This document shows positions 1 through 64,000 of a DNA stretch of 64,000 bases, one piece after another (the stretch's first letter is position 1; each line of letters starts with the position of its first letter). Source of the DNA: Azomonas agilis (GTDB taxonomy: Bacteria; Pseudomonadota; Gammaproteobacteria; Pseudomonadales; Pseudomonadaceae). Under the pieces are notes generated by a model. It was not told where the DNA came from and ran no database searches. It worked only from the letters and a program-made list of their open reading frames with translations. The stretch spans positions 186,001 through 250,000 of the forward strand of contig NZ_VLKG01000002.1 in assembly GCF_007830255.1 (NCBI RefSeq), read 5' to 3'. A program made the translations under genes and the position numbers.

Positions 1-707
1 TGCGTGTGGAGGCCAGCGGTTTTCAGCCTTTGGGTGAGTTAACGCCCTTGGCCTTGCCCGGTGGCGATCAAGCCGCCCGTGAGCCGTGGCGTATGGCCGC
101 TGCTGCCTTGCATGCCTTGGGTCGTAGCGCCGAAATCCCGCCGCGTTTTGCCGAATACGCTGGCAGCAATGTGGTGATACAGATGCTGGTGCGGGGTTTG
201 AACTGTCCACTCAGCCACAGTATGGGCCGCGTCTTCGATGCCGTGGCGGGCTTGCTAGGCTTGGGTGCGCGTCAGCAGTTTGAGGCTCAAGCCGCCATGC
301 GCCTCGAAGCCTTGGTCGAGCAGCTCCCTGAGCAGCCGCCCAAACTCTGGCAGATCAACGCCGAGCAGCAACTCAGCCTTTATCCCTTGCTGGCCGAGTT
401 GGCGGATGGATCTTACAGCCCACAGCAGGGTAGTGAGCTGGCCCATGGCGTTATCATTGCCGCCCTGTGCGATTGGGTGCAGCAAGCCAGCCAGCACACT
501 GGCTTAAAACAGCTGGTGCTGAGCGGTGGTTGTTTCCTCAATCGCTGGCTGCGCGAGGGTGTGGCAGCGGGTTTAAGGGCTCAGGGGTTAGAGGTTTTTA
601 TCCCGCGTCGGGTGCCGGTCAACGATTCGGGTTTGGCGCTGGGACAGGCGTGGGTGGTGCAGATGGCTTTGCGTCATCGCTCAATGAATACAGATGAGGT
701 GCGGTAG
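1..707 (+). CDS. hypF: Carbamoyltransferase HypF, C-terminal part (5' end outside window)
   Basis: HypF makes the cyanide ligands of the [NiFe]-hydrogenase iron by transferring a carbamoyl group from carbamoyl phosphate to the HypE C-terminal cysteine. Only the last ~235 residues are present. The reading frame is open to the left edge, so the GTG at position 6 is not the true start. The visible part matches the Kae1/TobZ-like C-terminal domain: a LNCPLSHSMGR segment, a VLSGGCFLNR segment and a near-terminal PVNDSGLALGQAW motif that is typical of HypF ends (usually ND-GLALGQ). The stop codon at 705-707 is followed immediately by the hypC ATG, so the genes are translationally linked. Identification is firm; the N-terminal acylphosphatase and zinc-finger domains cannot be seen here. 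Confidence 0.93.
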   Translation, partial: RVEASGFQPLGELTPLALPGGDQAAREPWRMAAAALHALGRSAEIPPRFAEYAGSNVVIQMLVRGLNCPLSHSMGRVFDAVAGLLGLGARQQFEAQAAMRLEALVEQLPEQPPKLWQINAEQQLSLYPLLAELADGSYSPQQGSELAHGVIIAALCDWVQQASQHTGLKQLVLSGGCFLNRWLREGVAAGLRAQGLEVFIPRRVPVNDSGLALGQAWVVQMALRHRSMNTDEVR

Positions 708-962
708 ATGTGTTTGGCCATTCCGGTTCGGATTGAGGAGGTGCTGGATGAGCACAATGCGCTGGCGGAAATCGGGGGGCTGCGTAAAAGCATCAACATC
801 AGCCTGTTGGACGGCGTTCAGGTGGGCGACTATGTGATTTTGCATGTGGGCTGCGCGCTGCAACGCCTGAATCCTGAAGAAGCCGAACGCACCTTGGCGT
901 TGTTGGAGTCCCTCGGCCAATTGGAGGCCGCCCGCCAAGCTGCGCTGGAAGGCCAACCATGA
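708..962 (+). CDS. hypC: Hydrogenase maturation chaperone HypC
   Basis: This 84-residue protein is the small HypC/HybG chaperone, which binds HypD and then delivers the Fe(CN)2CO unit to the hydrogenase large subunit. It begins MCLAIPVR; Cys2, exposed after loss of the initiator Met, is the invariant iron-binding residue of the family. The length is normal. The start abuts the hypF stop, and the last four bases overlap the hypD ATG, so it sits in a tightly coupled hypF-C-D-E operon. Confidence 0.97.
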
Positions 963-2092
963 AGTATGTGGACGAATTCCGCGACGGCGACAAAGCCCGC
1001 CAATTGGCCGCCTGCATCAAAGCCGAAGCGCGACCGGAGCGCGCCTACCGGTTGATGGAGTTTTGCGGCGGCCATACCCACGCGATTTTCCGCTACGGTT
1101 TGCCGGATTTACTGCCGGAGAATGTACAGCTGATCCACGGGCCGGGTTGTCCGGTATGTGTATTGCCCATTGCGCGGCTGGATAAAGCCATTGCCTTGGC
1201 CCGCCATCCGGAAGTGATCCTCTGCACCTACGGTGACTTGCTGCGCGTTCCCGCTTCCAACCGCCAAACCCTGCTGAAAACCAAGGCCGAGGGCGCGGAC
1301 ATCCGCATGCTCTATTCGCCCTTGGAGGCGCTCAAGCTGGCCGAAGACAACCCGACACGCGAAGTGGTATTTCTGGCCATCGGCTTTGAAACCACCACAC
1401 CGCCCACCGCTTTATTGGTGGAACACGCCCGTCAGCGCGGCCTGAGCAACCTGTCCATCTTCTGCAACCATGTGTTGACCCCACCGGCCATGCACGCCAT
1501 TTTGGCCAGCCCCGAATCGGAAGCGGGGATGCTGCAACTGCACGGCTTTATTGGCCCTGCCCACGTCAGTACCGTAATTGGCAGCCAAGCCTATGCGGAG
1601 TTTCCCGCCCGTTACGGCACGCCGGTGGTGATTGCCGGATTCGAGCCGCTGGACGTGCTCCAAGCTCTGCTGATGCTGGTGCGCCAACTCAACCAAGGCC
1701 GCTCCGAGGTGGAAAACCAATTCACCCGCGCCGTCACCGAGCAGGGCAACCTTAAGGCCCGTGCTTTGATGGATCAGGTGTTCGAGTTGCGCTCGACCTT
1801 TGAATGGCGCGGCCTCGGCTTTTTGCCCGACAGCGCCCTGCAACTGCGCCCCGAATACGCCGCCTTTGATGCCGAGCGCCGTTTTGAGCTGCCGGAACTG
1901 CCCGCCCAAGAACACAAAGCCTGCGAGTGTCCGGCCATTTTGCGCGGCGCGAAGCGTCCCCAAGACTGCCGCTTGTTCGGCACGGCCTGCACCCCCGCCA
2001 ATCCCTTGGGCTCGTGCATGGTGTCCTCCGAAGGCGCGTGCGCCGCTTATTACACCTATGGCCGCCATTTGCGCGCGGCAGGAGCCCAGTGA
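959..2092 (+). CDS. hypD: Hydrogenase maturation Fe-S protein HypD
   Basis: This 377-residue protein is the scaffold on which the Fe(CN)2CO cofactor is assembled together with HypC and HypE. Family motifs are visible in order: [14 protein letters not shown] near residue 40, [10 protein letters not shown] near residue 65, [11 protein letters not shown] in the middle, and a cysteine-rich C-terminal segment (CECPAIL...[10 protein letters not shown]...[11 protein letters not shown]) that holds the [4Fe-4S] cluster ligands. The length is normal for the family. The start overlaps hypC and the stop overlaps the hypE ATG by one base. Confidence 0.97.
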
Positions 2093-3111
2093 TGGCGCTG
2101 AATTTAAACGGCTGCGTGGAAATGATCCACGGCGGCGGCGGACGGGCCAGCGCCGAGCTGATCCGCGAACTCTTTGCCCAAGCCTTCGACAACGAATGGC
2201 TGAACCAAGGCAACGACCAAGCCCAATTCACCCTGCCCGCCGGACAGGTAGTGATGGCCACCGACAGCCATGTGATTGCGCCGCTGTTCTTCCCTGGTGG
2301 CGACATTGGCAGCCTCTCGGTACATGGCACTTTGAATGATGTGGCCATGTCCGGCGCGAAGCCCTGCTATCTGGCTGCCAGCTTCATTCTGGAAGAAGGC
2401 TTTCCGCTGGCTGACCTGAAACGCATTGTCGATTCGATGGCCAAGGCTTCCCGCGAAGCCGGAGTGCCCATCGTCACTGGCGACACCAAGGTAGTGGAGC
2501 GGGGCAAGGGCGATGGTGTCTTTATCACCACCACCGGCGTGGGCGTGGTTCCCGAAGGGCTGTACCTCTCCGGCGATCAAGCGCGCCCCGGCGACAAAAT
2601 CCTGATTTCCGGCAGCATTGGCGACCACGGTGTGACCATTTTGTCCCTGCGCGAAGGCTTGGGCTTTGAGGCCGACATCGGCTCCGACAGCCAAAACCTC
2701 GCGCTCTTGGTGGCGGCGATGTTGGAAGCGGTGCCGAGCATTCGCTGCCTGCGCGACCCAACCCGTGGTGGCTTGGGCAATACCCTCAACGAATTGGCCC
2801 AACAGTCCGGCGTGGGCATGCAGTTGGAGGAGGCTGCCATTCCCGTGCGCGAGCCTGTGCGTGCCGCCTGCGAGTTCTTGGGCCTTGATCCGCTTTATGT
2901 CGCCAACGAAGGCAAGTTGATCGCCATTTGCCCCGCCGAACACGCCGAGCAGCTCCTAGCTGTGATGCGCGCCCATCCCCTTGGCCAACAGGCCGCCATC
3001 ATCGGCACCGTGCAGGAGGATGCCCAGCAGTTTGTGCAGATGCGTACCCAGTTTGGCGGCCAGCGCATGGTGGATTGGTTAAATGGGGAGCAGTTGCCGA
3101 GGATTTGTTGA
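2092..3111 (+). CDS. hypE: Hydrogenase maturation protein HypE (thiocarboxamide dehydratase)
   Basis: HypE dehydrates a thiocarboxamide on its C-terminal cysteine to a thiocyanate and donates CN- to the iron on HypCD. I chose the ATG at 2092 (339 residues, [20 protein letters not shown]) because it overlaps the hypD stop and gives the usual family N-terminus. An upstream in-frame start at 1927 would add 55 residues read through hypD in another frame. PurM-like ATP-binding motifs are present (MATDSHVI, VTGDTKVVERGKGDG, DPTRGGLG). The protein ends PRIC, the invariant C-terminal cysteine required for activity. A second diverged copy of this 3' end lies at 3824-3937. Confidence 0.97.
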   Translation: MALNLNGCVEMIHGGGGRASAELIRELFAQAFDNEWLNQGNDQAQFTLPAGQVVMATDSHVIAPLFFPGGDIGSLSVHGTLNDVAMSGAKPCYLAASFILEEGFPLADLKRIVDSMAKASREAGVPIVTGDTKVVERGKGDGVFITTTGVGVVPEGLYLSGDQARPGDKILISGSIGDHGVTILSLREGLGFEADIGSDSQNLALLVAAMLEAVPSIRCLRDPTRGGLGNTLNELAQQSGVGMQLEEAAIPVREPVRAACEFLGLDPLYVANEGKLIAICPAEHAEQLLAVMRAHPLGQQAAIIGTVQEDAQQFVQMRTQFGGQRMVDWLNGEQLPRIC

Positions 3112-3120
3112 GGAGGTGTT

Positions 3121-3639
3121 GTGGGTAAGAAAATTATCATCATTGCGGGGCCGAATGGCGCAGGAAAGACAACCTTTGCCCGATCCTTTCTGCCAGCGGA
3201 GGCACAGTGCCCGCGCTTTATTAATGCTGATTTAATTGCGGCAGGATTGGCTCCTTTTGCGCCTGAGAAGGCAGCGGTGAAAGCAGGTAAGTTGATGCTT
3301 TCAGAGATTGCAGAGAGCGTAAGTCGTGGTGATAGCTTTGCCATTGAAACCACACTGTCGGGGCTGACTTATCTGCGCCATATCCGTCAGTGGCAACAGC
3401 AGGGCTATCACGTTTGTCTATTTTTTCTAGCCTTGCCCTCAGCTGAGGTTGCCGTTGCACGGGTGGCTGAGCGAGTGAAGCAAGGGGGCCACCATATTCC
3501 TGAGGAAGTGATTCGTCGCCGTTTTGCCGCGGGCCGTAGTAACTTTGAGCGCCATTACCGCCCACAGGTTGATGCTTGGGCACTGTATGATAATTCCGGA
3601 GTGGAGCCTTTAATGCTCGAATGGGGAGAGAAAGAATGA
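3121..3639 (+). CDS. Zeta-toxin-like P-loop kinase/ATPase
   Basis: This 172-residue protein belongs to the predicted ABC-type ATPase/zeta-toxin family (COG4185-like). It has an N-terminal Walker A (IIAGPNGAGKTT, residues ~7-18), a following FINADLIA segment like the zeta catalytic Asp region, an AIETTLSG motif near residue 78, and an arginine-rich RRRFAAGRSNFE segment near residue 140. Zeta toxins phosphorylate UDP-N-acetylglucosamine; activity of this subfamily is less clear. The start is GTG at 3121 behind an AGGAGG at 3112-3117 that overlaps the end of hypE, so it may be co-translated with hyp. Its ATGA overlap with the next small gene suggests a toxin-antitoxin or effector-partner pair. 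The toxin role is inference. Confidence 0.78.
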   Translation: MGKKIIIIAGPNGAGKTTFARSFLPAEAQCPRFINADLIAAGLAPFAPEKAAVKAGKLMLSEIAESVSRGDSFAIETTLSGLTYLRHIRQWQQQGYHVCLFFLALPSAEVAVARVAERVKQGGHHIPEEVIRRRFAAGRSNFERHYRPQVDAWALYDNSGVEPLMLEWGEKE

Positions 3640-3821
3640 CGCAGCAAGAATTAGCTAAAGCAAAAGACCCTGATCTGCGGGCCTCGTTACAGGCTATTAA
3701 GCGTGCTGCTGAGCTGGCCCGACAAACAGCCTTGCAAACAGATACCGGCATTGTGGTTGTTGAAGGGCAGAAAATGGTGCATGTATCGGCTCAGGAGTTG
3801 CGGCAAGAACGGGTTCTGTGA
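3636..3821 (+). CDS. Small partner of zeta-like protein (candidate antitoxin)
   Basis: This 61-residue protein starts at the ATG at 3636, inside the stop of the zeta-like gene (ATGA overlap), with a GGGGAGAG ribosome binding site at 3622-3629. It is mostly helical and charged (QQELAKAKDPDLRASLQAI), followed by a short beta-like part (GIVVVEGQKMVHVSAQEL). I do not recognise a named family. Small genes are often found beside COG4185-type ATPases, so an antitoxin role is a reasonable guess and nothing more. Confidence 0.6.
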   Translation: MTQQELAKAKDPDLRASLQAIKRAAELARQTALQTDTGIVVVEGQKMVHVSAQELRQERVL

Positions 3822-3823
3822 AT

Positions 3824-3937
3824 GACATTGGAACGGTACAGGAAGACGCTCAGCAGTTTGTGCAAATGCGTACCCAGTTTGGCGGCCAGAGCATGGTGGA
3901 TTGGTTAAATGGGGAACCGTTGCCGAGGATTTGTTAG
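3824..3937 (+). pseudogene. Remnant: second copy of the hypE 3' end
   Basis: These 114 bases read in frame as the last 37 codons of hypE plus a stop: GTVQEDAQQFVQMRTQFGG at the start and ending LPRIC. Compared by eye with 2998-3111 there are 15 base differences, about 87% identity. Most are synonymous, and differences are concentrated in the first third. Only three residues differ outside the stop. There is no start codon or upstream part, so it is a non-coding remnant. The synonymous pattern means it diverged as part of an intact hypE before being separated from it. Confidence 0.9.
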
Positions 3938-3974
3938 GCTCGCTTTTCTTTCTTCTGTCTAATAAGGATAAATT

Positions 3975-4479
3975 ATGCTCATACTGAGAGAATATAGAGA
4001 AGCCGATATCCCCTTATTAGTTGACTACCTAAATGATCTTAGGGTTCGTCAATATTTAACTTCGGCAATACCTGATCCTTATAAAGAAAGGGATGCAGAG
4101 TTCTGGGTTAAAAAAGGAAGCAAGGAGCATATTATTCGTGCTATAGAATTTAATGGGCAATATGTAGGAGACATTGGTGCCTTTCTCGGACGCCTTGAGA
4201 CGCCTTGAGCGAAGTCGGACAGCTGATGTGGGGTATTGGATCGCCCAACCTTTTTGGGGAAAAGGAATAGCGACACAGGCTTTAGCTCAGCTTACGCAGC
4301 ATATCTTCAAAGAAACTGACATTATCCGCTTACAAGCCCTTGTGTTTGACGGAAATATAGCCTCTTGCAGAGTATTGGAAAAATGTGGGTATATTCAAGA
4401 GGCATTTTTAAAATGCGCTGTTTTTAAAGAGGATCAGCCCATAAGTACTTATTTATATTCTTGCTTAAATATTCCGTAA
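3975..4479 (+). pseudogene. GNAT acetyltransferase gene, frameshifted by a 10-bp duplication
   Basis: The gene begins at ATG 3975 (MLILREYREADIPLLVDYLN) and is typical of RimJ/RimL-like GNAT N-acetyltransferases. The frame stops at 4208. The family sequence resumes in another frame (RSRTADVGYWIAQPFWGKGI, with the acetyl-CoA-binding GKGIA loop) and runs to 4479. Removing one copy of the 10-bp tandem repeat at 4189-4208 joins the two halves exactly (GAFLGRLERSRTADVGYW) into a normal ~164-residue enzyme. The local DNA is AT-rich compared with the hyp genes, suggesting transfer. It is either a recent pseudogene or a slipped-strand switch. Confidence 0.88.
4189..4208 (+). repeat. Tandem 10-bp duplication (GACGCCTTGA x2)
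   Basis: The unit GACGCCTTGA occurs at 4189-4198 and again at 4199-4208. It lies inside the acetyltransferase gene and is the direct cause of its frameshift, because 10 is not a multiple of 3. Confidence 0.95.
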
Positions 4480-4686
4480 GAGATTTTAAAATATTTGTTT
4501 TTATTTTATATAATATTGCTTATATGCTACGAATAGGTACTGGGTATTAATAGTAAATACAAATCCGGTATAAGTGTAAAATTAAAGCATCTGACTAAAA
4601 ATATCTTTTTACCCGTCTTGAAAATTTCCATCGGATGCCGATAACTAATAATATATAGGAGTACTTTTACTCACTCAGGGGGGCAT
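4480..4686 (+). promoter_or_regulatory. AT-rich intergenic region upstream of the response regulator
   Basis: This stretch is strongly AT-rich and holds no gene. It must carry the promoter of the response regulator, whose ATG at 4687 is preceded by a GGGGGG run at 4678-4683 acting as ribosome binding site. Several TATAAT-like hexamers exist in the AT-rich part, so I do not pick one. Confidence 0.4.
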
Positions 4687-6030
4687 ATGACAACACTTAT
4701 ACAAAAACACCGCCCACGCTTATTGTTAGTAGACGATGATCGAGAGGTACTCAATCGCTTATGCCATTTGCTGAGAAATCAGCCTTATGACTTAGCCACA
4801 GCCACCGATGGCACGCACGCTTTAGCCTTGTTTAATGAGATGCCCTTTGATCTGGTGCTAGCCGATGCCCATATGCAGGGTATGGACGGCCCCACCTTGC
4901 TCACCCAGATTCACAATCAAAATCCAGACACGATTCGCATTTTGCTCACAGCTCATCCTGAGCTAAACATGCTGGTAACAGCGTTAAATGAAGGGCATAT
5001 CTACCACTTTGTACACAAACCTTGGGACGACAACGAGCTCTTGCTAACCCTGCGCCAAGCCATAGCCCATCAAGACATTGAGCGCGAGCGGCAGGCGTTG
5101 TTAGAAACGGTTCAAGTGCGTAACCAAGAGTTAAACGAACTCAATACCCATTTAGAGCAGCGAGTGGCGGCGCGCACCGCTGAACTACAGCAAACGGCGG
5201 ATATGCTGGACTTGGCCTATGAAGAGCTCAGGCACAGCTATGTGACCAGTACGGAAGTATTCTCCCTGCTGATCAACCAGCGGGTGCCGGTGGAAAAGCA
5301 AACCAACAAAGAAGTGATCGGTCTTACTCGTGCGTTCTGTCAGCACCTGAAATTAGATGAAGGCCAAACCCAAGACATCGTAATGGCGGCGGCCTTGTAC
5401 AACATTGGCAAACTGAGCTGGCCTGATGCGCTGCTCGAAATGCCCTCAGATACTCTGTACAAAAAAAGCCGCGATATGTTCCGAGCCTATCCGGGTCGCA
5501 GCGAAAGCTTATTTATGGCCTTGGAGCCGCTACAGGATGCACGGGCGATGATCCGTCACCATCAAGAGCGCTGGGACGGTAAAGGCTTCCCCGATAACAT
5601 TAAAGAAACCGAAATTCCCTTTGGTTCGCGCCTAATTAAGCTGGTGATTGATTTTATCGAGCTGCAAAAAGGATTGGTCTTGGAGCGCCAATTCAATCAG
5701 GACGAAGCCTTGCTGCTGATGCGTAAATTCAGCGGCAAAATCTACGATCCAGATCTGATAGAGCCCTTTGTCACAGTCTGCACTCAGATTGTGCCTAGCC
5801 TCTGTGTAAACGACCCGGATGTGAAGGTTTTTAACACCCATCAGCTAAAACCCGGTATGAAACTCGCCCGCAGCCTGAATGCCGACAGCGGTTTATTGTT
5901 GTTGAACGAAGGCAAGGTATTAACAGCCCTGATTATTGAGCGTTTGATCGCCTTTGAAGCGGCGGAGAAGACTCAATACAGCCTATTTGTTAGGGAGCCT
6001 GCCTTCGTCAGTGAGATCGTGAATAGCTAA
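4687..6030 (+). CDS. Response regulator with degenerate HD-GYP (YN-GFP) domain
   Basis: This 447-residue protein has an N-terminal receiver domain (LLLVDDD acidic pocket, phospho-acceptor Asp60 in LADAHM, conserved Lys111 in HKPW). A coiled-coil linker follows (residues ~130-180, ending in EQRVAARTAELQ), then an HD-GYP-type domain. The receiver resembles those of HupR/HoxA and RpfG-like regulators. In the output domain the HD pair is replaced by Tyr238-Asn239 (ALYNIGK), while HHQERWDGKGFP at 291-302 keeps the His-His and most of the GYP loop. HD-GYP proteins hydrolyse c-di-GMP; loss of the HD metal ligands suggests little or no phosphodiesterase activity. P. aeruginosa PA2572 is, from memory, a comparable YN-GYP protein. 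It is convergent with the transporter operon, with a 7-bp gap. Confidence 0.88.
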   Translation: MTTLIQKHRPRLLLVDDDREVLNRLCHLLRNQPYDLATATDGTHALALFNEMPFDLVLADAHMQGMDGPTLLTQIHNQNPDTIRILLTAHPELNMLVTALNEGHIYHFVHKPWDDNELLLTLRQAIAHQDIERERQALLETVQVRNQELNELNTHLEQRVAARTAELQQTADMLDLAYEELRHSYVTSTEVFSLLINQRVPVEKQTNKEVIGLTRAFCQHLKLDEGQTQDIVMAAALYNIGKLSWPDALLEMPSDTLYKKSRDMFRAYPGRSESLFMALEPLQDARAMIRHHQERWDGKGFPDNIKETEIPFGSRLIKLVIDFIELQKGLVLERQFNQDEALLLMRKFSGKIYDPDLIEPFVTVCTQIVPSLCVNDPDVKVFNTHQLKPGMKLARSLNADSGLLLLNEGKVLTALIIERLIAFEAAEKTQYSLFVREPAFVSEIVNS

Positions 6031-6037
6031 ACTTAGC

Positions 6038-7477
6038 TCACGGAAGGCTTAAGCAGCGTTGGGTGTGACAGATTTTATGCACGAGGGCCGGGTCATGGCT
6101 AACCAGCAATACAGCGCATTGATACTCTGTGGCCACTTCCACTAAGAGCTGTAACACGTCGCGGGCGGTGATGGGGTCAAGTCGAGATACGGGTTCATCG
6201 GCAAACAAAAATACAGGCTCCATCAATAACACCCGCGCCAAGGCTAGCCGCTGAAGTTCTCCTCCTGATACTTGGTGGCTGTGGCGCTGTAACAGGTGAG
6301 TACTCAGATTCAAGCGTTCCAAGAGTGCGGGCAGGCGTTTTGCGTCTAAACGGTGTAGGCGAATGAGGTCGTCAAAGAGCTGGGCCAATTTAACCTGAGG
6401 GGCAAAGCTGGCCGGAGGATCTTGGTAGAGTTTGAGATAGCGCTGGGGGGCAAATCCTCCCCGTCTATATACCCGCCCTGAGTCGGCGGGCAATAGGCCT
6501 AACAGAATATCGCCTAGGGTGCTTTTACCGCACCCGCTGTCTCCGGTAAGGCCAAGGATTTCGCCCCGCCGAATCTGTAGGCTTAGATGTTCAAACAGTC
6601 GCTTATTTCCCCGCTGTTTACTCAGCTCCTGTGCCTCAAGAATGGGGGTAGCCTGTTGTATGTTTGGCAGAGGATAGGGAGGCCAGCGGGCGGGTTCAGC
6701 TTCTATTAGTTGTCGGGTGTACTGACAGGCAGAATCATCCAATACCTGTTTAATACGCCCATCGTCCAGCAATCGCCCGGATTTCATGACCAGTATGCGC
6801 CCACCCAATTGGCGCGCCACGGCTACGTCGTGGGTGATGGTCAGCAGAGTGCCTTGGGTGGATTTTTTGCACAAGAGCTGTACCAGAGCTTCACGGCAGC
6901 TTGTGTCTAAACCCTTGGTTGGTTCGTCGGCCAAAATCAGGGAAGCACCCGCAGCGGTAGCGGCACAGAAGGCTAAACGCTGTGCCATGCCGCCCGACAG
7001 TTGATCCGGGCGTTTGTGTTCAGCCCCCTGCAACCCCACAGCCAGAAGGTCTTGGGTAGCTTGGTGATCGGCGCTATCTGGCTTACGGCCTTTAACGCAC
7101 TGGTAAACCTCGGATACCTGTTCTTGACTAGGCATTAAAGGATCAAGGGCATGCCAAGGCTCTTGGGGTAGCAGCGCGATCCTACGTCCCCAGAGTTGTT
7201 CGCGCTCTGTTTGGGGGAGTGCATCAAGATCCTGTCCTGCAATGCGTATGCGGCCTTGGTGGTACAAAGGCTTGGGCAAAGTCCCCATAATGGCCTGCAT
7301 CAGCAGGCTTTTGCCGGCTCCCGTTTCCCCTAAAATGGTTAGGCGCTCACCGGGATAAAGGCTAAAGCTCAGAGGTTCTAGCAGCAGCTCGGGGGCTTGA
7401 TTTTTGGCTTGAGGACGGGAAAACACACAGAGGTTTTCCACCTGCAATAAGGGGATTATCGGTTGTGAGCCAGTCAT
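6038..7477 (-). CDS. Fused double ATPase of a nickel/peptide-type ABC importer
   Basis: This 479-residue protein contains two complete ABC nucleotide-binding domains. The first has Walker A GETGAGKS and signature LSGGMAQRL followed by ILADEPTKGLD. The second has Walker A GDSGCGKS and signature VSGGELQRLALAR followed by LFADEPVSRLD. In Dpp/Nik/Opp systems these are usually two proteins (NikD and NikE); here they are fused. It is the last gene of the minus-strand import operon and overlaps the upstream permease gene by four bases. Substrate is not determined by sequence; nickel or a nickel chelate is favoured by the adjacent hyp genes. Confidence 0.87.
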   Translation of the reverse strand: MTGSQPIIPLLQVENLCVFSRPQAKNQAPELLLEPLSFSLYPGERLTILGETGAGKSLLMQAIMGTLPKPLYHQGRIRIAGQDLDALPQTEREQLWGRRIALLPQEPWHALDPLMPSQEQVSEVYQCVKGRKPDSADHQATQDLLAVGLQGAEHKRPDQLSGGMAQRLAFCAATAAGASLILADEPTKGLDTSCREALVQLLCKKSTQGTLLTITHDVAVARQLGGRILVMKSGRLLDDGRIKQVLDDSACQYTRQLIEAEPARWPPYPLPNIQQATPILEAQELSKQRGNKRLFEHLSLQIRRGEILGLTGDSGCGKSTLGDILLGLLPADSGRVYRRGGFAPQRYLKLYQDPPASFAPQVKLAQLFDDLIRLHRLDAKRLPALLERLNLSTHLLQRHSHQVSGGELQRLALARVLLMEPVFLFADEPVSRLDPITARDVLQLLVEVATEYQCAVLLVSHDPALVHKICHTQRCLSLP

Positions 7478-8268
7478 GAGCGTTTTCCCCCTGCCAGCAA
7501 ATTAAGACTGAGTACCAACAAAAATACCGCCAATACCGGCTGTGCCAGCACCCAAGGAGCATCGCTGTAATAGGGGAACAGCTCCACCATCATTAAGCCT
7601 AACTCTGCTGTGGGCGGGCGGACACCCACAGAAACAAAGCCCAGCGCCGCCAGAGCCAAAATCGCATTGGCGGCTCCAAAGGCCGCTAGGGTGAATACGG
7701 GGGATACCAACGCGGGCCAAATATGACGGCGGAAGCAATACCACCGCCCAAAGCCCAGCATGTGGGAAGCTTGCATGGCGGAGGATTGAATCTGAGTACG
7801 GGTAATGGCGCGCACCACCCGGAAATATTCCACCCAAAGTACCAAGGAAATAGCCAGATACAGCATCAACAACGAACCGGGAGCCAAACCCGCAAACAGC
7901 AGAATCAGTACCAGTCCGGGTAAGGCCAACAGCATGTTGAGGATAAAAGACAGCAGCCGATCGGCCCAGCCTTGCCACCAACCTGCGACCACGCCCAGCA
8001 GTATGCCCAGCGTGGCGGAAGTCAGTACACAGATCAGGCTGAGGATTAGGGAGAGGCGCAAGGCCGCCCCCATCCGAGCCAGCATACTGCGGCCAAACTG
8101 ATCCGTGCCTAAGGGCTCTTGTAGACTAGGGAGGGCAAAGGCTTGGTCAAGGCGCTGTAGATAAGGGGCTGTGCCGTGCAGTAGGGCTTCCAACAGGGCA
8201 AAAGCCAAGAGTAATAGCAGCAGTCCGGCCCCGATTTTTTGGCTGGTTTTGAGTTTAAGTTGCCTCAT
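7474..8268 (-). CDS. ABC permease, DppC/NikC type
   Basis: This 264-residue inner-membrane protein has an N-terminal transmembrane helix followed by the binding-protein-dependent permease domain with about five more helices. The family features EPLGTDQFGRSMLARM near residue 50 and ALAALGFVSVGVRPPTAELG near residue 210 are typical of DppC/OppC/NikC. It overlaps the NikB-like gene upstream and the fused ATPase gene downstream by four bases each, so the three are translationally coupled. Confidence 0.88.
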   Translation of the reverse strand: MRQLKLKTSQKIGAGLLLLLLAFALLEALLHGTAPYLQRLDQAFALPSLQEPLGTDQFGRSMLARMGAALRLSLILSLICVLTSATLGILLGVVAGWWQGWADRLLSFILNMLLALPGLVLILLFAGLAPGSLLMLYLAISLVLWVEYFRVVRAITRTQIQSSAMQASHMLGFGRWYCFRRHIWPALVSPVFTLAAFGAANAILALAALGFVSVGVRPPTAELGLMMVELFPYYSDAPWVLAQPVLAVFLLVLSLNLLAGGKRS

Positions 8269-9203
8269 GATTCAGCCCGTCCTCGTGGATCAATCAGATG
8301 GCAAGCGATATCGACCCAAAGGTTCAGTACCACAAACAGCAGGCCCAAGCTCATGGCCGCGCCTTGAATCATGGGCACATCGCGATTGAACACCGCATGG
8401 GCTAGACCGTGGCCTAAGCCAGGCCATGAAAACAGGGATTCAATCATCACAATGCCTTCTATCAGCGTGACCAACTGGATGCCCAAAAAAGCCACTACGG
8501 GTAAGGCGGCATTGCGAAGCCCATGTCGAATCAGCGTTTGGCCAAAGCTTAGACCCTTGATGCGGGAGAATTGGAAGAAGGCCGAATGAATGACCTCCAC
8601 CCCGGCATGGCGTATCACCCGACTGGACAAAGCAGCCAACACCAGCGCCAAACTGATGGCCGGAAGAATCAAAAAGCGCGGCCCATCAAAACCAGCCACA
8701 GGGAGCCAGCGCAGTTGCAAGGAAAAGATCAGCAGCAGTACTAAGCCGACCATAAACACAGGCTGAGCCCGTAATAACACCGACATCAGCAAACTGGCTC
8801 GATCAAACCAACAGTTTTCGCGGATGGCGGCGTAAATCCCAATAGGGAGCGCCAGCAGCAAGGCTAATAGCATAGCCGTGACAGCCAGCATCAGCGTGTG
8901 CTCCAGAAAGTGCATCAATTCATGGGCGATGGGTAAGCCGCTGACCAGTGAGTTCCCAAAGTCAAAGCGCATCAGATCCAGCAGCCAGTTGAGGTACTGT
9001 TCCCATACTGGCTGATCCAAACCCAATTCGATTTCCACGGCTTGGGCGGCGGCTAGGTTGAGGTTGTCGTACCCATAACGGCCTGCGGCTACCCGAAAAG
9101 CCATATTGCCGGGCAGCAAATGCATCAAGATAAAACTGAGCGTGCCCACACTCCAGCATACAAGAGCGGCCTGTCCTAGGCGCAGGAGTAACAGCCTCAT
9201 CAT
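8265..9203 (-). CDS. ABC permease, DppB/NikB type
   Basis: This 312-residue protein is the partner permease. It has the usual N-terminal helix (FILMHLLPG) and, near residue 60, the ELGLDQPVWEQYLNWL segment found in DppB/NikB. About six transmembrane helices are expected. It pairs with the NikC-like protein to form the membrane pore. Its gene starts inside the end of the solute-binding protein gene (four-base overlap). Confidence 0.88.
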   Translation of the reverse strand: MMRLLLLRLGQAALVCWSVGTLSFILMHLLPGNMAFRVAAGRYGYDNLNLAAAQAVEIELGLDQPVWEQYLNWLLDLMRFDFGNSLVSGLPIAHELMHFLEHTLMLAVTAMLLALLLALPIGIYAAIRENCWFDRASLLMSVLLRAQPVFMVGLVLLLIFSLQLRWLPVAGFDGPRFLILPAISLALVLAALSSRVIRHAGVEVIHSAFFQFSRIKGLSFGQTLIRHGLRNAALPVVAFLGIQLVTLIEGIVMIESLFSWPGLGHGLAHAVFNRDVPMIQGAAMSLGLLFVVLNLWVDIACHLIDPRGRAES

Positions 9204-10759
9204 GGGGTTGCGAGCCTCATGTCAGAAAGGTGGTAGTTGCGCTCATAGGGGTCAAAGCTGAAATGCTTCACCCGCTGCGCGGTGGCGGTTTGCTGGGTGT
9301 AAAACAGCACCGGAATGGCTGGCAGTTCGTCTACCAACATCTGCGCCGCTTGCTGGGCTTTGCGTTGGTATAGGGTTGCATCCTGCTCGGCCTCCAGTTC
9401 GTGCAGTAGTTGCGGGAAGGCGGTATTGTTCCAATTCATGCCCCCCCAATCCCCATTGCCTTGAGCGCCAAAATCCAGCAGCAACAGGCTTAACGGATCG
9501 GCCACAGTACCGTAATTGCGGGCGATTAACGCCAGCTCAAGGCTGCCGTCATGGTGGGCAGAAGGAATGCCGCTGGAGTTCACCACACTTAACCCCATAT
9601 CAATCCCCAGCGCCCGCAGTTGCGCCTGAATCGCTGTACCGATCACCAACAATTCAGGCCGGTCGGCATAGGTAATCATCTTGAGCTGAAAGCGTTGGCC
9701 CTCGCGGTGCAGGATGCCTTGTTCATCCGCTTGCCAACCCAGCTCCTGTAACAGGGCTTGAGCCTGTTTAAGATCCTGAGCGATAGGCGCTAAGGCCGGT
9801 AAATGCCAATCTTTGAGCATCGGCGGAATCAATTGATTAGCTTCTGTGCCCGGTACGCGCAGCACATGGGTAGCGATTCCTGAACGATCCAAAGCCAGAC
9901 TAATGGCTTGGCGGGCTTTGAGGTCTTTGAGGTAGGGATGACCGGCATTGAGCTTAATCTGAATGGTGCGCGGAATCAGCTCCGAATGCACTTGGGCATC
10001 CTTGCGCCGTTTGAGTAAATCCAAGCTGGCCGGATCGAGGGTGTACACGATATCGGTTTGCCCCGCCATCACCTGTAGGGCACGACTTTCGGCGCGGTGG
10101 CCGGTTAAGTACAGCACCTTGGGAATCTGCGCCACCTTGCCCCAATAGCCCTCAAAGCGCTGCACTAAAAGGCGGTGCGGTGGGCCAAACTCAATCAATC
10201 GGTAGGGGCCGGTGCCCTGCATCCAAGTTACTTGGCCCTCGGCGTTATAGGAGGCGGGTGACAGAATCACCGCTGAAAAGTGAGCCAGCACCGCCGGTAA
10301 AGGCTGGTGAGGACGGCTGAGTTGAATGCTGAGCTTTAAGGGTTCCTCAGCCGTGATTTGGGTGATGGGCAGGGTATTTAGGATGCCGGGTTTGGTACGC
10401 GCAATTTCCAATGCCTGCACTACGGTTTGAGCCTCTAAAACCTGGCCATCATGGAAGCGAACGCCAGATCGGAGCTGAAACTGCCAGCGCAAACCGCCAT
10501 CCTCTGCCGACCAATATTCGGCTAGCCCCGGCAGTAAATGGCCATCGGGAGCCACTTCTACCAAGGTTTCGGCAACTTGCAGCCGTGTATAGACGTAGCC
10601 GGTGCGGGAAGGGTCTTGGCTGGTGAATTCAAACGGCCCGCTGATGTTTAGGGTTTCTGGGTCTTGATTGGGTTGGCAGGCGCTTAGGACAAGCGCCAAA
10701 GTCCATAAAAGACCGTATCTTAGAACAGGCAAAACAAGCTCCTTAGCTCGAAAAGACAT
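9200..10759 (-). CDS. Lipoprotein solute-binding protein, NikA/DppA family
   Basis: This 519-residue protein has an N-terminal signal sequence ending in a lipobox (LSAC), so it is probably a lipid-anchored periplasmic binding protein. The mature part is a family 5 extracellular solute-binding protein (RLQVAETLVEV, LRSGVRFHDGQV and TGPYRLIEF motifs). This family binds peptides, nickel, heme or metallophore complexes. The stop shares bases with the permease start and the start shares a base with the receptor stop. Nickel or opine-type metal complex binding is inferred from context only. Confidence 0.85.
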   Translation of the reverse strand: MSFRAKELVLPVLRYGLLWTLALVLSACQPNQDPETLNISGPFEFTSQDPSRTGYVYTRLQVAETLVEVAPDGHLLPGLAEYWSAEDGGLRWQFQLRSGVRFHDGQVLEAQTVVQALEIARTKPGILNTLPITQITAEEPLKLSIQLSRPHQPLPAVLAHFSAVILSPASYNAEGQVTWMQGTGPYRLIEFGPPHRLLVQRFEGYWGKVAQIPKVLYLTGHRAESRALQVMAGQTDIVYTLDPASLDLLKRRKDAQVHSELIPRTIQIKLNAGHPYLKDLKARQAISLALDRSGIATHVLRVPGTEANQLIPPMLKDWHLPALAPIAQDLKQAQALLQELGWQADEQGILHREGQRFQLKMITYADRPELLVIGTAIQAQLRALGIDMGLSVVNSSGIPSAHHDGSLELALIARNYGTVADPLSLLLLDFGAQGNGDWGGMNWNNTAFPQLLHELEAEQDATLYQRKAQQAAQMLVDELPAIPVLFYTQQTATAQRVKHFSFDPYERNYHLSDMRLATP

Positions 10760-12930
10760 TACAGATTTAGCGCCAGAGAAATGCTCAGGTTGCGCGGCTC
10801 ACCCGGCATCACCCACAGATTGCTGTAGGAGCGCTCGTAAAAACGCTTGTCAAACAGGTTATTGAAATTCAGACCTAGGTTGATCTGCTGAGTGACAGGA
10901 ATGCGGCTTATCAGATCCAAGGTGGTGTAGGAGGGCAGCTCGAAGGTATCGACGGTGTTACCGGAGCGCCGACCTACATAATTGACGTGGCCGCCCAGTT
11001 CCAGACCGCGCCAAGGGCCATCGGGCAAGGTGTAGATGGCCATCAAGCTGCCGCTGTTTTGCGGAATATTGAGCAAGCGCGTTCCTTTTTCTAAGGTATT
11101 GTCTTCCCTGATTTCGGCGGAAATGTAGGCATAAGCGCCAATAATGCGCCAATCGTCAGTAATCTGGCCGCTAAATTGAAAATCCATGCCTTTGCTGCGC
11201 ACCTTGCCAGCGGTCATTTGGTAGCTGGTGTCCGTAGGGTCAGTGGTCAGCACGTTGCGTTTGATGATGTGGAAGGCCGCCAACGTCATGCTTAGGCGAT
11301 GGTCGAACAAATCCAACTTGATCCCGGTTTCGTAGCCACGGCCTTTTTCTGGCTCAAAGGTGCCACCGTTTTTATCCATGCCGGTGTTGGGTTTGAAGGA
11401 GCGCGAGGCGTTGGCAAAAACACCCAATTCTGGGGTGAGCTGATACAGCAAGCCTACTCGTGGCGTGACTTCTTCTTGGGTTTGTTTGGCGCGCGTGCTT
11501 TTAACTTGGTTGTTTAGGCGGTGTTCGTAGTGCTCGTAACGTGCGCCGACCAAAGCCTGTAGACGCTCGGTGAGTTTGAGTTGGTCTTGGAAGTTAAAAG
11601 CACGGGAATATACTAGCTCATTGGTGTGGGTACTGCGTCCTGTGGGGCCGGTGCTAAAGGTGGGATGTGGTGTACCGTAGATAGGTTCGTATACGCTGAG
11701 GGTATGGGTAGGGCGAGAGCGCAGCATGCGTTCTTCTTTGGCGTAGCGCTCAACCTCAGTACCAAACAGCAGAGTGTGTTCAATGCCGCCGGTATGGAGT
11801 GTGCCGCGCAGTTCCAGTTGGGTGATTGCGTCCTGCCACTCGTAATCGCGGTGGCGCTGTTCGCGGTTTAGGGTTTGGTAATCGGCTGAAAGACTGCTGG
11901 CTTCGGTGGAATAGCCCTGCATCCGACCTTGCTTGTAGTGGCTGGCTAAACGCAGTGTCCAATCCTGATTCAGGTCGTGCTCTAGCTCGGCTTGCAGGGT
12001 TTCGTTGTTGTTGCTGATTTTGCCGTCGTTAGGTTCGCCGAAGAAGGCGGAGCGGGACACATGGCTTAAGTGTCCTCCCGGTGCAATCACGCCTCGGTCG
12101 AAGGTTTGTCGGTTGCGCACGATTTCCGATTGAACCAGCAAACGGGTATTGGGCCGCAGTTCCCAGCTAAAGGAGGGCGCAAACAACTGGCGCTCGCCGG
12201 AGCGGTAATTGCGAAAACTCTGCTTATCTTCCGCTGAGGCATTGAGGCGGAACAGCATCTTGGCCTCATCGTCCAAAGGCGTGTTGAAGTCCAGTGCTGA
12301 GCGGTACTGATCCCAACGCCCAGCACTCAAATTAATACGGGTGAAGCGTTCAGCCTTGGGTTTTTTGCTGACCAAATTCACCGTACCGCCGGGATCGCCG
12401 CGTCCGTATAGGCTGGAAGCAGGGCCTTTGAGTACGTCCACGCGCTCAATATTGGCCGTATCGGGGGTGTTCATATAGCCCCGATTCACGCTGAAACCAT
12501 CGCGGTAGAACTCGGAGGTGGTCAAACCGCGAATGCTGTACTCATACATCGTCAGGCCGCCAAAATCGTTTTGGCGCGAGGCTCCGCCGGCAAAATCCAG
12601 CGCTTTTTCCACCCGATGTACGTTCAAATCTTCCAGCACCTTGATCGGAATGGCGCTGATGGATTGGGGAATATCGCGGAGGTCGGTATCGGTTTTAGTG
12701 GCGCTGCGGCTGCGCAGTACGCGGTAGCTCTGTGTTGTTTCTTGATCTTGAGGGCTGCTTGAGTGCCCGCTAATAACCACCGCATCCAGTAACGTGGGTT
12801 CTTCACCGGAGGCGTTTGGCTCGCCAGCGGCTTGGCTCAGGCTAGGGCATAAACTTAGGGTCGCCCCGCCGAGTGAGCCGAGGATAAGTGCTAGGGGCGA
12901 TGAAAATAGGGTTGCTAAAAAAAACCGCAT
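10759..12930 (-). CDS. TonB-dependent outer-membrane receptor (siderophore/metallophore type)
   Basis: This 723-residue protein has a signal peptide (~35 residues), then a plug domain (DIPQSISAIPIKVLEDLNV, YSIRGLTTSEFYRDG, ERVDVLKGPASSLYG, PGGTVNLVSKKP) and a 22-strand barrel ending in the expected terminal Leu (LSISLALNL). It is closest in style to FhuA/FpvA-like siderophore receptors but lacks an N-terminal signalling (STN) domain. It heads the ABC genes in the operon, giving a complete outer-to-inner membrane route. No Fur-like 19-mer was seen in the 67 bases upstream. It may take up a metal-chelate complex such as a nickelophore rather than ferric siderophore. Confidence 0.9.
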   Translation of the reverse strand: MRFFLATLFSSPLALILGSLGGATLSLCPSLSQAAGEPNASGEEPTLLDAVVISGHSSSPQDQETTQSYRVLRSRSATKTDTDLRDIPQSISAIPIKVLEDLNVHRVEKALDFAGGASRQNDFGGLTMYEYSIRGLTTSEFYRDGFSVNRGYMNTPDTANIERVDVLKGPASSLYGRGDPGGTVNLVSKKPKAERFTRINLSAGRWDQYRSALDFNTPLDDEAKMLFRLNASAEDKQSFRNYRSGERQLFAPSFSWELRPNTRLLVQSEIVRNRQTFDRGVIAPGGHLSHVSRSAFFGEPNDGKISNNNETLQAELEHDLNQDWTLRLASHYKQGRMQGYSTEASSLSADYQTLNREQRHRDYEWQDAITQLELRGTLHTGGIEHTLLFGTEVERYAKEERMLRSRPTHTLSVYEPIYGTPHPTFSTGPTGRSTHTNELVYSRAFNFQDQLKLTERLQALVGARYEHYEHRLNNQVKSTRAKQTQEEVTPRVGLLYQLTPELGVFANASRSFKPNTGMDKNGGTFEPEKGRGYETGIKLDLFDHRLSMTLAAFHIIKRNVLTTDPTDTSYQMTAGKVRSKGMDFQFSGQITDDWRIIGAYAYISAEIREDNTLEKGTRLLNIPQNSGSLMAIYTLPDGPWRGLELGGHVNYVGRRSGNTVDTFELPSYTTLDLISRIPVTQQINLGLNFNNLFDKRFYERSYSNLWVMPGEPRNLSISLALNL

Positions 12931-12997
12931 AATAGATGTTCATCCACGCAATAAAGTGGGGTAGGCCCAAAAAGGCGTTGTGATCCTGATTCATCTG

Positions 12998-13372
12998 TTA
13001 TGCGGAATAGGGTGGGCTGCGAGCACGTCTTGGGTGCGGGTCTGAAGAGCGCTTGGGCGATTCAGACTGATCCGGGGTAGCAGGAGCATGGAAGGCCAGC
13101 TTTAAAAGCCAACAAGCTCTGGTAGGAATAAAGGGAACCTTGAGGATCAGTTGGCAATAACTGCAACTGTCGAGCTTGTGGTATGGATGTCCAAAGGGAA
13201 GAGGAGCTTGGGGCGTTTCGGACTGTACTGAGTGCTGCGCCCCACAGAGGATTAAAGGCGGCTCAAGGTCAGATTGCTGTTTTAGATGAGCCCATAAGGG
13301 CATAACCCAAAGCAGACACAGGGCAAAGAGGCCACACCAAGCCATCTTGAATGATAAGGCTTGACGCATCAT
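12998..13372 (-). CDS. DUF2946-like small Cys/His protein
   Basis: This 124-residue protein has an N-terminal signal or membrane helix (residues ~8-28) followed by a short periplasmic part with CGAQHS and HKLDSCSYCQL, the C-x-Y-C core of DUF2946 proteins. Such genes are often found beside TonB-dependent metal receptors; the cysteines and histidines could bind metal, but function is unknown. The ATG at 13369 (second Met) is an equally possible start. It is the first gene of the import operon, 67 bases before the receptor gene. Confidence 0.75.
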   Translation of the reverse strand: MMRQALSFKMAWCGLFALCLLWVMPLWAHLKQQSDLEPPLILCGAQHSVQSETPQAPLPFGHPYHKLDSCSYCQLILKVPFIPTRACWLLKLAFHAPATPDQSESPKRSSDPHPRRARSPPYSA

Positions 13373-13469
13373 GTGGGGCGCGTCCCTGTGTCAGAGCGAG
13401 TATCCATAGGCCAACAGTGAAAAATACAGAAAATAGGCACACTTGTAGCATGGTGGCCATACAGAAGTC

Positions 13470-13485
13470 TGTCATCTAGCTGACA
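13470..13485. promoter_or_regulatory. Inverted repeat TGTCA-N6-TGACA in divergent promoter region
   Basis: An inverted repeat TGTCATCTAGCTGACA lies between the divergently transcribed DUF2946 operon and the MFS gene at 13570. It could be an operator for one or both. No regulator gene is adjacent. Confidence 0.35.
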
Positions 13486-13569
13486 TCTTCGGCGGGAGCC
13501 TATCAACAAAGGTTTTGGATAGAATAGAACACTTACTCCTTAGTCGCTCTCGTCTGAGATTTATCCTCC

Positions 13570-14895
13570 ATGTCCAGCCAGTATTCCGGTTCTGACTCTG
13601 TGGCGCGCCCTTTAAGCCGTGGCGATTTGAAGACTCTATCGCTGTCGGCCCTAGGTGGTGCGCTGGAGTTTTATGATTTTATCATTTTCGTGTTTTTTGC
13701 CACGGTGGTAGGGCAGCTCTTCTTCCCCGCCGAAATGCCGGAGTGGCTGCGCCAAGTACAGACCTTTGGCATCTTTGCCGCTGGTTATTTAGCCCGTCCC
13801 TTGGGTGGGCTAATCATGGCGCACTTTGGTGATCTGCTGGGGCGCAAGCGGGTGTTTACCCTCAGTATTTTTCTAATGGCTGTCCCCACACTGTGCATGG
13901 GGCTATTACCTACCTATGCAGATATCGGCATCGCTGCGCCCTTGGCGTTATTGGCTTTGCGAGTCGTTCAGGGGGCGGCCATTGGTGGCGAGGTGCCCGG
14001 CGCTTGGGTCTTTGTGGCTGAGCACGTTTCGGATCGGCACACAGGCTTTGCCTGTAGCACGTTAACCGCAGGATTAACAGCGGGTATTTTGCTGGGTTCT
14101 ATTACCGCGACCCTAATTAACCACCTATTTAGCCCGCAACAGGTGGCCGATTATGCGTGGCGTATACCCTTCTTACTCGGTGGCGTGCTGGGACTATTCT
14201 CGGTGTATCTGCGCCGCTGGTTGCATGAGACTCCCGTTTTTGCGGAGCTGAAACAGCGCCAATCCTTAGCCGACGAGTTACCCTTGAAGGCTGTGATTCG
14301 AGCCCATCGGCCTGCGGTGTTCTTATGCATGTTGCTGACCTGGGTGCTGTCGGCGGGGATTGTCGTAGTGATTTTGATGACTCCAAGCCTGTTGCAGACA
14401 CAGTACGGCATCAGTCCGACCGATGCGTTGCAGGCTAATAGCCTAGCCATCGTTGCTTTGAGTGTGGGCTGTGTATTAGCTGGCTGGATTGTGGATCGTA
14501 TTGGGCCGGGACTCACCTTTATGGGCGGTGGGCTCTTGTTACTGCTCAGCACGGCGCTGTTTTATGGCTATTTAGCCCAGCATCCAGACTGGTTATTGCC
14601 GCTGTACGGCTTAGCGGGTTTCTCTGTGGGAGCCATTGGAGCCATCCCGATGGTGATGGTAAAAGCCTTTCCAGCGGCTGTACGCTTTTCAGGGTTATCC
14701 TTCTCCTACAATCTGGCCTATGCCCTGTGCGGCGGTTTAACGCCGATATTGGTCAGCCTGTTATTAACGTGGAGCCCGATGGCCCCCGCTTATTACGTTG
14801 GCAGTCTGTGTGTGCTGTTTATTCTGTTAGGGTTGTGGTTATGGCGTGGTACTGAAACGGCCCGCGTGATTTTAAATCCTGTTCAGATCCTCTAA
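13570..14895 (+). CDS. MFS transporter, metabolite:H+ symporter type
   Basis: This 441-residue membrane protein has about twelve helices. The N-terminal region (GALEFYDFIIFVFFA), the loop 2-3 motif HFGDLLGRKRV and the GAAIGGEVPGAW segment of helix 4-5 are characteristic of the metabolite:H+ symporter (ProP/ShiA/KgtP-like) branch. Substrate cannot be told from sequence. It is followed 12 bases later by a flavoprotein gene and may be co-transcribed with it and nadE. Confidence 0.85.
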   Translation: MSSQYSGSDSVARPLSRGDLKTLSLSALGGALEFYDFIIFVFFATVVGQLFFPAEMPEWLRQVQTFGIFAAGYLARPLGGLIMAHFGDLLGRKRVFTLSIFLMAVPTLCMGLLPTYADIGIAAPLALLALRVVQGAAIGGEVPGAWVFVAEHVSDRHTGFACSTLTAGLTAGILLGSITATLINHLFSPQQVADYAWRIPFLLGGVLGLFSVYLRRWLHETPVFAELKQRQSLADELPLKAVIRAHRPAVFLCMLLTWVLSAGIVVVILMTPSLLQTQYGISPTDALQANSLAIVALSVGCVLAGWIVDRIGPGLTFMGGGLLLLLSTALFYGYLAQHPDWLLPLYGLAGFSVGAIGAIPMVMVKAFPAAVRFSGLSFSYNLAYALCGGLTPILVSLLLTWSPMAPAYYVGSLCVLFILLGLWLWRGTETARVILNPVQIL

Positions 14896-14907
14896 TTGGA
14901 GTTTTTC

Positions 14908-15729
14908 ATGGATGCACTGAGCCTTTTGCAAGCCCGTTACGGCATATCGGACGTATCACGCTCAAAATCTTGGTCGCCCCTGATCGAGCAATTGTTAGAG
15001 CATCGCTCGGTACGCCATTACTTACCTGATCCGGTGACGGATGATCAGCTCCAAGCGATGATGACAGCGGCGCAGTCTGCTGCCAGCTCTTCTAACCTAC
15101 AGGCTTGGAGCGTGGTAGCGGTGCGTAACCCCCAAACTCGTGCCTTATTAGCCGAATGCGCAGGTGGTCAGGCCCATGTAGCTGAAGCGCCCTTGCAACT
15201 GGTATGGCTGGCGGACTTGGCACGCCTTGAGCATCTGGCTGCCCTGAATGAGCGCCCTTCAGAAGCCATTGATTATTTAGAAATGTTTGTGATCGGAGTG
15301 ATTGACGCAGCCCTTGCCGCCCAGAATGCAGTGGCCGCCGCTGAATCGCTGGGGTTAGGCACGGTGTATATCGGTGGTATGCGTAATCAACCCGAGCGCG
15401 TGGCCGAATTATTGAAACTACCGCCTAAAGTGGTAGCCGTATTTGGTCTTTGTGTGGGTAGACCTGACCCCAGTAAACCGGCTTCCATTAAGCCGCGTCC
15501 GCCACAAAGCTTGCAGCTTCACCAAGAGCAGTATCAGCCCCTTAGCGCACAGGAAGCCGACATTGCCGCCTACAACGACAGAATGGCGGCTTTCTATATG
15601 GAACAGCAGATGAACGTAAAAGGCACTTGGGCCGTACATTCAGCCAAACGCATTGCTGGCCCTGATGCGCTTTCTGGACGGGATCGGTTGCAGGCTGCGT
15701 TAAAAACCCTAGGCTTTATGCTCAAGTAA
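14908..15729 (+). CDS. NfsA-like FMN-dependent oxidoreductase (nitroreductase family)
   Basis: This 273-residue protein belongs to the nitroreductase superfamily. An N-terminal [13 protein letters not shown] segment (FMN phosphate binding) is followed by [17 protein letters not shown], and a later [17 protein letters not shown] motif is like that of NfsA/Frp flavin reductases. The start is placed at ATG 14908, preceded by TTGGAG; an upstream TTG at 14896 is less likely. It probably uses NADPH to reduce quinones or nitro compounds. Confidence 0.86.
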
Positions 15730-15764
15730 AGAGCCATGTCCAGTCTGGCTCAAGGAGTAGTTTT

Positions 15765-16595
15765 GTGAACAATCGTCAGCGTGAAATCGCGACTGCGTTA
15801 AAGGTTCGTCCTCCCTTTAGTGGCCCAGAAGAGGTACAGGCTGAGATTCAGCGCCGTGTGGCCTTCATCCAGCAATGTTTGCGTGATGCTAAGATGAAAA
15901 CCCTAGTACTTGGCATCAGTGGCGGCGTGGACTCCACCACCACGGGCCTACTGTGCCAACGCGCTGTGCAAGAAATGCGTGCTGCCGGAGAAGGCGAGGA
16001 CTACCGCTTTATCGCGGTGCGTTTGCCCTACGCTGTGCAGCACGATGAAGACGAAGCCCAGTTAGCCGTAGATACCATCCAACCCGATGAATGCCACACC
16101 GTTAATCTACATGGCATGGTGCAAGAATTAGCGGCAGCCACCGGCGAGCTGGAAAAGCTCTCGCCATCCGTACGTGACTTTGTACTAGGCAATACTAAAG
16201 CTAGGATGCGCATGGTAGCTCAGTACACCATTGCTAATGCGCGCCAAGGTTTGGTGGTTGGCACCGACCATGCCGCCGAAGCGGTGATGGGGTTTTTCAC
16301 CAAGTTTGGTGATGGGGCTTGCGATCTCACACCACTTACCGGATTGGTCAAAAATCAGGTACGCACTTTGGCAGCGGCCTTAGGTGCTCCTGAGCAACTG
16401 GTGCATAAAGTACCCACGGCAGATTTAGAAGAACTACACCCCGGCAAACCCGATGAAATGGCCCACGGGGTTAGTTATAAAGACATTGATGCTTTTCTAC
16501 TCGGGCAGGAAATTCCCGAATCCATCGCTGCTGCGATCATCGCCACCTACGATAAAACCGCCCATAAGCGCGCTTTGCCAAAAGAGCCTAGTTAG
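15765..16595 (+). CDS. nadE: NH3-dependent NAD+ synthetase
   Basis: This 276-residue protein amidates nicotinate adenine dinucleotide with ATP and ammonia, the last step of NAD synthesis. The PP-loop [13 protein letters not shown] near residue 50 is diagnostic, and [19 protein letters not shown] and [16 protein letters not shown] are further family motifs. The length matches the E. coli type enzyme, and there is no N-terminal glutaminase domain. The GTG start at 15765 follows AAGGAG. Confidence 0.95.
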
Positions 16596-16608
16596 AGAAA
16601 GTTAAGTG

Positions 16609-17202
16609 ATGAGTATTGAGTTATTACCAGGGTCTATAAGAGATAATTATGAGACTTATGAATGGAAGCACGCTTGTGCAATTTTGAAAGAGGATTTTCC
16701 GGAAGAGTGGAAAAATATTATTTCGGTCTTAAGTGAGTTTAAGTTGTATAAGTCTTGGATTACTAGTCCAGGAGGGCAAAAATCTAAAATATCTGACTTT
16801 ATTGATAGTTATTTATATGAGTTAGGTTGGGTCGAAAAGGATTTTTCGACAAAGGTGGTTGTGGATGGAGTTTCTGTCGAGACTCCAACTCACAGAGTTG
16901 ATTGCTTTAAAAATCGTATAGCACTTGAAATTGAGTGGAATAATAAAGATCCATTTTACGATCGAGATTTGAATAATTTTAGACTCCTATTTGATCTGCG
17001 GGCAATTAGTGTTGGTGTTATAATAACTAGATGTGATGAGTTACAAGACATATTTAAAAATTTGGGCAAAGGATCTTCATATGGAGCCTCAACGACCCAT
17101 ATGGGGAAACTAATTCCTCGTATAGAGGGTGGTGGTGGAGCAGGTTGTCCAATTTTAGTCTTTGGAATATCAAAAAATTTGTACATTGAGGATGAGAGAT
17201 GA
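16609..17202 (+). CDS. BglII/BstYI-family restriction endonuclease
   Basis: This 197-residue protein resembles BglII/BstYI-type type II restriction enzymes, which cut GATC-core sites. The central segment VDCFKNRIALEIEW matches the family's catalytic core, with Asp98, Glu107 and Glu109 in a D-x8-E-x-E pattern. The following YDRDLNNFRLLFDL segment and the RGISF-like end (GGGGAGCPILVFGI) also fit. The start is ATG 16609; GTG 16606 is one codon upstream. Its stop overlaps the methylase ATG (ATGA). The AT-rich composition contrasts with nadE before it and yjdM after it, suggesting horizontal acquisition. Specificity is not predictable here. Confidence 0.8.
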   Translation: MSIELLPGSIRDNYETYEWKHACAILKEDFPEEWKNIISVLSEFKLYKSWITSPGGQKSKISDFIDSYLYELGWVEKDFSTKVVVDGVSVETPTHRVDCFKNRIALEIEWNNKDPFYDRDLNNFRLLFDLRAISVGVIITRCDELQDIFKNLGKGSSYGASTTHMGKLIPRIEGGGGAGCPILVFGISKNLYIEDER

Positions 17203-17846
17203 GTGCATCTGATGATTTATTAGCTGAGGCGGGGGGCAGAAAGTTTTCGACTGTTTTAGCGGATCCTCCTTGGCAATTTCAAAATAGAACAGGAAAAATA
17301 GCCCCAGAGCATAAGCGGTTGGCTCGCTACCCAACAATGTCCTTACAGGAAATTAAAGATTTACCTGTTGAGGCTATTGTAAAAGATGCTGCCCATCTTT
17401 ATTTATGGGTTCCGAATGCCTTACTGCGCGAAGGTTTGGATGTAATGAGCCATTGGGGTTTTACTTATAAAACCAACTTGATTTGGTATAAAGTACGCAA
17501 AGATGGTGGTCCTGATAGACGAGGAGTTGGTTTTTATTTTAGAAACGTAACTGAGGTTATTTTATTTGGGGTGCGTGGAAAAAATGCGCGTACTTTACAG
17601 CCAGGACGGAGCCAAGAAAATATAATTTCATCTCAAAAGAGAGAGCACAGTCGTAAGCCAGATGAGCAGTATGATCTTATAGAGGCTTGCAGTCCTGGGC
17701 CTTTTATTGAATTATTTGCTCGTGGCCCTCGTAAAGGCTGGTTTAGTTGGGGGAACCAAGCTGACGAATATACCCCAGACTGGGATACTTATTCCAATCA
17801 TTCGCAATCAAATATCATACCTATTAGGCAAAAAAAACTGCTTTAA
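17199..17846 (+). CDS. MT-A70-family adenine-N6 DNA methyltransferase
   Basis: This 215-residue protein is an MT-A70 methyltransferase. The catalytic DPPW motif is at residues 22-25, followed by YPTMSLQEIKDLPV, LYLWVPNALL, and the EVILFGVRG and KREHSRKPDEQYDLIE segments typical of bacterial MT-A70 enzymes. The last contains the SAM-side SRKP element. It is translationally coupled to the BglII-like endonuclease and is most simply the cognate protective methylase of a type II restriction-modification system. MT-A70 is an uncommon methylase class for this endonuclease family. Confidence 0.88.
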   Translation: MSASDDLLAEAGGRKFSTVLADPPWQFQNRTGKIAPEHKRLARYPTMSLQEIKDLPVEAIVKDAAHLYLWVPNALLREGLDVMSHWGFTYKTNLIWYKVRKDGGPDRRGVGFYFRNVTEVILFGVRGKNARTLQPGRSQENIISSQKREHSRKPDEQYDLIEACSPGPFIELFARGPRKGWFSWGNQADEYTPDWDTYSNHSQSNIIPIRQKKLL

Positions 17847-17895
17847 CTAGCTTTTTGGATTGTTGATTTAATTAAATAAAAGTACGGAATATTTA

Positions 17896-18234
17896 ATGAG
17901 CGGTTTACCCCAGTGCCCAAAATGCAATTCAGAATATACCTACGAAGATGGAGCCCTCTACATTTGCCCCGAATGCAGTCATGAATGGGATCAAACCCAA
18001 GTGGCGGAAGCAGAGGCTGGGTCAGTCATCAAAGATGCGTACGGCACGCAACTGGCAGACGGTGATAGCGTAACCGTGATTAAGGATTTAAAAGTTAAAG
18101 GCTCCTCCTTAGTGGTTAAGGTAGGTACTAAAGTTAAGAACATTCGTCTGGTGGGCGGCGATCACGATATTGATTGCAAAATCGACGGCATCGGAGCCAT
18201 GAAGCTGAAATCCGAGTTTGTCAAAAAAGCCTAA
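17896..18234 (+). CDS. yjdM: PhnA/YjdM family zinc-ribbon protein
   Basis: This 112-residue protein has an N-terminal zinc ribbon ([21 protein letters not shown]) followed by the PhnA domain ([25 protein letters not shown]). It is the protein once called alkylphosphonate utilization protein PhnA, although a direct phosphonate role is doubtful. It is monocistronic and followed by a strong terminator at 18251-18282. Confidence 0.93.
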
Positions 18235-18250
18235 TTCTAAGTTAAATATC

Positions 18251-18282
18251 AGTGGTGGCATGGCGACTGCCACCACTTTTTT
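18251..18282 (+). terminator. Rho-independent terminator of yjdM
   Basis: A perfect 10-bp stem AGTGGTGGCA / TGCCACCACT with a 7-base loop is followed by a run of six T residues. It lies 16 bases after the yjdM stop. Confidence 0.93.
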
Positions 18283-18301
18283 CACATGCTAAAATGCGCG
18301 G

Positions 18302-18874
18302 TTAAAATTCGTTTTGTAAGCACTTATAGGCTAAGACTAAGTCAATATTGGTACGGGCGACATCTTCCGAAAATTCAGCGGCTGATATATGCACGGGGGG
18401 ATACTGAGTTAAATCCGTATTAGGGCCAATATGCTCTGTTGGTGGAACATAAAAGTTATCGGGTAAGTTACAGCCATCAACCACAGAGTTATGTCTTACA
18501 ACGCATCCATCGCCTAAATTACAATTAAACAATACGCTATTAAAGCCTATAAAAACTCGATTTCCTACCGTGCAAGGGCCATGTACGATGGATCTATGGG
18601 CAATGGAAGTAAACTCCCCAATTTGTACTAACGCACCCGATTTAGAGTGAATCACTACGCCGTCCTGAATATTAGAGTTAGCACCTATAATAATAGGCTC
18701 CATATTACCTTCAGCATCCGTTTCATCGGCTCTTAGCACGGCGTAAGGGCCAACGAATACATTATCTCCAATAATTACTTTGCCACAGATAATGGCCGTC
18801 TTATCGATATAGGCGGATTCAGAAATAATAGGAAGATCACCGGATGGATTTTTACGAATCATTGAAACGTCCAT
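18302..18874 (-). CDS. Gamma-class carbonic anhydrase-like hexapeptide protein
   Basis: This protein (190 residues from ATG 18874, or 186 from ATG 18862, MIRKNPSGDLPI, which I think is the likelier true start) is a left-handed beta-helix protein of the gamma-carbonic anhydrase family. It has the three zinc-ligand histidines in GVVIHSKSG and SIAHRSIVHG (H-x4-H). A Zur-like palindrome sits just upstream. Zur-controlled gamma-carbonic anhydrase paralogues are known in pseudomonads (PA5540 type), where they may replace an enzyme under zinc limitation. The protein has a C-terminal helix with EFSEDVARTNIDLV. Confidence 0.87.
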   Translation of the reverse strand: MDVSMIRKNPSGDLPIISESAYIDKTAIICGKVIIGDNVFVGPYAVLRADETDAEGNMEPIIIGANSNIQDGVVIHSKSGALVQIGEFTSIAHRSIVHGPCTVGNRVFIGFNSVLFNCNLGDGCVVRHNSVVDGCNLPDNFYVPPTEHIGPNTDLTQYPPVHISAAEFSEDVARTNIDLVLAYKCLQNEF

Positions 18875-18887
18875 AGTGCTGTAGATT

Positions 18888-18902
18888 TGTTATGTTATAA
18901 CA
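18888..18902. promoter_or_regulatory. Zur-like operator TGTTATGTTATAACA
   Basis: This 15-bp inverted repeat has perfect TGTTAT/ATAACA half-sites and differs from the usual Zur consensus (TGTTATANTATAACA) at one central base. It is 13-40 bases upstream of the gamma-carbonic anhydrase start, well placed for zinc-dependent repression. Confidence 0.65.
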
Positions 18903-19056
18903 TATTAAATATTAATCCAAAATGAATAGATACCGATGGAAAAGGGCCACTGTGTTTTGGGGAGCGGCGTAAATTTAAGGACAGCACTGGTTTGTTTTGG
19001 TAGGTCTATATTATGATGCGGAGTTTTGAAATATTTGACCGAGAGCACAGGCCGTC

Positions 19057-20152
19057 ATGGAAATCAACCCGATCCTGAACAGTATTAAGGATTTATCCGA
19101 ACGCACCCAAGCCATTCGGGGGTATCTTTGACTACGATCTTAAAGCTGATCGCCTGACCGAAGTCAACCGTGAGCTAGAAGATCCCAACATCTGGAACAA
19201 CCCAGAATACGCGCAGAATTTGGGACGTGAGCGGGCACAGTTAGCCCTGATCGTTGAAACTCTGGACGAACTGACCAGTGGTCTAGCAGATTCCCGCGAT
19301 CTGTTGGATATGGCAGTCGAGGAAAACGACCAAAATGCCGTCGATGATGTGGCGGCTGAGGTGGATCGGCTGCGGGAAATTCTGGAAAAGCTGGAGTTTC
19401 GTCGCATGTTCAGCGGCGAAATGGATCCCAACAACGCCTATCTGGACATCCAAGCCGGTTCCGGTGGTACCGAGGCGCAAGACTGGGCCAACATGCTGCT
19501 GCGCATGTACCTGCGTTGGGCGGATAAACACGGCTTTGACAAGGAGATTGTCGAGCTGTCCGAAGGTGAAGTGGCGGGCATTAAGAGTGCTACGGTGCAC
19601 ATTCGTGGCGAATATGCCTTTGGTTGGCTGCGTACCGAAATTGGCGTCCACCGCTTAGTGCGTAAGAGTCCCTTTGACTCCGGCAACCGTCGCCATACCT
19701 CCTTCTCGGCGGTCTTTGCGTCGCCGGAAATCGACGACAACATCGAAATCGACATCAATCCGGCGGATTTGCGTATCGATACCTACCGCTCTTCCGGTGC
19801 TGGTGGTCAGCACGTAAACACCACGGATTCGGCGGTGCGGATTACCCACTTGCCCACCAATACCGTGGTCTGCTGCCAGAACGAGCGCTCTCAACACGCC
19901 AACAAAGACCGCGCCATGAAGATGTTGCGCGCTAAGTTGTACGAGTTGGAAATGATGAAGCGCAACGCTGCGGCCCAAGCCTTGGAAGACACCAAGTCTG
20001 ATATCGGTTGGGGCCATCAAATCCGCTCCTACGTGTTGGATCAGTCGCGGATTAAAGACCTGCGTACCGGCATCGAAAACAGCAACTGCGATGCGGTGCT
20101 GGACGGCGATCTGGACGAGTTTATTGAAGCCAGCCTGAAACAAGGGCTGTAA
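19057..20152 (+). CDS. prfB: Peptide chain release factor 2 (programmed +1 frameshift)
   Basis: RF2 terminates translation at UGA and UAA. The gene is read as 19057-19128 joined to 19130-20152, giving 364 residues: 24 codons from ATG 19057, an in-frame UGA at 19129-19131, then a +1 shift on CTT into GAC TAC GAT. The C-terminal part carries the peptidyl-hydrolysis motif GGQ in [16 protein letters not shown]. The internal ATG at 19220 is not the true start. The shift is the known autoregulation by which low RF2 increases read-through into the full product. Confidence 0.96.
19117..19132 (+). promoter_or_regulatory. RF2 programmed frameshift site
   Basis: An internal Shine-Dalgarno-like GGGGG at 19118-19122 precedes TAT CTT TGA C at 19123-19132. 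This is the classical prfB slippery arrangement: SD-like element, CTT slip codon, UGA stop and C in the next position. Confidence 0.95.
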
Positions 20153-20237
20153 CTGCACGAGCGAGCAGCTCCTCGTGACGGGGGCTGATGTGTGCCCAGC
20201 GGGAATTGCCCGCCCCATTGAGAACGATACGACGACC

Positions 20238-21740
20238 ATGAGCGAACAACCGCTAAATCCGCATGCCATCCACGAGGAAGAAAACCAGCTGATCGCCTTG
20301 CGTAAGGAGAAGCTGGCTGCTGAGCGTGCCAAGGGCAACGCCTTTCCTAATGACTTCCGCCGCGACAGCTATTGCAAGGATCTGCAAGAGCAGTATGTCG
20401 CCGCCACCAAGGAAGAGCTGGAAGCGGCGGCGATTCCGGTCAAGGTGGCCGGTCGTATCATGCTCAATCGGGGTGCCTTTATCGTCATCCAAGATTTGAG
20501 CGGCCGTATTCAGCTGTATGTGGATCGTAAAGGTCTGCCTGCTGAAACTCTGGAAGCCATCAAACATTGGGACTTGGGCGACATCATCGCCGCTGAAGGC
20601 CCGCTGGCGCGCTCGGGCAAGGGCGATCTGTATGTGCACATGACCTCCGTGCGTTTGCTGACCAAATCCCTGCGCCCGCTGCCGGATAAGCACCACGGTT
20701 TGACCGATACCGAGCAGCGCTACCGCCAGCGTTATGTGGATTTGATTGTCAACGAAGAGGCGCGCCATACCTTCCGCGTGCGCTCTCAGGTGATCGCCCA
20801 CATCCGCAAATTCCTCAACGAGCGCCAGTTCCTCGAAGTGGAAACCCCGATGCTGCAAACCATTCCCGGTGGTGCGGCGGCCAAGCCTTTTGAAACCCAC
20901 CACAATGCTTTGGACATGCAAATGTTCCTGCGTATTGCACCGGAGCTGTACCTCAAGCGTCTGGTGGTCGGTGGTTTTGAGCGGGTGTTCGAGATCAACC
21001 GTAACTTCCGTAACGAAGGCGTTTCCACGCGCCACAACCCCGAATTCACCATGTTGGAGTTCTATCAGGCTTACGCCGATTACGAAGACAACATGGATTT
21101 GACCGAAGCGCTGTTCCGCGAACTGGCCGAGCTGGTGCTGGGCACTACCGACGTTCCTTACGGCGACAAGGTATTCCACTTCGGCAAACCCTTTGCGCGC
21201 CTGTCGGTGTTTGATTCCATCCTGCAATACAACCCTGAAATCAGCGCTGCCGATTTGCAAGACGTTGAGAAGTGCCGCGCCATCGCCAAAAAGGCTGGGG
21301 CTGATGTGAAGGGCTTTGAAGGTCTGGGCAAACTGCAAACCATGATCTTCGAAGAGCTGGTGGAGCATCGACTGGAGCAGCCGACCTTCATCACTCGTTA
21401 CCCCTTCGAGGTGTCACCGCTGGCGCGCCGTAGCGACGATGACCCAAGCGTGACCGACCGTTTTGAGCTGTTCATCGGTGGTCGTGAAATCGCCAACGCC
21501 TATTCCGAGCTGAATGATGCAGAGGATCAGGCCGAGCGTTTCCACCAGCAGGTGAAAGACAAGGATGCAGGGGACGACGAAGCCATGCACTTCGACGCCG
21601 ACTTTGTGCGCGCGCTGGAGTACGGTATGCCCCCGACCGCCGGCGAGGGCATCGGTATTGACCGTTTGGTGATGCTGCTGACCAACTCGCCTTCCATCCG
21701 GGACGTGATTTTGTTCCCGCACATGCGGCCTGAGCAGTAA
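20238..21740 (+). CDS. lysS: Lysyl-tRNA synthetase (class II)
   Basis: This 500-residue class II enzyme charges tRNA-Lys. It has an N-terminal OB-fold anticodon-binding domain ([21 protein letters not shown]) and the catalytic motifs 1-3: motif 2 [18 protein letters not shown], motif 3 [21 protein letters not shown] chose ATG 20238 ([15 protein letters not shown]); an upstream in-frame start at 20175 would add an atypical 21 residues. It lies 85 bases downstream of prfB, an arrangement conserved in many gammaproteobacteria. Confidence 0.97.
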
Positions 21741-21752
21741 ACTCCCAGCTTT

Positions 21753-21774
21753 GCGGATCCTGCAAGGGATCCGC
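21753..21774 (+). terminator. Hairpin after lysS (weak terminator)
   Basis: An 8-bp perfect stem GCGGATCC / GGATCCGC with a TGCAAG loop lies between lysS and the next gene. There is no T run, so it may only attenuate transcription or stabilise RNA ends. Confidence 0.5.
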
Positions 21775-21791
21775 CTCAGCCGGAGGTAAGG

Positions 21792-23084
21792 ATGAGCGCG
21801 GCGGAACTGACCGAGTATCAGCGTCTGGTACGCACCCTGTCGGATCGCATCGTTGAAGCACAGATCCCTATTCGAGTGCTGGATGCGGTGAAGTGGACGG
21901 ACAGTCTGCGTCAGGGATTTTTTGCGGCCAAGGGTAAAGCCTTACCGGCTGTGGATCGTGCTTACTACGAGAATCGTCCCCTAGGTTTTGACGCGGCGGC
22001 TAAAAAGCAGGAATTTCAGGCCATTGAGCGGGATATTACCCGTTATATGGGGCAATTTAGCCCTGTGGGCCAGATCATGCGCCGCATGTGCAAAGAGTAC
22101 CGTATGGTGGTACGCATGCTGGAGGCGCGCGGTACAGCGGATTTTGGCTTGATCTCTCAGGATTTGTACGGCTCCGCTACCGATGCTTTTCATGCCGGTG
22201 ATCCTACCTTGGCGGATCTGGGCTTGATGCTGTCGCGCTATCTGGACAACATCGACCGCCGCAGCGATTTAAAAGACGAACCCAAAACCCTGAACTCCAA
22301 TCAGGCGGTGGAGCTGCTGCAAAGCCGCTTGGATCAGGTGTTTGGCGTGGGCGGAAACGTGATTCAGGTATTTGAGTCCGATGGCATTGTGGCCGATGCC
22401 GCTGCTGGAGCCGACTACATCAAAATCCGCCGCGATGCCCTGTTCAATCAGCGCGACATTCGGGCGTTAGAGGTGCACGAAGGTTTAGTGCACGTGGGCA
22501 CCACCCTAAATGGGCAAAATCAGCCGATTTGCACCTTTCTGGCGAAGGGGCCGCCGTCTTCCACCATCACTCAAGAGGGCTTGGCCATCTTGATGGAGGT
22601 GATCGCCTTTGCCTCCTATCCGACCCGTTTGCGTCGTTTGACTAATCGTACCCGCGCAATTCATATGGCCGAAGAGGGTGCGGACTTTATTGAGGTGTAC
22701 CGATTCTTCCGCAGCCAAGACTACAACGAAGAGGAGGCCTATACTCAAACCAGTCGCGTATTCCGAGGCTCTACGCCCCAGGGTTTGCCCTTTACTAAGG
22801 ATTTGTCCTATTTGAAGGGCTTTATCATGGTGTACAACTACATTCAGTTGGCGGTGCGTAAGGGGCGCTTGGAGCAAATTCCGCTGCTGTTCTGTGGCAA
22901 AACCACTTTGGAAGATATGCGCACCCTGCGCCAGTTGGTGGAGGAGGGTATGGTGATTCCGCCCAAATATCTGCCATCGCAGTTTGCTGATTTAAATGCG
23001 CTCTCGGCGTGGATGTGTTTTTCTAACTTTTTAAACCACCTCAGCTTGGATCGGGTAGAAGCGGATTACGCCAATATTCTGTAG
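21792..23084 (+). CDS. QEGLA-motif protein (DUF1704; MATCAP-like metalloprotease fold)
   Basis: This 430-residue protein belongs to the DUF1704 family, annotated in bacteria as flavohemoglobin expression-modulating QEGLA motif protein. It has an HExxxH motif at residues 229-234 (HEGLVH) and the QEGLA motif at 261-265 (TQEGLAILMEV), whose Glu is the likely third metal ligand. Eukaryotic relatives are tubulin tyrosine carboxypeptidases (MATCAP), so a zinc peptidase activity is plausible; the bacterial substrate is unknown. The ATG at 21792 follows a strong GGAGG. Confidence 0.85.
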   Translation: MSAAELTEYQRLVRTLSDRIVEAQIPIRVLDAVKWTDSLRQGFFAAKGKALPAVDRAYYENRPLGFDAAAKKQEFQAIERDITRYMGQFSPVGQIMRRMCKEYRMVVRMLEARGTADFGLISQDLYGSATDAFHAGDPTLADLGLMLSRYLDNIDRRSDLKDEPKTLNSNQAVELLQSRLDQVFGVGGNVIQVFESDGIVADAAAGADYIKIRRDALFNQRDIRALEVHEGLVHVGTTLNGQNQPICTFLAKGPPSSTITQEGLAILMEVIAFASYPTRLRRLTNRTRAIHMAEEGADFIEVYRFFRSQDYNEEEAYTQTSRVFRGSTPQGLPFTKDLSYLKGFIMVYNYIQLAVRKGRLEQIPLLFCGKTTLEDMRTLRQLVEEGMVIPPKYLPSQFADLNALSAWMCFSNFLNHLSLDRVEADYANIL

Positions 23085-23971
<887 letters not shown>

Positions 23972-23989
23972 GCCGTTTAGTACCCTCCC

Positions 23990-24037
23990 AGCGGGGCAGA
24001 GTAGAAGCATCTTGGGCTTCTGATACACTGCCCCGCT
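23990..24037 (+). terminator. Branched hairpin after adk
   Basis: A perfect 10-bp outer stem AGCGGGGCAG / CTGCCCCGCT encloses an inner stem-loop AGAAGC-ATCTTGG-GCTTCT. It is followed by TTGTTCTG, a weak T-rich tail, so it may be the adk terminator or an attenuator before tsaB. Confidence 0.6.
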
Positions 24038-24067
24038 TTGTTCTGCCCTGTTTTTGGATAACTACCC

Positions 24068-24745
24068 ATGACCACCTTACTGGCACTCGATACCGCTACG
24101 GAAGCCTGCTCGGTCGCGCTTCTGCATCAAGGCCAGATACTCAGCCACTATGAAGTTATTCCGCGCCTGCATGCTCAGCGAGTGTTGCCTATGATTCAAC
24201 AGCTTATGGCTGAGGCGGGTTTGCCTTTATCCGCGCTAGAAGCCATTGCTTTTGGACGCGGGCCGGGAGCCTTTACGGGGGTGCGGATTGCTGTGGGGGT
24301 GGTGCAGGGCTTGGCCTTTGCGCTGGATCGCCCTGTGTTGCCTATTTCCAATCTGGCCGCTATTGCCCAACGCGCATGGCGTGAGCAGGGCGCACAGCAA
24401 GTAGCTGTAGCCATTGATGCCCGCATGGACGAGGTGTATTGGGGCTGCTATCAAGCCCACGAAGGGGTGATGCAGTTGCAAGGCTTAGAAGCCGTATTGC
24501 CACCGGAGCAGGTCAGCTTGCCGCGTACTGCTGAGGGCGATTGGTTGGGTGCAGGTACGGGTTGGACGTATGCGGCGCGGATTCCTGTAGCTTCAGTAGG
24601 CTTAGAGGTCGGTTTACTGCCCCATGCCCAAGATTTGCTGACCTTAGCTCTTCCCGCTTGGCAAAAAGGCGAAGCTGTAATCGCTGATGAGGCACAGCCG
24701 GTTTATTTGCGGGATAAGGTGGCGACTCCAAAGAAGTCTAGTTAG
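24068..24745 (+). CDS. tsaB: tRNA threonylcarbamoyladenosine biosynthesis protein TsaB
   Basis: This 225-residue protein is the TsaB partner of TsaD/TsaE in forming t6A37 on tRNAs. The LALDTATEACSVAL N-terminus and the FGRGPGAFTGVRIAVGVVQGLA motif are diagnostic. It is an ASKHA-fold protein without its own catalytic activity. Position next to adk is shared with Pseudomonas. Confidence 0.96.
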   Translation: MTTLLALDTATEACSVALLHQGQILSHYEVIPRLHAQRVLPMIQQLMAEAGLPLSALEAIAFGRGPGAFTGVRIAVGVVQGLAFALDRPVLPISNLAAIAQRAWREQGAQQVAVAIDARMDEVYWGCYQAHEGVMQLQGLEAVLPPEQVSLPRTAEGDWLGAGTGWTYAARIPVASVGLEVGLLPHAQDLLTLALPAWQKGEAVIADEAQPVYLRDKVATPKKSS

Positions 24746-24754
24746 GGGTAATAC

Positions 24755-25021
24755 TTAACTACTTTGTTGGTACACGCTAGAGCGATGTCCAACCTTGATT
24801 ACGCTTATAACCAGTTCTGCATCCCGTATTTCGTAAATGATGCGGTACATTCCTTGTCGCACTCGGTATTTTTCAGCTCCCGTGAGTTTTATGCACCCCT
24901 CTGCCCTTGGATCAGCCGCTAGAGCCTCAATCCTCGCTAGAATTTTTTTCACATCTGTACTTGGAATACTACGTAAATCCTTGGCAACAGATTTCTTAAA
25001 AAGAATTTTATATTTTGCCAT
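24755..25021 (-). CDS. RelE/ParE-family toxin
   Basis: This 88-residue protein matches the RelE/ParE fold: KILFKKSVAKDLRSIP at the start, KLTGAEKYRVRQGMYRIIYEI in the core and VIKVGHRSSVYQ at the end. The core arginines and the terminal His-Arg are like those of mRNA-cleaving RelE toxins. The gene overlaps the upstream antitoxin gene by 14 bases, the usual toxin-antitoxin order (antitoxin first). Confidence 0.9.
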   Translation of the reverse strand: MAKYKILFKKSVAKDLRSIPSTDVKKILARIEALAADPRAEGCIKLTGAEKYRVRQGMYRIIYEIRDAELVISVIKVGHRSSVYQQSS

Positions 25022-25241
25022 CGGCCTGTAATTCGTTGATTAGGGCTTCGTAGGTCATTTCGGGTTCGTCGTTTCGTTCAGCAATGGCTTCCAGATCTTG
25101 CTGATCTTCGGATATTAAAAGCCGCACCGCTTCATCAACGATTTCTGATACAGAGACTTGGGAGATGGCGGCTTTCATCTTTAAGGCTTGGTGAATACTG
25201 GGTTCAAAATACACAGTGGATCTTTTGGATAATTCGCTCAT
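25008..25241 (-). CDS. Ribbon-helix-helix antitoxin
   Basis: This 77-residue protein has an N-terminal ribbon-helix-helix DNA-binding part (KRSTVYFEPSIHQALKMKAA, then SVSEIVDEAVRLLI) and an acidic C-terminal tail (EDQQDLEAIAERNDEPEM) that would wrap the toxin. It is the first gene of the pair and probably represses its own promoter, which lies in the repeat-rich DNA upstream. Confidence 0.88.
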   Translation of the reverse strand: MSELSKRSTVYFEPSIHQALKMKAAISQVSVSEIVDEAVRLLISEDQQDLEAIAERNDEPEMTYEALINELQADGKI

Positions 25242-25273
25242 TAGATATCGCTCTAAAGACGTGACTAAATTCA

Positions 25274-25353
25274 GTTTTAGCGTTTTAGCGTTTTAGCGTT
25301 TTAGCGTTTTAGCGTTTTAGCGTTTTAGCGTTTTAGCGTTTTAGCGTTTTAAC
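25274..25353. repeat. Tandem 8-bp repeat, nine perfect GTTTTAGC units plus one variant
   Basis: Nine perfect copies of GTTTTAGC start at 25274 and run to 25345; a tenth unit GTTTTAAC ends at 25353. The tract begins 33 bases upstream of the antitoxin ATG, so it is in the promoter or operator region of the toxin-antitoxin operon. It is bracketed by a 9-bp inverted repeat, AAATTCAGT (25267-25275) and ACTGAATTT (25377-25385). A 12-bp direct repeat TTTCGCCCTTAG follows at 25387-25398 and 25426-25437. Confidence 0.95.
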
Positions 25354-25463
25354 TGTAGACCATTTTCTCAAGTTTTACTGAATTTGTTTCGCCCTTAGTG
25401 GAAATGCTTTAATGCCTTTCTCTTATTTCGCCCTTAGCCACCTTGAGGATGTAGCAATCCATC

Positions 25464-25730
25464 ATGCGTATTGAAGGCTCTTCCTCATTTCCGGTTCCCA
25501 GTCGGCGGCCGAATACACCGGCTCCAGCTTCAGGACGTACTCAATCGGAACAGCCTGCACGCTCTCGCGCACAGGCCTCAGGGCGCACAGCCCAAGCGCG
25601 TCCTGTGACGGTGGAAGGGCTATCTTTCTTGGCCGCCCAAGCCTTGGCCAGTTACACCGAGATTGCAGGCTTTGATACGCCAATGCCGGAATACACCGAT
25701 CTGTTGATGGGCGTGGATCTGTATGTCTGA
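25464..25730 (+). CDS. Small protein of unknown function upstream of DUF72 gene
   Basis: This 88-residue protein has a Pro/Ala/Arg-rich, probably unstructured first half (residues ~8-45) and a more ordered C-terminal half (GLSFLAAQALASYTEIAGFDTPMPEYTDLLMGVDLYV). I recognise no named domain. Its end overlaps the start of the DUF72 gene by eight bases, so the two are co-translated. Similar short ORFs occur at this position in pseudomonads, which supports it being real. Confidence 0.65.
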   Translation: MRIEGSSSFPVPSRRPNTPAPASGRTQSEQPARSRAQASGRTAQARPVTVEGLSFLAAQALASYTEIAGFDTPMPEYTDLLMGVDLYV

Positions 25731-26598
25731 GCGGGGCTTGCCCTATGTGTTGGGCTGCCCTTCATGGAGCGAAGCGGCATGGCAGGGTGCGCTGTATCCG
25801 GCTGGGGTATCCAGCTCAGCCTTTCTGGAACACTATGTGCGCGTGTTTAACGGAGTAGAAGGGAATACCACCTTTTATGCCCGTCCTTCTGCGGCTACAG
25901 TTCAGCGCTGGGCCAGCATCATGCCGCCTGATTTTCGCTTTTGTGCCAAGTTTCCGCGTGATATCAGTCATGCTGAGGATTTGGGCACAATGCAGGCAGC
26001 AGCGGTTGATTTTGTGCATTTGCTGGCCCCGTTAAGTAGCCGATTAAATCCCCTCTGGCTGCAATTGCCCGCTCGTTTTACAGCGCTGCGTTTGCCGGAG
26101 CTGGTGAGCCTGTTGGAAACCTTGACTCCTTTGAGCATTCCCTTAGCCGTTGAAGTACGGCATCTGGAGTTTTTTGCCAAAGGTGAGGCCGAGCGCAGTC
26201 TCAACCGTTTATTGCGTGACTATGGAGTAGAGCGGATTTGTCTGGATTCCCGCGCTTTGTTTAGTTGCAGCTCTTCTGATCCTGCGGTGCTACATGCCCA
26301 AGGACGTAAGCCGCGTTTGCCGGTGCGACCCGCCGCTTTAACCCAGAGTCCGCAAGTGCGCTTTATCGGTCGTCCTGAGTTGGAAGCCAATGATCCCTTT
26401 CTAAAGCCTTGGATCGACAAGTTGGCGGAGTGGATAGAAGCTGGATTAACGCCTCATATTTACCTGCATACACCGGATAACCGCCGAGCGCCGGAGTTAG
26501 CGCGCCGTTTTCATGGGTATTTGATGGAGCGCTTACCGGGGCTGCCCGAGCTGAATTGGCCAGAGCCCGAGCAGCGCCAGCCCAGTTTGTTCGATTAG
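25723..26598 (+). CDS. DUF72 family protein (YecE-like)
   Basis: This 291-residue protein is a TIM-barrel-like DUF72 protein: LGCPSWSEAAWQGALYP at the start, FNGVEGNTTFYARPSAATVQRW near residue 40, and FRFCAKFPRDISH near residue 70. The function of the family is unknown. It is convergent with the RNase gene; the two reading frames overlap by four bases at their ends. Confidence 0.9.
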   Translation: MSERGLPYVLGCPSWSEAAWQGALYPAGVSSSAFLEHYVRVFNGVEGNTTFYARPSAATVQRWASIMPPDFRFCAKFPRDISHAEDLGTMQAAAVDFVHLLAPLSSRLNPLWLQLPARFTALRLPELVSLLETLTPLSIPLAVEVRHLEFFAKGEAERSLNRLLRDYGVERICLDSRALFSCSSSDPAVLHAQGRKPRLPVRPAALTQSPQVRFIGRPELEANDPFLKPWIDKLAEWIEAGLTPHIYLHTPDNRRAPELARRFHGYLMERLPGLPELNWPEPEQRQPSLFD

Positions 26599-27311
26599 CC
26601 TTTAGGCGTGACGAATACCCGTTGCTTATCGGGGGTGCGGCTGTTGGTGCAGGTGGTGAAACGGTAGTTCAGGTCGTAGCAGATAAAGACTTCTCTAAAG
26701 GCATTTTTAGAGCCGACCTGCACAGCCACCGCATCACGAGGCAGCTTCAGGCTTTGGTTGGCCTGCACAAAGGCCTGAATGATTTCTCCAGCGGTGGTAT
26801 AGCCATCGGCGTTCACTAAGCGGCTAAGGTCAGGCTTAGTCAAAGCTTGAGATAGGGCGCGGATTTTGTCGAAGTAAGCGGGCGCGCTCAAGCCACTGCA
26901 ACTGCCGTGTTTTTGCCATTGCCCTTGAATCAGCCCAATACTCGGTACAGTGCATAGATTCTTTTGTACGGTGGCTTTATCCACCATTGATTGCTCACAG
27001 TGGCGCGGATGATCGCACTTGTCTTTGGCATTGGAGTTCTGTGGCCAAAGACCATGAACCACAAAGCCAAACTTGTTTTTTTCACATTGGAAGCGGAAGT
27101 CTTCAGAATCGTGCTTGGTACTAGCACAGTATTGGGGCGACCAAGACAGCGCCAGCACAAAGGAGTCCGGGCGACTGTTATTGGCACAGTCAATCTTTTG
27201 CAGCTTAGGCGCTGGAATACTGCTGGGTAGGTTGCAAGCTTCCTGCGCCTGTACTCCTTGACTGGACAGGAGAAGGCTTGCCGCAACTAACAGCGGTTTA
27301 AGGTACTGCAT
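26595..27311 (-). CDS. Periplasmic ribonuclease T2 family (RNase I-like)
   Basis: This 238-residue protein has a ~22-residue signal peptide and the two RNase T2 active-site blocks: FVVHGLWPQN (CAS I, His) and QGQWQKHGSC (CAS II, His and Glu-equivalent region). Six or more cysteines suggest disulfides. It should degrade RNA non-specifically in the periplasm. It starts 9 bases after the slt stop on the same strand and may be co-transcribed. Confidence 0.92.
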   Translation of the reverse strand: MQYLKPLLVAASLLLSSQGVQAQEACNLPSSIPAPKLQKIDCANNSRPDSFVLALSWSPQYCASTKHDSEDFRFQCEKNKFGFVVHGLWPQNSNAKDKCDHPRHCEQSMVDKATVQKNLCTVPSIGLIQGQWQKHGSCSGLSAPAYFDKIRALSQALTKPDLSRLVNADGYTTAGEIIQAFVQANQSLKLPRDAVAVQVGSKNAFREVFICYDLNYRFTTCTNSRTPDKQRVFVTPKG

Positions 27312-27320
27312 GATTCTTCC

Positions 27321-29246
27321 TTAAGGCTCGTCAAAAAAGCGCTCGTGCCACTCCACCAAGGGTTGGGGGCGGTTGTTCAGTTTTTGGCTGTAAATGACCG
27401 CATAAGACAGCACGTTTTGCACATATTGACGGGTTTCATCAAAGGGGATGCTTTCAATCCACACATCAAAAGACAGATGTCGCGCATCCTTCAGCCACTG
27501 ACGCACACGTCCCGGCCCTGCGTTATAAGCGGCGGAAGCCAATACACGGTTGCCGTTAAACTGGCCGTATACCTGACTCAAATAAGCGGCACCCAACTGA
27601 ATATTGGTGCTGGGGTCTAAAACCTGTTGGTCCGATTTTAGGGGGATACCAAAGCGCTTGGCGGTTTCTTGGGCGGTGGCAGGCATTAATTGCATCAGGC
27701 CGCTGGCCCCTACTGAGGAGCGGGCATCGGTCATAAAGGCGCTTTCTTGGCGGGTAATGGCAAACACCCAGCTTGGCTGTATTTCACGCTGTTGCGCAGC
27801 GTTGACCATATGTTCCCCGTGCGCCATGGGGAAACGTACCTCTAAATCATCCCAATATTGCGCCTGACTGATGCTGCGAATGGCGGGAAAGTACCAGCCC
27901 ATCTCGTAACCCATGCGGGCTTGGGCGACTAATTCGTCACGCTGGAATACGTTGCTGGTGTGATACCACTCACGGCGGGCTTCGGTGATTTGGCCTCGGG
28001 CATAAAACTCCATAGCGCGCCGGATGATGGCTGAGTTGCGTACCCGATTGACCAGTTGCGGGCTCAGCTCCATGGGTTGATGGCGGACTTGATAGGTAGT
28101 GCGAATACGGTCGGCGGATAAAAAGCCGTAAAAGTCGCGTTCTTGGGCTACAGCTTGGTAGAGCAAACGGGCTTTGGCATCGTCCTTATGGGACAGCTCT
28201 AAGCTACGGGCTTGCCAATAACGCCAACGGTTGGTACTGGCTAATTCCAGCGGTAAACGGCTGGTGAGTTGATAAGCTTCATCCCAACGCCCTAGGCGCA
28301 GCAGCAGGCGCGCCCGCCATTCGGTCAGGGTTGCGTCTTGGAGTTTGGGATCGTACTGGGCCATGATGTCTAAGGCGCGCCGGTCAAAGCGTTTGGCTAA
28401 ACGCAAGCCAATTTGACGGGCTAAGGCTGCCTGTTCATCCTCAGAAAAGGCCACACGACGAGCATAAGCCTCCAACAGATCGGCGGCTTGATCGACGTTT
28501 TGCTTCACCAGTTGCTTTAAGCCTGCGCCTACCGCATCGCCCATTTCTAAGCTAGAGGGTACAAAACGCTCCGGCTGATTGAGTAACTGTGGCTTCTGGG
28601 CGGTATCCAGCATCAGTTGCCCGGTGGTTTGCCAGCGGCTGGGCAGTTGTTTAATCAGCGCTCGGGCCAAACTGGTGTTGTTCGCGTCTACTGCCAGCTT
28701 AGTGCGTTGCCAGAGTTTATCGTCCGTCAGTGCGCCACTGGCGGCCCAGCGGCTGAATAAAGGATCGCAGGCATTGGGTTGGGAATCACCCACCATCCAT
28801 AGGCGCTCAGCAACGGCATAGCCTTCAGGGGTTTTGCCTAGAGCCAATAACGCCTGCCCGTACAGACAGTCCAATTCCGCGAATTTTAGGTTCAAATCGT
28901 AATGGCGGATGAAGTTTGACCAATCGCCGCGCTCTGCCAGTAATTTTAACCAGCGCATTTTCATCCAACGGATTTGCGGCAGATCGCCGTGCTCCAGTAA
29001 AAAGGCATCTACTTCGGCACTGCTGGCGGTATTAAGACGTGCGGTCAGTTCGGTATAGGCCAGATAGGGCTCAAGGGGGTAATCGCTTAAGGCTCCTTGG
29101 TAGGCTTGATACACGGAGGCATCGCCTTTGGCCAAAGCTTTTTGAGCGGCATCATAATACTGGCGTTGTTGCTCTAAGGTGGCTGCTTGTACGGAAGGCA
29201 GTAAGCTCAGGCTAAGGCAACACAGTAAAAGCAGTCGACGGCGCAT
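27321..29246 (-). CDS. slt: Soluble lytic murein transglycosylase
   Basis: This 641-residue periplasmic enzyme cleaves peptidoglycan glycan strands to 1,6-anhydromuropeptides. I chose the ATG at 29246, which begins a clear signal peptide (MRRRLLLLCCLSLSLLPS); an upstream ATG at 29312 would add 22 residues ahead of it. A long superhelical domain leads to a C-terminal lysozyme-like domain with the catalytic Glu in RQESAFMTDARSSVGASG, then LMQLMPATAQ and AYNAGPGRVRQW. Confidence 0.94.
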   Translation of the reverse strand: MRRRLLLLCCLSLSLLPSVQAATLEQQRQYYDAAQKALAKGDASVYQAYQGALSDYPLEPYLAYTELTARLNTASSAEVDAFLLEHGDLPQIRWMKMRWLKLLAERGDWSNFIRHYDLNLKFAELDCLYGQALLALGKTPEGYAVAERLWMVGDSQPNACDPLFSRWAASGALTDDKLWQRTKLAVDANNTSLARALIKQLPSRWQTTGQLMLDTAQKPQLLNQPERFVPSSLEMGDAVGAGLKQLVKQNVDQAADLLEAYARRVAFSEDEQAALARQIGLRLAKRFDRRALDIMAQYDPKLQDATLTEWRARLLLRLGRWDEAYQLTSRLPLELASTNRWRYWQARSLELSHKDDAKARLLYQAVAQERDFYGFLSADRIRTTYQVRHQPMELSPQLVNRVRNSAIIRRAMEFYARGQITEARREWYHTSNVFQRDELVAQARMGYEMGWYFPAIRSISQAQYWDDLEVRFPMAHGEHMVNAAQQREIQPSWVFAITRQESAFMTDARSSVGASGLMQLMPATAQETAKRFGIPLKSDQQVLDPSTNIQLGAAYLSQVYGQFNGNRVLASAAYNAGPGRVRQWLKDARHLSFDVWIESIPFDETRQYVQNVLSYAVIYSQKLNNRPQPLVEWHERFFDEP

Positions 29247-29377
29247 GGTAGTTCCGGCAGGAAGCGTGGGAAGGGCGTAGCTTACCTTGCTCCTTGGGTG
29301 AGCGAAACGCATCCACTGTATTCCAGAAGTAACAAGAAAGCCTCTGCTAGAATGGAAACCCTGTTCTGGAGGTAACC

Positions 29378-31279
29378 ATGACCCTGCTTAAATTCACCGA
29401 CGTTTCCTTGGCTTACGGGGCGATGCCCTTGCTCGACCATGTTTCTTGGCAGATTGCTCGGGGCGAGCGCGTATGCATTATTGGGCGTAACGGCACGGGG
29501 AAATCCAGCCTATTGCGCTTGGTGAAAGGTGAGCAAAAAGCCGACGATGGTGAAATTTGGCGCGCTCCAGCCCTTAAGATTGGCGAACTCCCTCAAGAAC
29601 TGCCTCTAGCCGATGAGCGGAGCGTCTATGACGTGGTGGCCGAAGGTTTAACCGGAGTCGGTGAGCTGCTAGCCCGTTATCACCACCTGAGCCAAAACAT
29701 TCAGAGCGACGATGACCTCAACCAACTGATGCAGGTGCAGCAAGAGCTGGAAGCCCGCGATGGTTGGCGTTTGGGGCAATTGGTAGAAAGTATTCTCAGC
29801 CGCCTGCAACTCCCGGCGGATAAAAGTCTGGCAGAGTTGTCGGGTGGGTGGCGGCGGCGGGTATTGTTAGCGCAGGCCTTGGTTTCTGAGCCGGATTTGC
29901 TGCTGCTGGACGAGCCCACCAACCATCTGGACATTGGGGCCATCGCTTGGTTGGAAGAGGCGCTGAAGGGCTTTAACGGCGCGGTGCTGTTCATCACCCA
30001 CGACCGGGCGTTTTTGCAAAATCTGGCCACGCGGATTCTGGAGTTAGACCGGGGTCACCTGATTGACTGGAACGGCGATTACGCCAGCTTCTTAGTGCAT
30101 AAAGAACAGCAACTGGCGGCTGAAGAAACTGCCAATGCCTTGTTCGATAAAAAACTGGCGCAGGAAGAAGTGTGGATTCGCCAAGGCATTAAAGCGCGGC
30201 GTACCCGTAACGAAGGCCGAGTACGCGCCCTAAAAGACCTGCGGGTTGAGCGCAGCGAGCGCCGAGACCGCCAAGGGAAAGCCAGCTTTCAGATTGAGGC
30301 TTCGGATAAATCTGGCAAGCAAGTGATTGTGGCTGAGCACCTGAGCTTCCAGCATCCAGAAGGCGGTGAGCTGATTAAAGACTTCTCACTGGTGATTCAG
30401 CGCGGTGATCGTTTAGGGCTGTTGGGGGCTAACGGTACGGGCAAAACGACCTTGCTCAAACTTCTATTGGGTGAGCTGCAACCCACCTCTGGCACAGTGG
30501 AAATTGGGACTAAGTTAGAAGTCGCCTATTTCGACCAGTTGCGCGGTCAGCTTGATCCGGAAAAGACGTTGATTGATAACTTGGCTGAAGGACGAGACTT
30601 TATCACCATCAACGGTCAAAGCCGCCATATCATGAGCTATCTGGGCGATTTTCTATTCAGCCCACAGCGGGCACGCTCTCCGGTTAAGGCATTATCGGGT
30701 GGTGAGCGGGCGCGTTTGCTGTTAGCCAAGTTATTCAGTAAACCCGCTAACCTGCTGGTGCTGGACGAACCCACCAACGATTTGGACGTAGAAACCCTAG
30801 AGCTCTTGGAAGAAGTGCTGCTGGAGTTCACCGGCACCGTATTGATGGTCAGCCATGACCGGGCGTTTTTGGACAACGTCGTTACCAGCACTTTAGTGTT
30901 TGAAGGCGAGGGTAAGGTGCGCGAATACGTGGGCGGCTACCAAGATTGGTTACGCCAAGGTGGATCGCCGCGCTTATTAGGGGTGGCAGAAGAAAAGGCC
31001 GCAAAAGCCAAAGCTCCAACCCCAGTCGCTGCGCCTCAAGCCGCAGCCGCCGAGCCAACGAAGAAAAAACTTAGCTATAAACTGCAACGTGAGCTGGACG
31101 AATTACCGGCGCGGATTGAGCGATTGGAGGCCGATATGGAGCAATTGCAGGCGCAAATGTCTGATCCCAACTTTTTCCAAAAATCGGCCGCGGAAACCAA
31201 CGCCGCCTTAGCCCGCACGGAGGCCATGCAGCAGGAGTTAGATCAATTGCTGGAGCGTTGGGCCGAGTTAGAAGGATAA
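29378..31279 (+). CDS. uup: ABC-F ATPase Uup
   Basis: This 633-residue protein has two ABC domains (Walker A GRNGTGKSS and GANGTGKTT; signatures LSGGWRRR and LSGGERAR; LLLDEPTNHLD and LVLDEPTNDLD) without membrane segments. The C-terminal coiled coil (ELDELPARIERLEADMEQLQ) separates Uup from other ABC-F proteins. Such proteins act on ribosomes and are linked to DNA branch-structure stability and transposon excision. Divergent from slt, an arrangement shared with Pseudomonas. Confidence 0.94.
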   Translation: MTLLKFTDVSLAYGAMPLLDHVSWQIARGERVCIIGRNGTGKSSLLRLVKGEQKADDGEIWRAPALKIGELPQELPLADERSVYDVVAEGLTGVGELLARYHHLSQNIQSDDDLNQLMQVQQELEARDGWRLGQLVESILSRLQLPADKSLAELSGGWRRRVLLAQALVSEPDLLLLDEPTNHLDIGAIAWLEEALKGFNGAVLFITHDRAFLQNLATRILELDRGHLIDWNGDYASFLVHKEQQLAAEETANALFDKKLAQEEVWIRQGIKARRTRNEGRVRALKDLRVERSERRDRQGKASFQIEASDKSGKQVIVAEHLSFQHPEGGELIKDFSLVIQRGDRLGLLGANGTGKTTLLKLLLGELQPTSGTVEIGTKLEVAYFDQLRGQLDPEKTLIDNLAEGRDFITINGQSRHIMSYLGDFLFSPQRARSPVKALSGGERARLLLAKLFSKPANLLVLDEPTNDLDVETLELLEEVLLEFTGTVLMVSHDRAFLDNVVTSTLVFEGEGKVREYVGGYQDWLRQGGSPRLLGVAEEKAAKAKAPTPVAAPQAAAAEPTKKKLSYKLQRELDELPARIERLEADMEQLQAQMSDPNFFQKSAAETNAALARTEAMQQELDQLLERWAELEG

Positions 31280-31335
31280 CTTGTTGTATGATCCAAGCTT
31301 GCCCGCTGTGAACGGCTGTTACGAGGTCGCTGCTG

Positions 31336-31818
31336 ATGTTTGAGAATGACTATCCTCTGGCTTGGTCAATCTATTTACTGGGAGCTTTAGGCGGGCTCTT
31401 GGTCTGGTGGCGCTTAACGCGTTGGATGTGGCGTTGGTTGCGCGAGCCGCTCTGGATATTGGGCGCAGCGCTGCTGCTAACCCCTACGATGGTGGACGCA
31501 GAGCGCGGTTTGCACGCGCCTGCGATTGCGATTACCGCCATGGATCTGCTATTTGGCATGGGCAATAGCGTATGGCGTGCTGTTTCGGATCTGGTGCTAT
31601 CGTTGTTGATCGGGCTGGCGATCTATTTGGTATTCGTTGCGGTGCGTTGGTTTTGGCAGCGCCAATACCTAAGCCTTGAACACCAAGAACCGCTGGACGA
31701 GGCTGACACCGAGTATTACCTGTTTGCAGAGCGACACAGGTACAGTCCGCCTCATCCGTCTTTGGAGTCAGCGTCATCGACTCCTAGAGCATCAAGCCGT
31801 ATTGAGCCCCGTCTCTGA
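31336..31818 (+). CDS. Hypothetical inner-membrane protein
   Basis: This 160-residue protein has three predicted transmembrane segments (SIYLLGALGGLLVWW near residue 10, LWILGAALLLTPT near residue 38, VLSLLIGLAIYLVFVAV near residue 87) and a polar C-terminal tail containing EPLDEADTEYYLFAERHRY. I do not recognise a characterised family. It stands between uup and a glutamine amidotransferase gene that starts 12 bases after its stop, so the two may be one operon. Confidence 0.75.
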   Translation: MFENDYPLAWSIYLLGALGGLLVWWRLTRWMWRWLREPLWILGAALLLTPTMVDAERGLHAPAIAITAMDLLFGMGNSVWRAVSDLVLSLLIGLAIYLVFVAVRWFWQRQYLSLEHQEPLDEADTEYYLFAERHRYSPPHPSLESASSTPRASSRIEPRL

Positions 31819-31829
31819 GGTAGTGATCT

Positions 31830-32618
31830 ATGTGTGAACTGTTAGGGATGAGCGCTAACGTCCCTACGGACATCCTGTTTAGCGTCACCGGACTGATGCA
31901 ACGTGGTGGACGAACGGGCCCCCATACCGATGGTTGGGGTGTGGCTTTTTATGAGGGCAAAGGGCTGCGTTTATTTCAGGACACTCAGCCCAGTGCCCAC
32001 TCTGAAGTGGCTGAGTTGGTGCAGCGCTATCAGATCAAAAGTGAGCTGGTGATTGGGCACATTCGCCAAGCCAATGTCGGGGATGTCTGTTTGGCCAATA
32101 CCCATCCCTTTATTCGCGAGCTATGGGGGCATTACTGGTGCTTTGCCCATAATGGCCAGCTCAAAGAATTCAATCCGCCCCAGAGTTTTTACCGTGCGGT
32201 GGGAGCTACCGACAGTGAGCGGCTGTTTTGTGATCTTTTGAACCGTATTCGCCAGCAATTCCCGGAGCCGGTGGAGGTAGAGCAGCTATTACCACTGCTG
32301 ACCCAAGCCTGCGCGGAATACCAAGCTCAGGGGGTATTTAATTGCCTGATGAGCAATGGGGATTGGCTGTTCAGCTTTTGCAGCACCAAATTGGCTGAAA
32401 TCACCCGTCGCGCTCCCTTTGGCCCGGCGCACCTGAAGGACGCGGATTTAAGTGTGGACTTTCACGCCGTTACCACGCCCCATGACATCGTAACGGTGTT
32501 GGCCACCGAGCCCTTAACCGAGGAAGAGACGTGGACACGCCATCCTCCCGGTACTTGGGTACTGTGGCGACAGGGCGTGAGTGTGGCGCGTGGCCAAATC
32601 AGCTCGTCTCCGCCCTAG
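31830..32618 (+). CDS. Class II glutamine amidotransferase, YafJ-like
   Basis: This 262-residue protein begins MCELLGMSANVP, with Cys2 as the predicted N-terminal nucleophile after Met removal. GHIRQANVGD and NTHPFIRELWGHYWCFAHNGQ are the class II (Ntn) glutaminase signatures. There is no second synthase domain, as in E. coli YafJ; the acceptor of the ammonia or the true substrate is not known. Confidence 0.88.
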   Translation: MCELLGMSANVPTDILFSVTGLMQRGGRTGPHTDGWGVAFYEGKGLRLFQDTQPSAHSEVAELVQRYQIKSELVIGHIRQANVGDVCLANTHPFIRELWGHYWCFAHNGQLKEFNPPQSFYRAVGATDSERLFCDLLNRIRQQFPEPVEVEQLLPLLTQACAEYQAQGVFNCLMSNGDWLFSFCSTKLAEITRRAPFGPAHLKDADLSVDFHAVTTPHDIVTVLATEPLTEEETWTRHPPGTWVLWRQGVSVARGQISSSPP

Positions 32619-33797
32619 CTATTTGGCCAGATAGCGCATCCCCTCCTCCAGTCCGGCCAGTGTCATGGGGTACATGCGCGGGCCGATCAGCTCCTGCACC
32701 ATGCCGATGGATTGGGTGTATTTCCACTGCTGTGGCTGGAGGGGGTTAATCCAGATCAGCTTGGGGAAGTGCTCGGTAAAGCGCTGCATCCACTGATAAC
32801 CGGCTTGCTCGTTCCAGTGCTCGACACTGCCGCCGGGGTGGCTGATTTCGTAGGGCGACATGGACGCATCACCGACAAACACCACTTTCCAATCCGGGCC
32901 GTAGGTGTGCAGTACATCCAGCGTGGGGGTAATGTCGGAAAAGCGTCGGCTATTGTCGCGCCATAAGCCTTCGTAAATGAAGTTGTGGAAGTAGTAATAC
33001 TCCAGATGTTTGAACTCCATGCGGCAGGCTGAAAATAAGTCCTCACAGACTTGAATGCAGCCATCCATAGAGCCGCCGACATCAAACAGCAACAGCAGCT
33101 TCACTGCGTTGCGCCGTTCCGGGCGCATCTGAATATTGAGCATGCCGCCATCGCGGGCGGTGTGTTCGATGGTGCTGTCGAGGTCGAGTTCTTCGGCAGC
33201 CCCGCTGCGTGCGAACTTGCGTAGGCGGCGCAGTGCCATTTGGATATTGCGGCTGCTGACTTCGGTTTGATCGTCTAGATTGCGGTATTCGCGCTGTTCC
33301 CACACCTTAACCGCTTTGCCTTGGCGCTGTCCGGCATCACCAATGCGGATGCCTTCCGGGTGGTAGCCGCCAGAGCCAAAAGGGCTGGAGCCGCCGGTGC
33401 CGATCCATTTGTTGCCGCCAGCGTGGCGTTCTTTTTGTTCGGCCAAGCGTTGTTTGAAGGCTTCCAGCAGCTTATCCAATCCACCGAGGCTTTTCAGGGC
33501 GGCGCGGTCTTCTTCGCTGAGTTGGCGTTCAAACTCTTTACGCAACCAATCCTCAGGGATTAAAGCCTGTAGCGCCTGATCCACGTCGTGTAAGCCGTTG
33601 AAGTAGATGGAGAAGGCACGGTCAAAACGGTCGAAGTAGCGCTCATCCTTGACCAAAATCGCCCGTGACAGCCGGTAAAAATCGTCCATATCCGCGAACA
33701 CCAAGCCTTGTTGCAGGGCTTGCAATAAATCCAACAGCTCGCGAATGGACACCGGCACCTTGGCCGCGCGCAGTTCGTCAAACAGGCTGAGCAGCAT
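32619..33797 (-). CDS. VWA domain protein, CoxE-like
   Basis: This 392-residue protein has a C-terminal von Willebrand A domain with a modified metal-binding motif (LLLFDVGGSMDG in place of D-x-S-x-S), as in other members of this subgroup. The N-terminal half is helical and contains a glycine-rich segment (KWIGTGGSSPFGSGGYHPEG). It is encoded just downstream of a MoxR AAA+ gene; such MoxR/VWA pairs act as chaperones that assemble or activate other complexes. The client is unknown. Confidence 0.87.
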   Translation of the reverse strand: MLLSLFDELRAAKVPVSIRELLDLLQALQQGLVFADMDDFYRLSRAILVKDERYFDRFDRAFSIYFNGLHDVDQALQALIPEDWLRKEFERQLSEEDRAALKSLGGLDKLLEAFKQRLAEQKERHAGGNKWIGTGGSSPFGSGGYHPEGIRIGDAGQRQGKAVKVWEQREYRNLDDQTEVSSRNIQMALRRLRKFARSGAAEELDLDSTIEHTARDGGMLNIQMRPERRNAVKLLLLFDVGGSMDGCIQVCEDLFSACRMEFKHLEYYYFHNFIYEGLWRDNSRRFSDITPTLDVLHTYGPDWKVVFVGDASMSPYEISHPGGSVEHWNEQAGYQWMQRFTEHFPKLIWINPLQPQQWKYTQSIGMVQELIGPRMYPMTLAGLEEGMRYLAK

Positions 33798-33811
33798 GGC
33801 GCATCCTCCGG

Positions 33812-34660
33812 TTAGCTTTTACGGCGGCTCATAAAGGCCAGACGCTCAAGGAGTTGTACGTCCTGTTCGTTTTTCACCAAGGCTCCGGCCAAGGGTGGAA
33901 TGGCTTTGGTGGGGTCGCGTTCCCGCAATACGGCTTCGCCGATTTGGTCAGCCATCAGCAGTTTTAACCAATCTACCAGCTCCGAAGTGGAGGGTTTTTT
34001 CTTCAGCCCCGGCACTTGGCGCACGTCAAAAAAGATATTTAACGCCTCGTTGACCAGCTCGTTTTTGATGTTGGGAAAATGCACATCCACGATTTGTTGC
34101 AAAGTGGCGCGGTCAGGAAAGGCGATGTAGTGGAAAAAGCAGCGGCGTAGGAAGGCATCCGGCAGTTCTTTTTCGTTGTTGGAGGTGATGATAATGATGG
34201 GCCGCTGTTTGGCCTTGATGGTTTCGCCGGTTTCGTAAACGAAGAACTCCATCCGATCCAGCTCTTGCAGCAGGTCGTTGGGGAATTCGATGTCGGCTTT
34301 GTCGATTTCGTCGATCAGCAGAACCACGCGCTCATCGGTTTCAAAGGCTTCCCAGAGTTTGCCTTTTTTCAGGTAGTTGCGTACTTCGTGTACGCCTTCT
34401 ACGCCCAGTTGTGAGTCGCGCAGACGGCTCACGGCATCGTACTCGTACAAACCCTGATGGGCTTTGGTGGTGGATTTGATGTGCCAGGTCAGCAGGCGCG
34501 TATTAAAGGCTGAGGCCAGTTGTTCAGCGAGTAGGGTTTTGCCGGTGCCGGGTTCACCCTTGATCAGCAGCGGGCGTTGCAGGGTAATGGCGGCATTGAC
34601 GGCCAGTTTTAGGTCGTCGGTGGCCACATAGGAAGTAGTACCTTCAAATTTCATCAGCAA
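33812..34660 (-). CDS. MoxR-family AAA+ ATPase
   Basis: This 282-residue AAA+ protein has Walker A GEPGTGKTLLAEQLA near residue 37, Walker B VLLIDEIDKAD near residue 115, sensor 1 IIITSNNEKELPDAFLRRC and a C-terminal helical lid. It precedes the VWA gene by 14 bases on the same strand, forming a MoxR/VWA chaperone pair. Confidence 0.92.
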   Translation of the reverse strand: MLMKFEGTTSYVATDDLKLAVNAAITLQRPLLIKGEPGTGKTLLAEQLASAFNTRLLTWHIKSTTKAHQGLYEYDAVSRLRDSQLGVEGVHEVRNYLKKGKLWEAFETDERVVLLIDEIDKADIEFPNDLLQELDRMEFFVYETGETIKAKQRPIIIITSNNEKELPDAFLRRCFFHYIAFPDRATLQQIVDVHFPNIKNELVNEALNIFFDVRQVPGLKKKPSTSELVDWLKLLMADQIGEAVLRERDPTKAIPPLAGALVKNEQDVQLLERLAFMSRRKS

Positions 34661-34797
34661 ACTCCGAAAAGTAAATCCATTCTATAACCAATGGGTTGGT
34701 GCTCAGAGATACAAGGCATAAGCGTAGGCTGGACGATCTTGATGGGGGAGCCTAGGCTGATGCCCCTGATGTCGTCTACATAAAAACGAGAATCCCT

Positions 34798-35772
34798 ATG
34801 AGCCGTATATTCGCAGATAACGCACAATCTATTGGCAATACTCCGCTGGTCAAGATCAATCGTTTAGGCCCACAGGGTGTAACTCTGCTGGCGAAAATCG
34901 AAGGCCGCAACCCAGCCTACTCGGTAAAGTGTCGTATCGGAGCGGGTATGGTGTGGGATGCCGAAGCCGATGGTCGCTTAAAGCCCGGTATGACCTTGGT
35001 CGAACCCACTTCGGGTAATACCGGCATTGGTTTGGCCTTCGTTGCGGCGGCTAAAGGTTACAAATTGATTCTGACCATGCCCGCTTCCATGAGCTTGGAG
35101 CGCCGTAAAGTGCTGAAAGCCTTGGGTGCTGAACTGGTGCTGACCGAGCCCGCTAAAGGCATGAAAGGCGCGATTGAGAAGGCCACTGAAATCGCGGCCT
35201 CCAATCCTGAGCTGTATTTCCTGCCGCAACAGTTTGAAAATCCCTCTAACCCCGCCATCCACGAAAAAACCACCGGCCCCGAAATCTGGAATGATACCGA
35301 TGGTGAAATTGATGTGCTGGTATCGGGCGTAGGTACCGGCGGCACTATTTCTGGCGTATCGCGTTACATTAAAAAAACTCAGGGTAAGGCCATTCTGTCG
35401 GTGGCGGTGGAGCCTGCGGGTTCCCCTGTGATCAGCCAAACGCTGGCTGGCGATGAGGTCAAACCTGCACCGCATAAAATTCAGGGCATTGGGGCGGGAT
35501 TTGTGCCTAAAAACCTCGATCTGTCCTTGGTGGATCGGGTAGAGACTGTCACCGACGACGAAGCCAAAGCCATAGCTCTGCGCCTGATGCGTGAAGAGGG
35601 CATCCTGTGCGGTATTTCCGGGGGCGCTGCCGTAGCTGCGGCCTTGAAGTTGGCCAATGAGCCCGCACAGCAAGGCAAAACCATTGTGGTGGTGTTGCCA
35701 GATTCAGGAGAGCGCTATCTATCCTCCATGTTGTTTGATGGATTGTTTACCGAACAAGAATTGGTGCAGTAA
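34798..35772 (+). CDS. cysK: Cysteine synthase A (O-acetylserine sulfhydrylase)
   Basis: This 324-residue PLP enzyme converts O-acetylserine and sulfide to cysteine. The PLP lysine lies in [14 protein letters not shown], and the [12 protein letters not shown] substrate loop and [16 protein letters not shown] phosphate-binding loop are present. The [12 protein letters not shown] wording and the length match CysK rather than CysM. No transcription terminator with a T run is evident; a GGGGGCC/GGCCTCC imperfect hairpin follows the stop. Confidence 0.96.
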
Positions 35773-35836
35773 CCTAGGATAGACTGTTAAGGGGGCCTAT
35801 GTTGGCCTCCTACTCTACTATCGGGAACTAGGATTC

Positions 35837-36664
35837 ATGTCCGAGCAGGATCATCAGCGTTTTATTGGTCGTCTCTCACTGGAAAGCGGAACGGGTGAGG
35901 GCGGTTCTTTGTCTGACAAACGTATTCGTCTGCTGGAGTTGATTGACGAATTGGGCTCCATCAATCAGGCCGCTAAATCTGTCCCGCTGTCCTACAAAGC
36001 AGCTTGGGATGCCATTGATGCGATGAACAATATGTCGGCCCAACCCCTAGTGGTTCGGGTCAGTGGTGGACGGCAGGGCGGTGGAACCCAGCTCACGGAT
36101 TATGGCCGCCGCTTAGTCGCTATGTACCGTGCCTTGGAGCTGGAGTATCAGCACGCGCTGGATCAGCTTAGTGATTGCATGACGGACGTACAGCGCGGTG
36201 ACGTGCAAGACTTTCAGCGCTTGATGCGGCGTTTATCGTTGAAGACCAGTGCTCGCAATCAATTCTCAGGTATCATCACTGGCCTGCGCGATGGCGGTGT
36301 GGATTACGAAGTCCGTCTGCGCCTAGATGCTGAAACCGAGATTCTGGCGGTGATTACCAAAACCAGCGCCGAAAGCCTGCATCTGACCATTGGTAAAGAA
36401 GTCTTAGCCTTTGTGAAGTCCTCCTCAGTGCTACTGAGTAGTGAGCCTGATACGCACCTAACCGCCCGCAATCAACTCTGGGGCGAGGTGGTAGAAATTC
36501 ACCAAGGCTCGGTAAACGATGAAGTCAGCTTGCAGTTGCCTTCAGGACGCACTGTAACCTCAGTGGTCAGCCATGAAAGCTGTCAAAGCATGGACATTGT
36601 GGTGGGTAAAAAGATTTGTGCCTTCTTTAAGGCTTCCAGTGTGATTTTGGCGGCTTACGATTAA
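35837..36664 (+). CDS. modE: Molybdate-responsive regulator ModE
   Basis: This 275-residue regulator has an N-terminal winged helix (LIDELGSINQAAKSVPLSYKAAWDAIDAMN) and two C-terminal TOBE/molbindin repeats (ARNQFSGIITGLRDGGVDYEVRL and ARNQLWGEVVEIHQGSVNDEVSL) that bind molybdate. ModE normally represses the modABC transporter genes; these are not in this window. Its stop overlaps the start of the DTW gene by one base. Confidence 0.94.
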   Translation: MSEQDHQRFIGRLSLESGTGEGGSLSDKRIRLLELIDELGSINQAAKSVPLSYKAAWDAIDAMNNMSAQPLVVRVSGGRQGGGTQLTDYGRRLVAMYRALELEYQHALDQLSDCMTDVQRGDVQDFQRLMRRLSLKTSARNQFSGIITGLRDGGVDYEVRLRLDAETEILAVITKTSAESLHLTIGKEVLAFVKSSSVLLSSEPDTHLTARNQLWGEVVEIHQGSVNDEVSLQLPSGRTVTSVVSHESCQSMDIVVGKKICAFFKASSVILAAYD

Positions 36665-37251
36665 TGGCTGCTCGCCTGCGCTGTGTACGCTGCCAGCGCC
36701 CTCTAAGTCATTGCCTTTGCTCCTTAATTCCGAGCCTTTCTAGCCGCGTACAGGTGCAGATTCTGCAACATCCGGATGAGGCTCGGCATGCTTTAAACAC
36801 AGCGCGCTTGGCCGTTTTAGGACTGGAGAGGGCCAACCTATGCTTGGGAGAGCAATTTCCTCATCTGCCTATTGATTCGGGGACTTATTTACTTTTTCCC
36901 GGCCCTGAGGCGCGTTCTCTGAAGGAGCTGACTCTGGCCGAGCAAACTGCTGTTGAGCGACTGATTGTACTGGATGGAACTTGGCGTAAAGCCCGTAAAC
37001 TGCTGTACCTAAATCCAGCCCTGCAAGCCTTACCGCAACTAAAGTTGCCTGAGGGTTGCCGATCGCGTTACCGGGTGCGTAAAGCGCCCCTGCCCGATGC
37101 TTTGTCAACCTTGGAAGCCATAGTAATAGCCCTCAGTCTTATCGAGCGCAGTGAGCGTTTTGAGGCGTTGCTGGTGCCCTTTGAGGCTCTGATTGAAGGG
37201 CAAATTGCGGCTATGGGGACAGAGGTGTATCAGCGTAACCACGGTTGTTAG
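36664..37251 (+). CDS. DTW domain protein (tRNA acp3U transferase family)
   Basis: This 195-residue protein has an N-terminal cysteine group (CVRCQRPLSHCLCS) that may bind zinc and the DTW motif region (LIVLDGTWRKARKLLYLNPAL; D-G-T-W here). DTW proteins such as E. coli TapT add 3-amino-3-carboxypropyl to tRNA uridine. The exact tRNA site cannot be inferred. It is translationally coupled to modE and convergent with the YbaN-like gene. Confidence 0.88.
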   Translation: MAARLRCVRCQRPLSHCLCSLIPSLSSRVQVQILQHPDEARHALNTARLAVLGLERANLCLGEQFPHLPIDSGTYLLFPGPEARSLKELTLAEQTAVERLIVLDGTWRKARKLLYLNPALQALPQLKLPEGCRSRYRVRKAPLPDALSTLEAIVIALSLIERSERFEALLVPFEALIEGQIAAMGTEVYQRNHGC

Positions 37252-37640
37252 CGTTGAATCACCCGCGTTTTTTGGCGCACGATCCAAATCGTCACCAGCA
37301 TTGCTGTCAACAGCATCCCCATGCGTGCCCAGAAAATGGGAACGATCCAGCAGGAAATACTGATGCTCATCCACATCAGGCCAATAGCGTACACCTTGCC
37401 CTTTAGGGGAATGCCTTGGCCATCCAGATAGTCTCGAAACCAAGGCCCAAGGCGCGGGTGACTGATAAGCCACTGATAAAAACGCTCTGAGCTACGGGCA
37501 AAGCAGGCGGCGGCTAAGAGTAAGAAGGGCGTAGTGGGCAGTAAAGGGAGAAAAATCCCCAACACCCCGAGCACAATGGCCAGCCAACCCGCTCCCAAAA
37601 GAACCATACGGACTAAAGGGTTAGGGTGTGGGCTTGGCAT
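37248..37640 (-). CDS. ybaN: YbaN-family (DUF454) inner-membrane protein
   Basis: This 130-residue protein has several hydrophobic helices and the DUF454 signature: GWLAIVLGVLGIFLPLLPTTPFLLLAAACFARSS. This Pro-Leu-Leu-Pro-Thr-Thr-Pro-Phe core is diagnostic. The function of the family is not established. The gene lies 10 bases downstream of the UPF0149 gene on the same strand. Confidence 0.92.
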   Translation of the reverse strand: MPSPHPNPLVRMVLLGAGWLAIVLGVLGIFLPLLPTTPFLLLAAACFARSSERFYQWLISHPRLGPWFRDYLDGQGIPLKGKVYAIGLMWMSISISCWIVPIFWARMGMLLTAMLVTIWIVRQKTRVIQR

Positions 37641-37650
37641 AGGGAGTCGA

Positions 37651-38238
37651 TCAGTGGGTGCGGGGCTTGAGCAGAGCAGGTTTTTCTGCCGGTGCTTGGC
37701 ACAGTAGATAGAGCGCCGTGAGTATCTCAGGTATCTGCGCCACCATTTCGTCCACTAAGTCATAGTCTTGGGCGATGTCAGAAAATTCAGGCTGCTCATC
37801 AAACAGCCCCGAGCCCACCATAATGGGCAACAGCAGTTCGCTGACTTCTTCTTCGGCCTCTTCAAACCAAACTGATTCGCGCAGGAATACGCCTTCCATA
37901 AAACCGATACACCAGCCGCGCAAATCGGAGGCGTCGGGGTCATCGCCTAAATCTAACTCGCAAGGCAGCTCAATATCTTCATCGCTGGCCAGTTGGCGAC
38001 CAATATGAGCTTTGAGCTGAGCCAGTGTATCTTCAATGGCTTGGCGTTCAGTGTCGTCAACGTATTGAGGGGGCTCGGCAAAGAGTGCATCAATCCACTC
38101 AAGCTCGGAAATTTCTTCAGGACAAATGCTTAAGGCCGTTAGATAGCCGTGGGCAGCGATGTAATCCAGCGCTTCTTCGTGCAGGTCATCAGCATCAAGA
38201 AACACTTGCAGACGGGTAAGTTGCTCGGCGAAAGACAT
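37651..38238 (-). CDS. UPF0149 (YgfB/YecA) family protein
   Basis: This 195-residue acidic protein shows the UPF0149 pattern: an N-terminal helical part (DDLHEEALDYIAAHGYLTALSI), and the RGWCIGFMEGVFLRESVWF segment near residue 110. A C-terminal SEC-C zinc motif is absent, so it is a YgfB-like rather than full YecA protein. The molecular role is uncertain. Confidence 0.87.
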   Translation of the reverse strand: MSFAEQLTRLQVFLDADDLHEEALDYIAAHGYLTALSICPEEISELEWIDALFAEPPQYVDDTERQAIEDTLAQLKAHIGRQLASDEDIELPCELDLGDDPDASDLRGWCIGFMEGVFLRESVWFEEAEEEVSELLLPIMVGSGLFDEQPEFSDIAQDYDLVDEMVAQIPEILTALYLLCQAPAEKPALLKPRTH

Positions 38239-38375
38239 CTGGAAATTACCTTGGAGAAGACTGTAAGGGTTTGGATTCTAGACCAGCCCTTAGGCTCTAT
38301 CCACCGAATATAGGCTGAACTACGTCTTTAAATGAGGGCTTTGCGTATAATACAGGGGTCATCGTGGAGACCGGC

Positions 38376-40511
38376 ATGCTCGACCCAGCCCAGCAGATTC
38401 TGAAAGAAGTTTTTGGTTATGACCAGTTTCGAGGGCATCAAGCCGCGATTATCCAGCGCTTGGCCGGTGGTGGAGATGCCTTGGTATTAATGCCCACCGG
38501 CGGCGGAAAATCCTTGTGTTATCAAGTGCCTGCCCTGTTACGCGATGGCTTGGCCGTGGTGGTCTCCCCCCTGATTGCTTTGATGGAAGATCAGGTGGCG
38601 GCCCTAGAGGAGCTTGGGGTAGCGGCGGTGGCGTTAAACTCCACCCAAACACCTGAGCAGCAACGGGATATCGCTGATCGGCTGCGTCGGGGTGAGATTA
38701 AATTGCTGTATTTAGCCCCCGAACGCCTCGTTCAGCCGCGTATGTTGGCTTTTTTGCAGCGCTTGCCCTTAGCCCTGTTTGCTATTGATGAGGCGCACTG
38801 TGTATCCCAGTGGGGGCACGATTTTCGCCCAGAATATTTACAGTTAGGACAGTTAGCTGAGCTGTTTCCTCAGGTTCCGCGCATTGCATTGACCGCCACA
38901 GCCGACAAGCGTACCCGCGAAGAAATCGTCCAGCGCCTGCATTTGCAGCAGGCGGAGTTATTTGTATCCAGTTTTGACCGGCCTAATATTTTTTACCGCA
39001 TCGTGCTTAAAGATCAGCCGCGTCGTCAGCTATTAGCTTTTTTGGAGGAGCGACGGGGTGAGGCCGGCATTGTGTATTGTCTGTCACGGCGTAAGGTGGA
39101 AGAGGTAGCCGCTTTTCTTGTCCAACAGGGTTTTGCAGCCCTGCCTTACCACGCCGGTTTGCCCAGTGAGCAGCGAACGCTACATCAGCGCCGCTTTCTT
39201 AACGAAGAAGGCGTAATCATGGTAGCCACCATCGCCTTCGGTATGGGGATTGATAAGCCCAATGTGCGTTTTGTGGCTCACTTGGATCTGCCCAAATCCT
39301 TAGAGGCCTATTATCAAGAAACCGGGCGCGCAGGCCGGGATGGACTGCCCGCCGATGCTTGGATGGCTTATGGGCTTCAGGACGTACTGCTGCTTAAGCA
39401 GATGCTGGCCAATTCAGAAGGGGATGATCGCCACAAACGGGTCGAGCAGCACAAATTAGAGGCCATGCTGGCTTTGTGTGAGGAAACCCGCTGCCGCCGC
39501 CAAGTGCTGTTGGCCTACTTTGACGAAGTGCTGCCTCAGCCCTGTGGCCACTGCGATATCTGTGTGGACGGCATCGAAACTTGGGATGCTACCGAACCGG
39601 CGCGGCAGGCGCTGTCTGCGATTTACCGCAGTGGTCAACGCTATGGTGTAGGGCATCTGATTGACCTTTTATTAGGCCGTGAAAATGACCGTGTACGCAG
39701 TTTGGGCCATCAACATTTGTCCGTATTTGGCATAGGCCAAACGCGCTCCGAGGCGGACTGGCGCTCCCTATTCCGTCAGTTAATCGCACGGGGTTTAGTC
39801 GACGTAGATTTGGATGGCCACGGTGGACTGCGTTTAGCAGAAAGCTGCCGCCCTTTGTTGCGCGGAGCGGCTAGTTTGCAGCTACGGCGAGATGTAGGTT
39901 GGAAACGCCAAAGCGTGCCTCAACATACATCCAGCGTGGCCAGTCAGGGTGTGCGTGCTGAGGAGCGTCCCCAATGGGAAGCTTTACGCGCCCTTCGCCG
40001 ACGTTTGGCTGAAGAGCAGGGCGTTCCACCTTACATTATCTTCCCGGATGCCACGCTGATTGAAATGCTGCGCCGTAAGCCGCGTACTCTAAAGGATCTT
40101 GCCCAAATCAATGGCGTGGGAGCCCGCAAGCTAGAGCGTTATGGCGCAGATTTTCTAGCCTTATTGCTGGGGCAACCCAGTTCAAAACCTCCAGCGGTTA
40201 CCGATTGGCGGCACGAAGTGGTCTGTTTGGCGGCGGCAGGGATGAGTCCTGAACAAATTGCCCTGCAACTGAACTGCTCTGAGTCTAAAGTTTATCCCGT
40301 ATTGGCTGAAGCTATTGCTGAACAATTGCTCAGATTAGAACAGGCACTGGATATTCCTGATGACTTATTAGGCGATATTCAAGATTTATTTTTGGCAGGA
40401 GAGGAGGGTTTACCCTCAGTTGCCTATGTGTCGGAGCAATTAAATCATCAGGTTGCCACAGGGATTTTGCAGTGCATCCGCGCTGCCTTGCTGGTTGAGT
40501 GTGGAGATTGA
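38376..40511 (+). CDS. recQ: ATP-dependent DNA helicase RecQ
   Basis: This 711-residue 3'-5' helicase works in recombination and replication-fork repair. Motifs: [56 protein letters not shown] zinc-binding RQC segment with four cysteines ([24 protein letters not shown]), a winged helix, and an HRDC domain ([21 protein letters not shown]) follow. I prefer ATG 38376; the GTG at 38364 would add four residues. An extra ~100-residue C-terminal extension after HRDC ends the protein. Confidence 0.94.
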
Positions 40512-40619
40512 GCGATTGCACTTGAAGCACGAGGCTGTCATTCTCGCAAAAGCAACCAAAGTCTTTAGTTGGCTAATAATGAGCCTGCGTAACCCTGTAT
40601 TGGATTGGACATTTAAGTA

Positions 40620-41054
40620 ATGCCCCAAAAGCCCCCTGTTCGATTTGGCCCCCTTCTGGCGTTATTAGCGCGCTCTTGGCGTGCAGAATTAGATCGCCGT
40701 CTGGCACATTTGGGTTTATCTCAAGCGCGCTGGCTGGTGTTATTGCATGTTTCCCGTATGTTGGAACCACCCACACAACGCGAGTTGGCTCAAATTGTGG
40801 GTGTTGAAGGCCCCACTTTGGCGCGCTTACTCGATAGTTTGGAGAGCCAAGGTTATGTTCGACGCTTGTTGGTTCCTGAAGATCGACGGGCCAAAAAAAT
40901 TGTGCTAACCGATGAAGTCCAACCCCTGATCCAACAGATCGAGGCGATTACCGCACAGATGTATCATGATCTATTGTCGGGGATTGACGAGTCAGATTTA
41001 CAAACCTGTATGCGGGTACATCAGACGATCCTAAGAAACCTTAATCGTTCTTAA
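40620..41054 (+). CDS. MarR-family transcriptional regulator
   Basis: This 144-residue winged-helix protein has the MarR/SlyA pattern: RELAQIVGVEGPTLARLLDSLESQGYVRR as recognition helix and wing, followed by PEDRRAKKIVLTDE. The target is unknown; the upstream gap carries a short inverted repeat (CCAA-N9-TTGG at about 40557-40573) that could be an autoregulatory site. Confidence 0.9.
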   Translation: MPQKPPVRFGPLLALLARSWRAELDRRLAHLGLSQARWLVLLHVSRMLEPPTQRELAQIVGVEGPTLARLLDSLESQGYVRRLLVPEDRRAKKIVLTDEVQPLIQQIEAITAQMYHDLLSGIDESDLQTCMRVHQTILRNLNRS

Positions 41055-41107
41055 GGAGGCCTTGAGGCTGGACTGGTGTAGCGCACCTGTTTCGAGGAGG
41101 ACGATTG

Positions 41108-41281
41108 ATGAGTACTTTGGCTGACTTAGCCTTAGAGCGTGAAAAGCGCATCCATAACATCCACGAGCGCCGCCTTGAGGATGTACGCAAAGCCTTTGAG
41201 CGCGCCTTGCCGCTAAATACCCCTGCCCCAAAAAATAAGAAAAAGGCGGGCAAGTCGAGCAAAAAACCAGGGAAAAAGTAA
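41108..41281 (+). CDS. Small lysine-rich protein (57 residues)
   Basis: This short gene starts at ATG 41108 behind an excellent ribosome binding site (GAGGAGG at 41094-41100). The product has a helical, charged first half (MSTLADLALEREKRIHNIHE, then RRLEDVRKAFERALP) and a strongly basic tail (PKNKKKAGKS...PGKK). The tail suggests nucleic-acid or ribosome binding. I recognise no family. It begins 53 bases after the marR stop, so it may be co-transcribed with it. Confidence 0.6.
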   Translation: MSTLADLALEREKRIHNIHERRLEDVRKAFERALPLNTPAPKNKKKAGKSSKKPGKK

Positions 41282-41318
41282 AAGACTACCCTGCGTCGCC
41301 CTAAGTTCGGATTTTAAA

Positions 41319-41332
41319 TTGACTTATATCAA
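41319..41332. promoter_or_regulatory. Upstream FNR/Anr-type box TTGACTTATATCAA
   Basis: The site matches TTGAY-N4-RTCAA, the FNR/Anr consensus, at nine of ten key positions. Its centre is exactly 50 bp upstream of a second such box. Between the two boxes there is also an imperfect 10-bp inverted repeat (41335-41344 with 41354-41363, one mismatch). Confidence 0.7.
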
Positions 41333-41368
41333 GTATCACTCCGGTCCTTTCATCCGGGGTGATGGCAC

Positions 41369-41410
41369 TTGACGCGGGTCAATGCTTCCTATTCGTTCTC
41401 TGCTATTGTT
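41369..41410 (+). promoter_or_regulatory. FNR/Anr-dependent class II promoter
   Basis: TTGACGCGGGTCAA at 41369-41382 is a perfect TTGAC-N4-GTCAA palindrome. A -10-like TATTGT lies at 41405-41410. The predicted start at 41417 puts the box centre at -41.5, the exact position of an FNR box in class II promoters. There is no good -35, as expected for an activator-dependent promoter. Confidence 0.72.
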
Positions 41411-41487
41411 TGATACAGATACGGGGGGCATCCCGAAAAGTGCAAGCTAAAAAGAGCAGCCGACGAGATCGGGGCCAAGGGGGGGAG

Positions 41488-41556
41488 ATGGTTGACAATA
41501 TGATATTCGCAGGGGTGATTACAGCCTGCCTAATGGTCGCCTTTTTGGGCAACTGA
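41488..41556 (+). CDS. 22-residue membrane peptide (CcoM-like?)
   Basis: The ORF starts at ATG 41488 directly behind GGGGGGAG (41480-41487). It encodes MVDNMIFAGVITACLM followed by a short hydrophobic end (VAFLGN): one transmembrane helix. It sits ~70 nt into a predicted FNR/Anr-activated transcript. From memory, its start resembles that of CcoM, the small single-helix subunit of Pseudomonas stutzeri cbb3 oxidase, which would fit low-oxygen control; but CcoM is longer and this ORF stops just after the helix. An upstream in-frame ATG (41359) would begin before the promoter and is not credible. It may alternatively be a leader peptide on a regulatory RNA. Confidence 0.5.
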   Translation: MVDNMIFAGVITACLMVAFLGN

Positions 41557-41661
41557 TCTAGGGCTGTATTTAAGACACTCCATCCTGCATCTGTAGTTCA
41601 TCTCAGAAAGCACGCTTAAGACGTGCGCAGGAGCAAACAATAAAGGCACGCAAGGCAATTG

Positions 41662-41687
41662 GGCGGCTCCGGTCGCCTTCTTTTTTT
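41662..41687 (+). terminator. Rho-independent terminator of the FNR-controlled transcript
   Basis: Stem GGCGGC / GTCGCC (one G-U pair) with a TCCG tetraloop at 41662-41677 is followed by TTC and seven T residues. It ends a predicted RNA of about 270 nt starting near 41417. Confidence 0.85.
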
Positions 41688-41776
41688 GCATAAAATTTAT
41701 GCCGCCTATTAAAGCACTACGGATTTGGATCAGCAAGAGCGGGTTAGGCTCTGCTGATCAGCTTGTATACCTCGAC

Positions 41777-42253
41777 TTAGCCAATCTGAATGGGTGGTAA
41801 TGGACTCAGTTCTACTTCCTGCTGCTTACGCGGTGCCATCACCTGAGCTTCACCCTCAACTAAAACCGTACCGCTCTGATTCAGAACGCGGGTAGCGATA
41901 CGTACTGTAAATTTGGGCAGTTTTTCCAGCACCTCTAATTCTACGGTTAGGGTATCGCCGATTCGGGCAGGATGAGTAAAAGTTAGGCTTTGGCCCAAGT
42001 AAATGGAGCCCGGCCCCGGTAGCTTGCACGCAATAGCCGCGCTGATGAGTGAGCCACTGAGCATGCCGTGGGCGATGCGTCCCTTAAAGATGGTTTTGGC
42101 CGCGAACTCAGGATCAAGGTGCAGGGGATTATGGTCGCCTGATACTTCGGCAAAGAGTATTAAATCGCGCTCCTCAATGGTTTTGCTGTATTGAGCCTTC
42201 ATGCCGGGCTCTAGGGCATCGTAGGGTATATTGTTAATGGTTGTCATAGTCAT
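41777..42253 (-). CDS. MaoC-like (R)-specific enoyl-CoA hydratase
   Basis: This 158-residue hot-dog-fold protein carries the hydratase motif VSGDHNPLHLD with the catalytic Asp-His, then GRIAHGMLSGSLISAA. PhaJ-type enzymes of this family hydrate trans-2-enoyl-CoA to (R)-3-hydroxyacyl-CoA, linking beta-oxidation to PHA or other acyl products. The second Met (MTTINNIPYD, ATG 42247) could be the true start. Monocistronic. Confidence 0.87.
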   Translation of the reverse strand: MTMTTINNIPYDALEPGMKAQYSKTIEERDLILFAEVSGDHNPLHLDPEFAAKTIFKGRIAHGMLSGSLISAAIACKLPGPGSIYLGQSLTFTHPARIGDTLTVELEVLEKLPKFTVRIATRVLNQSGTVLVEGEAQVMAPRKQQEVELSPLPPIQIG

Positions 42254-42420
42254 GGGGAGAAAACCCGGGGGTCATCGGGCTGGGATAGCACGGCAGAAAC
42301 TGCCCCTTATTCTCATAAGCTCCTATGCAGCGATGCTATCTTGGGGTTTTAGGTATGGTTTTTATACGGAGTTTTTAAGGCTCCTGTGTTGATGTTTAAC
42401 ACAGGAGTGATGCAGTTGGT

Positions 42421-43782
42421 CTATGCCTGAGTCGGTTCAGCCAGCGCATCCCGTAGTAATTCAGCCAAATGTTTGGGGCGCGCCTCGCTATGGCTACGAA
42501 TTTGGTGACGGCATGAGAAGCCATTGGCGACTACTGAGGCTTCCGGTTGGGCGCGTAATGCCGGTAACAAAGCCTGCTCTGCCATTGTGGTAGACATTTG
42601 GGCGTGTTCCGCTTCAATGCCGAAGGTACCTGCCATACCGCAGCAACCCGCCTCAATCAGGGTGAACTCGTGCTCAGGGATCAGTTTGAGCACGCGGCGG
42701 ACGGCTTTCATGGCTCCCACGGCTTTTTGATGGCAATGACCGTGTACTAGCGTATCTTTAGGCAGCCTTTTTAAGGCAAGGTTGAGGCGTTTAGCGGTAC
42801 TTTCGCGGGCTAAAAACTCTTCAAATAGCAGGGTGTGTTTGCTGACCCGATCTACCGCATCGCCTAGTCCGAGCGCTTTAGCGTCATCGCGCAAACCTAA
42901 CACACAGGAAGCCTCTAAGCCCACAACGGTTCGGCCCGCTTCCACATGGGGCAGCAGTGCCTCTACAAGGCGTTTGGCTTCGGCGCGTGCTTGATCAATC
43001 ATGCCTTGGGCCAGATAGGTACGCCCGCAACACAGCGGACGTTGCGCTTCTGGAGCCCCAACCTTGGGTTCAGCGATTTGGATACGATAACCGGCGGCCT
43101 GTAGCACCTCAATCGCGGCTTCTGCGATTTGAGGTTCAAAATGTCGGGTGAAGGTGTCGATCAGGAGTACGATTTCGGTTGCGCCCTCGGTTTTAGGGGG
43201 CTTAAGGGCTGCTTCGCTATTTTTGAACGCTTTTAGGGCGGGTTCTGGGAGTGGGCGTTGGGCCGCCAAGCGGAAGATTTTTTCCGATACCCAAGCCAGT
43301 AACGCGCTGCGGTTGCGCCAATGAATCAGACGGCGTAACCCATTGGCATAATGCAACCAGCGTGGCGTATGGGCAAACAGGCGGCTGCGTAGACTCAAAC
43401 CTTGGCGCGCGGCTTTTTGAGCCAGATATTCCACCTTGATCAGGGGCATATCGACGTTGGCTTCACACTCGCGCTTGCATCCTTTGCAGGACACGCACAG
43501 ATCCATGGCTTCAGCCAACAGCGGATCGGCTAGGGCGCGTTCGGGGAGTTCGGCATTTAGGGCGGCTTTGAGTAGCTGTACCCGTCCACCGGTGGAAAAG
43601 TGCTCATTTCCGGTGATGCGGTAGCTAGGACACATCACTTGCTTGCCTTCAGCCTCACACTGGCGGCTGTTGATGCATACCGCAATGGCCTTGGCAAAGT
43701 CTTCCCCGTGTTTGGGGATGTCGGCATAGGCATCGCCCATACCGGAGTCTTTATATTCAGACCAGTCCAGAAAATGCTTCAT
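42421..43782 (-). CDS. Stand-alone Fe-S oxidoreductase (YdiJ C-terminal-like)
   Basis: This 453-residue protein starts at ATG 43782 behind AGGAGG; an upstream ATG (43866) lacks this site. It has two [4Fe-4S] motifs (CINSRQCEAEG...MCPSYR near residue 34, CVSCKGCKRECEANVDMP near residue 95) and two CCG-type domains (LCCGRTYLAQGM; EAGCCGMAGTFG). The sequence corresponds to the C-terminal half of large FAD/Fe-S 2-hydroxyacid dehydrogenases such as YdiJ. No flavin subunit is encoded beside it: the next gene upstream is the divergent fadD. The electron donor partner must be elsewhere, or the gene is a split relic. Confidence 0.83.
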   Translation of the reverse strand: MKHFLDWSEYKDSGMGDAYADIPKHGEDFAKAIAVCINSRQCEAEGKQVMCPSYRITGNEHFSTGGRVQLLKAALNAELPERALADPLLAEAMDLCVSCKGCKRECEANVDMPLIKVEYLAQKAARQGLSLRSRLFAHTPRWLHYANGLRRLIHWRNRSALLAWVSEKIFRLAAQRPLPEPALKAFKNSEAALKPPKTEGATEIVLLIDTFTRHFEPQIAEAAIEVLQAAGYRIQIAEPKVGAPEAQRPLCCGRTYLAQGMIDQARAEAKRLVEALLPHVEAGRTVVGLEASCVLGLRDDAKALGLGDAVDRVSKHTLLFEEFLARESTAKRLNLALKRLPKDTLVHGHCHQKAVGAMKAVRRVLKLIPEHEFTLIEAGCCGMAGTFGIEAEHAQMSTTMAEQALLPALRAQPEASVVANGFSCRHQIRSHSEARPKHLAELLRDALAEPTQA

Positions 43783-44051
43783 CACAGACCTCCTGTAAGG
43801 AGGAGGCAACAGCGTGGGAAATGCGAGGAAAACAAAAATAAATTCATGATGTGCGGCTAAGGTCACGGAAAAAGTAGACTAATCCTAAGCAAGAGGCAGT
43901 CCAGATACCAGCCTGAGGGTCGCAGCGGTAGCTAAAACAAGGCTAAAGGGTGGCTGGATTTGACTTCTGTGGCTAAAACGGCGGCAATGCTTCGTAGAGT
44001 CAAGTCCTATGGGTCGTCATTGCAGTAGACACAACAATAAGGAGTATCCCC

Positions 44052-45722
44052 ATGACTGAGGATTTTTGGGCCGATAAGTATCCAAGTGGTCTGGCTCGAA
44101 CCATTGATCCCGATGCGTACCGGAATGTTTTGGTGGCCTTGCGTGCCTCCTGTACCCGTTTTGCGGATCGCCCCGCCTTTAGCAGTTTGGGAAAAACTCT
44201 GACCTATGCGGACTTATATCGTCTATCAGGATACTTTGCGGCTTGGCTGCAAAATAATACGGATTTGAAACCGGGGGATCGGATTGCGGTGCAGTTGCCG
44301 AATCTGCTTCAGTATCCTGTGGTGGTGTTTGGCGCGTTGCGTGCCGGTTTGGTGGTGGTGAATACCAACCCTCTGTACACAGCCCGGGAACTGGAGCATC
44401 AGTTTGGGGATGCCAAGGTGCGTGCTTTGGTGTGTTTGAACACCACGGCCCACAGTGTGGCGGAGATTTTACCGCGTACCCAGATTCAATACGTGTTGAT
44501 TAGCGAAGTCGGGGATTTACTCAATCCTTGGAGGCGTTTTTGGGTGAACGCGGCGGTAAAGTATCTGAAGAAAAAGGTTCGTCCGTATCAGATTCCTCAA
44601 GCCATTTCGCTTAGAGCAGCCTTGCATCAAGGTCGGGGCCAAAGCTTGCAGGATCATGACCCCGATCCTGAAGAGGTAGCCATTCTCCAATACACCGGAG
44701 GCACTACGGGGTTGGCTAAAGGAGCCATGCTCACCCACCGCAATCTGATTGCCAATATGCTGCAATGTCGGGCCATTATGAGTTATGGCTTGGAGGATGG
44801 ACGGGAGGTCATGGTGGCTCCCCTGCCTCTGTATCATGTGTATGCCTTTACCCTGCATTGCATGGTGGGAGCACTGATTGGCAGCCACAGTTTGCTGATT
44901 GTTGATCCGCGCGATCTGTCCACCCTGATTAGAGTGTTGCACCGTTATCCCTTTAGCATTTTTGTGGGCTTGAATACCTTATTTAGTAATCTATGTCATC
45001 GTTTGGATTTTCAAGCCTTGGACTTTTCGCGTCTTAAGGCCACCTTTTCGGGAGGGATGGCCTTGCAGCAAAGTACCGCCCTTGAGTGGCAGCAGATAAC
45101 CGGCTGCGCTATTTCAGAAGGCTACGGTATGACCGAAACCAGCCCCGTAGTAGCGGTTAACCCTTTTCAGAATATTCAACTCGGAACCATAGGTATTCCA
45201 GTACCTTCCACCGATTGCAAAGTGATTGATGAGCAGGGCGTTACCTTGGCGCTTGGCTCCTTGGGTGAGCTGTGCGTGCGTGGCCCGCAGGTTATGAAAG
45301 GTTATTGGCAGCGCCCTGAAGAAACCGCTCAGGTACTGGATGCAGAGGGTTGGATTAAAACTGGAGACATTGCCCTGATTCAGCCCGATGGCTATATCCG
45401 CATTGTGGATCGTAAAAAGGACATGATTTTAGTGTCTGGTTTTAACGTTTATCCCAATGAGCTGGAAGAGGTGCTCGCAGCGTTACCGGAAGTGCTGCAC
45501 AGTGCTGCTATCGGTGTCCCTGACTCCCACTCTGGGGAAGCCATTAAGGTATTTGTAGTGGTTAAACCCGGTATGAGCCTAACCCATGAACAGGTGATGC
45601 AGCACATGCAGACCAATTTGACCGGCTATAAACGCCCAAAATATGTAGAGTTTCGCGACTCCTTGCCCGTAACGAATGTGGGTAAAATCCTGCGGCGTGC
45701 GTTGCGCAATCCCGATAGCTAG
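44052..45722 (+). CDS. fadD: Long-chain fatty acid-CoA ligase
   Basis: This 556-residue enzyme activates fatty acids with ATP and CoA for beta-oxidation. The AMP-binding motif YTGGTTGLAKGAMLTHRN lies near residue 215, the GYGMTETSPVVAVNP segment near residue 360, and WIKTGDIALIQPDGYIRIVDRKKDMILVSG in the C-terminal domain. The length is standard. It follows a 185-bp gap with no other gene seen; no clear FadR site was recognised. Confidence 0.93.
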   Translation: MTEDFWADKYPSGLARTIDPDAYRNVLVALRASCTRFADRPAFSSLGKTLTYADLYRLSGYFAAWLQNNTDLKPGDRIAVQLPNLLQYPVVVFGALRAGLVVVNTNPLYTARELEHQFGDAKVRALVCLNTTAHSVAEILPRTQIQYVLISEVGDLLNPWRRFWVNAAVKYLKKKVRPYQIPQAISLRAALHQGRGQSLQDHDPDPEEVAILQYTGGTTGLAKGAMLTHRNLIANMLQCRAIMSYGLEDGREVMVAPLPLYHVYAFTLHCMVGALIGSHSLLIVDPRDLSTLIRVLHRYPFSIFVGLNTLFSNLCHRLDFQALDFSRLKATFSGGMALQQSTALEWQQITGCAISEGYGMTETSPVVAVNPFQNIQLGTIGIPVPSTDCKVIDEQGVTLALGSLGELCVRGPQVMKGYWQRPEETAQVLDAEGWIKTGDIALIQPDGYIRIVDRKKDMILVSGFNVYPNELEEVLAALPEVLHSAAIGVPDSHSGEAIKVFVVVKPGMSLTHEQVMQHMQTNLTGYKRPKYVEFRDSLPVTNVGKILRRALRNPDS

Positions 45723-45738
45723 TGTTTGAGGTACATCC

Positions 45739-46932
45739 ATGTCTGAGTCAAATCCGCCTGTGTTGGAGCCCCGTCTGGTATTGCTGATGGCACTGGCCAC
45801 GGGAATTGCGGTCGCCAGTAATTACTATGCTCAGCCGCTGTTGCACAGCATCGCGGTGGACTTTGGGGTGAGTTTCGCCCAAGCGGGTATGGTGGTGACT
45901 ACGGCTCAGCTCAGCTATGCCACTGGGCTGCTGTTGCTAGTGCCTTTGGGCGATTTGCTGGAGCGGCGGCGGTTGATCGTGGGTATGTTGATCCTAGCGG
46001 CTTTGGGATTATCCCTAAGTGCTTTTGCTTCCAACCTGCCTTTATTACTGTTGGGTACCGCCGTTACTGGACTCTTTTCGGTAGTCGCTCAGGTGCTGGT
46101 GCCCTTTGCAGCCACTTTGGCCCATCCAGAGGAGCGAGGAAAAGTCATCGGCAGTTTAATGACCGGCTTACTGCTGGGCATTTTATTAGCCCGTACCGTT
46201 GCGGGAAGTTTGTCCTCCCTTGGCGATTGGCAGGCTGTCTACGGACTGGCGGCGGGCATGATGCTGATCATGGCCGCGGCTCTGTATCGTAACCTGCCCG
46301 AAGCCCATCCTTCGGTGCGCTTAAGCTATCCTCAGTTACTGCTGTCTGTCGCCCACCTACTGCGAGATGAACCCATACATCGGCAGCGTACCCTGTTGGG
46401 CTTTTTGTGCTTTACCAGCTTTGCCCTGTTCTGGACACCTTTAGCCTTCCTGCTTTCCAGCCCGCCCTATGAATATTCGGATGCCTTAATTGGTGTGTTT
46501 GGTCTAGTAGGTGCCGCCGGAGCGTTGTCGGCTAACTGGGCCGGTCGCATGGCGGATCGGGGACGTGCTGTGCTGGTCACCACCGCCATGCTGGTGCTGA
46601 TATTGCTGTCTTGGGTGGTATTGAGCGCCGGTGGCTCCTCAGTATTGGCTCTGATTTTAGGTATTTTGATGCTGGATTTAGCGGTTCAGGGATGCCACGT
46701 CAGCAATCAGAACACCATCTACCGTTTACAGCCTGAGGCGCGCAATCGCCTGAACGCCGGTTATATGACCGGGTACTTTTTGGGCGGTGCCATCGGCTCC
46801 TTGCTGTCGTCGTTTTTGTATCAGCATCAAGGTTGGCTGGGTGTCTGCGTTGCGGGTGGACTGATCAGTCTTCTGGCCTTGGGCCTATGGTGGAAAGGCC
46901 ACAAACTGGAATCAAGCGTGCAAACGTCCTGA
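45739..46932 (+). CDS. MFS transporter (drug/metabolite exporter type)
   Basis: This 397-residue membrane protein has ~12 helices, with the loop 2-3 motif GDLLERRRLIVG and an N-terminal ASNYYAQPLLHSIAVDFGVS segment like that of YnfM/AraJ-type exporters. The substrate is unknown. It begins 16 bases after fadD and may share its transcript. Confidence 0.84.
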   Translation: MSESNPPVLEPRLVLLMALATGIAVASNYYAQPLLHSIAVDFGVSFAQAGMVVTTAQLSYATGLLLLVPLGDLLERRRLIVGMLILAALGLSLSAFASNLPLLLLGTAVTGLFSVVAQVLVPFAATLAHPEERGKVIGSLMTGLLLGILLARTVAGSLSSLGDWQAVYGLAAGMMLIMAAALYRNLPEAHPSVRLSYPQLLLSVAHLLRDEPIHRQRTLLGFLCFTSFALFWTPLAFLLSSPPYEYSDALIGVFGLVGAAGALSANWAGRMADRGRAVLVTTAMLVLILLSWVVLSAGGSSVLALILGILMLDLAVQGCHVSNQNTIYRLQPEARNRLNAGYMTGYFLGGAIGSLLSSFLYQHQGWLGVCVAGGLISLLALGLWWKGHKLESSVQTS

Positions 46933-46987
46933 AACCTCGGAGAATCTGCGACAATAGCCGTTTTAGATTCTATCTATACGGCTGTCC

Positions 46988-49900
46988 ATGACCGCGCTGA
47001 CTGCTTCCGTTGATTTCTCCCAGCTATTTAATAACCTCGACTGTGCCCAAAGCCTTGATCGCCACCGCCTGCGCTGTGATTTGCTGGCGCTGAAAAAAAA
47101 GCCGGATGAGCAACGGCTGGCCCGATGGTTGGAGCGTTTCCAAGCTTCCTGTGCCAAGGTGGAGGCGCGTCGTCAAAGCCTGCCGCACGTCCAGTACGAC
47201 GACAGTCTGCCCATCGCTGCCCGCCGAGAGGAAATTAAAGCGGCGGTACAAGCCCATCAGGTGGTGGTGATTGCGGGGGAAACCGGCTCTGGTAAAACCA
47301 CCCAGTTGCCCAAAATCTGCCTTGAGCTGGGGCGGGGGATCAGCGGGTTGATCGGCCATACTCAGCCCCGTCGTTTGGCCGCGCGTAGTGTTGCTACCCG
47401 TGTGGCCGAGGAGTTGGGCACGCCGCTGGGCGAGGCGGTGGGCTATCAGGTGCGCTTTGAAGACCAAAGCACCGAACGCAGCCTAATTAAGCTGATGACC
47501 GACGGTATTCTGTTGGCCGAAACCCAGCACGACCGCTTCCTCAATCGCTACGACACCCTGATCGTGGACGAAGCCCACGAACGCAGCCTGAACATCGACT
47601 TTTTGCTCGGCTACTTGAAAACCCTGCTGCCGCGCCGTCCTGACCTTAAGGTCATTATCACCTCGGCGACCATCGATCTGGAGCGTTTCTCCCGCCATTT
47701 TAGCGACGCGCCCATTATTGAGGTTTCAGGCCGTACCTATCCGGTGGACGTTTGGTATCGCCCTTTAGCGGCGGAAGTAGATGAAGAGGGTGAGCAGCTG
47801 ATCGACGATTTAACCGTGGATCAGGGCATCTTGGCAGCGCTGGATGAAATCGAAGCCCATGAGCGTTCCGTAGGGCAGCGTCCAGGGGACGTGCTGGTGT
47901 TTTTACCCGGCGAACGGGAAATCCGCGACTGTGCCGAGGTATTGCGCAAGGCCAATCTGCGCCACACCGAAGTCTTGCCGCTGTATGCGCGTTTAACGCC
48001 TGCCGAGCAGCAGAAAATCTTCCAAAGCCGTCCGGGGCGCAAAATCGTCTTGTCCACCAACGTGGCGGAAACCTCGCTGACGGTGCCCGGTATTCGTTAT
48101 GTGATCGACAGCGGCACGGCGCGCATCAGCCGCTACAGCTACCGCGCCAAGGTGCAGCGCTTGCCCATTGAGGCCATCTCCCAAGCCAGCGCCAACCAAC
48201 GTAAAGGCCGCTGCGGGCGGGTCGAGCCGGGCATCTGTATTCGTCTGTATTCCGAGGAGGACTTTTTAGGCCGTCCGGAATTTACTGACCCAGAAATTCT
48301 GCGTACCAACTTAGCTGCCGTCATCCTGCAAATGCTGCACCTGCGTTTGGGACGGATTGAGGACTTCCCCTTTATTGAGCCGCCAGACGGTAAGGCGATT
48401 AAAGACGGTTTCACCCTGCTGCATGAACTGGCCGCAGTAGATGAGCAAGGCCAGCTGACTGCGCTTGGGCGGCAATTGGCGCGCCTGCCGATTGATCCGC
48501 GCTTGGGCCGTATGCTGTTGGAGGCGGCTAAGCAGGGCAGTTTGGACGAGCTGTTGATCGTCACCAGTGCGCTGTCGGTACAAGATCCGCGTGAGCGGCC
48601 CATGGATCGCCAGCAAGCGGCGGATCAAGCCCACGCTCAGTGGAAGGGCAAAGAGCCGCAATCCGACTTTGCGGCTTTAATCGCTCTCTGGCACGGCTTT
48701 GAGGCGCAACGCCAAGCGCTCGGCTCTAATGCCTTGCGTAGCTGGTGCCGCAAAAATTTCCTCAACTACCTGCGCTTGCGCGAATGGCGCGATGCACACC
48801 GTCAGTTGACTCTGCTGAGCAAGGAGCTGGCGCTGTTTCCGGCGCAATCTACTCAATCTAAATCCGCCGAACCCGCTTCCAGCGAAGGCGAAGAAGCCAA
48901 ACTACCGAGCATCGACTACGCCGCCGTGCATAAAGCCATTCTGTCGGGTTTGCTCAGTCACATGGGGCAAAAAACCGAGGAAGGCGACTATCTGGGCGCG
49001 CGCCAACGGCGGTTCTGGATTCATCCCTCCAGCGTGATTGGGCGCAAAAAGCCGCAATGGTTGATGGCCGCCGAGCTGATGGAAACCACCAAGCTGTTCG
49101 CGCGTATGGTGGCGCGGATTGATCCGGAGTGGATTGAGCCCTTGGCCGGTCATCTGATTAAACGCAACTACCTTGAGCCGCATTGGGAAAAACGCCGAGG
49201 CCAAGTAGTAGCCTATGAGCAGTTGACCCTGTACGGATTGATCATCGTCGGGCGGCGTCCGGTGCATTATGGCCCCCATGATCCAGCAGTGGCGCGGGAC
49301 CTATTCATCCGTGAAGGCTTAGTGCGCGGAGAGATTCAAAGCAAAGCCCGCTGCTTGAGTGCCAACCGTGCCTTGCTGGAGCAACTGGACACTCTAGAAG
49401 CCAAGGCCCGTCGCCGCGATATTTTGGCCGACGAAGAAACGCTGTTTGCCTATTACGAGGCACACATCCCTCAAGATATTTACCAGACCGCCAGCTTTGA
49501 CCACTGGTACAAGCGCGAAAGTGCCAAACAGCCTAACTTGCTGATCATGCGCGAAGAAGACGTTCTGGCGCGCGAAGCCCACGAAGTCACCGCCGCTCAA
49601 TATCCGGATATTTTGCGCCTTGGCGAGTTGGAGCTGTCCCTCAGCTACCAATTTGAGCCGGGGCACGGACGTGATGGCGTGACGCTGCGCGTTCCTGCGC
49701 CCCTCTTGGCCCAATTGCCGGCAGATCGCTTAGTTTGGCTGGTACCGGGCTTGCTGGAAACCAAAGCCATTGCCTTGGTGCGCAACCTGCCTAAAGCCGT
49801 GCGTAAAAACTTTGTGCCCGTGCCGGATTTTGTTAAAGCAGCGTTGGATAAAATCACCTTTGCTCAGGGCAATCTCTACGCATCTTTGGGGCATGAGCTG

Positions 49901-50965
49901 TACCGCATGACCGGCGCACGGATTTCTGAGGAAGCTTGGGATGAAGCGGCGGCCCAGCTAGAGCCACATCTGCACATGAACCTTGAGGTGGTGGATGCTC
50001 AGGGCAAATACCTCGGCGAAGGACGGGATCTGGAAGCCCTCATGGCGCGCTTTAATGAGGCGGGGCAGGCGGCCTTGGCCTTGCCTAGCCGCAGTGCCGA
50101 ATCTACCCCTGTGGCCGCGAAAGACTTTGCACTCGTGGCTGAAAGCGCGCGCCAAAGCATTGCCGGTTTGGCCATGACCGTGTATCCGGCGCTGGTGGAG
50201 GAGCAGGGGCAAATCCGCGAAGGGCGTTTCCCCACCCAAGCTGAGGCCAATTGGCAGCACCGCCGTGCTTTGCGTTACCTGCTGCTGCAACAGTTGGCAA
50301 TTCCGGCCAAGGCCTTGCGCACCAAGCTGCCGGGGCTGACGGATTTAGGCTTGCTGTACCGAGATATCGGTAAGCTGGATACTTTGGTGGATGACATTCT
50401 GCTGGCTAGCCTAGATCAGTGCGTGTTGGCAGATGAACCCACGCTGCCCCGTGATGGCAACGCCTTAGCTACTCTTGCTCAGCGCAAACAAGCCGACTGG
50501 CCGAGCCAAGCCAGTCAACTGGCAAAGCGCGTCTTGGAGATTCTCAAGCTGTGGCACGGACTGCAAAAGCGCTTTAAAGGCCGGATTGATCTGTCTGTAG
50601 CCATGGCCTTAAACGACATCAAACAGCAGCTCAGCCAGCTCATCTACCCCGGCTTTGTACGCGAAACCCCCATTGAGTGGCTGAACGAATATCCGCGCTA
50701 CCTAAAAGCCATTGAGCAGCGTTTGGATAAGGTGGGCAGCCAATTGCCACGCGACCGGGCGTGGACAACCGAGCTGACCGGCTATTGGGAGCAATACCAA
50801 GCTCGCTTGGCTAAGCACAGCCAAGAGGGTAAACGCGACCCTAACTTACAGCTCTACCGCTGGATGTTGGAGGAATACCGTGTGTCCCTATTTGCCCAAC
50901 AACTAGGAACGCGCCAGCCGGTTTCGGATAAGCGACTGGCTAAGCTGTGGATCGAAGTGGAATAG
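46988..50965 (+). CDS. hrpA: ATP-dependent RNA helicase HrpA
   Basis: This 1325-residue DEAH-box helicase is full length for HrpA. Walker [14 protein letters not shown] starts at residue 97, DEAHERS at 194-200, SATID (motif III) and [19 protein letters not shown] (motif VI) follow. Then come the HA2 and OB-fold regions and the long C-terminal DUF3418 domain. HrpA resolves stalled ribosomes and processes some mRNAs in E. coli. Its start lies 55 bases after the MFS gene. Confidence 0.96.
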
Positions 50966-50990
50966 GCAGAGAGTCCCTGCCTAGACATAG

Positions 50991-51539
50991 TTAAGGGGTT
51001 TTTGAGGCGGGAGCAGGGGTTGGGCTGTTTGGGGTTACGAACAGCCGTTTAGTGACAGCCAGTGCCTGCTCAAAGGAAGGGTATCCACTGCGGGCCACGT
51101 CCAACTGAGTGTACGCCTTACGGTATTGATCCGCTTTGGCCGCATCCCGAGTCTTGATTAAGTAGGGCTCATCGTAGATGCGATACAACAAGGCGACCGC
51201 ATGGGGGTGTTGCAGAGCAGCAGCTTGCTCTAGGTTCTGGATAATGTCTGGGGTATTTGTGGGATTTTGGCGAATGCCTAGGAGTGCTCGATAGAAGAAA
51301 ATCTCACCCCGTTGATCCTGCTCTTGGCTTTGTAGACGATCCAATAAGGCAGAAGCCAGTTCAAGTCCCTGTTTATCACCCGAAGTGATTAGGATTTTGG
51401 CCTGCATGAGATCGTTCTGATACAGCAAGTGCTGCTTATGGCACTGGGCCTCGTCGTTCCAAGACCAATAAAAATGACAGGTGTTGATGTTAGAGCAACC
51501 AGTTAGGGCCAGTGCAAACCCTATTACCAGTGGTGTCTT
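50991..51539 (-). CDS. Hypothetical lipoprotein
   Basis: This 182-residue protein starts at ATG 51539 behind AAGGAG and has a signal peptide ending in a lipobox (ALTGCSN), so Cys16 is probably lipidated. The mature part is helical with TPR/Sel1-like character (LELASALLDRLQSQEQ, IIQNLEQAAALQHPHAVALL). No named family is recognised. It is convergent with hrpA. Confidence 0.7.
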   Translation of the reverse strand, partial: KTPLVIGFALALTGCSNINTCHFYWSWNDEAQCHKQHLLYQNDLMQAKILITSGDKQGLELASALLDRLQSQEQDQRGEIFFYRALLGIRQNPTNTPDIIQNLEQAAALQHPHAVALLYRIYDEPYLIKTRDAAKADQYRKAYTQLDVARSGYPSFEQALAVTKRLFVTPNSPTPAPASKTP

Positions 51540-51753
51540 CATGCAGCCTAGACTCCTTGGAGTGCAAAACTTCGCGGCTACCCCGTGTCCAGTTAGGGGA
51601 TCAAGCAGCAACGCGAGGGATCAGCGAATGATATGTCGCTCTGTCAGGTTAAACCAGGGCTATGGGGTGTAGAGAGCGCAAGGATTGACATAATACCGAG
51701 GTCAGCCGTCGTTATGCCAGCGGATATAACTTGTTCCTTTCTTCCTAAGCTTT

Positions 51754-52077
51754 TTACCTAATCAGTAATCTGTGTCCTACCGTTTGGAGTGTACTTTTTT
51801 GTGGATACCGTTCGGACATGCTCGAATCCATAGATTCTTTTACCAGCAGGGGCTCAATCTCAATCAGTAAACGATGAGGATCTGCATTGATGTTGCGAGT
51901 GACTTCCAAAAACTCTATGACATCTAACCTGCGCTCACCCCGCTCAAACTTGGAAACATAAGATTGCGGTCGTCCTAGTTTTTGTGACAGTTCCTGTTGG
52001 GTCAAATGCGCAGCCTTACGTGCCTCAATGAGCAATGAAAGCAGGTGCCGGTATGGAGCACTGTGGATTGTCTTCAT
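51754..52077 (-). CDS. XRE-family helix-turn-helix regulator
   Basis: This 107-residue protein (ATG 52077, MKTIHSAPYRHLL) has a Cro/C1 helix-turn-helix: LTQQELSQKLGRPQSYVSKFERGERRLDV. This is a widespread small regulator type. A longer form from 52203 would add 42 unrelated residues and run through the palindrome upstream. The inverted repeat at 52111-52129 is probably its operator. It is divergent from the unknown gene at 52202. Confidence 0.85.
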   Translation of the reverse strand: MKTIHSAPYRHLLSLLIEARKAAHLTQQELSQKLGRPQSYVSKFERGERRLDVIEFLEVTRNINADPHRLLIEIEPLLVKESMDSSMSERYPQKSTLQTVGHRLLIR

Positions 52078-52110
52078 TTGGTTTGCCGGATGGATAGCCG
52101 ACAAATCCAA

Positions 52111-52129
52111 TAAACCTAAATCAGGTTTA
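52111..52129. promoter_or_regulatory. Palindromic operator TAAACCT-N5-AGGTTTA
   Basis: A perfect 7-bp inverted repeat with a 5-bp spacer lies 34-52 bases upstream of the xre start, between divergent genes. Further related half-sites (GGTTTATCC at 52124-52132 and GGTTTATCC at 52139-52147) suggest cooperative binding. Confidence 0.7.
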
Positions 52130-52201
52130 TCCCAAAATGGGTTTATCCTGACCCTTTGATAGGCTTCGAACCACCTTTTTATCAGTGGAGCGGAGCACAT
52201 C

Positions 52202-52489
52202 ATGGAGTCGGCAAGGACGCTTTGGAGTCACCCTGTATCTCAGGCTAGTGACCCGCATGTGATTAGCCGATCCAAGTTTGGGCGTTTACGCATTCGCTTT
52301 GATGGTGGATGCAGCTACCCAACCATGTTGGATTCGTTGCACGCAGTCTATAAGCGTACTGGAGGTTTGATTGCTCCCGGGGAGACACTGTCTGGCCCTG
52401 ACTGGATCAATCGAATTATCGAAAATGGGTATCCTATTTCAGATCAGGAAAGAACATCCATTCTCACCCTGATGTGGGCTTTGCCTTGA
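52202..52489 (+). CDS. Unknown 95-residue protein, copy 1
   Basis: This protein is a paralogue of the one at 56440-56733. The two share most residues over the C-terminal ~70 positions, including IRFD-GCSYP-ML, AVYKRTG, SGPDWINRI and SDQERTSILTLMWALP. About 45 bases upstream are also similar between the copies. I recognise no family. It is transcribed divergently from the xre regulator, whose putative operator lies in the shared promoter region. Confidence 0.75.
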   Translation: MESARTLWSHPVSQASDPHVISRSKFGRLRIRFDGGCSYPTMLDSLHAVYKRTGGLIAPGETLSGPDWINRIIENGYPISDQERTSILTLMWALP

Positions 52490-52795
52490 TGTGCGTCTTT
52501 GTCTGGCATATCAGTGAGCCTCTTGGGCGTTGCTCTAGGGTCTGCTAAGACGGAAGTTAGGCTATTCCCAATGTTACCTTTGCTGGGTTCAGTTGGTTTG
52601 GTTGGCTTGCCAAATGAAAAATCGCACTTTAAGATTTCGCTGTCTCATGTTTATGCCGAGCCTAGGTAGGCATATTTTGGCTGACTTAGCATGAGATCTT
52701 GGAAAATTAAGATAAAAAGCAAAGCGTTACTGATAATTTCCATAAGGTTTGTGAGTTTTCGCTATAAGATAGCGCTACCTAATCTGAGGTATCAT
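52490..52795 (+). promoter_or_regulatory. Intergenic region with gntK promoter
   Basis: No gene is supported in these 306 bases. A LacI/GntR-type operator lies at 52767-52780, overlapping a likely -10 (TATAAG near 52764-52769). The rest shows no clear signal. Confidence 0.5.
52767..52780. promoter_or_regulatory. GntR-type operator AGATAGCGCTACCT (gntK)
   Basis: A near-perfect palindrome centred on TAGCGCTA lies 16-29 bases upstream of the gntK start. The same core recurs upstream of gntT. The form fits LacI-family gluconate repressors (GntR). Confidence 0.75.
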
Positions 52796-53377
52796 ATGCA
52801 TCTTTCTATTCCTGCTATCGTGGTCATGGGCGTTGCTGGGTGTGGTAAATCCAGTGTCAGCCAAGCACTTTGCGAACTCAGCGGAGCCTTTGCCATTGAG
52901 GGTGATGCCTTTCATCCCCCTGAAAACATTCACAAAATGAGCGCCGGTATTCCTTTGACCGATGACGACCGCAGTGGCTGGCTGGATATCCTCTGCCATG
53001 AGCTGCAAGCGGCCATCAAGGCTGGTCAATACCCGGTGTTGTCTTGCTCTGCCTTAAAGCGCCGTTACCGCGAGCGTTTGCGACAAGCAGTGCCCGGACT
53101 AGGTTTTATCTACCTAGAGCTCACTCCCGCTGTGGCAGCACAGCGCGTTGCTGAGCGCCCTGGTCACTTCATGCCGGTCAGTATGATAGACAGCCAGTTT
53201 GCTGCCCTAGAGTCACCTCAGAACGAACCCCTTACCTTGACACTAGATGCCACGCGCATGACGGTTACTGAGTTAGCTGCTGCTGCTCATCAATGGTGGC
53301 AGGGTTGTCATCATGCTCAAATCAAGCCTTTTTGGAATTCAAAAGATAGCGTTATCTTTATGGGTGTTAATAAGTAA
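52796..53377 (+). CDS. gntK: Gluconokinase
   Basis: This 193-residue enzyme phosphorylates gluconate to 6-phosphogluconate. The P-loop MGVAGCGKSS is near residue 11, followed by EGDAFHPPENIHKMSAGIPL, DDDRSGWL and SCSALKRRYRERLR, all typical of GntK/IdnK. The start ATG 52796 follows a weak GAGG. The C-terminal ~25 residues extend beyond the usual end and their coding DNA contains an extra operator-like palindrome. Confidence 0.93.
   Translation: MHLSIPAIVVMGVAGCGKSSVSQALCELSGAFAIEGDAFHPPENIHKMSAGIPLTDDDRSGWLDILCHELQAAIKAGQYPVLSCSALKRRYRERLRQAVPGLGFIYLELTPAVAAQRVAERPGHFMPVSMIDSQFAALESPQNEPLTLTLDATRMTVTELAAAAHQWWQGCHHAQIKPFWNSKDSVIFMGVNK
53342..53359. promoter_or_regulatory. Operator-like palindrome at the gntK 3' end
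   Basis: AAAGATAGCGTTATCTTT is a near-perfect palindrome with the same GATAGCG core as the two promoter operators. It is inside the last codons of gntK, ~165 bases before the gntT operator, a spacing that would permit repressor looping. Confidence 0.6.
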
Positions 53378-53510
53378 GCGCCCTATGGTTAGCATATTTC
53401 CATGTATTAAGGCCGAAAATAAAGGCTAACAATACAGAGTATTCTTTTTTTATCCGGTGTTATGGAGTCTTTGCATGATACGACTTAGTTGATAGGTATT
53501 TCCTAGATAA

Positions 53511-53524
53511 AGATAGCGCTACCA
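53511..53524. promoter_or_regulatory. GntR-type operator AGATAGCGCTACCA (gntT)
   Basis: The site shares 13 of 14 bases with the gntK operator and lies 43-56 bases upstream of the gntT start. Confidence 0.75.
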
Positions 53525-53566
53525 AAAAACTCCCGCGCAATAATAATGACAATAGGAGCTTCCCCC

Positions 53567-54919
53567 ATGTTGGGCTTATCCCATCAAAGCTTTTTGCTGC
53601 TCAACGCTGCGATCGCCATTATTGGCTTGATTGTTCTGATTACTCGCTTCAAGTTGCACCCCTTTATCGCCTTGATTATTTCGGCCCTGTTTCTCGGCTT
53701 GACTTCCGGTATGCCAGTGGAAAAGGTGGTCAAATCCTTCCAGGAAGGCTTCGGCAGTGTGCTGGGCTTTGTCGGGATCATCCTAGCCTTGGGCACTATG
53801 CTAGGTAAGATGATGGCTGAGTCCGGTGGCGCTGATCAGATCGCCCGTACCCTGATCACCGCTTTTGGCAAAGAACGGGTGCAGTGGTCGATGATGTTTG
53901 CCGCTTTTTTAGTCGGCATTCCGCTGTTTTTTGAGATCGGCTTTGTGCTGCTAATCCCCTTGGTGTTTATCGTGGCCCGCCGTACCGGCGTATCTTTGAT
54001 TAAGATCGGTATTCCTCTATTAGCAGGTCTTTCAGCGGTGCATGGTTTGGTTCCACCGCACCCCGGCCCCCTGCTGGCCATCGGTATTTTCGGTGCTGAT
54101 ATTGGCAAAACCATTCTGTACGGGTTGATTGTGGCACTGCCCACTGCAATCGTGGCCGGGCCGATTTTTGCCTCCTTTATCTCGCGTTATGTTCCCGGTA
54201 AAGCTTCACCTGAATTGATGGAGCAGCTAGCCCATGAGCCGGAAGCCAGCAATCTGCCGAGCTTTGCTGTGACGCTGATGACTGTGCTGCTGCCAGTGTT
54301 TCTGATGTTGCTGAAAACCTTTGCCGATGTGGTCTTGGTTGAGGGGCATATTCTGCGTATCTGGCTGGATATGATTGGCCACCCGATCAGTGCGCTGTTG
54401 CTGGCTCTATTGCTATCGCTGTACACCTTTGGCTATGCACGAGGTTTTGAATCCAAGCGCGTCCTACGCCTCGTTGAGGAAAGTTTGGCTCCCACAGCCG
54501 CTATTGTGATGATCATTGGTGCAGGCGGGGGCTTTAAACAGATGTTGGTGGCCAGTGGGGTGGGGGATGTAATCGGTGAAATGGCCGTCAGTGCGCAGCT
54601 TTCACCTATTGTGCTGGCTTGGTTGGTAGCAGCGCTGATCCGTATTGCTACAGGTTCGGCTACCGTGGCCACCATTACGGGCGCGGGCATCGTCGCCCCA
54701 GTGGTTGACTTGATCCCCGGTGTCAATCGGGAGCTGCTGGTGTTGGCCACAGGCGCAGGCTCTTTGATTCTCTCCCACGTCAATGATGCCGGTTTCTGGA
54801 TGGTTAAGCAGTACTTCAACATGACGGTTAGCGAAACCTTCAAGACTTGGACGGCCATGGAAACCCTGCTGTCGGTGGTCGGTTTGGCCTTAACGCTGCT
54901 GCTGTCGCTAGCACTCTAG
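53567..54919 (+). CDS. gntT: Gluconate permease, GntP family
   Basis: This 450-residue inner-membrane protein belongs to the GntP family of gluconate:H+ symporters. The start ATG 53567 follows AGGAGC; an upstream ATG at 53546 is less likely. Typical segments are SEQ-like FQEGFGSVLGFVGIILALGT, GLVPPHPGPLLAIGIFGADI, ATGSATVATITGAGIVAP and LILSHVNDAGFWMVKQYF. It acts with gntK and the porin gene as a gluconate uptake unit. Confidence 0.93.
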   Translation: MLGLSHQSFLLLNAAIAIIGLIVLITRFKLHPFIALIISALFLGLTSGMPVEKVVKSFQEGFGSVLGFVGIILALGTMLGKMMAESGGADQIARTLITAFGKERVQWSMMFAAFLVGIPLFFEIGFVLLIPLVFIVARRTGVSLIKIGIPLLAGLSAVHGLVPPHPGPLLAIGIFGADIGKTILYGLIVALPTAIVAGPIFASFISRYVPGKASPELMEQLAHEPEASNLPSFAVTLMTVLLPVFLMLLKTFADVVLVEGHILRIWLDMIGHPISALLLALLLSLYTFGYARGFESKRVLRLVEESLAPTAAIVMIIGAGGGFKQMLVASGVGDVIGEMAVSAQLSPIVLAWLVAALIRIATGSATVATITGAGIVAPVVDLIPGVNRELLVLATGAGSLILSHVNDAGFWMVKQYFNMTVSETFKTWTAMETLLSVVGLALTLLLSLAL

Positions 54920-54949
54920 CTAAAGCGGCTTCAAGGGTGTCTGACCTGT

Positions 54950-54972
54950 TCTTGGGGTGCAAAGCCCCAAGA
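54950..54972 (+). other. Intercistronic hairpin between gntT and porin gene
   Basis: A perfect 8-bp stem TCTTGGGG / CCCCAAGA with a TGCAAAG loop lies 30 bases after gntT. There is no T run, so it is more likely an RNA processing or stability element, or a partial terminator that lowers porin expression. Confidence 0.6.
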
Positions 54973-55065
54973 CTCAGATACCCCATTCTCATAGAGATCG
55001 TTTTCACCGGAACACACTTATCACCTGAGCGCTGCCCCACAAGGCGGTGGGACTGGAGTTTTGCC

Positions 55066-56346
55066 GTGAACAATAAAAACAAAAATCTAGGCTGCACACT
55101 AAAAATCAGTGCCTTATTAGGCTTAGTTATGAGCTTGGCCAGTAGTGGCACACAGGCTGAATTTTTTAAAGAAGCCAAAGCCAATCTCAATTTGCGTAAC
55201 TTCTTTATCAATCGTGACTTTAAAGGCGATAACGCTAACCGCAGTAAAGCGGAAGAGTGGACACAGAGTTTCATCCTCGACTTTAAATCCGGTTATACCG
55301 AGGGGCCATTGGGCTTTGGCGTCGATATTTTAGGCTTACAGTCCTACAAATTAGATGGCGGAAAGGGTACGGGCGGCACTCAACTACTACCGGTGGGCAA
55401 GGATAATAAGCCGGTGGATCAGTTTGGGCGTCTTGGTATAGCCGGTAAGCTGAAGTTTTCCAAAACCGAATTAAAAACCGGTGAATGGGCGATGGTCTAT
55501 CCGGTTCTACGCTCTGATGACGGGCGCTCACTGCCACAAACCTTCCGGGGCACAGTAGTTACCAGCAAGGAAATCAGTGGCGTAACAGGGTATGCGGGCC
55601 ATGTTACGGGTAACAGCCCCCGGGATGATTCTGGCATGGAAGATATGGCCATCGCTGGAACGAACCCCAAAACCAGTAAAGCCAAGTCAGATGATTTTAA
55701 TTTCGCGGCGCTTGAATATAACTTCAATAATAAACTCAGCACCCTGGGTATTTGGTATGCGCGTTTAGAGGATATTTATAAGCAGCGCTATGTTCAATTT
55801 CAGCACAAACAACCCCTAAGCGAAGGGCTGTCACTGAACGCCAATATCGGCTATTTCGATGGCGAGGAAGACGGCAAAGCACTGGCCGGTCAACTGGATA
55901 ACAAGGTGTTCTCCGGGCTGTTCTGGCTCACGGCAGGCAACCAGAAGTTTTACCTTGGTTTGCAGCGGGTCAGCGGCGACACAAAATGGCTACGAGTGAA
56001 CGGCAGTAGCGGCGGCACCTTGGCCAACGATGGCTATAATTCCAGCCACGACAACGCCCGTGAGCGTTCTTGGCAACTGCGCTATGACTACGACTTCGTC
56101 GGCCTTGGCGTACCGGGCCTGACCTTTATGATGCGCTACCTACAAGGCCACAACATCCATGCGGGCAATCGCAGCGATGGGGAAGAGTGGAATCGTGAAA
56201 GCGAACTGGCCTATGTAGTACAAAGCGGGGCGATGAAAAATATGGCGTTTCGTTGGCGTAACACCACCATTCATCGCAACTGGGGCACTAATAACCAATA
56301 CGATGAACAGCGGGTCATTATCAGTTATCCCCTGTCGTTGTTTTAG
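55066..56346 (+). CDS. OprD-family outer-membrane porin
   Basis: This 426-residue porin starts at GTG 55066 behind TGGAG; the N-terminus is a signal peptide (LKISALLGLVMSLASSGTQA). Mature features are those of OprD-type 18-stranded barrels: NLNLRNFFINRDF at the N-terminus, LDFKSGYTEGPLGFGVDILG, and a C-terminal strand VIISYPLSLF ending in Phe. Its place after gntT suggests a gluconate-specific channel, as known for gluconate porins in Pseudomonas. Confidence 0.9.
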   Translation: MNNKNKNLGCTLKISALLGLVMSLASSGTQAEFFKEAKANLNLRNFFINRDFKGDNANRSKAEEWTQSFILDFKSGYTEGPLGFGVDILGLQSYKLDGGKGTGGTQLLPVGKDNKPVDQFGRLGIAGKLKFSKTELKTGEWAMVYPVLRSDDGRSLPQTFRGTVVTSKEISGVTGYAGHVTGNSPRDDSGMEDMAIAGTNPKTSKAKSDDFNFAALEYNFNNKLSTLGIWYARLEDIYKQRYVQFQHKQPLSEGLSLNANIGYFDGEEDGKALAGQLDNKVFSGLFWLTAGNQKFYLGLQRVSGDTKWLRVNGSSGGTLANDGYNSSHDNARERSWQLRYDYDFVGLGVPGLTFMMRYLQGHNIHAGNRSDGEEWNRESELAYVVQSGAMKNMAFRWRNTTIHRNWGTNNQYDEQRVIISYPLSLF

Positions 56347-56439
56347 CGGGATTACCGGGGCTCTTTGGGTTTTGAAATGAGAGTATCTTGAACTTTTGCT
56401 AGGCTTTGAAACATCTCTTATCAGGGAGTGGAGTATGTC

Positions 56440-56733
56440 ATGGAATCGACAAACCTAAGGTTGGGTTACTCTTTGTTTCAGGCTAGAGTGATAGCCCCGC
56501 ATACGATTCGCCGCTCCAGATTTGGGTATTTAAGCATTCGGTTTGATAGCGGATGCAGCTACCCTGCAATGTTGGAGTTATTGCGAGCCGTTTATAAGCG
56601 CACCGGATGTTTAATCGCTTCGGGGGAGGTTCTTTCTGGCCCAGATTGGATTAATCGTATTGTCAAAAAAGGCTACTGTATTTCAGATCAGGAAAGAGCA
56701 TCCATCCTTACCCTGATGTGGGCTTTACCCTAA
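56440..56733 (+). CDS. Unknown 97-residue protein, copy 2
   Basis: This is the paralogue of the gene at 52202. The start at ATG 56440 matches the start of copy 1 (both MES...). A GTG at 56428 would add four residues. Shared blocks are IRFD-GCSYPAML, RAVYKRTG, SGPDWINRIV and SDQERASILTLMWALP. The upstream ~45 bases are similar to those of copy 1. No function is known. It is not associated with an xre gene here; mdcR follows 48 bases later. Confidence 0.75.
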   Translation: MESTNLRLGYSLFQARVIAPHTIRRSRFGYLSIRFDSGCSYPAMLELLRAVYKRTGCLIASGEVLSGPDWINRIVKKGYCISDQERASILTLMWALP

Positions 56734-56781
56734 GAGCCCATATCTGGGCTGACTGGGGGCGTGGCGTTGATTGAGGCTCTT

Positions 56782-57699
56782 ATGCGTATTGATGAAGAGT
56801 TAACCTTTAAAAAGTTAGAGGTTTTTTTAATCTTCATGAAAAGCGGCAATCTGTCCCGCGCCGCTTCTGAATTGGACACCAGTACCGTCAGCGTGCATCG
56901 CGCTATTCACTCGCTGGAAAATGCCCTGCGTTGCCCTTTATTTCGCCGTGAAGGTCGTAAGCTAGTGCCTTTAGAAAGCGCCCATGTTTTGGAAGAGCAC
57001 GCCAGCAAGCTGCTCAGTGATACCCAGACTGCCATTCGGCTAACCCGTGAAGCCGCTGGTTTTTCGGCTGAGCGCTTTAAGCTCGGCGCGTTGTATTCCC
57101 TCACGGTAAAAACCGTACCCGAACTGATTATGGGGCTGAAAATCCGCCGCAGTACCCTAAATATTGATTTGATCTTAGGTTCCAACATTGATTTGCTGTA
57201 CCGCCTCAAGCATCTGGAATTGGATGCCATTCTGGTATCCATGAACGACAGCGTGGTTGATCCCGACTGCGATTCGGTACCCCTGTTCCATGATGATATC
57301 TTTCTGGCGGTGCCGGTGGATTCGCCCTTTTCTGCTGAGCAGGAAGTGGATTTACAGGTGTTGCAGGACGCGACCTTTATCACCCTGACGCAGGGCTTTG
57401 CTACCCATCAGGACACCATTCGAGTGTTCCAGCGGGCTGGTTTTAATCCCAAGGTGGCCATGCAGGTAAACGATATTTTTACCCTGCTGAGCATGGTCAG
57501 CTCTGGGGTGGGTTACGCCTTATTACCGGGACGGGTGGCCGCCGTTTACGAAAATCGGATTCGTTTAATTCCCCTCAAAGCTAGATACCACATGCAGCAG
57601 CAGATCGGGGCTATGTTCCTAAAAAGCCGTGAACGCGATCCTAACTTGCTGGCATTTTTGGCTGAATGTCGACTCTATACCAAGCGGCATGAAGGCTGA
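56782..57699 (+). CDS. mdcR: LysR-type regulator of malonate genes
   Basis: This 305-residue protein is a LysR regulator: an N-terminal winged helix (FKKLEVFLIFMKSGNLSRAA, then STVSVHRAIHSLENALRCPLF) and an effector-binding domain. The start is probably ATG 56782; GTG 56761 is an alternative. Wording of the helix-turn-helix and its position directly before mdcA match MdcR, the activator of malonate decarboxylase operons that senses malonate. It is transcribed in the same direction as mdcA. Confidence 0.86.
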   Translation: MRIDEELTFKKLEVFLIFMKSGNLSRAASELDTSTVSVHRAIHSLENALRCPLFRREGRKLVPLESAHVLEEHASKLLSDTQTAIRLTREAAGFSAERFKLGALYSLTVKTVPELIMGLKIRRSTLNIDLILGSNIDLLYRLKHLELDAILVSMNDSVVDPDCDSVPLFHDDIFLAVPVDSPFSAEQEVDLQVLQDATFITLTQGFATHQDTIRVFQRAGFNPKVAMQVNDIFTLLSMVSSGVGYALLPGRVAAVYENRIRLIPLKARYHMQQQIGAMFLKSRERDPNLLAFLAECRLYTKRHEG

Positions 57700-57707
57700 A
57701 AAATACT

Positions 57708-57736
57708 TCAATCATTACGCTTAGATTAATGATTGA
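57708..57736. promoter_or_regulatory. Probable MdcR operator (TCAATCATTA-N9-TAATGATTGA)
   Basis: A perfect 10-bp inverted repeat with a 9-bp spacer lies 75-103 bases upstream of the mdcA start. It contains the T-N11-A spacing expected for LysR-type regulators and is in the right place for activation of the mdc operon. Confidence 0.75.
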
Positions 57737-57810
57737 CCGCTGTGCTTGATTGAACAGCCCCCGTGCCAAGCCTACTGTGACTCCACGACAGCGGAACTCG
57801 TGGAGTAGCT

Positions 57811-59469
57811 ATGACAACAATAATTCCCCCGCCGAACTGGTCGCGGCGACGTGCTGAAAAGCAGCGGCGCTTAGCACAGGTGCGCACTCTGGCGGATGGC
57901 GTGGTACTGCCCACCGATAAAATAGTGACCGCCTTGGAAGCCTTACTGGCCCCCGGCGATCGGGTGGTGCTGGAGGGTAACAACCAGAAGCAAGCGGACT
58001 TTCTGTCCCGCTCCTTAGCCAAGGTAGATGCCAGAAAACTGCACGATCTGCACATGATCATGCCCAGCGTCAGCCGCTCAGAGCATTTAGACCTGTTCGA
58101 GCGTGGCATTGCCCGTAAGCTGGACTTCTCCTTTGCTGGCCCGCAAAGCTTGCGCATCGGTCAGTTGATGGAAGACGGTTTGCTGGAAGTGGGGGCGATT
58201 CACACCTATATCGAACTGTATTCGCGCTTGGTGGTGGACTTAATCCCTAACGCCGCGCTGGTGGCTGGCTTTAAGGCCGATCGCCACGGCAATATCTACA
58301 CCGGCCCCAGTACCGAAGACACGCCGGCGATTTTAGAAGCCGCCGCCTTCTGCGATGCCATTGTTATCGTGCAGGTTAACGAATTGGTGGAAGACACCAC
58401 CGATTTGCCGCGTGTAGACATTCCTGCCTCGTGGGTGGACTTTGTGGTGGTGGCGGATAAGCCCTTCTACATTGAGCCTTTGTTTACCCGCGACCCGCGC
58501 CACATCAAGCCGGTGCATGTGCTGATGGCGATGATGGCCATTCGCGGTATCTACGAAAAACACAATGTTCAGTCCCTGAATCACGGCATTGGTTTTAACA
58601 CTGCTGCCATTGAGCTGATTCTGCCCACCTACGGCGAATCGCTGGGACTGAAAGGCAAAATCTGCCGCAACTGGACGCTTAACCCGCATCCGACCCTGAT
58701 TCCGGCCATCGAAACCGGCTGGGTGGAAAGTGTGCATTGCTTCGGCACCGAGCTGGGCATGGAGCACTACGTCGCGGCGCGCCCGGATGTGTTCTTTACC
58801 GGACGCGATGGTTCCCTGCGTTCTAACCGCCTGATGTGTCAGTTGGCCGGTCAGTACGCGGTGGATCTGTTTATCGGTGCCACCCTGCAAGTGGACGGTG
58901 ATGGTCATTCTTCTACCGTGACCCGTGGTCGTTTGGCCGGTTTTGGCGGTGCGCCCAACATGGGCCATGACCCTCGTGGTCGTCGCCATGCTACCCCCGC
59001 TTGGCTGGACATGACGGAGCCGGTCACTTTGCTGGAGCGCGGCAAAAAGCTGGTGGTGCAAATGGTGGAAACCTACCAAGAAGGCGGCAAACCCACCTTT
59101 GTCGAGCAGCTGGATGCAGTCGAAGTGGCCAGAAAAACCGGCATGCCGTTGGCTCCGGTGATGATCTACGGCGACGACGTAACCCATCTGCTGACTGAAG
59201 AAGGCATCGCCTACCTCTACAAGGCCAAAACTTTGGAAGAGCGCCAAGCCATGATCGCGGCGGTGGCGGGCGTGACCAGCATTGGTCTGCGTCATAACCC
59301 CAAAGACACCGAGCGTATGCGCCGTGAGGGTCTGATTGCTCTGCCAGAAGATTTAGGCATCCGCCGTACCGATGCCACCCGTAACCTGTTGGCGGCGAAG
59401 AGTATCGCCGAGCTGGCCGAGTGGTCGGGTGGGCTGTATCAGCCACCGGCTCGCTTCCGGAGTTGGTAA
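57811..59469 (+). CDS. mdcA: Malonate decarboxylase alpha subunit
   Basis: This 552-residue subunit is the acetyl-S-ACP:malonate ACP transferase, which moves malonate onto the acyl carrier subunit. It is a CoA-transferase-like protein of normal length, with motifs [60 protein letters not shown] and [20 protein letters not shown]. It is first in the mdc operon; GTGGAG at 57800-57805 is its ribosome binding site. Confidence 0.96.
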
Positions 59470-59471
59470 TC

Positions 59472-60350
59472 ATGAACGCACAGGCCGCACGACAAGAACA
59501 GGCATGGGCCGACCGTTTGGCCGATCAAGCGGTGCAGGCTTTGTTGGATGAGGTCGCACTGTCGCCTAAACCCGCTTTGGTGGATCAACGTGGTAGCGGA
59601 GCGCACCGGGATTTAAATCTGGGTCTGATGCAGGCTTCGGCTTGGTCGTTATGGCCGGGATTTCAAGCCATGGCTCAAGCGGCTCAGGCCGAAGGGCAGG
59701 TGACCCCGGGGCTGCGCGAGTGCATCGGTCAGTTGGGCCGTGAAGCCGAAGCCGAAATGCTACGGGTAACGGATGGGGTGAATACCCATCGAGGGGCCAT
59801 CTGGGCGTTAGGGCTGTTGGTCACAGCGGCGGCCATTGCCCCCGATCTGTGCGAAGCCAAAGCCGTAGCCTATCGTGCGGCCGCCTTAGCGCGGTTACCG
59901 GATCGCCAACTACCGGCTCAATCCACCAGTCATGGTCAGCGGGTAATGCAGCGTTACGGCGTGCGCGGCGCACGGGGTGAGGCCCAAGCGGGTTTCCCCA
60001 GTGTAGTGCTGAATGGTTTACCGCAGTTGCGCGCCAGCCGTAGGGCCGGTGCCATCGAAACCAATGCTCGTTTGGACGCGCTGCTGGCCATCATGGCCAC
60101 GCTGGAAGACACCTGTGTACTGCACCGTGCCGGTTTAGACGGAATGCTGTGCATGCAGCAAGGCGCCCGCGCAGTCTTGGAGTCCGGTGGCAGTGCCAGC
60201 TTGCTGGGTCGTCAGCACCTGCGCGCCTTAGATCAAACCCTTGTGGCCTTAAATGCCTCCCCCGGTGGTGCCGCTGACTTGCTGGCCGCCACCCTGTTCC
60301 TAGATGCGCTGGAATCTGATGCCCAGCGCTTATATGGGAGAGATTGCTAA
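59472..60350 (+). CDS. mdcB: Triphosphoribosyl-dephospho-CoA synthase (MdcB)
   Basis: This 292-residue enzyme makes the precursor of the 2'-(5''-phosphoribosyl)-3'-dephospho-CoA prosthetic group. CitG-family motifs are visible: [20 protein letters not shown]-like segment near residue 32, [32 protein letters not shown] and [14 protein letters not shown]. The start ATG 59472 lies two bases after the mdcA stop. It overlaps mdcC by one base. Confidence 0.95.
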
Positions 60351-60649
60351 TGGAAACCCTATCTTTTTCCTTCCCCGCCCGCCGCACGGCACAGGGCCGC
60401 GCCCAAGTGGGTTGCGTGGGCTCTGGGGATTTGGAAGTGCTGCTTGAACCGGCGAACGATGCCCAACTCAGCATCCGCGTACTGACCTCGGTGAATGGCA
60501 GTTCTGAGCGCTGGCAACAGCTGTTTGAGCGCATGTTTGCCGGTCAGGATTTGCCCGCCCTGAAGGTGGAAATCAACGATTTTGGCGCGACCCCCGGTGT
60601 GGTGCGGCTGCGTCTGGAACAAGCGCTGGAGGAGGTGAGCCATGACTGA
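60350..60649 (+). CDS. mdcC: Malonate decarboxylase acyl carrier protein (delta subunit)
   Basis: This 99-residue carrier protein holds the phosphoribosyl-dephospho-CoA on a serine: Ser25 in QVGCVGSGDLEVLLEP is the expected attachment site. The length is normal for MdcC. The start at 60350 overlaps the mdcB stop, and its end overlaps mdcD by eight bases. Confidence 0.95.
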   Translation: METLSFSFPARRTAQGRAQVGCVGSGDLEVLLEPANDAQLSIRVLTSVNGSSERWQQLFERMFAGQDLPALKVEINDFGATPGVVRLRLEQALEEVSHD

Positions 60650-61493
60650 TGTGCAAGCACTGTTGGCCAGCCAAAGTTTTGTCGAGCTGAGCGCCCGTCA
60701 GCGTGTCACCGCACTGCTGGACAAAGGCAGTATGCGCGAACTGCTGGGGCCTTTTGATCGCATTAAATCCCCGTGGTTAGAGGCTCAAGGCATCGTCACC
60801 CAATCCGATGACGGTGTCGTAGTGGCTAAGGGCACGCTGGACGGCCTACCCGTGGTGGTCGCGGCCATCGAAGGCAGCTTCCAAGGCGGCAGTCTGGGCG
60901 AAGTCGGTGGCGCGAAAATCGCTGGTGCTTTGGAGCTGGCGGCGGAAGACAACCGCAACGGCATTCCCACCCGTGGCCTGCTGCTGCTGGAAACCGGCGG
61001 CGTGCGTCTGCAAGAGGCCAACTTAGGTCTAGCCGCTATCGCGGAAGTCCACGCGGCCATTGTCGAGCTGCGCCAATATCAGCCGGTGATCGGTGTGATT
61101 GCAGGGCCAGTAGGTTGCTTCGGGGGGATGTCGATTGCGGCGGCGCTGTGCAGCCATCTGGTGGTCACTCGTGAAGCGCGTTTAGGCCTCAACGGCCCGC
61201 AAGTGATTGAGCAAGAGGCGGGGATTGAGGAGTACGACTCCCGCGATCGTCCTTTCATCTGGAGTATGACCGGCGGCGAGCAGCGTTACGCCTGCGGTCT
61301 GGTCGAGGCCTATGTGGCCGATGACACCCAAAAAGTGCGTGCCGAAGTACAAAACCTGCTGCAAAACCCCGGTGAGGTGCTGCCGCGTAGCCGTCGTCAC
61401 CAAGCCTTCTTGCAGGTCTTAGCCAAGGTCGACACCACTCCACAAGCCGATGCCGCCACGGTGCGGGCGCTGTATCAAGGAGCCCTGTTATGA
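60642..61493 (+). CDS. mdcD: Malonate decarboxylase beta subunit
   Basis: This 283-residue protein is one half of the decarboxylase, a crotonase-fold carboxyltransferase-like subunit that removes CO2 from malonyl-ACP. Motifs SLGEVGGAKIAGALELAAED and GPVGCFGGMSIAAALCSHLV contain the oxyanion-forming glycines. It overlaps mdcC and mdcE. Confidence 0.95.
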   Translation: MTDVQALLASQSFVELSARQRVTALLDKGSMRELLGPFDRIKSPWLEAQGIVTQSDDGVVVAKGTLDGLPVVVAAIEGSFQGGSLGEVGGAKIAGALELAAEDNRNGIPTRGLLLLETGGVRLQEANLGLAAIAEVHAAIVELRQYQPVIGVIAGPVGCFGGMSIAAALCSHLVVTREARLGLNGPQVIEQEAGIEEYDSRDRPFIWSMTGGEQRYACGLVEAYVADDTQKVRAEVQNLLQNPGEVLPRSRRHQAFLQVLAKVDTTPQADAATVRALYQGALL

Positions 61494-62299
61494 GCCATGA
61501 AGCTTCTCAACGCGGCCTGAACTGGCTGCACGCCTTGACCGGTGGTGCGGCCGCTAAAGCGGGCTATGCAGCCTCGGTCAAAGTGGTCGATGCGCCCTTG
61601 GGTAACGAAACGGCCTGCTATATCGCTGTAGTGGCGGATGCAAACAATCCTTTCCCGCGTGCCCGTCAGGGTGAAGTGGGCCTGCTGGAAGGCTGGAATC
61701 TGGCCCGCGCAGTGGATGAAGTGGTTCAGGCCGATCAAAACGCCGAGCGCAAACGCCCCATCATCGCGGTGGTGGATGTGCCCAGTCAGGCCTACGGTCG
61801 GCGCGAGGAAGCCTACGGGATTTACCAAGCCCTTGCAGGCGCGGTGGACGGCTATGCGCGGGCGCGTCTGGCCGGTCATCCGGTAGTGGCGTTACTGGTG
61901 GGCAAGGCTATGTCCGGTGCCTTTTTGGCCCACGGCTACCAAGCGCAACGCCTGATCGCCCTGCGCGATCCGGGTGTCATGGTGCACGCCATGGGCAAAG
62001 AATCCGCCGCCCGCGTCACCCTGCGTACTGTGGAGGAACTGGAAGCTTTAGCGGCCAAGGTTCCGCCCATGGCCTACGACATCGACAACTACGCCACTCT
62101 CGGTTTGCTGTGGAAGACTCTGGACGTGAATCAGATTGAGCAGCCCCAAGCCGCTGATCTGAGCAGCGTACAGGCTACCCTTCAAGCCGCAGTGCAGGAC
62201 ATTCGCCAGACCGGTAATGACCTCAAAAGCCGCTTGGGGGCTGCGAACCGCGCAGCCTCCAGCCGCGTGCGCGAAGCCCTGCGCGCACAGTGGGCCTAG
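61490..62299 (+). CDS. mdcE: Malonate decarboxylase gamma subunit
   Basis: This 269-residue subunit is the partner of MdcD in the decarboxylase heterodimer. Features are VDVPSQAYGRREEAYGIYQA, PVVALLVGKAMSGAFLAHGY and DPGVMVHAMGKESAARVT. It overlaps mdcD by four bases (ATGA). Confidence 0.95.
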   Translation: MSHEASQRGLNWLHALTGGAAAKAGYAASVKVVDAPLGNETACYIAVVADANNPFPRARQGEVGLLEGWNLARAVDEVVQADQNAERKRPIIAVVDVPSQAYGRREEAYGIYQALAGAVDGYARARLAGHPVVALLVGKAMSGAFLAHGYQAQRLIALRDPGVMVHAMGKESAARVTLRTVEELEALAAKVPPMAYDIDNYATLGLLWKTLDVNQIEQPQAADLSSVQATLQAAVQDIRQTGNDLKSRLGAANRAASSRVREALRAQWA

Positions 62300-62311
62300 A
62301 GGAAGTCGGCC

Positions 62312-62941
62312 ATGACCGCATTCACCGCCCATCGTCCCCATGACCTGCTGTGGGGTTTTACCCCCAGCTTGTTGGAAGCCGGTACGCCTGATTGGGTGGC
62401 TGAGGTGCTGAGCCAAGGTCAGCCGGTGGTGGTGCGCCGTGCCGTGGCGCGAGTGGGATGGGTAGCGGTGGGCATTCGGGGGGCTGAACGCCATCAGCGG
62501 CAAGCGGCTTGGATGCCGACCTCAGCAGTAACGGCCGTTATTACCCCTGAACAGTTGGTGGCTAAGGTTTTAAGTCTGGAGCTGGAGGAGCCTGCCCTGC
62601 AATTGCTTCAGCAGCTCAACCCGCTGATGGAGGCATTAGGTCTGGCTTGGGGGGTAACCGGCGGAGCAGCCTATCAACTGGCTACTGGCATTAGGGTGCT
62701 GCATCCCGGCAGCGATTTAGATGTGCTGATTCGCACCCCTCAGCCGTTCAGTCGTCCTCAAGCCGCTACCCTGTGGGCGCGTCTGGAGCGTCTGACCTGC
62801 CGAGTGGATGTGCAGCTTGAAACTCCCGCCGGAGCCATTGCTTTGCGCGAATGGGCGGGTACGGGATCACAGGTGCTGCTCAAAGCACTAGAAGGGCCGC
62901 GTTTGGTCGCCAATCCTTGGCAATGGGAGGAACGGGTATGA
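62312..62941 (+). CDS. mdcG: Phosphoribosyl-dephospho-CoA transferase (MdcG)
   Basis: This 209-residue nucleotidyltransferase attaches the prosthetic group to MdcC. The nucleotidyltransferase motif is HPGSDLDVLIRTP near residue 130. It overlaps mdcH by four bases. Confidence 0.93.
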   Translation: MTAFTAHRPHDLLWGFTPSLLEAGTPDWVAEVLSQGQPVVVRRAVARVGWVAVGIRGAERHQRQAAWMPTSAVTAVITPEQLVAKVLSLELEEPALQLLQQLNPLMEALGLAWGVTGGAAYQLATGIRVLHPGSDLDVLIRTPQPFSRPQAATLWARLERLTCRVDVQLETPAGAIALREWAGTGSQVLLKALEGPRLVANPWQWEERV

Positions 62942-63870
62942 GTACGCTGTTTGCCTTTCCCGGTCAGGGCGCACAACAACCGGGCATGTTGCACCAACTG
63001 CCGGATGCGCCAGAGGTTCGGGCCTGTTTGGACGTGGCGCGCGCCCAACTGGGTGATGAGCTGGACATCCTCGACACGCCTGAAGCCCTGCAATCGACCC
63101 GTGCGGTGCAACTCTGTTTGCTGTTGGCGGGAGTTGCTAGTGCGCGTCTGCTCATCGCGCGTAGGGCCAAGGTGGACTATGTGGCCGGTCTGTCCATCGG
63201 GGCCTATGCCGCTGCGGTGGTGGCCGAGGCGCTGAGTTTGGAGGATGCCCTGCATCTGGTGGCCTTGCGCGGCAGTCTGATGGAGCAAGCCTATCCGCAA
63301 GGCTACGGCATGACCGCCATCATGGGCTTAGAGCGACCACAGGTTGAAGCCTTGCTGGCAGAAGTGAACCGCCCAGCCCAGCCGGTGTACCTCGCCAACG
63401 TCAACGCCAGCAACCAACTGGTGATTGCCGGTAGTGAAACCGCGATGCAGGCCGTCGCTGAGCGCGCGCGGACGCTCGGTGCTGGAGCAGCGAAGCGGTT
63501 AGCGGTATCAGTGCCTTCCCACTGTGCGCTCTTGGCGGAGCCGGCAGCGGAATTGGCACAGGCTTTTGCCAAGGTGTCTATAGAGAGGCCACGTCTGCGT
63601 TACCTCAGCAGCAGCTCAGCGCGTCTGATCCTAGATCCAGAGCAGCTGCGTGAGGATTTGGCCTTCAATATGTGTCGGCTGGTGGACTGGCAGGGAACCC
63701 TACGCAATGCCTATGAGCGCGGCGTGCGTCTGCATCTGGAGTTAGCACCGGGCACGGTGTTAGCCGGGTTAGCACGCCGGGTGATGAAACAGGGACGGGT
63801 GCTGTCCTTTCAGGGCACGCGCTTGGACACGCTGGACGCGCTCTTGCGCGAGGAGGGTCATCCCCACTGA
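62938..63870 (+). CDS. mdcH: Malonyl-CoA:ACP transacylase of malonate decarboxylase
   Basis: This 310-residue protein charges the MdcC carrier with malonyl from malonyl-CoA, activating the enzyme before turnover. FabD-like motifs: FAFPGQGAQQPGM near the start, catalytic Ser in AGLSIGAYAAAV, and a His in VPSHCALL. I chose ATG 62938, which overlaps the mdcG stop. Confidence 0.94.
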   Translation: MSTLFAFPGQGAQQPGMLHQLPDAPEVRACLDVARAQLGDELDILDTPEALQSTRAVQLCLLLAGVASARLLIARRAKVDYVAGLSIGAYAAAVVAEALSLEDALHLVALRGSLMEQAYPQGYGMTAIMGLERPQVEALLAEVNRPAQPVYLANVNASNQLVIAGSETAMQAVAERARTLGAGAAKRLAVSVPSHCALLAEPAAELAQAFAKVSIERPRLRYLSSSSARLILDPEQLREDLAFNMCRLVDWQGTLRNAYERGVRLHLELAPGTVLAGLARRVMKQGRVLSFQGTRLDTLDALLREEGHPH

Positions 63871-63932
63871 ATGCTGAATAGCAGTCTTTCGTTGCACAAC
63901 AAAAACAATATTCCGTACTAAGGACAACAAAA

Positions 63933-64000
63933 ATGATTATTTACGGCGTGGCTTTACTGTCTATCTGTACCCTGACCGGTATGTTCATCGGTGACATGCT
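63933..64000 (+). CDS. madL: Malonate transporter subunit, MadL family (3' end outside window)
   Basis: Only 22 codons are present: MIIYGVALLSICTLTGMFIG, a hydrophobic start matching MadL, the small subunit of the MadLM malonate:Na+ or H+ symporter. The ATG follows AAGGAC. A madM gene should follow outside the window. Placement after mdcH fits known operons with this transporter. Confidence 0.85.
   Translation, partial: MIIYGVALLSICTLTGMFIGDM

Follow-up and report, generated by a model that had tools for sequence, protein, structure and literature searches.

PhrS is a regulatory RNA of Pseudomonas-type bacteria that is induced by low oxygen and also encodes a tiny membrane protein. The family is characterized by Anr-dependent expression, association with Hfq and pairing with target RNAs, its known targets being pqsR and CRISPR leaders. 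In P. aeruginosa, PhrS has been described as a dual-function sRNA dependent on Anr (PMC8395346); its published creg interval spans nt 169-182 (PMC9308961). The function of the PhrS peptide was called elusive or still to be elucidated in reviews of 2021 and 2022 (PMC8395346, PMC9308961). CcoM of cbb3 oxidase is known from P. stutzeri (PMC10433244). No publication joining PhrS with CcoM, cbb3 or cytochrome c oxidase was found in our literature search, which covered part of the literature.

Here, we analyzed a unit at positions 41319-41687 of a 64,000-nucleotide stretch of Azomonas agilis DNA (the window). A preliminary description had read it as a small oxygen-controlled transcript encoding a 22-residue membrane peptide. 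We conclude that it very probably represents phrS-ccoM in a species of Pseudomonadaceae.

Results

A divergent PhrS unit

Judged by its homology, the unit is a divergent PhrS ortholog, a variant of the known dual-function sRNA, with the following features (window coordinates).

41319-41332, plus strand: distal Anr/FNR box TTGACTTATATCAA, seen in the sequence; centre at -91.5 from the predicted start; a second box recurs in related PhrS promoters
41369-41382, plus strand: proximal Anr/FNR box TTGACGCGGGTCAA, seen in the sequence; centre at -41.5 from the predicted start, a class II position
41404-41409, plus strand: -10 element TATTGT, seen in the sequence; predicted start at about 41417
41417-41687, plus strand: predicted PhrS transcript of about 270 nt, from the Rfam match, with the 5' end taken from promoter geometry
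41477-41487, plus strand: purine-rich ribosome binding site AAGGGGGGGAG, seen in the sequence; its counterpart in the PhrS consensus is AAGGAG
41488-41556, plus strand: short ccoM ORF of 22 aa, MVDNMIFAGVITACLMVAFLGN; ATG at 41488, stop TGA at 41554-41556; homologs are 5djq_N, NF041600 and the ORFs of congener G002
41645-41658, plus strand: creg-like block GGCACGCAAGGCAA; aligned to nt 169-182 of the PhrS model; in relatives, no other DNA of the unit is as well conserved (blastn)
41661-41687, plus strand: intrinsic terminator GGGCGGCTCCGGTCGCCT plus T run, directly after creg; stem at 41661-41678

In a covariance search with an E-value threshold, the Rfam model of PhrS (RF01673) matched 41445-41687 over model positions 1-212 with 36.9 bits (E 1.5e-7). 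This score lies 0.1 bit under the gathering score of 37, and an Rfam search at the gathering threshold returned no family. The unit shares with P. aeruginosa PhrS (213 nt) an Anr-type promoter, an internal small ORF, a creg block and a terminator, as well as the order and spacing of these parts. It differs from it by a longer 5' leader and 3' spacer, by an ORF of 22 rather than 37 codons and by a model score just under gathering.

A DNA search (blastn) with the unit detected the creg and terminator block in 24 of 57 genomes, its own included, and matched almost only the 3' end; relatives were therefore reached via the covariance model and a protein profile. The blastn result is the unbiased evidence for creg conservation, as the per-base values are partly circular, with units having been chosen by the creg motif. 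With z -1.6, the transcript does not stand out in predicted fold energy. Homology rules out a chance origin of the unit, because the paired-box spacing recurs and creg and terminator are conserved in relatives. The reading of the unit as a small oxygen-controlled transcript is thus supported through PhrS homology. Both the ribosome binding site and the intrinsic terminator named in the preliminary description were confirmed in the sequence. Its expectation that the unit would escape standard annotation was also borne out, the unit scoring just under the Rfam cut-off and its peptide under the NCBIfam cut-off.

Upstream of PhrS, at 41109-41282 on the plus strand, lies a short lysine-rich ORF of 57 aa (MSTLADLALEREKRIHNIHERRLEDVRKAFERALPL...). 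Congeners have a similar ORF at this position (L006, L007, L088), and no Pfam family was found for it. The unit is also adjacent to a MaoC-like gene, whose loci in named genomes are without PhrS. These genomes place the family in Pseudomonadaceae: PhrS has identical coordinates in two family members and in two named genomes, Pseudomonas sp. MYb185 and a Pseudomonadaceae MAG (pairs G007/G327 and G210/G320).

An Anr-type promoter

As had been described, the two boxes lie exactly 50 bp apart, and the window has no further perfect TTGAYN4RTCAA site. Shuffled versions of the window contained a mean of 0.23 such sites, and two sites were reached in 2 of 100 shuffles. The -10 element reported at 41405-41410 is present, one base off that position at 41404-41409. 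Taking the centre of the proximal box (41375.5) and the -10 position together, we predict a start near 41417, which places the boxes at -41.5 and -91.5 and separates them by about five helical turns. The earlier centring of the second box at -41.5 holds with this start. For FNR-type activators, -41.5 is a usual class II position and -91.5 a usual class I position. The 5' boundary of Rfam matches was considered as a marker of the start site and rejected, as its distance downstream of the box centre ranges from 24 to 72 nt.

Conservation of the boxes in relatives had been named as a check on the unit. Nearly all related PhrS units have retained the proximal box. Two boxes 49-52 bp apart are found in 43 of 77 units; in the other 34, the pattern used detected one box at most. 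In relatives, too, an AT-rich hexamer follows the proximal box, at a distance (21-22 nt) close to that in the window. The window genome encodes one FNR-type regulator, which scores 323.6 bits and carries an N-terminal cysteine cluster (HCKDCSLAPLC) and the recognition helix E-T-V-S-R.

The 22-codon ORF and its relation to CcoM

The 22-residue ORF of the preliminary description was found with its start and stop as listed above, and its suggested resemblance to CcoM, in a shorter form, was upheld by alignment. Residues 2-21 of the peptide align without gaps with residues 3-22 of chain N of PDB entry 5djq (E 0.00097), the only convincing PDB sequence match. This chain, listed as uncharacterized, we take to be the CcoM subunit in the cbb3 structure from P. 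stutzeri. It is near-identical to members of NF041600 (CcoM), including one full-length ORF from the PhrS locus of a relative, which supports the CcoM identity. NF041600 is also the sole NCBIfam match of the peptide, with 23.5 bits (E 5.6e-5) under a curated cut-off of 40; full-length ORFs from the PhrS loci of relatives score 71-78 bits.

Compared with the 36-aa CcoM of P. stutzeri cbb3, to which 20 of its 22 residues align, the window peptide is without the last 14 or so residues, comprising the aromatic helix end and the charged tail, and falls under the family cut-off. It follows the N-terminal CcoM pattern M-(F)-x-D-x-V-V-x-A-G-x-x-T-x-x-L-M-V-x-F except for M-I in place of V-V. The C-terminal F-I-W-K-D-x-x-K-K segment is absent from all frames after the window stop. 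A frameshifted full CcoM was rejected, there being no tail in any frame, and a second, full-length ccoM was sought elsewhere in the window genome and not found. From these alignments, the window ORF is a C-terminally truncated CcoM homolog, shortened from about 36 to 22 residues.

PhrS and CcoM across Pseudomonadaceae

A search for the same unit in relatives, as the preliminary description had proposed, found PhrS in 291 and CcoM ORFs in 273 of 298 family genomes (by covariance model and protein profile, respectively), with the ORF of the unit 22 codons long, full-length or absent. Wherever they were compared, CcoM profile matches fell inside the PhrS matches of the same genomes. The PhrS ORF of about 37 aa and CcoM are therefore the same gene. 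PhrS matches in genus g12 are without creg and probably false. Duplicated PhrS units were seen in two further genomes (G279, C1:2480096-2485112; G309, C1:215192-215600).

The locus was found in four states: 1) in most genomes, one or more Anr boxes, a CcoM ORF of 35-38 aa, creg and terminator; 2) in Halopseudomonas, full CcoM with the variant block TCGCAAGGCC or with no recognisable block; 3) in G005, G008, G024, G068, G074, G277 and G288, Anr box, creg and terminator with no ORF, often with only 75-110 bp from box to creg, an ORF-less state that extends over a longer span in G003, G015 and G111; and 4) in the window and congener G002, the 22-codon ORF. Congener G001 has a full 37-aa ORF, and G003, likewise a congener, has none. 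Comparison of these 298 relatives shows that PhrS can lose its RNA part and its protein part separately.

In the Halopseudomonas group, full CcoM together with creg changed to TCGCAAGGCC was observed at L067, L070, L072, L073, L075, L203-L206, L208, L209 and L213-L215. This change suggests a different target set or lost pairing. A minimal, ORF-less PhrS that packs Anr box, creg and terminator into about 130 bp was seen at L077, L079, L082, L083, L085 and L086; these loci, a natural RNA-only version, fall partly in a genus without cbb3 oxidase.

Association of CcoM with cbb3 oxidase

Presence of a CcoM ORF (E up to 0.01) was compared with that of full ccoN (E up to 1e-100) among the 298 genomes. 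Both were present in 266 and neither in 17, with CcoM only in 7 and ccoN only in 8 (odds ratio 81, Fisher p 1.5e-16); five CcoM-table and four ccoN-table entries were read off as gaps in lists. Among genomes at least 90% complete, the respective numbers were 257, 15, 4 and 7. Genomes in this comparison are not independent, and the 11 double-negative g6 genomes probably represent one loss. Counted by genus (19 genera), p was 0.004 with g6 scored as without CcoM and 0.05 otherwise, two g6 genomes showing only a divergent weak ORF.

Lineages without cbb3 have kept Anr box, creg and terminator and lost the ORF. Four cbb3-positive genomes (G005, G074, G277 and G288) carry PhrS without any CcoM ORF, and the peptide is therefore not strictly needed. 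The window genome has one ccoN and one ccoO. Upstream of its ccoN and ahead of the cbb3 operon lies CTGACTCCAGTCAA (L091, minus strand, about 2992-3005), which resembles an Anr box with a single mismatch; no perfect Anr box was found in the L091 cbb3 locus.

The short form in two species

Congener G002 carries three tandem CcoM-like ORFs within 1.2 kb (L006 400-2600, minus strand). Two of the copies have boxes, creg and terminator, and the first is without creg or clear Anr boxes. Neither ccoN nor ccoO was found in the G002 genome, which is 99% complete. As this genome has three short ORFs yet no ccoN or ccoO, the short form there cannot serve a cbb3 oxidase.

One may ask whether the short ORF is a decaying remnant, in which a stop arose in ccoM within the genus, the peptide is non-functional and only the creg-bearing RNA is kept. 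Other lineages are without the ORF yet keep box, creg and terminator, congener G003 has no ORF and G002 has no cbb3, all as expected from decay. However, the four short ORFs of the two species each end after exactly 22 codons, with the start and the ribosome binding site before it kept, and the window peptide still aligns with CcoM over 20 positions without a gap. In addition, pN/pS was 0.31-0.51 between the window and the G002 copies and 0.33-0.45 among the G002 copies, at pS values near saturation (0.61-0.84). Because only 21 codons were compared and pS is near saturation, these ratios favour constraint on the short form weakly. The 22-aa form is thus probably not a product of random decay, and we regard the remnant as an unlikely explanation, although one that retains some weight.

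A new membrane partner for the short peptide, which would then no longer be a cbb3 subunit, at least in G002, is suggested by the tandem ORFs in a genome without the oxidase and by an A-C shared by the short forms where most CcoM have V-G. Still, the window's own genome has cbb3, the common A-C residues may be mere ancestry, and G002 could have lost cbb3 only recently, so that we hold such a partner to be quite improbable. A purely non-coding FnrS-like sRNA unrelated to PhrS, to which the anaerobic-type promoter and the short RNA with a long 3' part might point, is extremely improbable in view of the whole-length PhrS match, the absence of an FnrS match in an Rfam search of the unit and the coding homology to CcoM. 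Of the earlier idea of an FnrS-like sRNA, the sRNA stands, as an ortholog of PhrS, which had not been recognised, and FnrS does not. What the FNR-dependent sRNA of E. coli shares with the unit is no more than the concept of a small RNA activated by FNR; it is an analogy with no match in sequence or structure, and FnrS is not described as coding.

Discussion

With the parts of the unit, their homology and conservation, and genes for an Anr-type regulator and a cbb3 oxidase observed in the window genome, a PhrS-type unit carrying a shortened CcoM may work as follows. When oxygen falls, Anr would bind the boxes at -41.5 (class II) and -91.5 and switch on expression of the RNA of about 270 nt. This RNA would contain two modules. 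The first is the 22-codon ORF, whose translation would yield a one-helix peptide, presumably inserted into the membrane, in which the N-terminal two thirds of CcoM are retained and F-I-W-K-D-x-x-K-K is lost; its likeliest role would be binding beside CcoN in the single cbb3 oxidase of the genome. The second is the creg block adjoining the terminator, which pairs with target RNAs in P. aeruginosa PhrS and might do so here. We give the 22-mer about an even chance of being a working cbb3 subunit.

A broader picture can be proposed tentatively, and as a whole it is rather doubtful: in all Pseudomonadaceae, the PhrS peptide would be CcoM; the two halves of the RNA, coding and regulatory, would evolve separately; and in this genus CcoM would have become a distinct 22-residue membrane peptide, tandemly multiplied in one oxidase-less species, which would point to a new partner.

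The PhrS peptide, whose function is unassigned in reviews, is identified here with CcoM of cbb3 oxidase, and its co-loss with the oxidase supports this identification. Participation of the P. aeruginosa PhrS peptide in cbb3 thereby becomes directly testable. Moreover, the natural cases of the RNA without the peptide, and of the RNA with a shortened peptide, would allow the two functions of PhrS to be separated.
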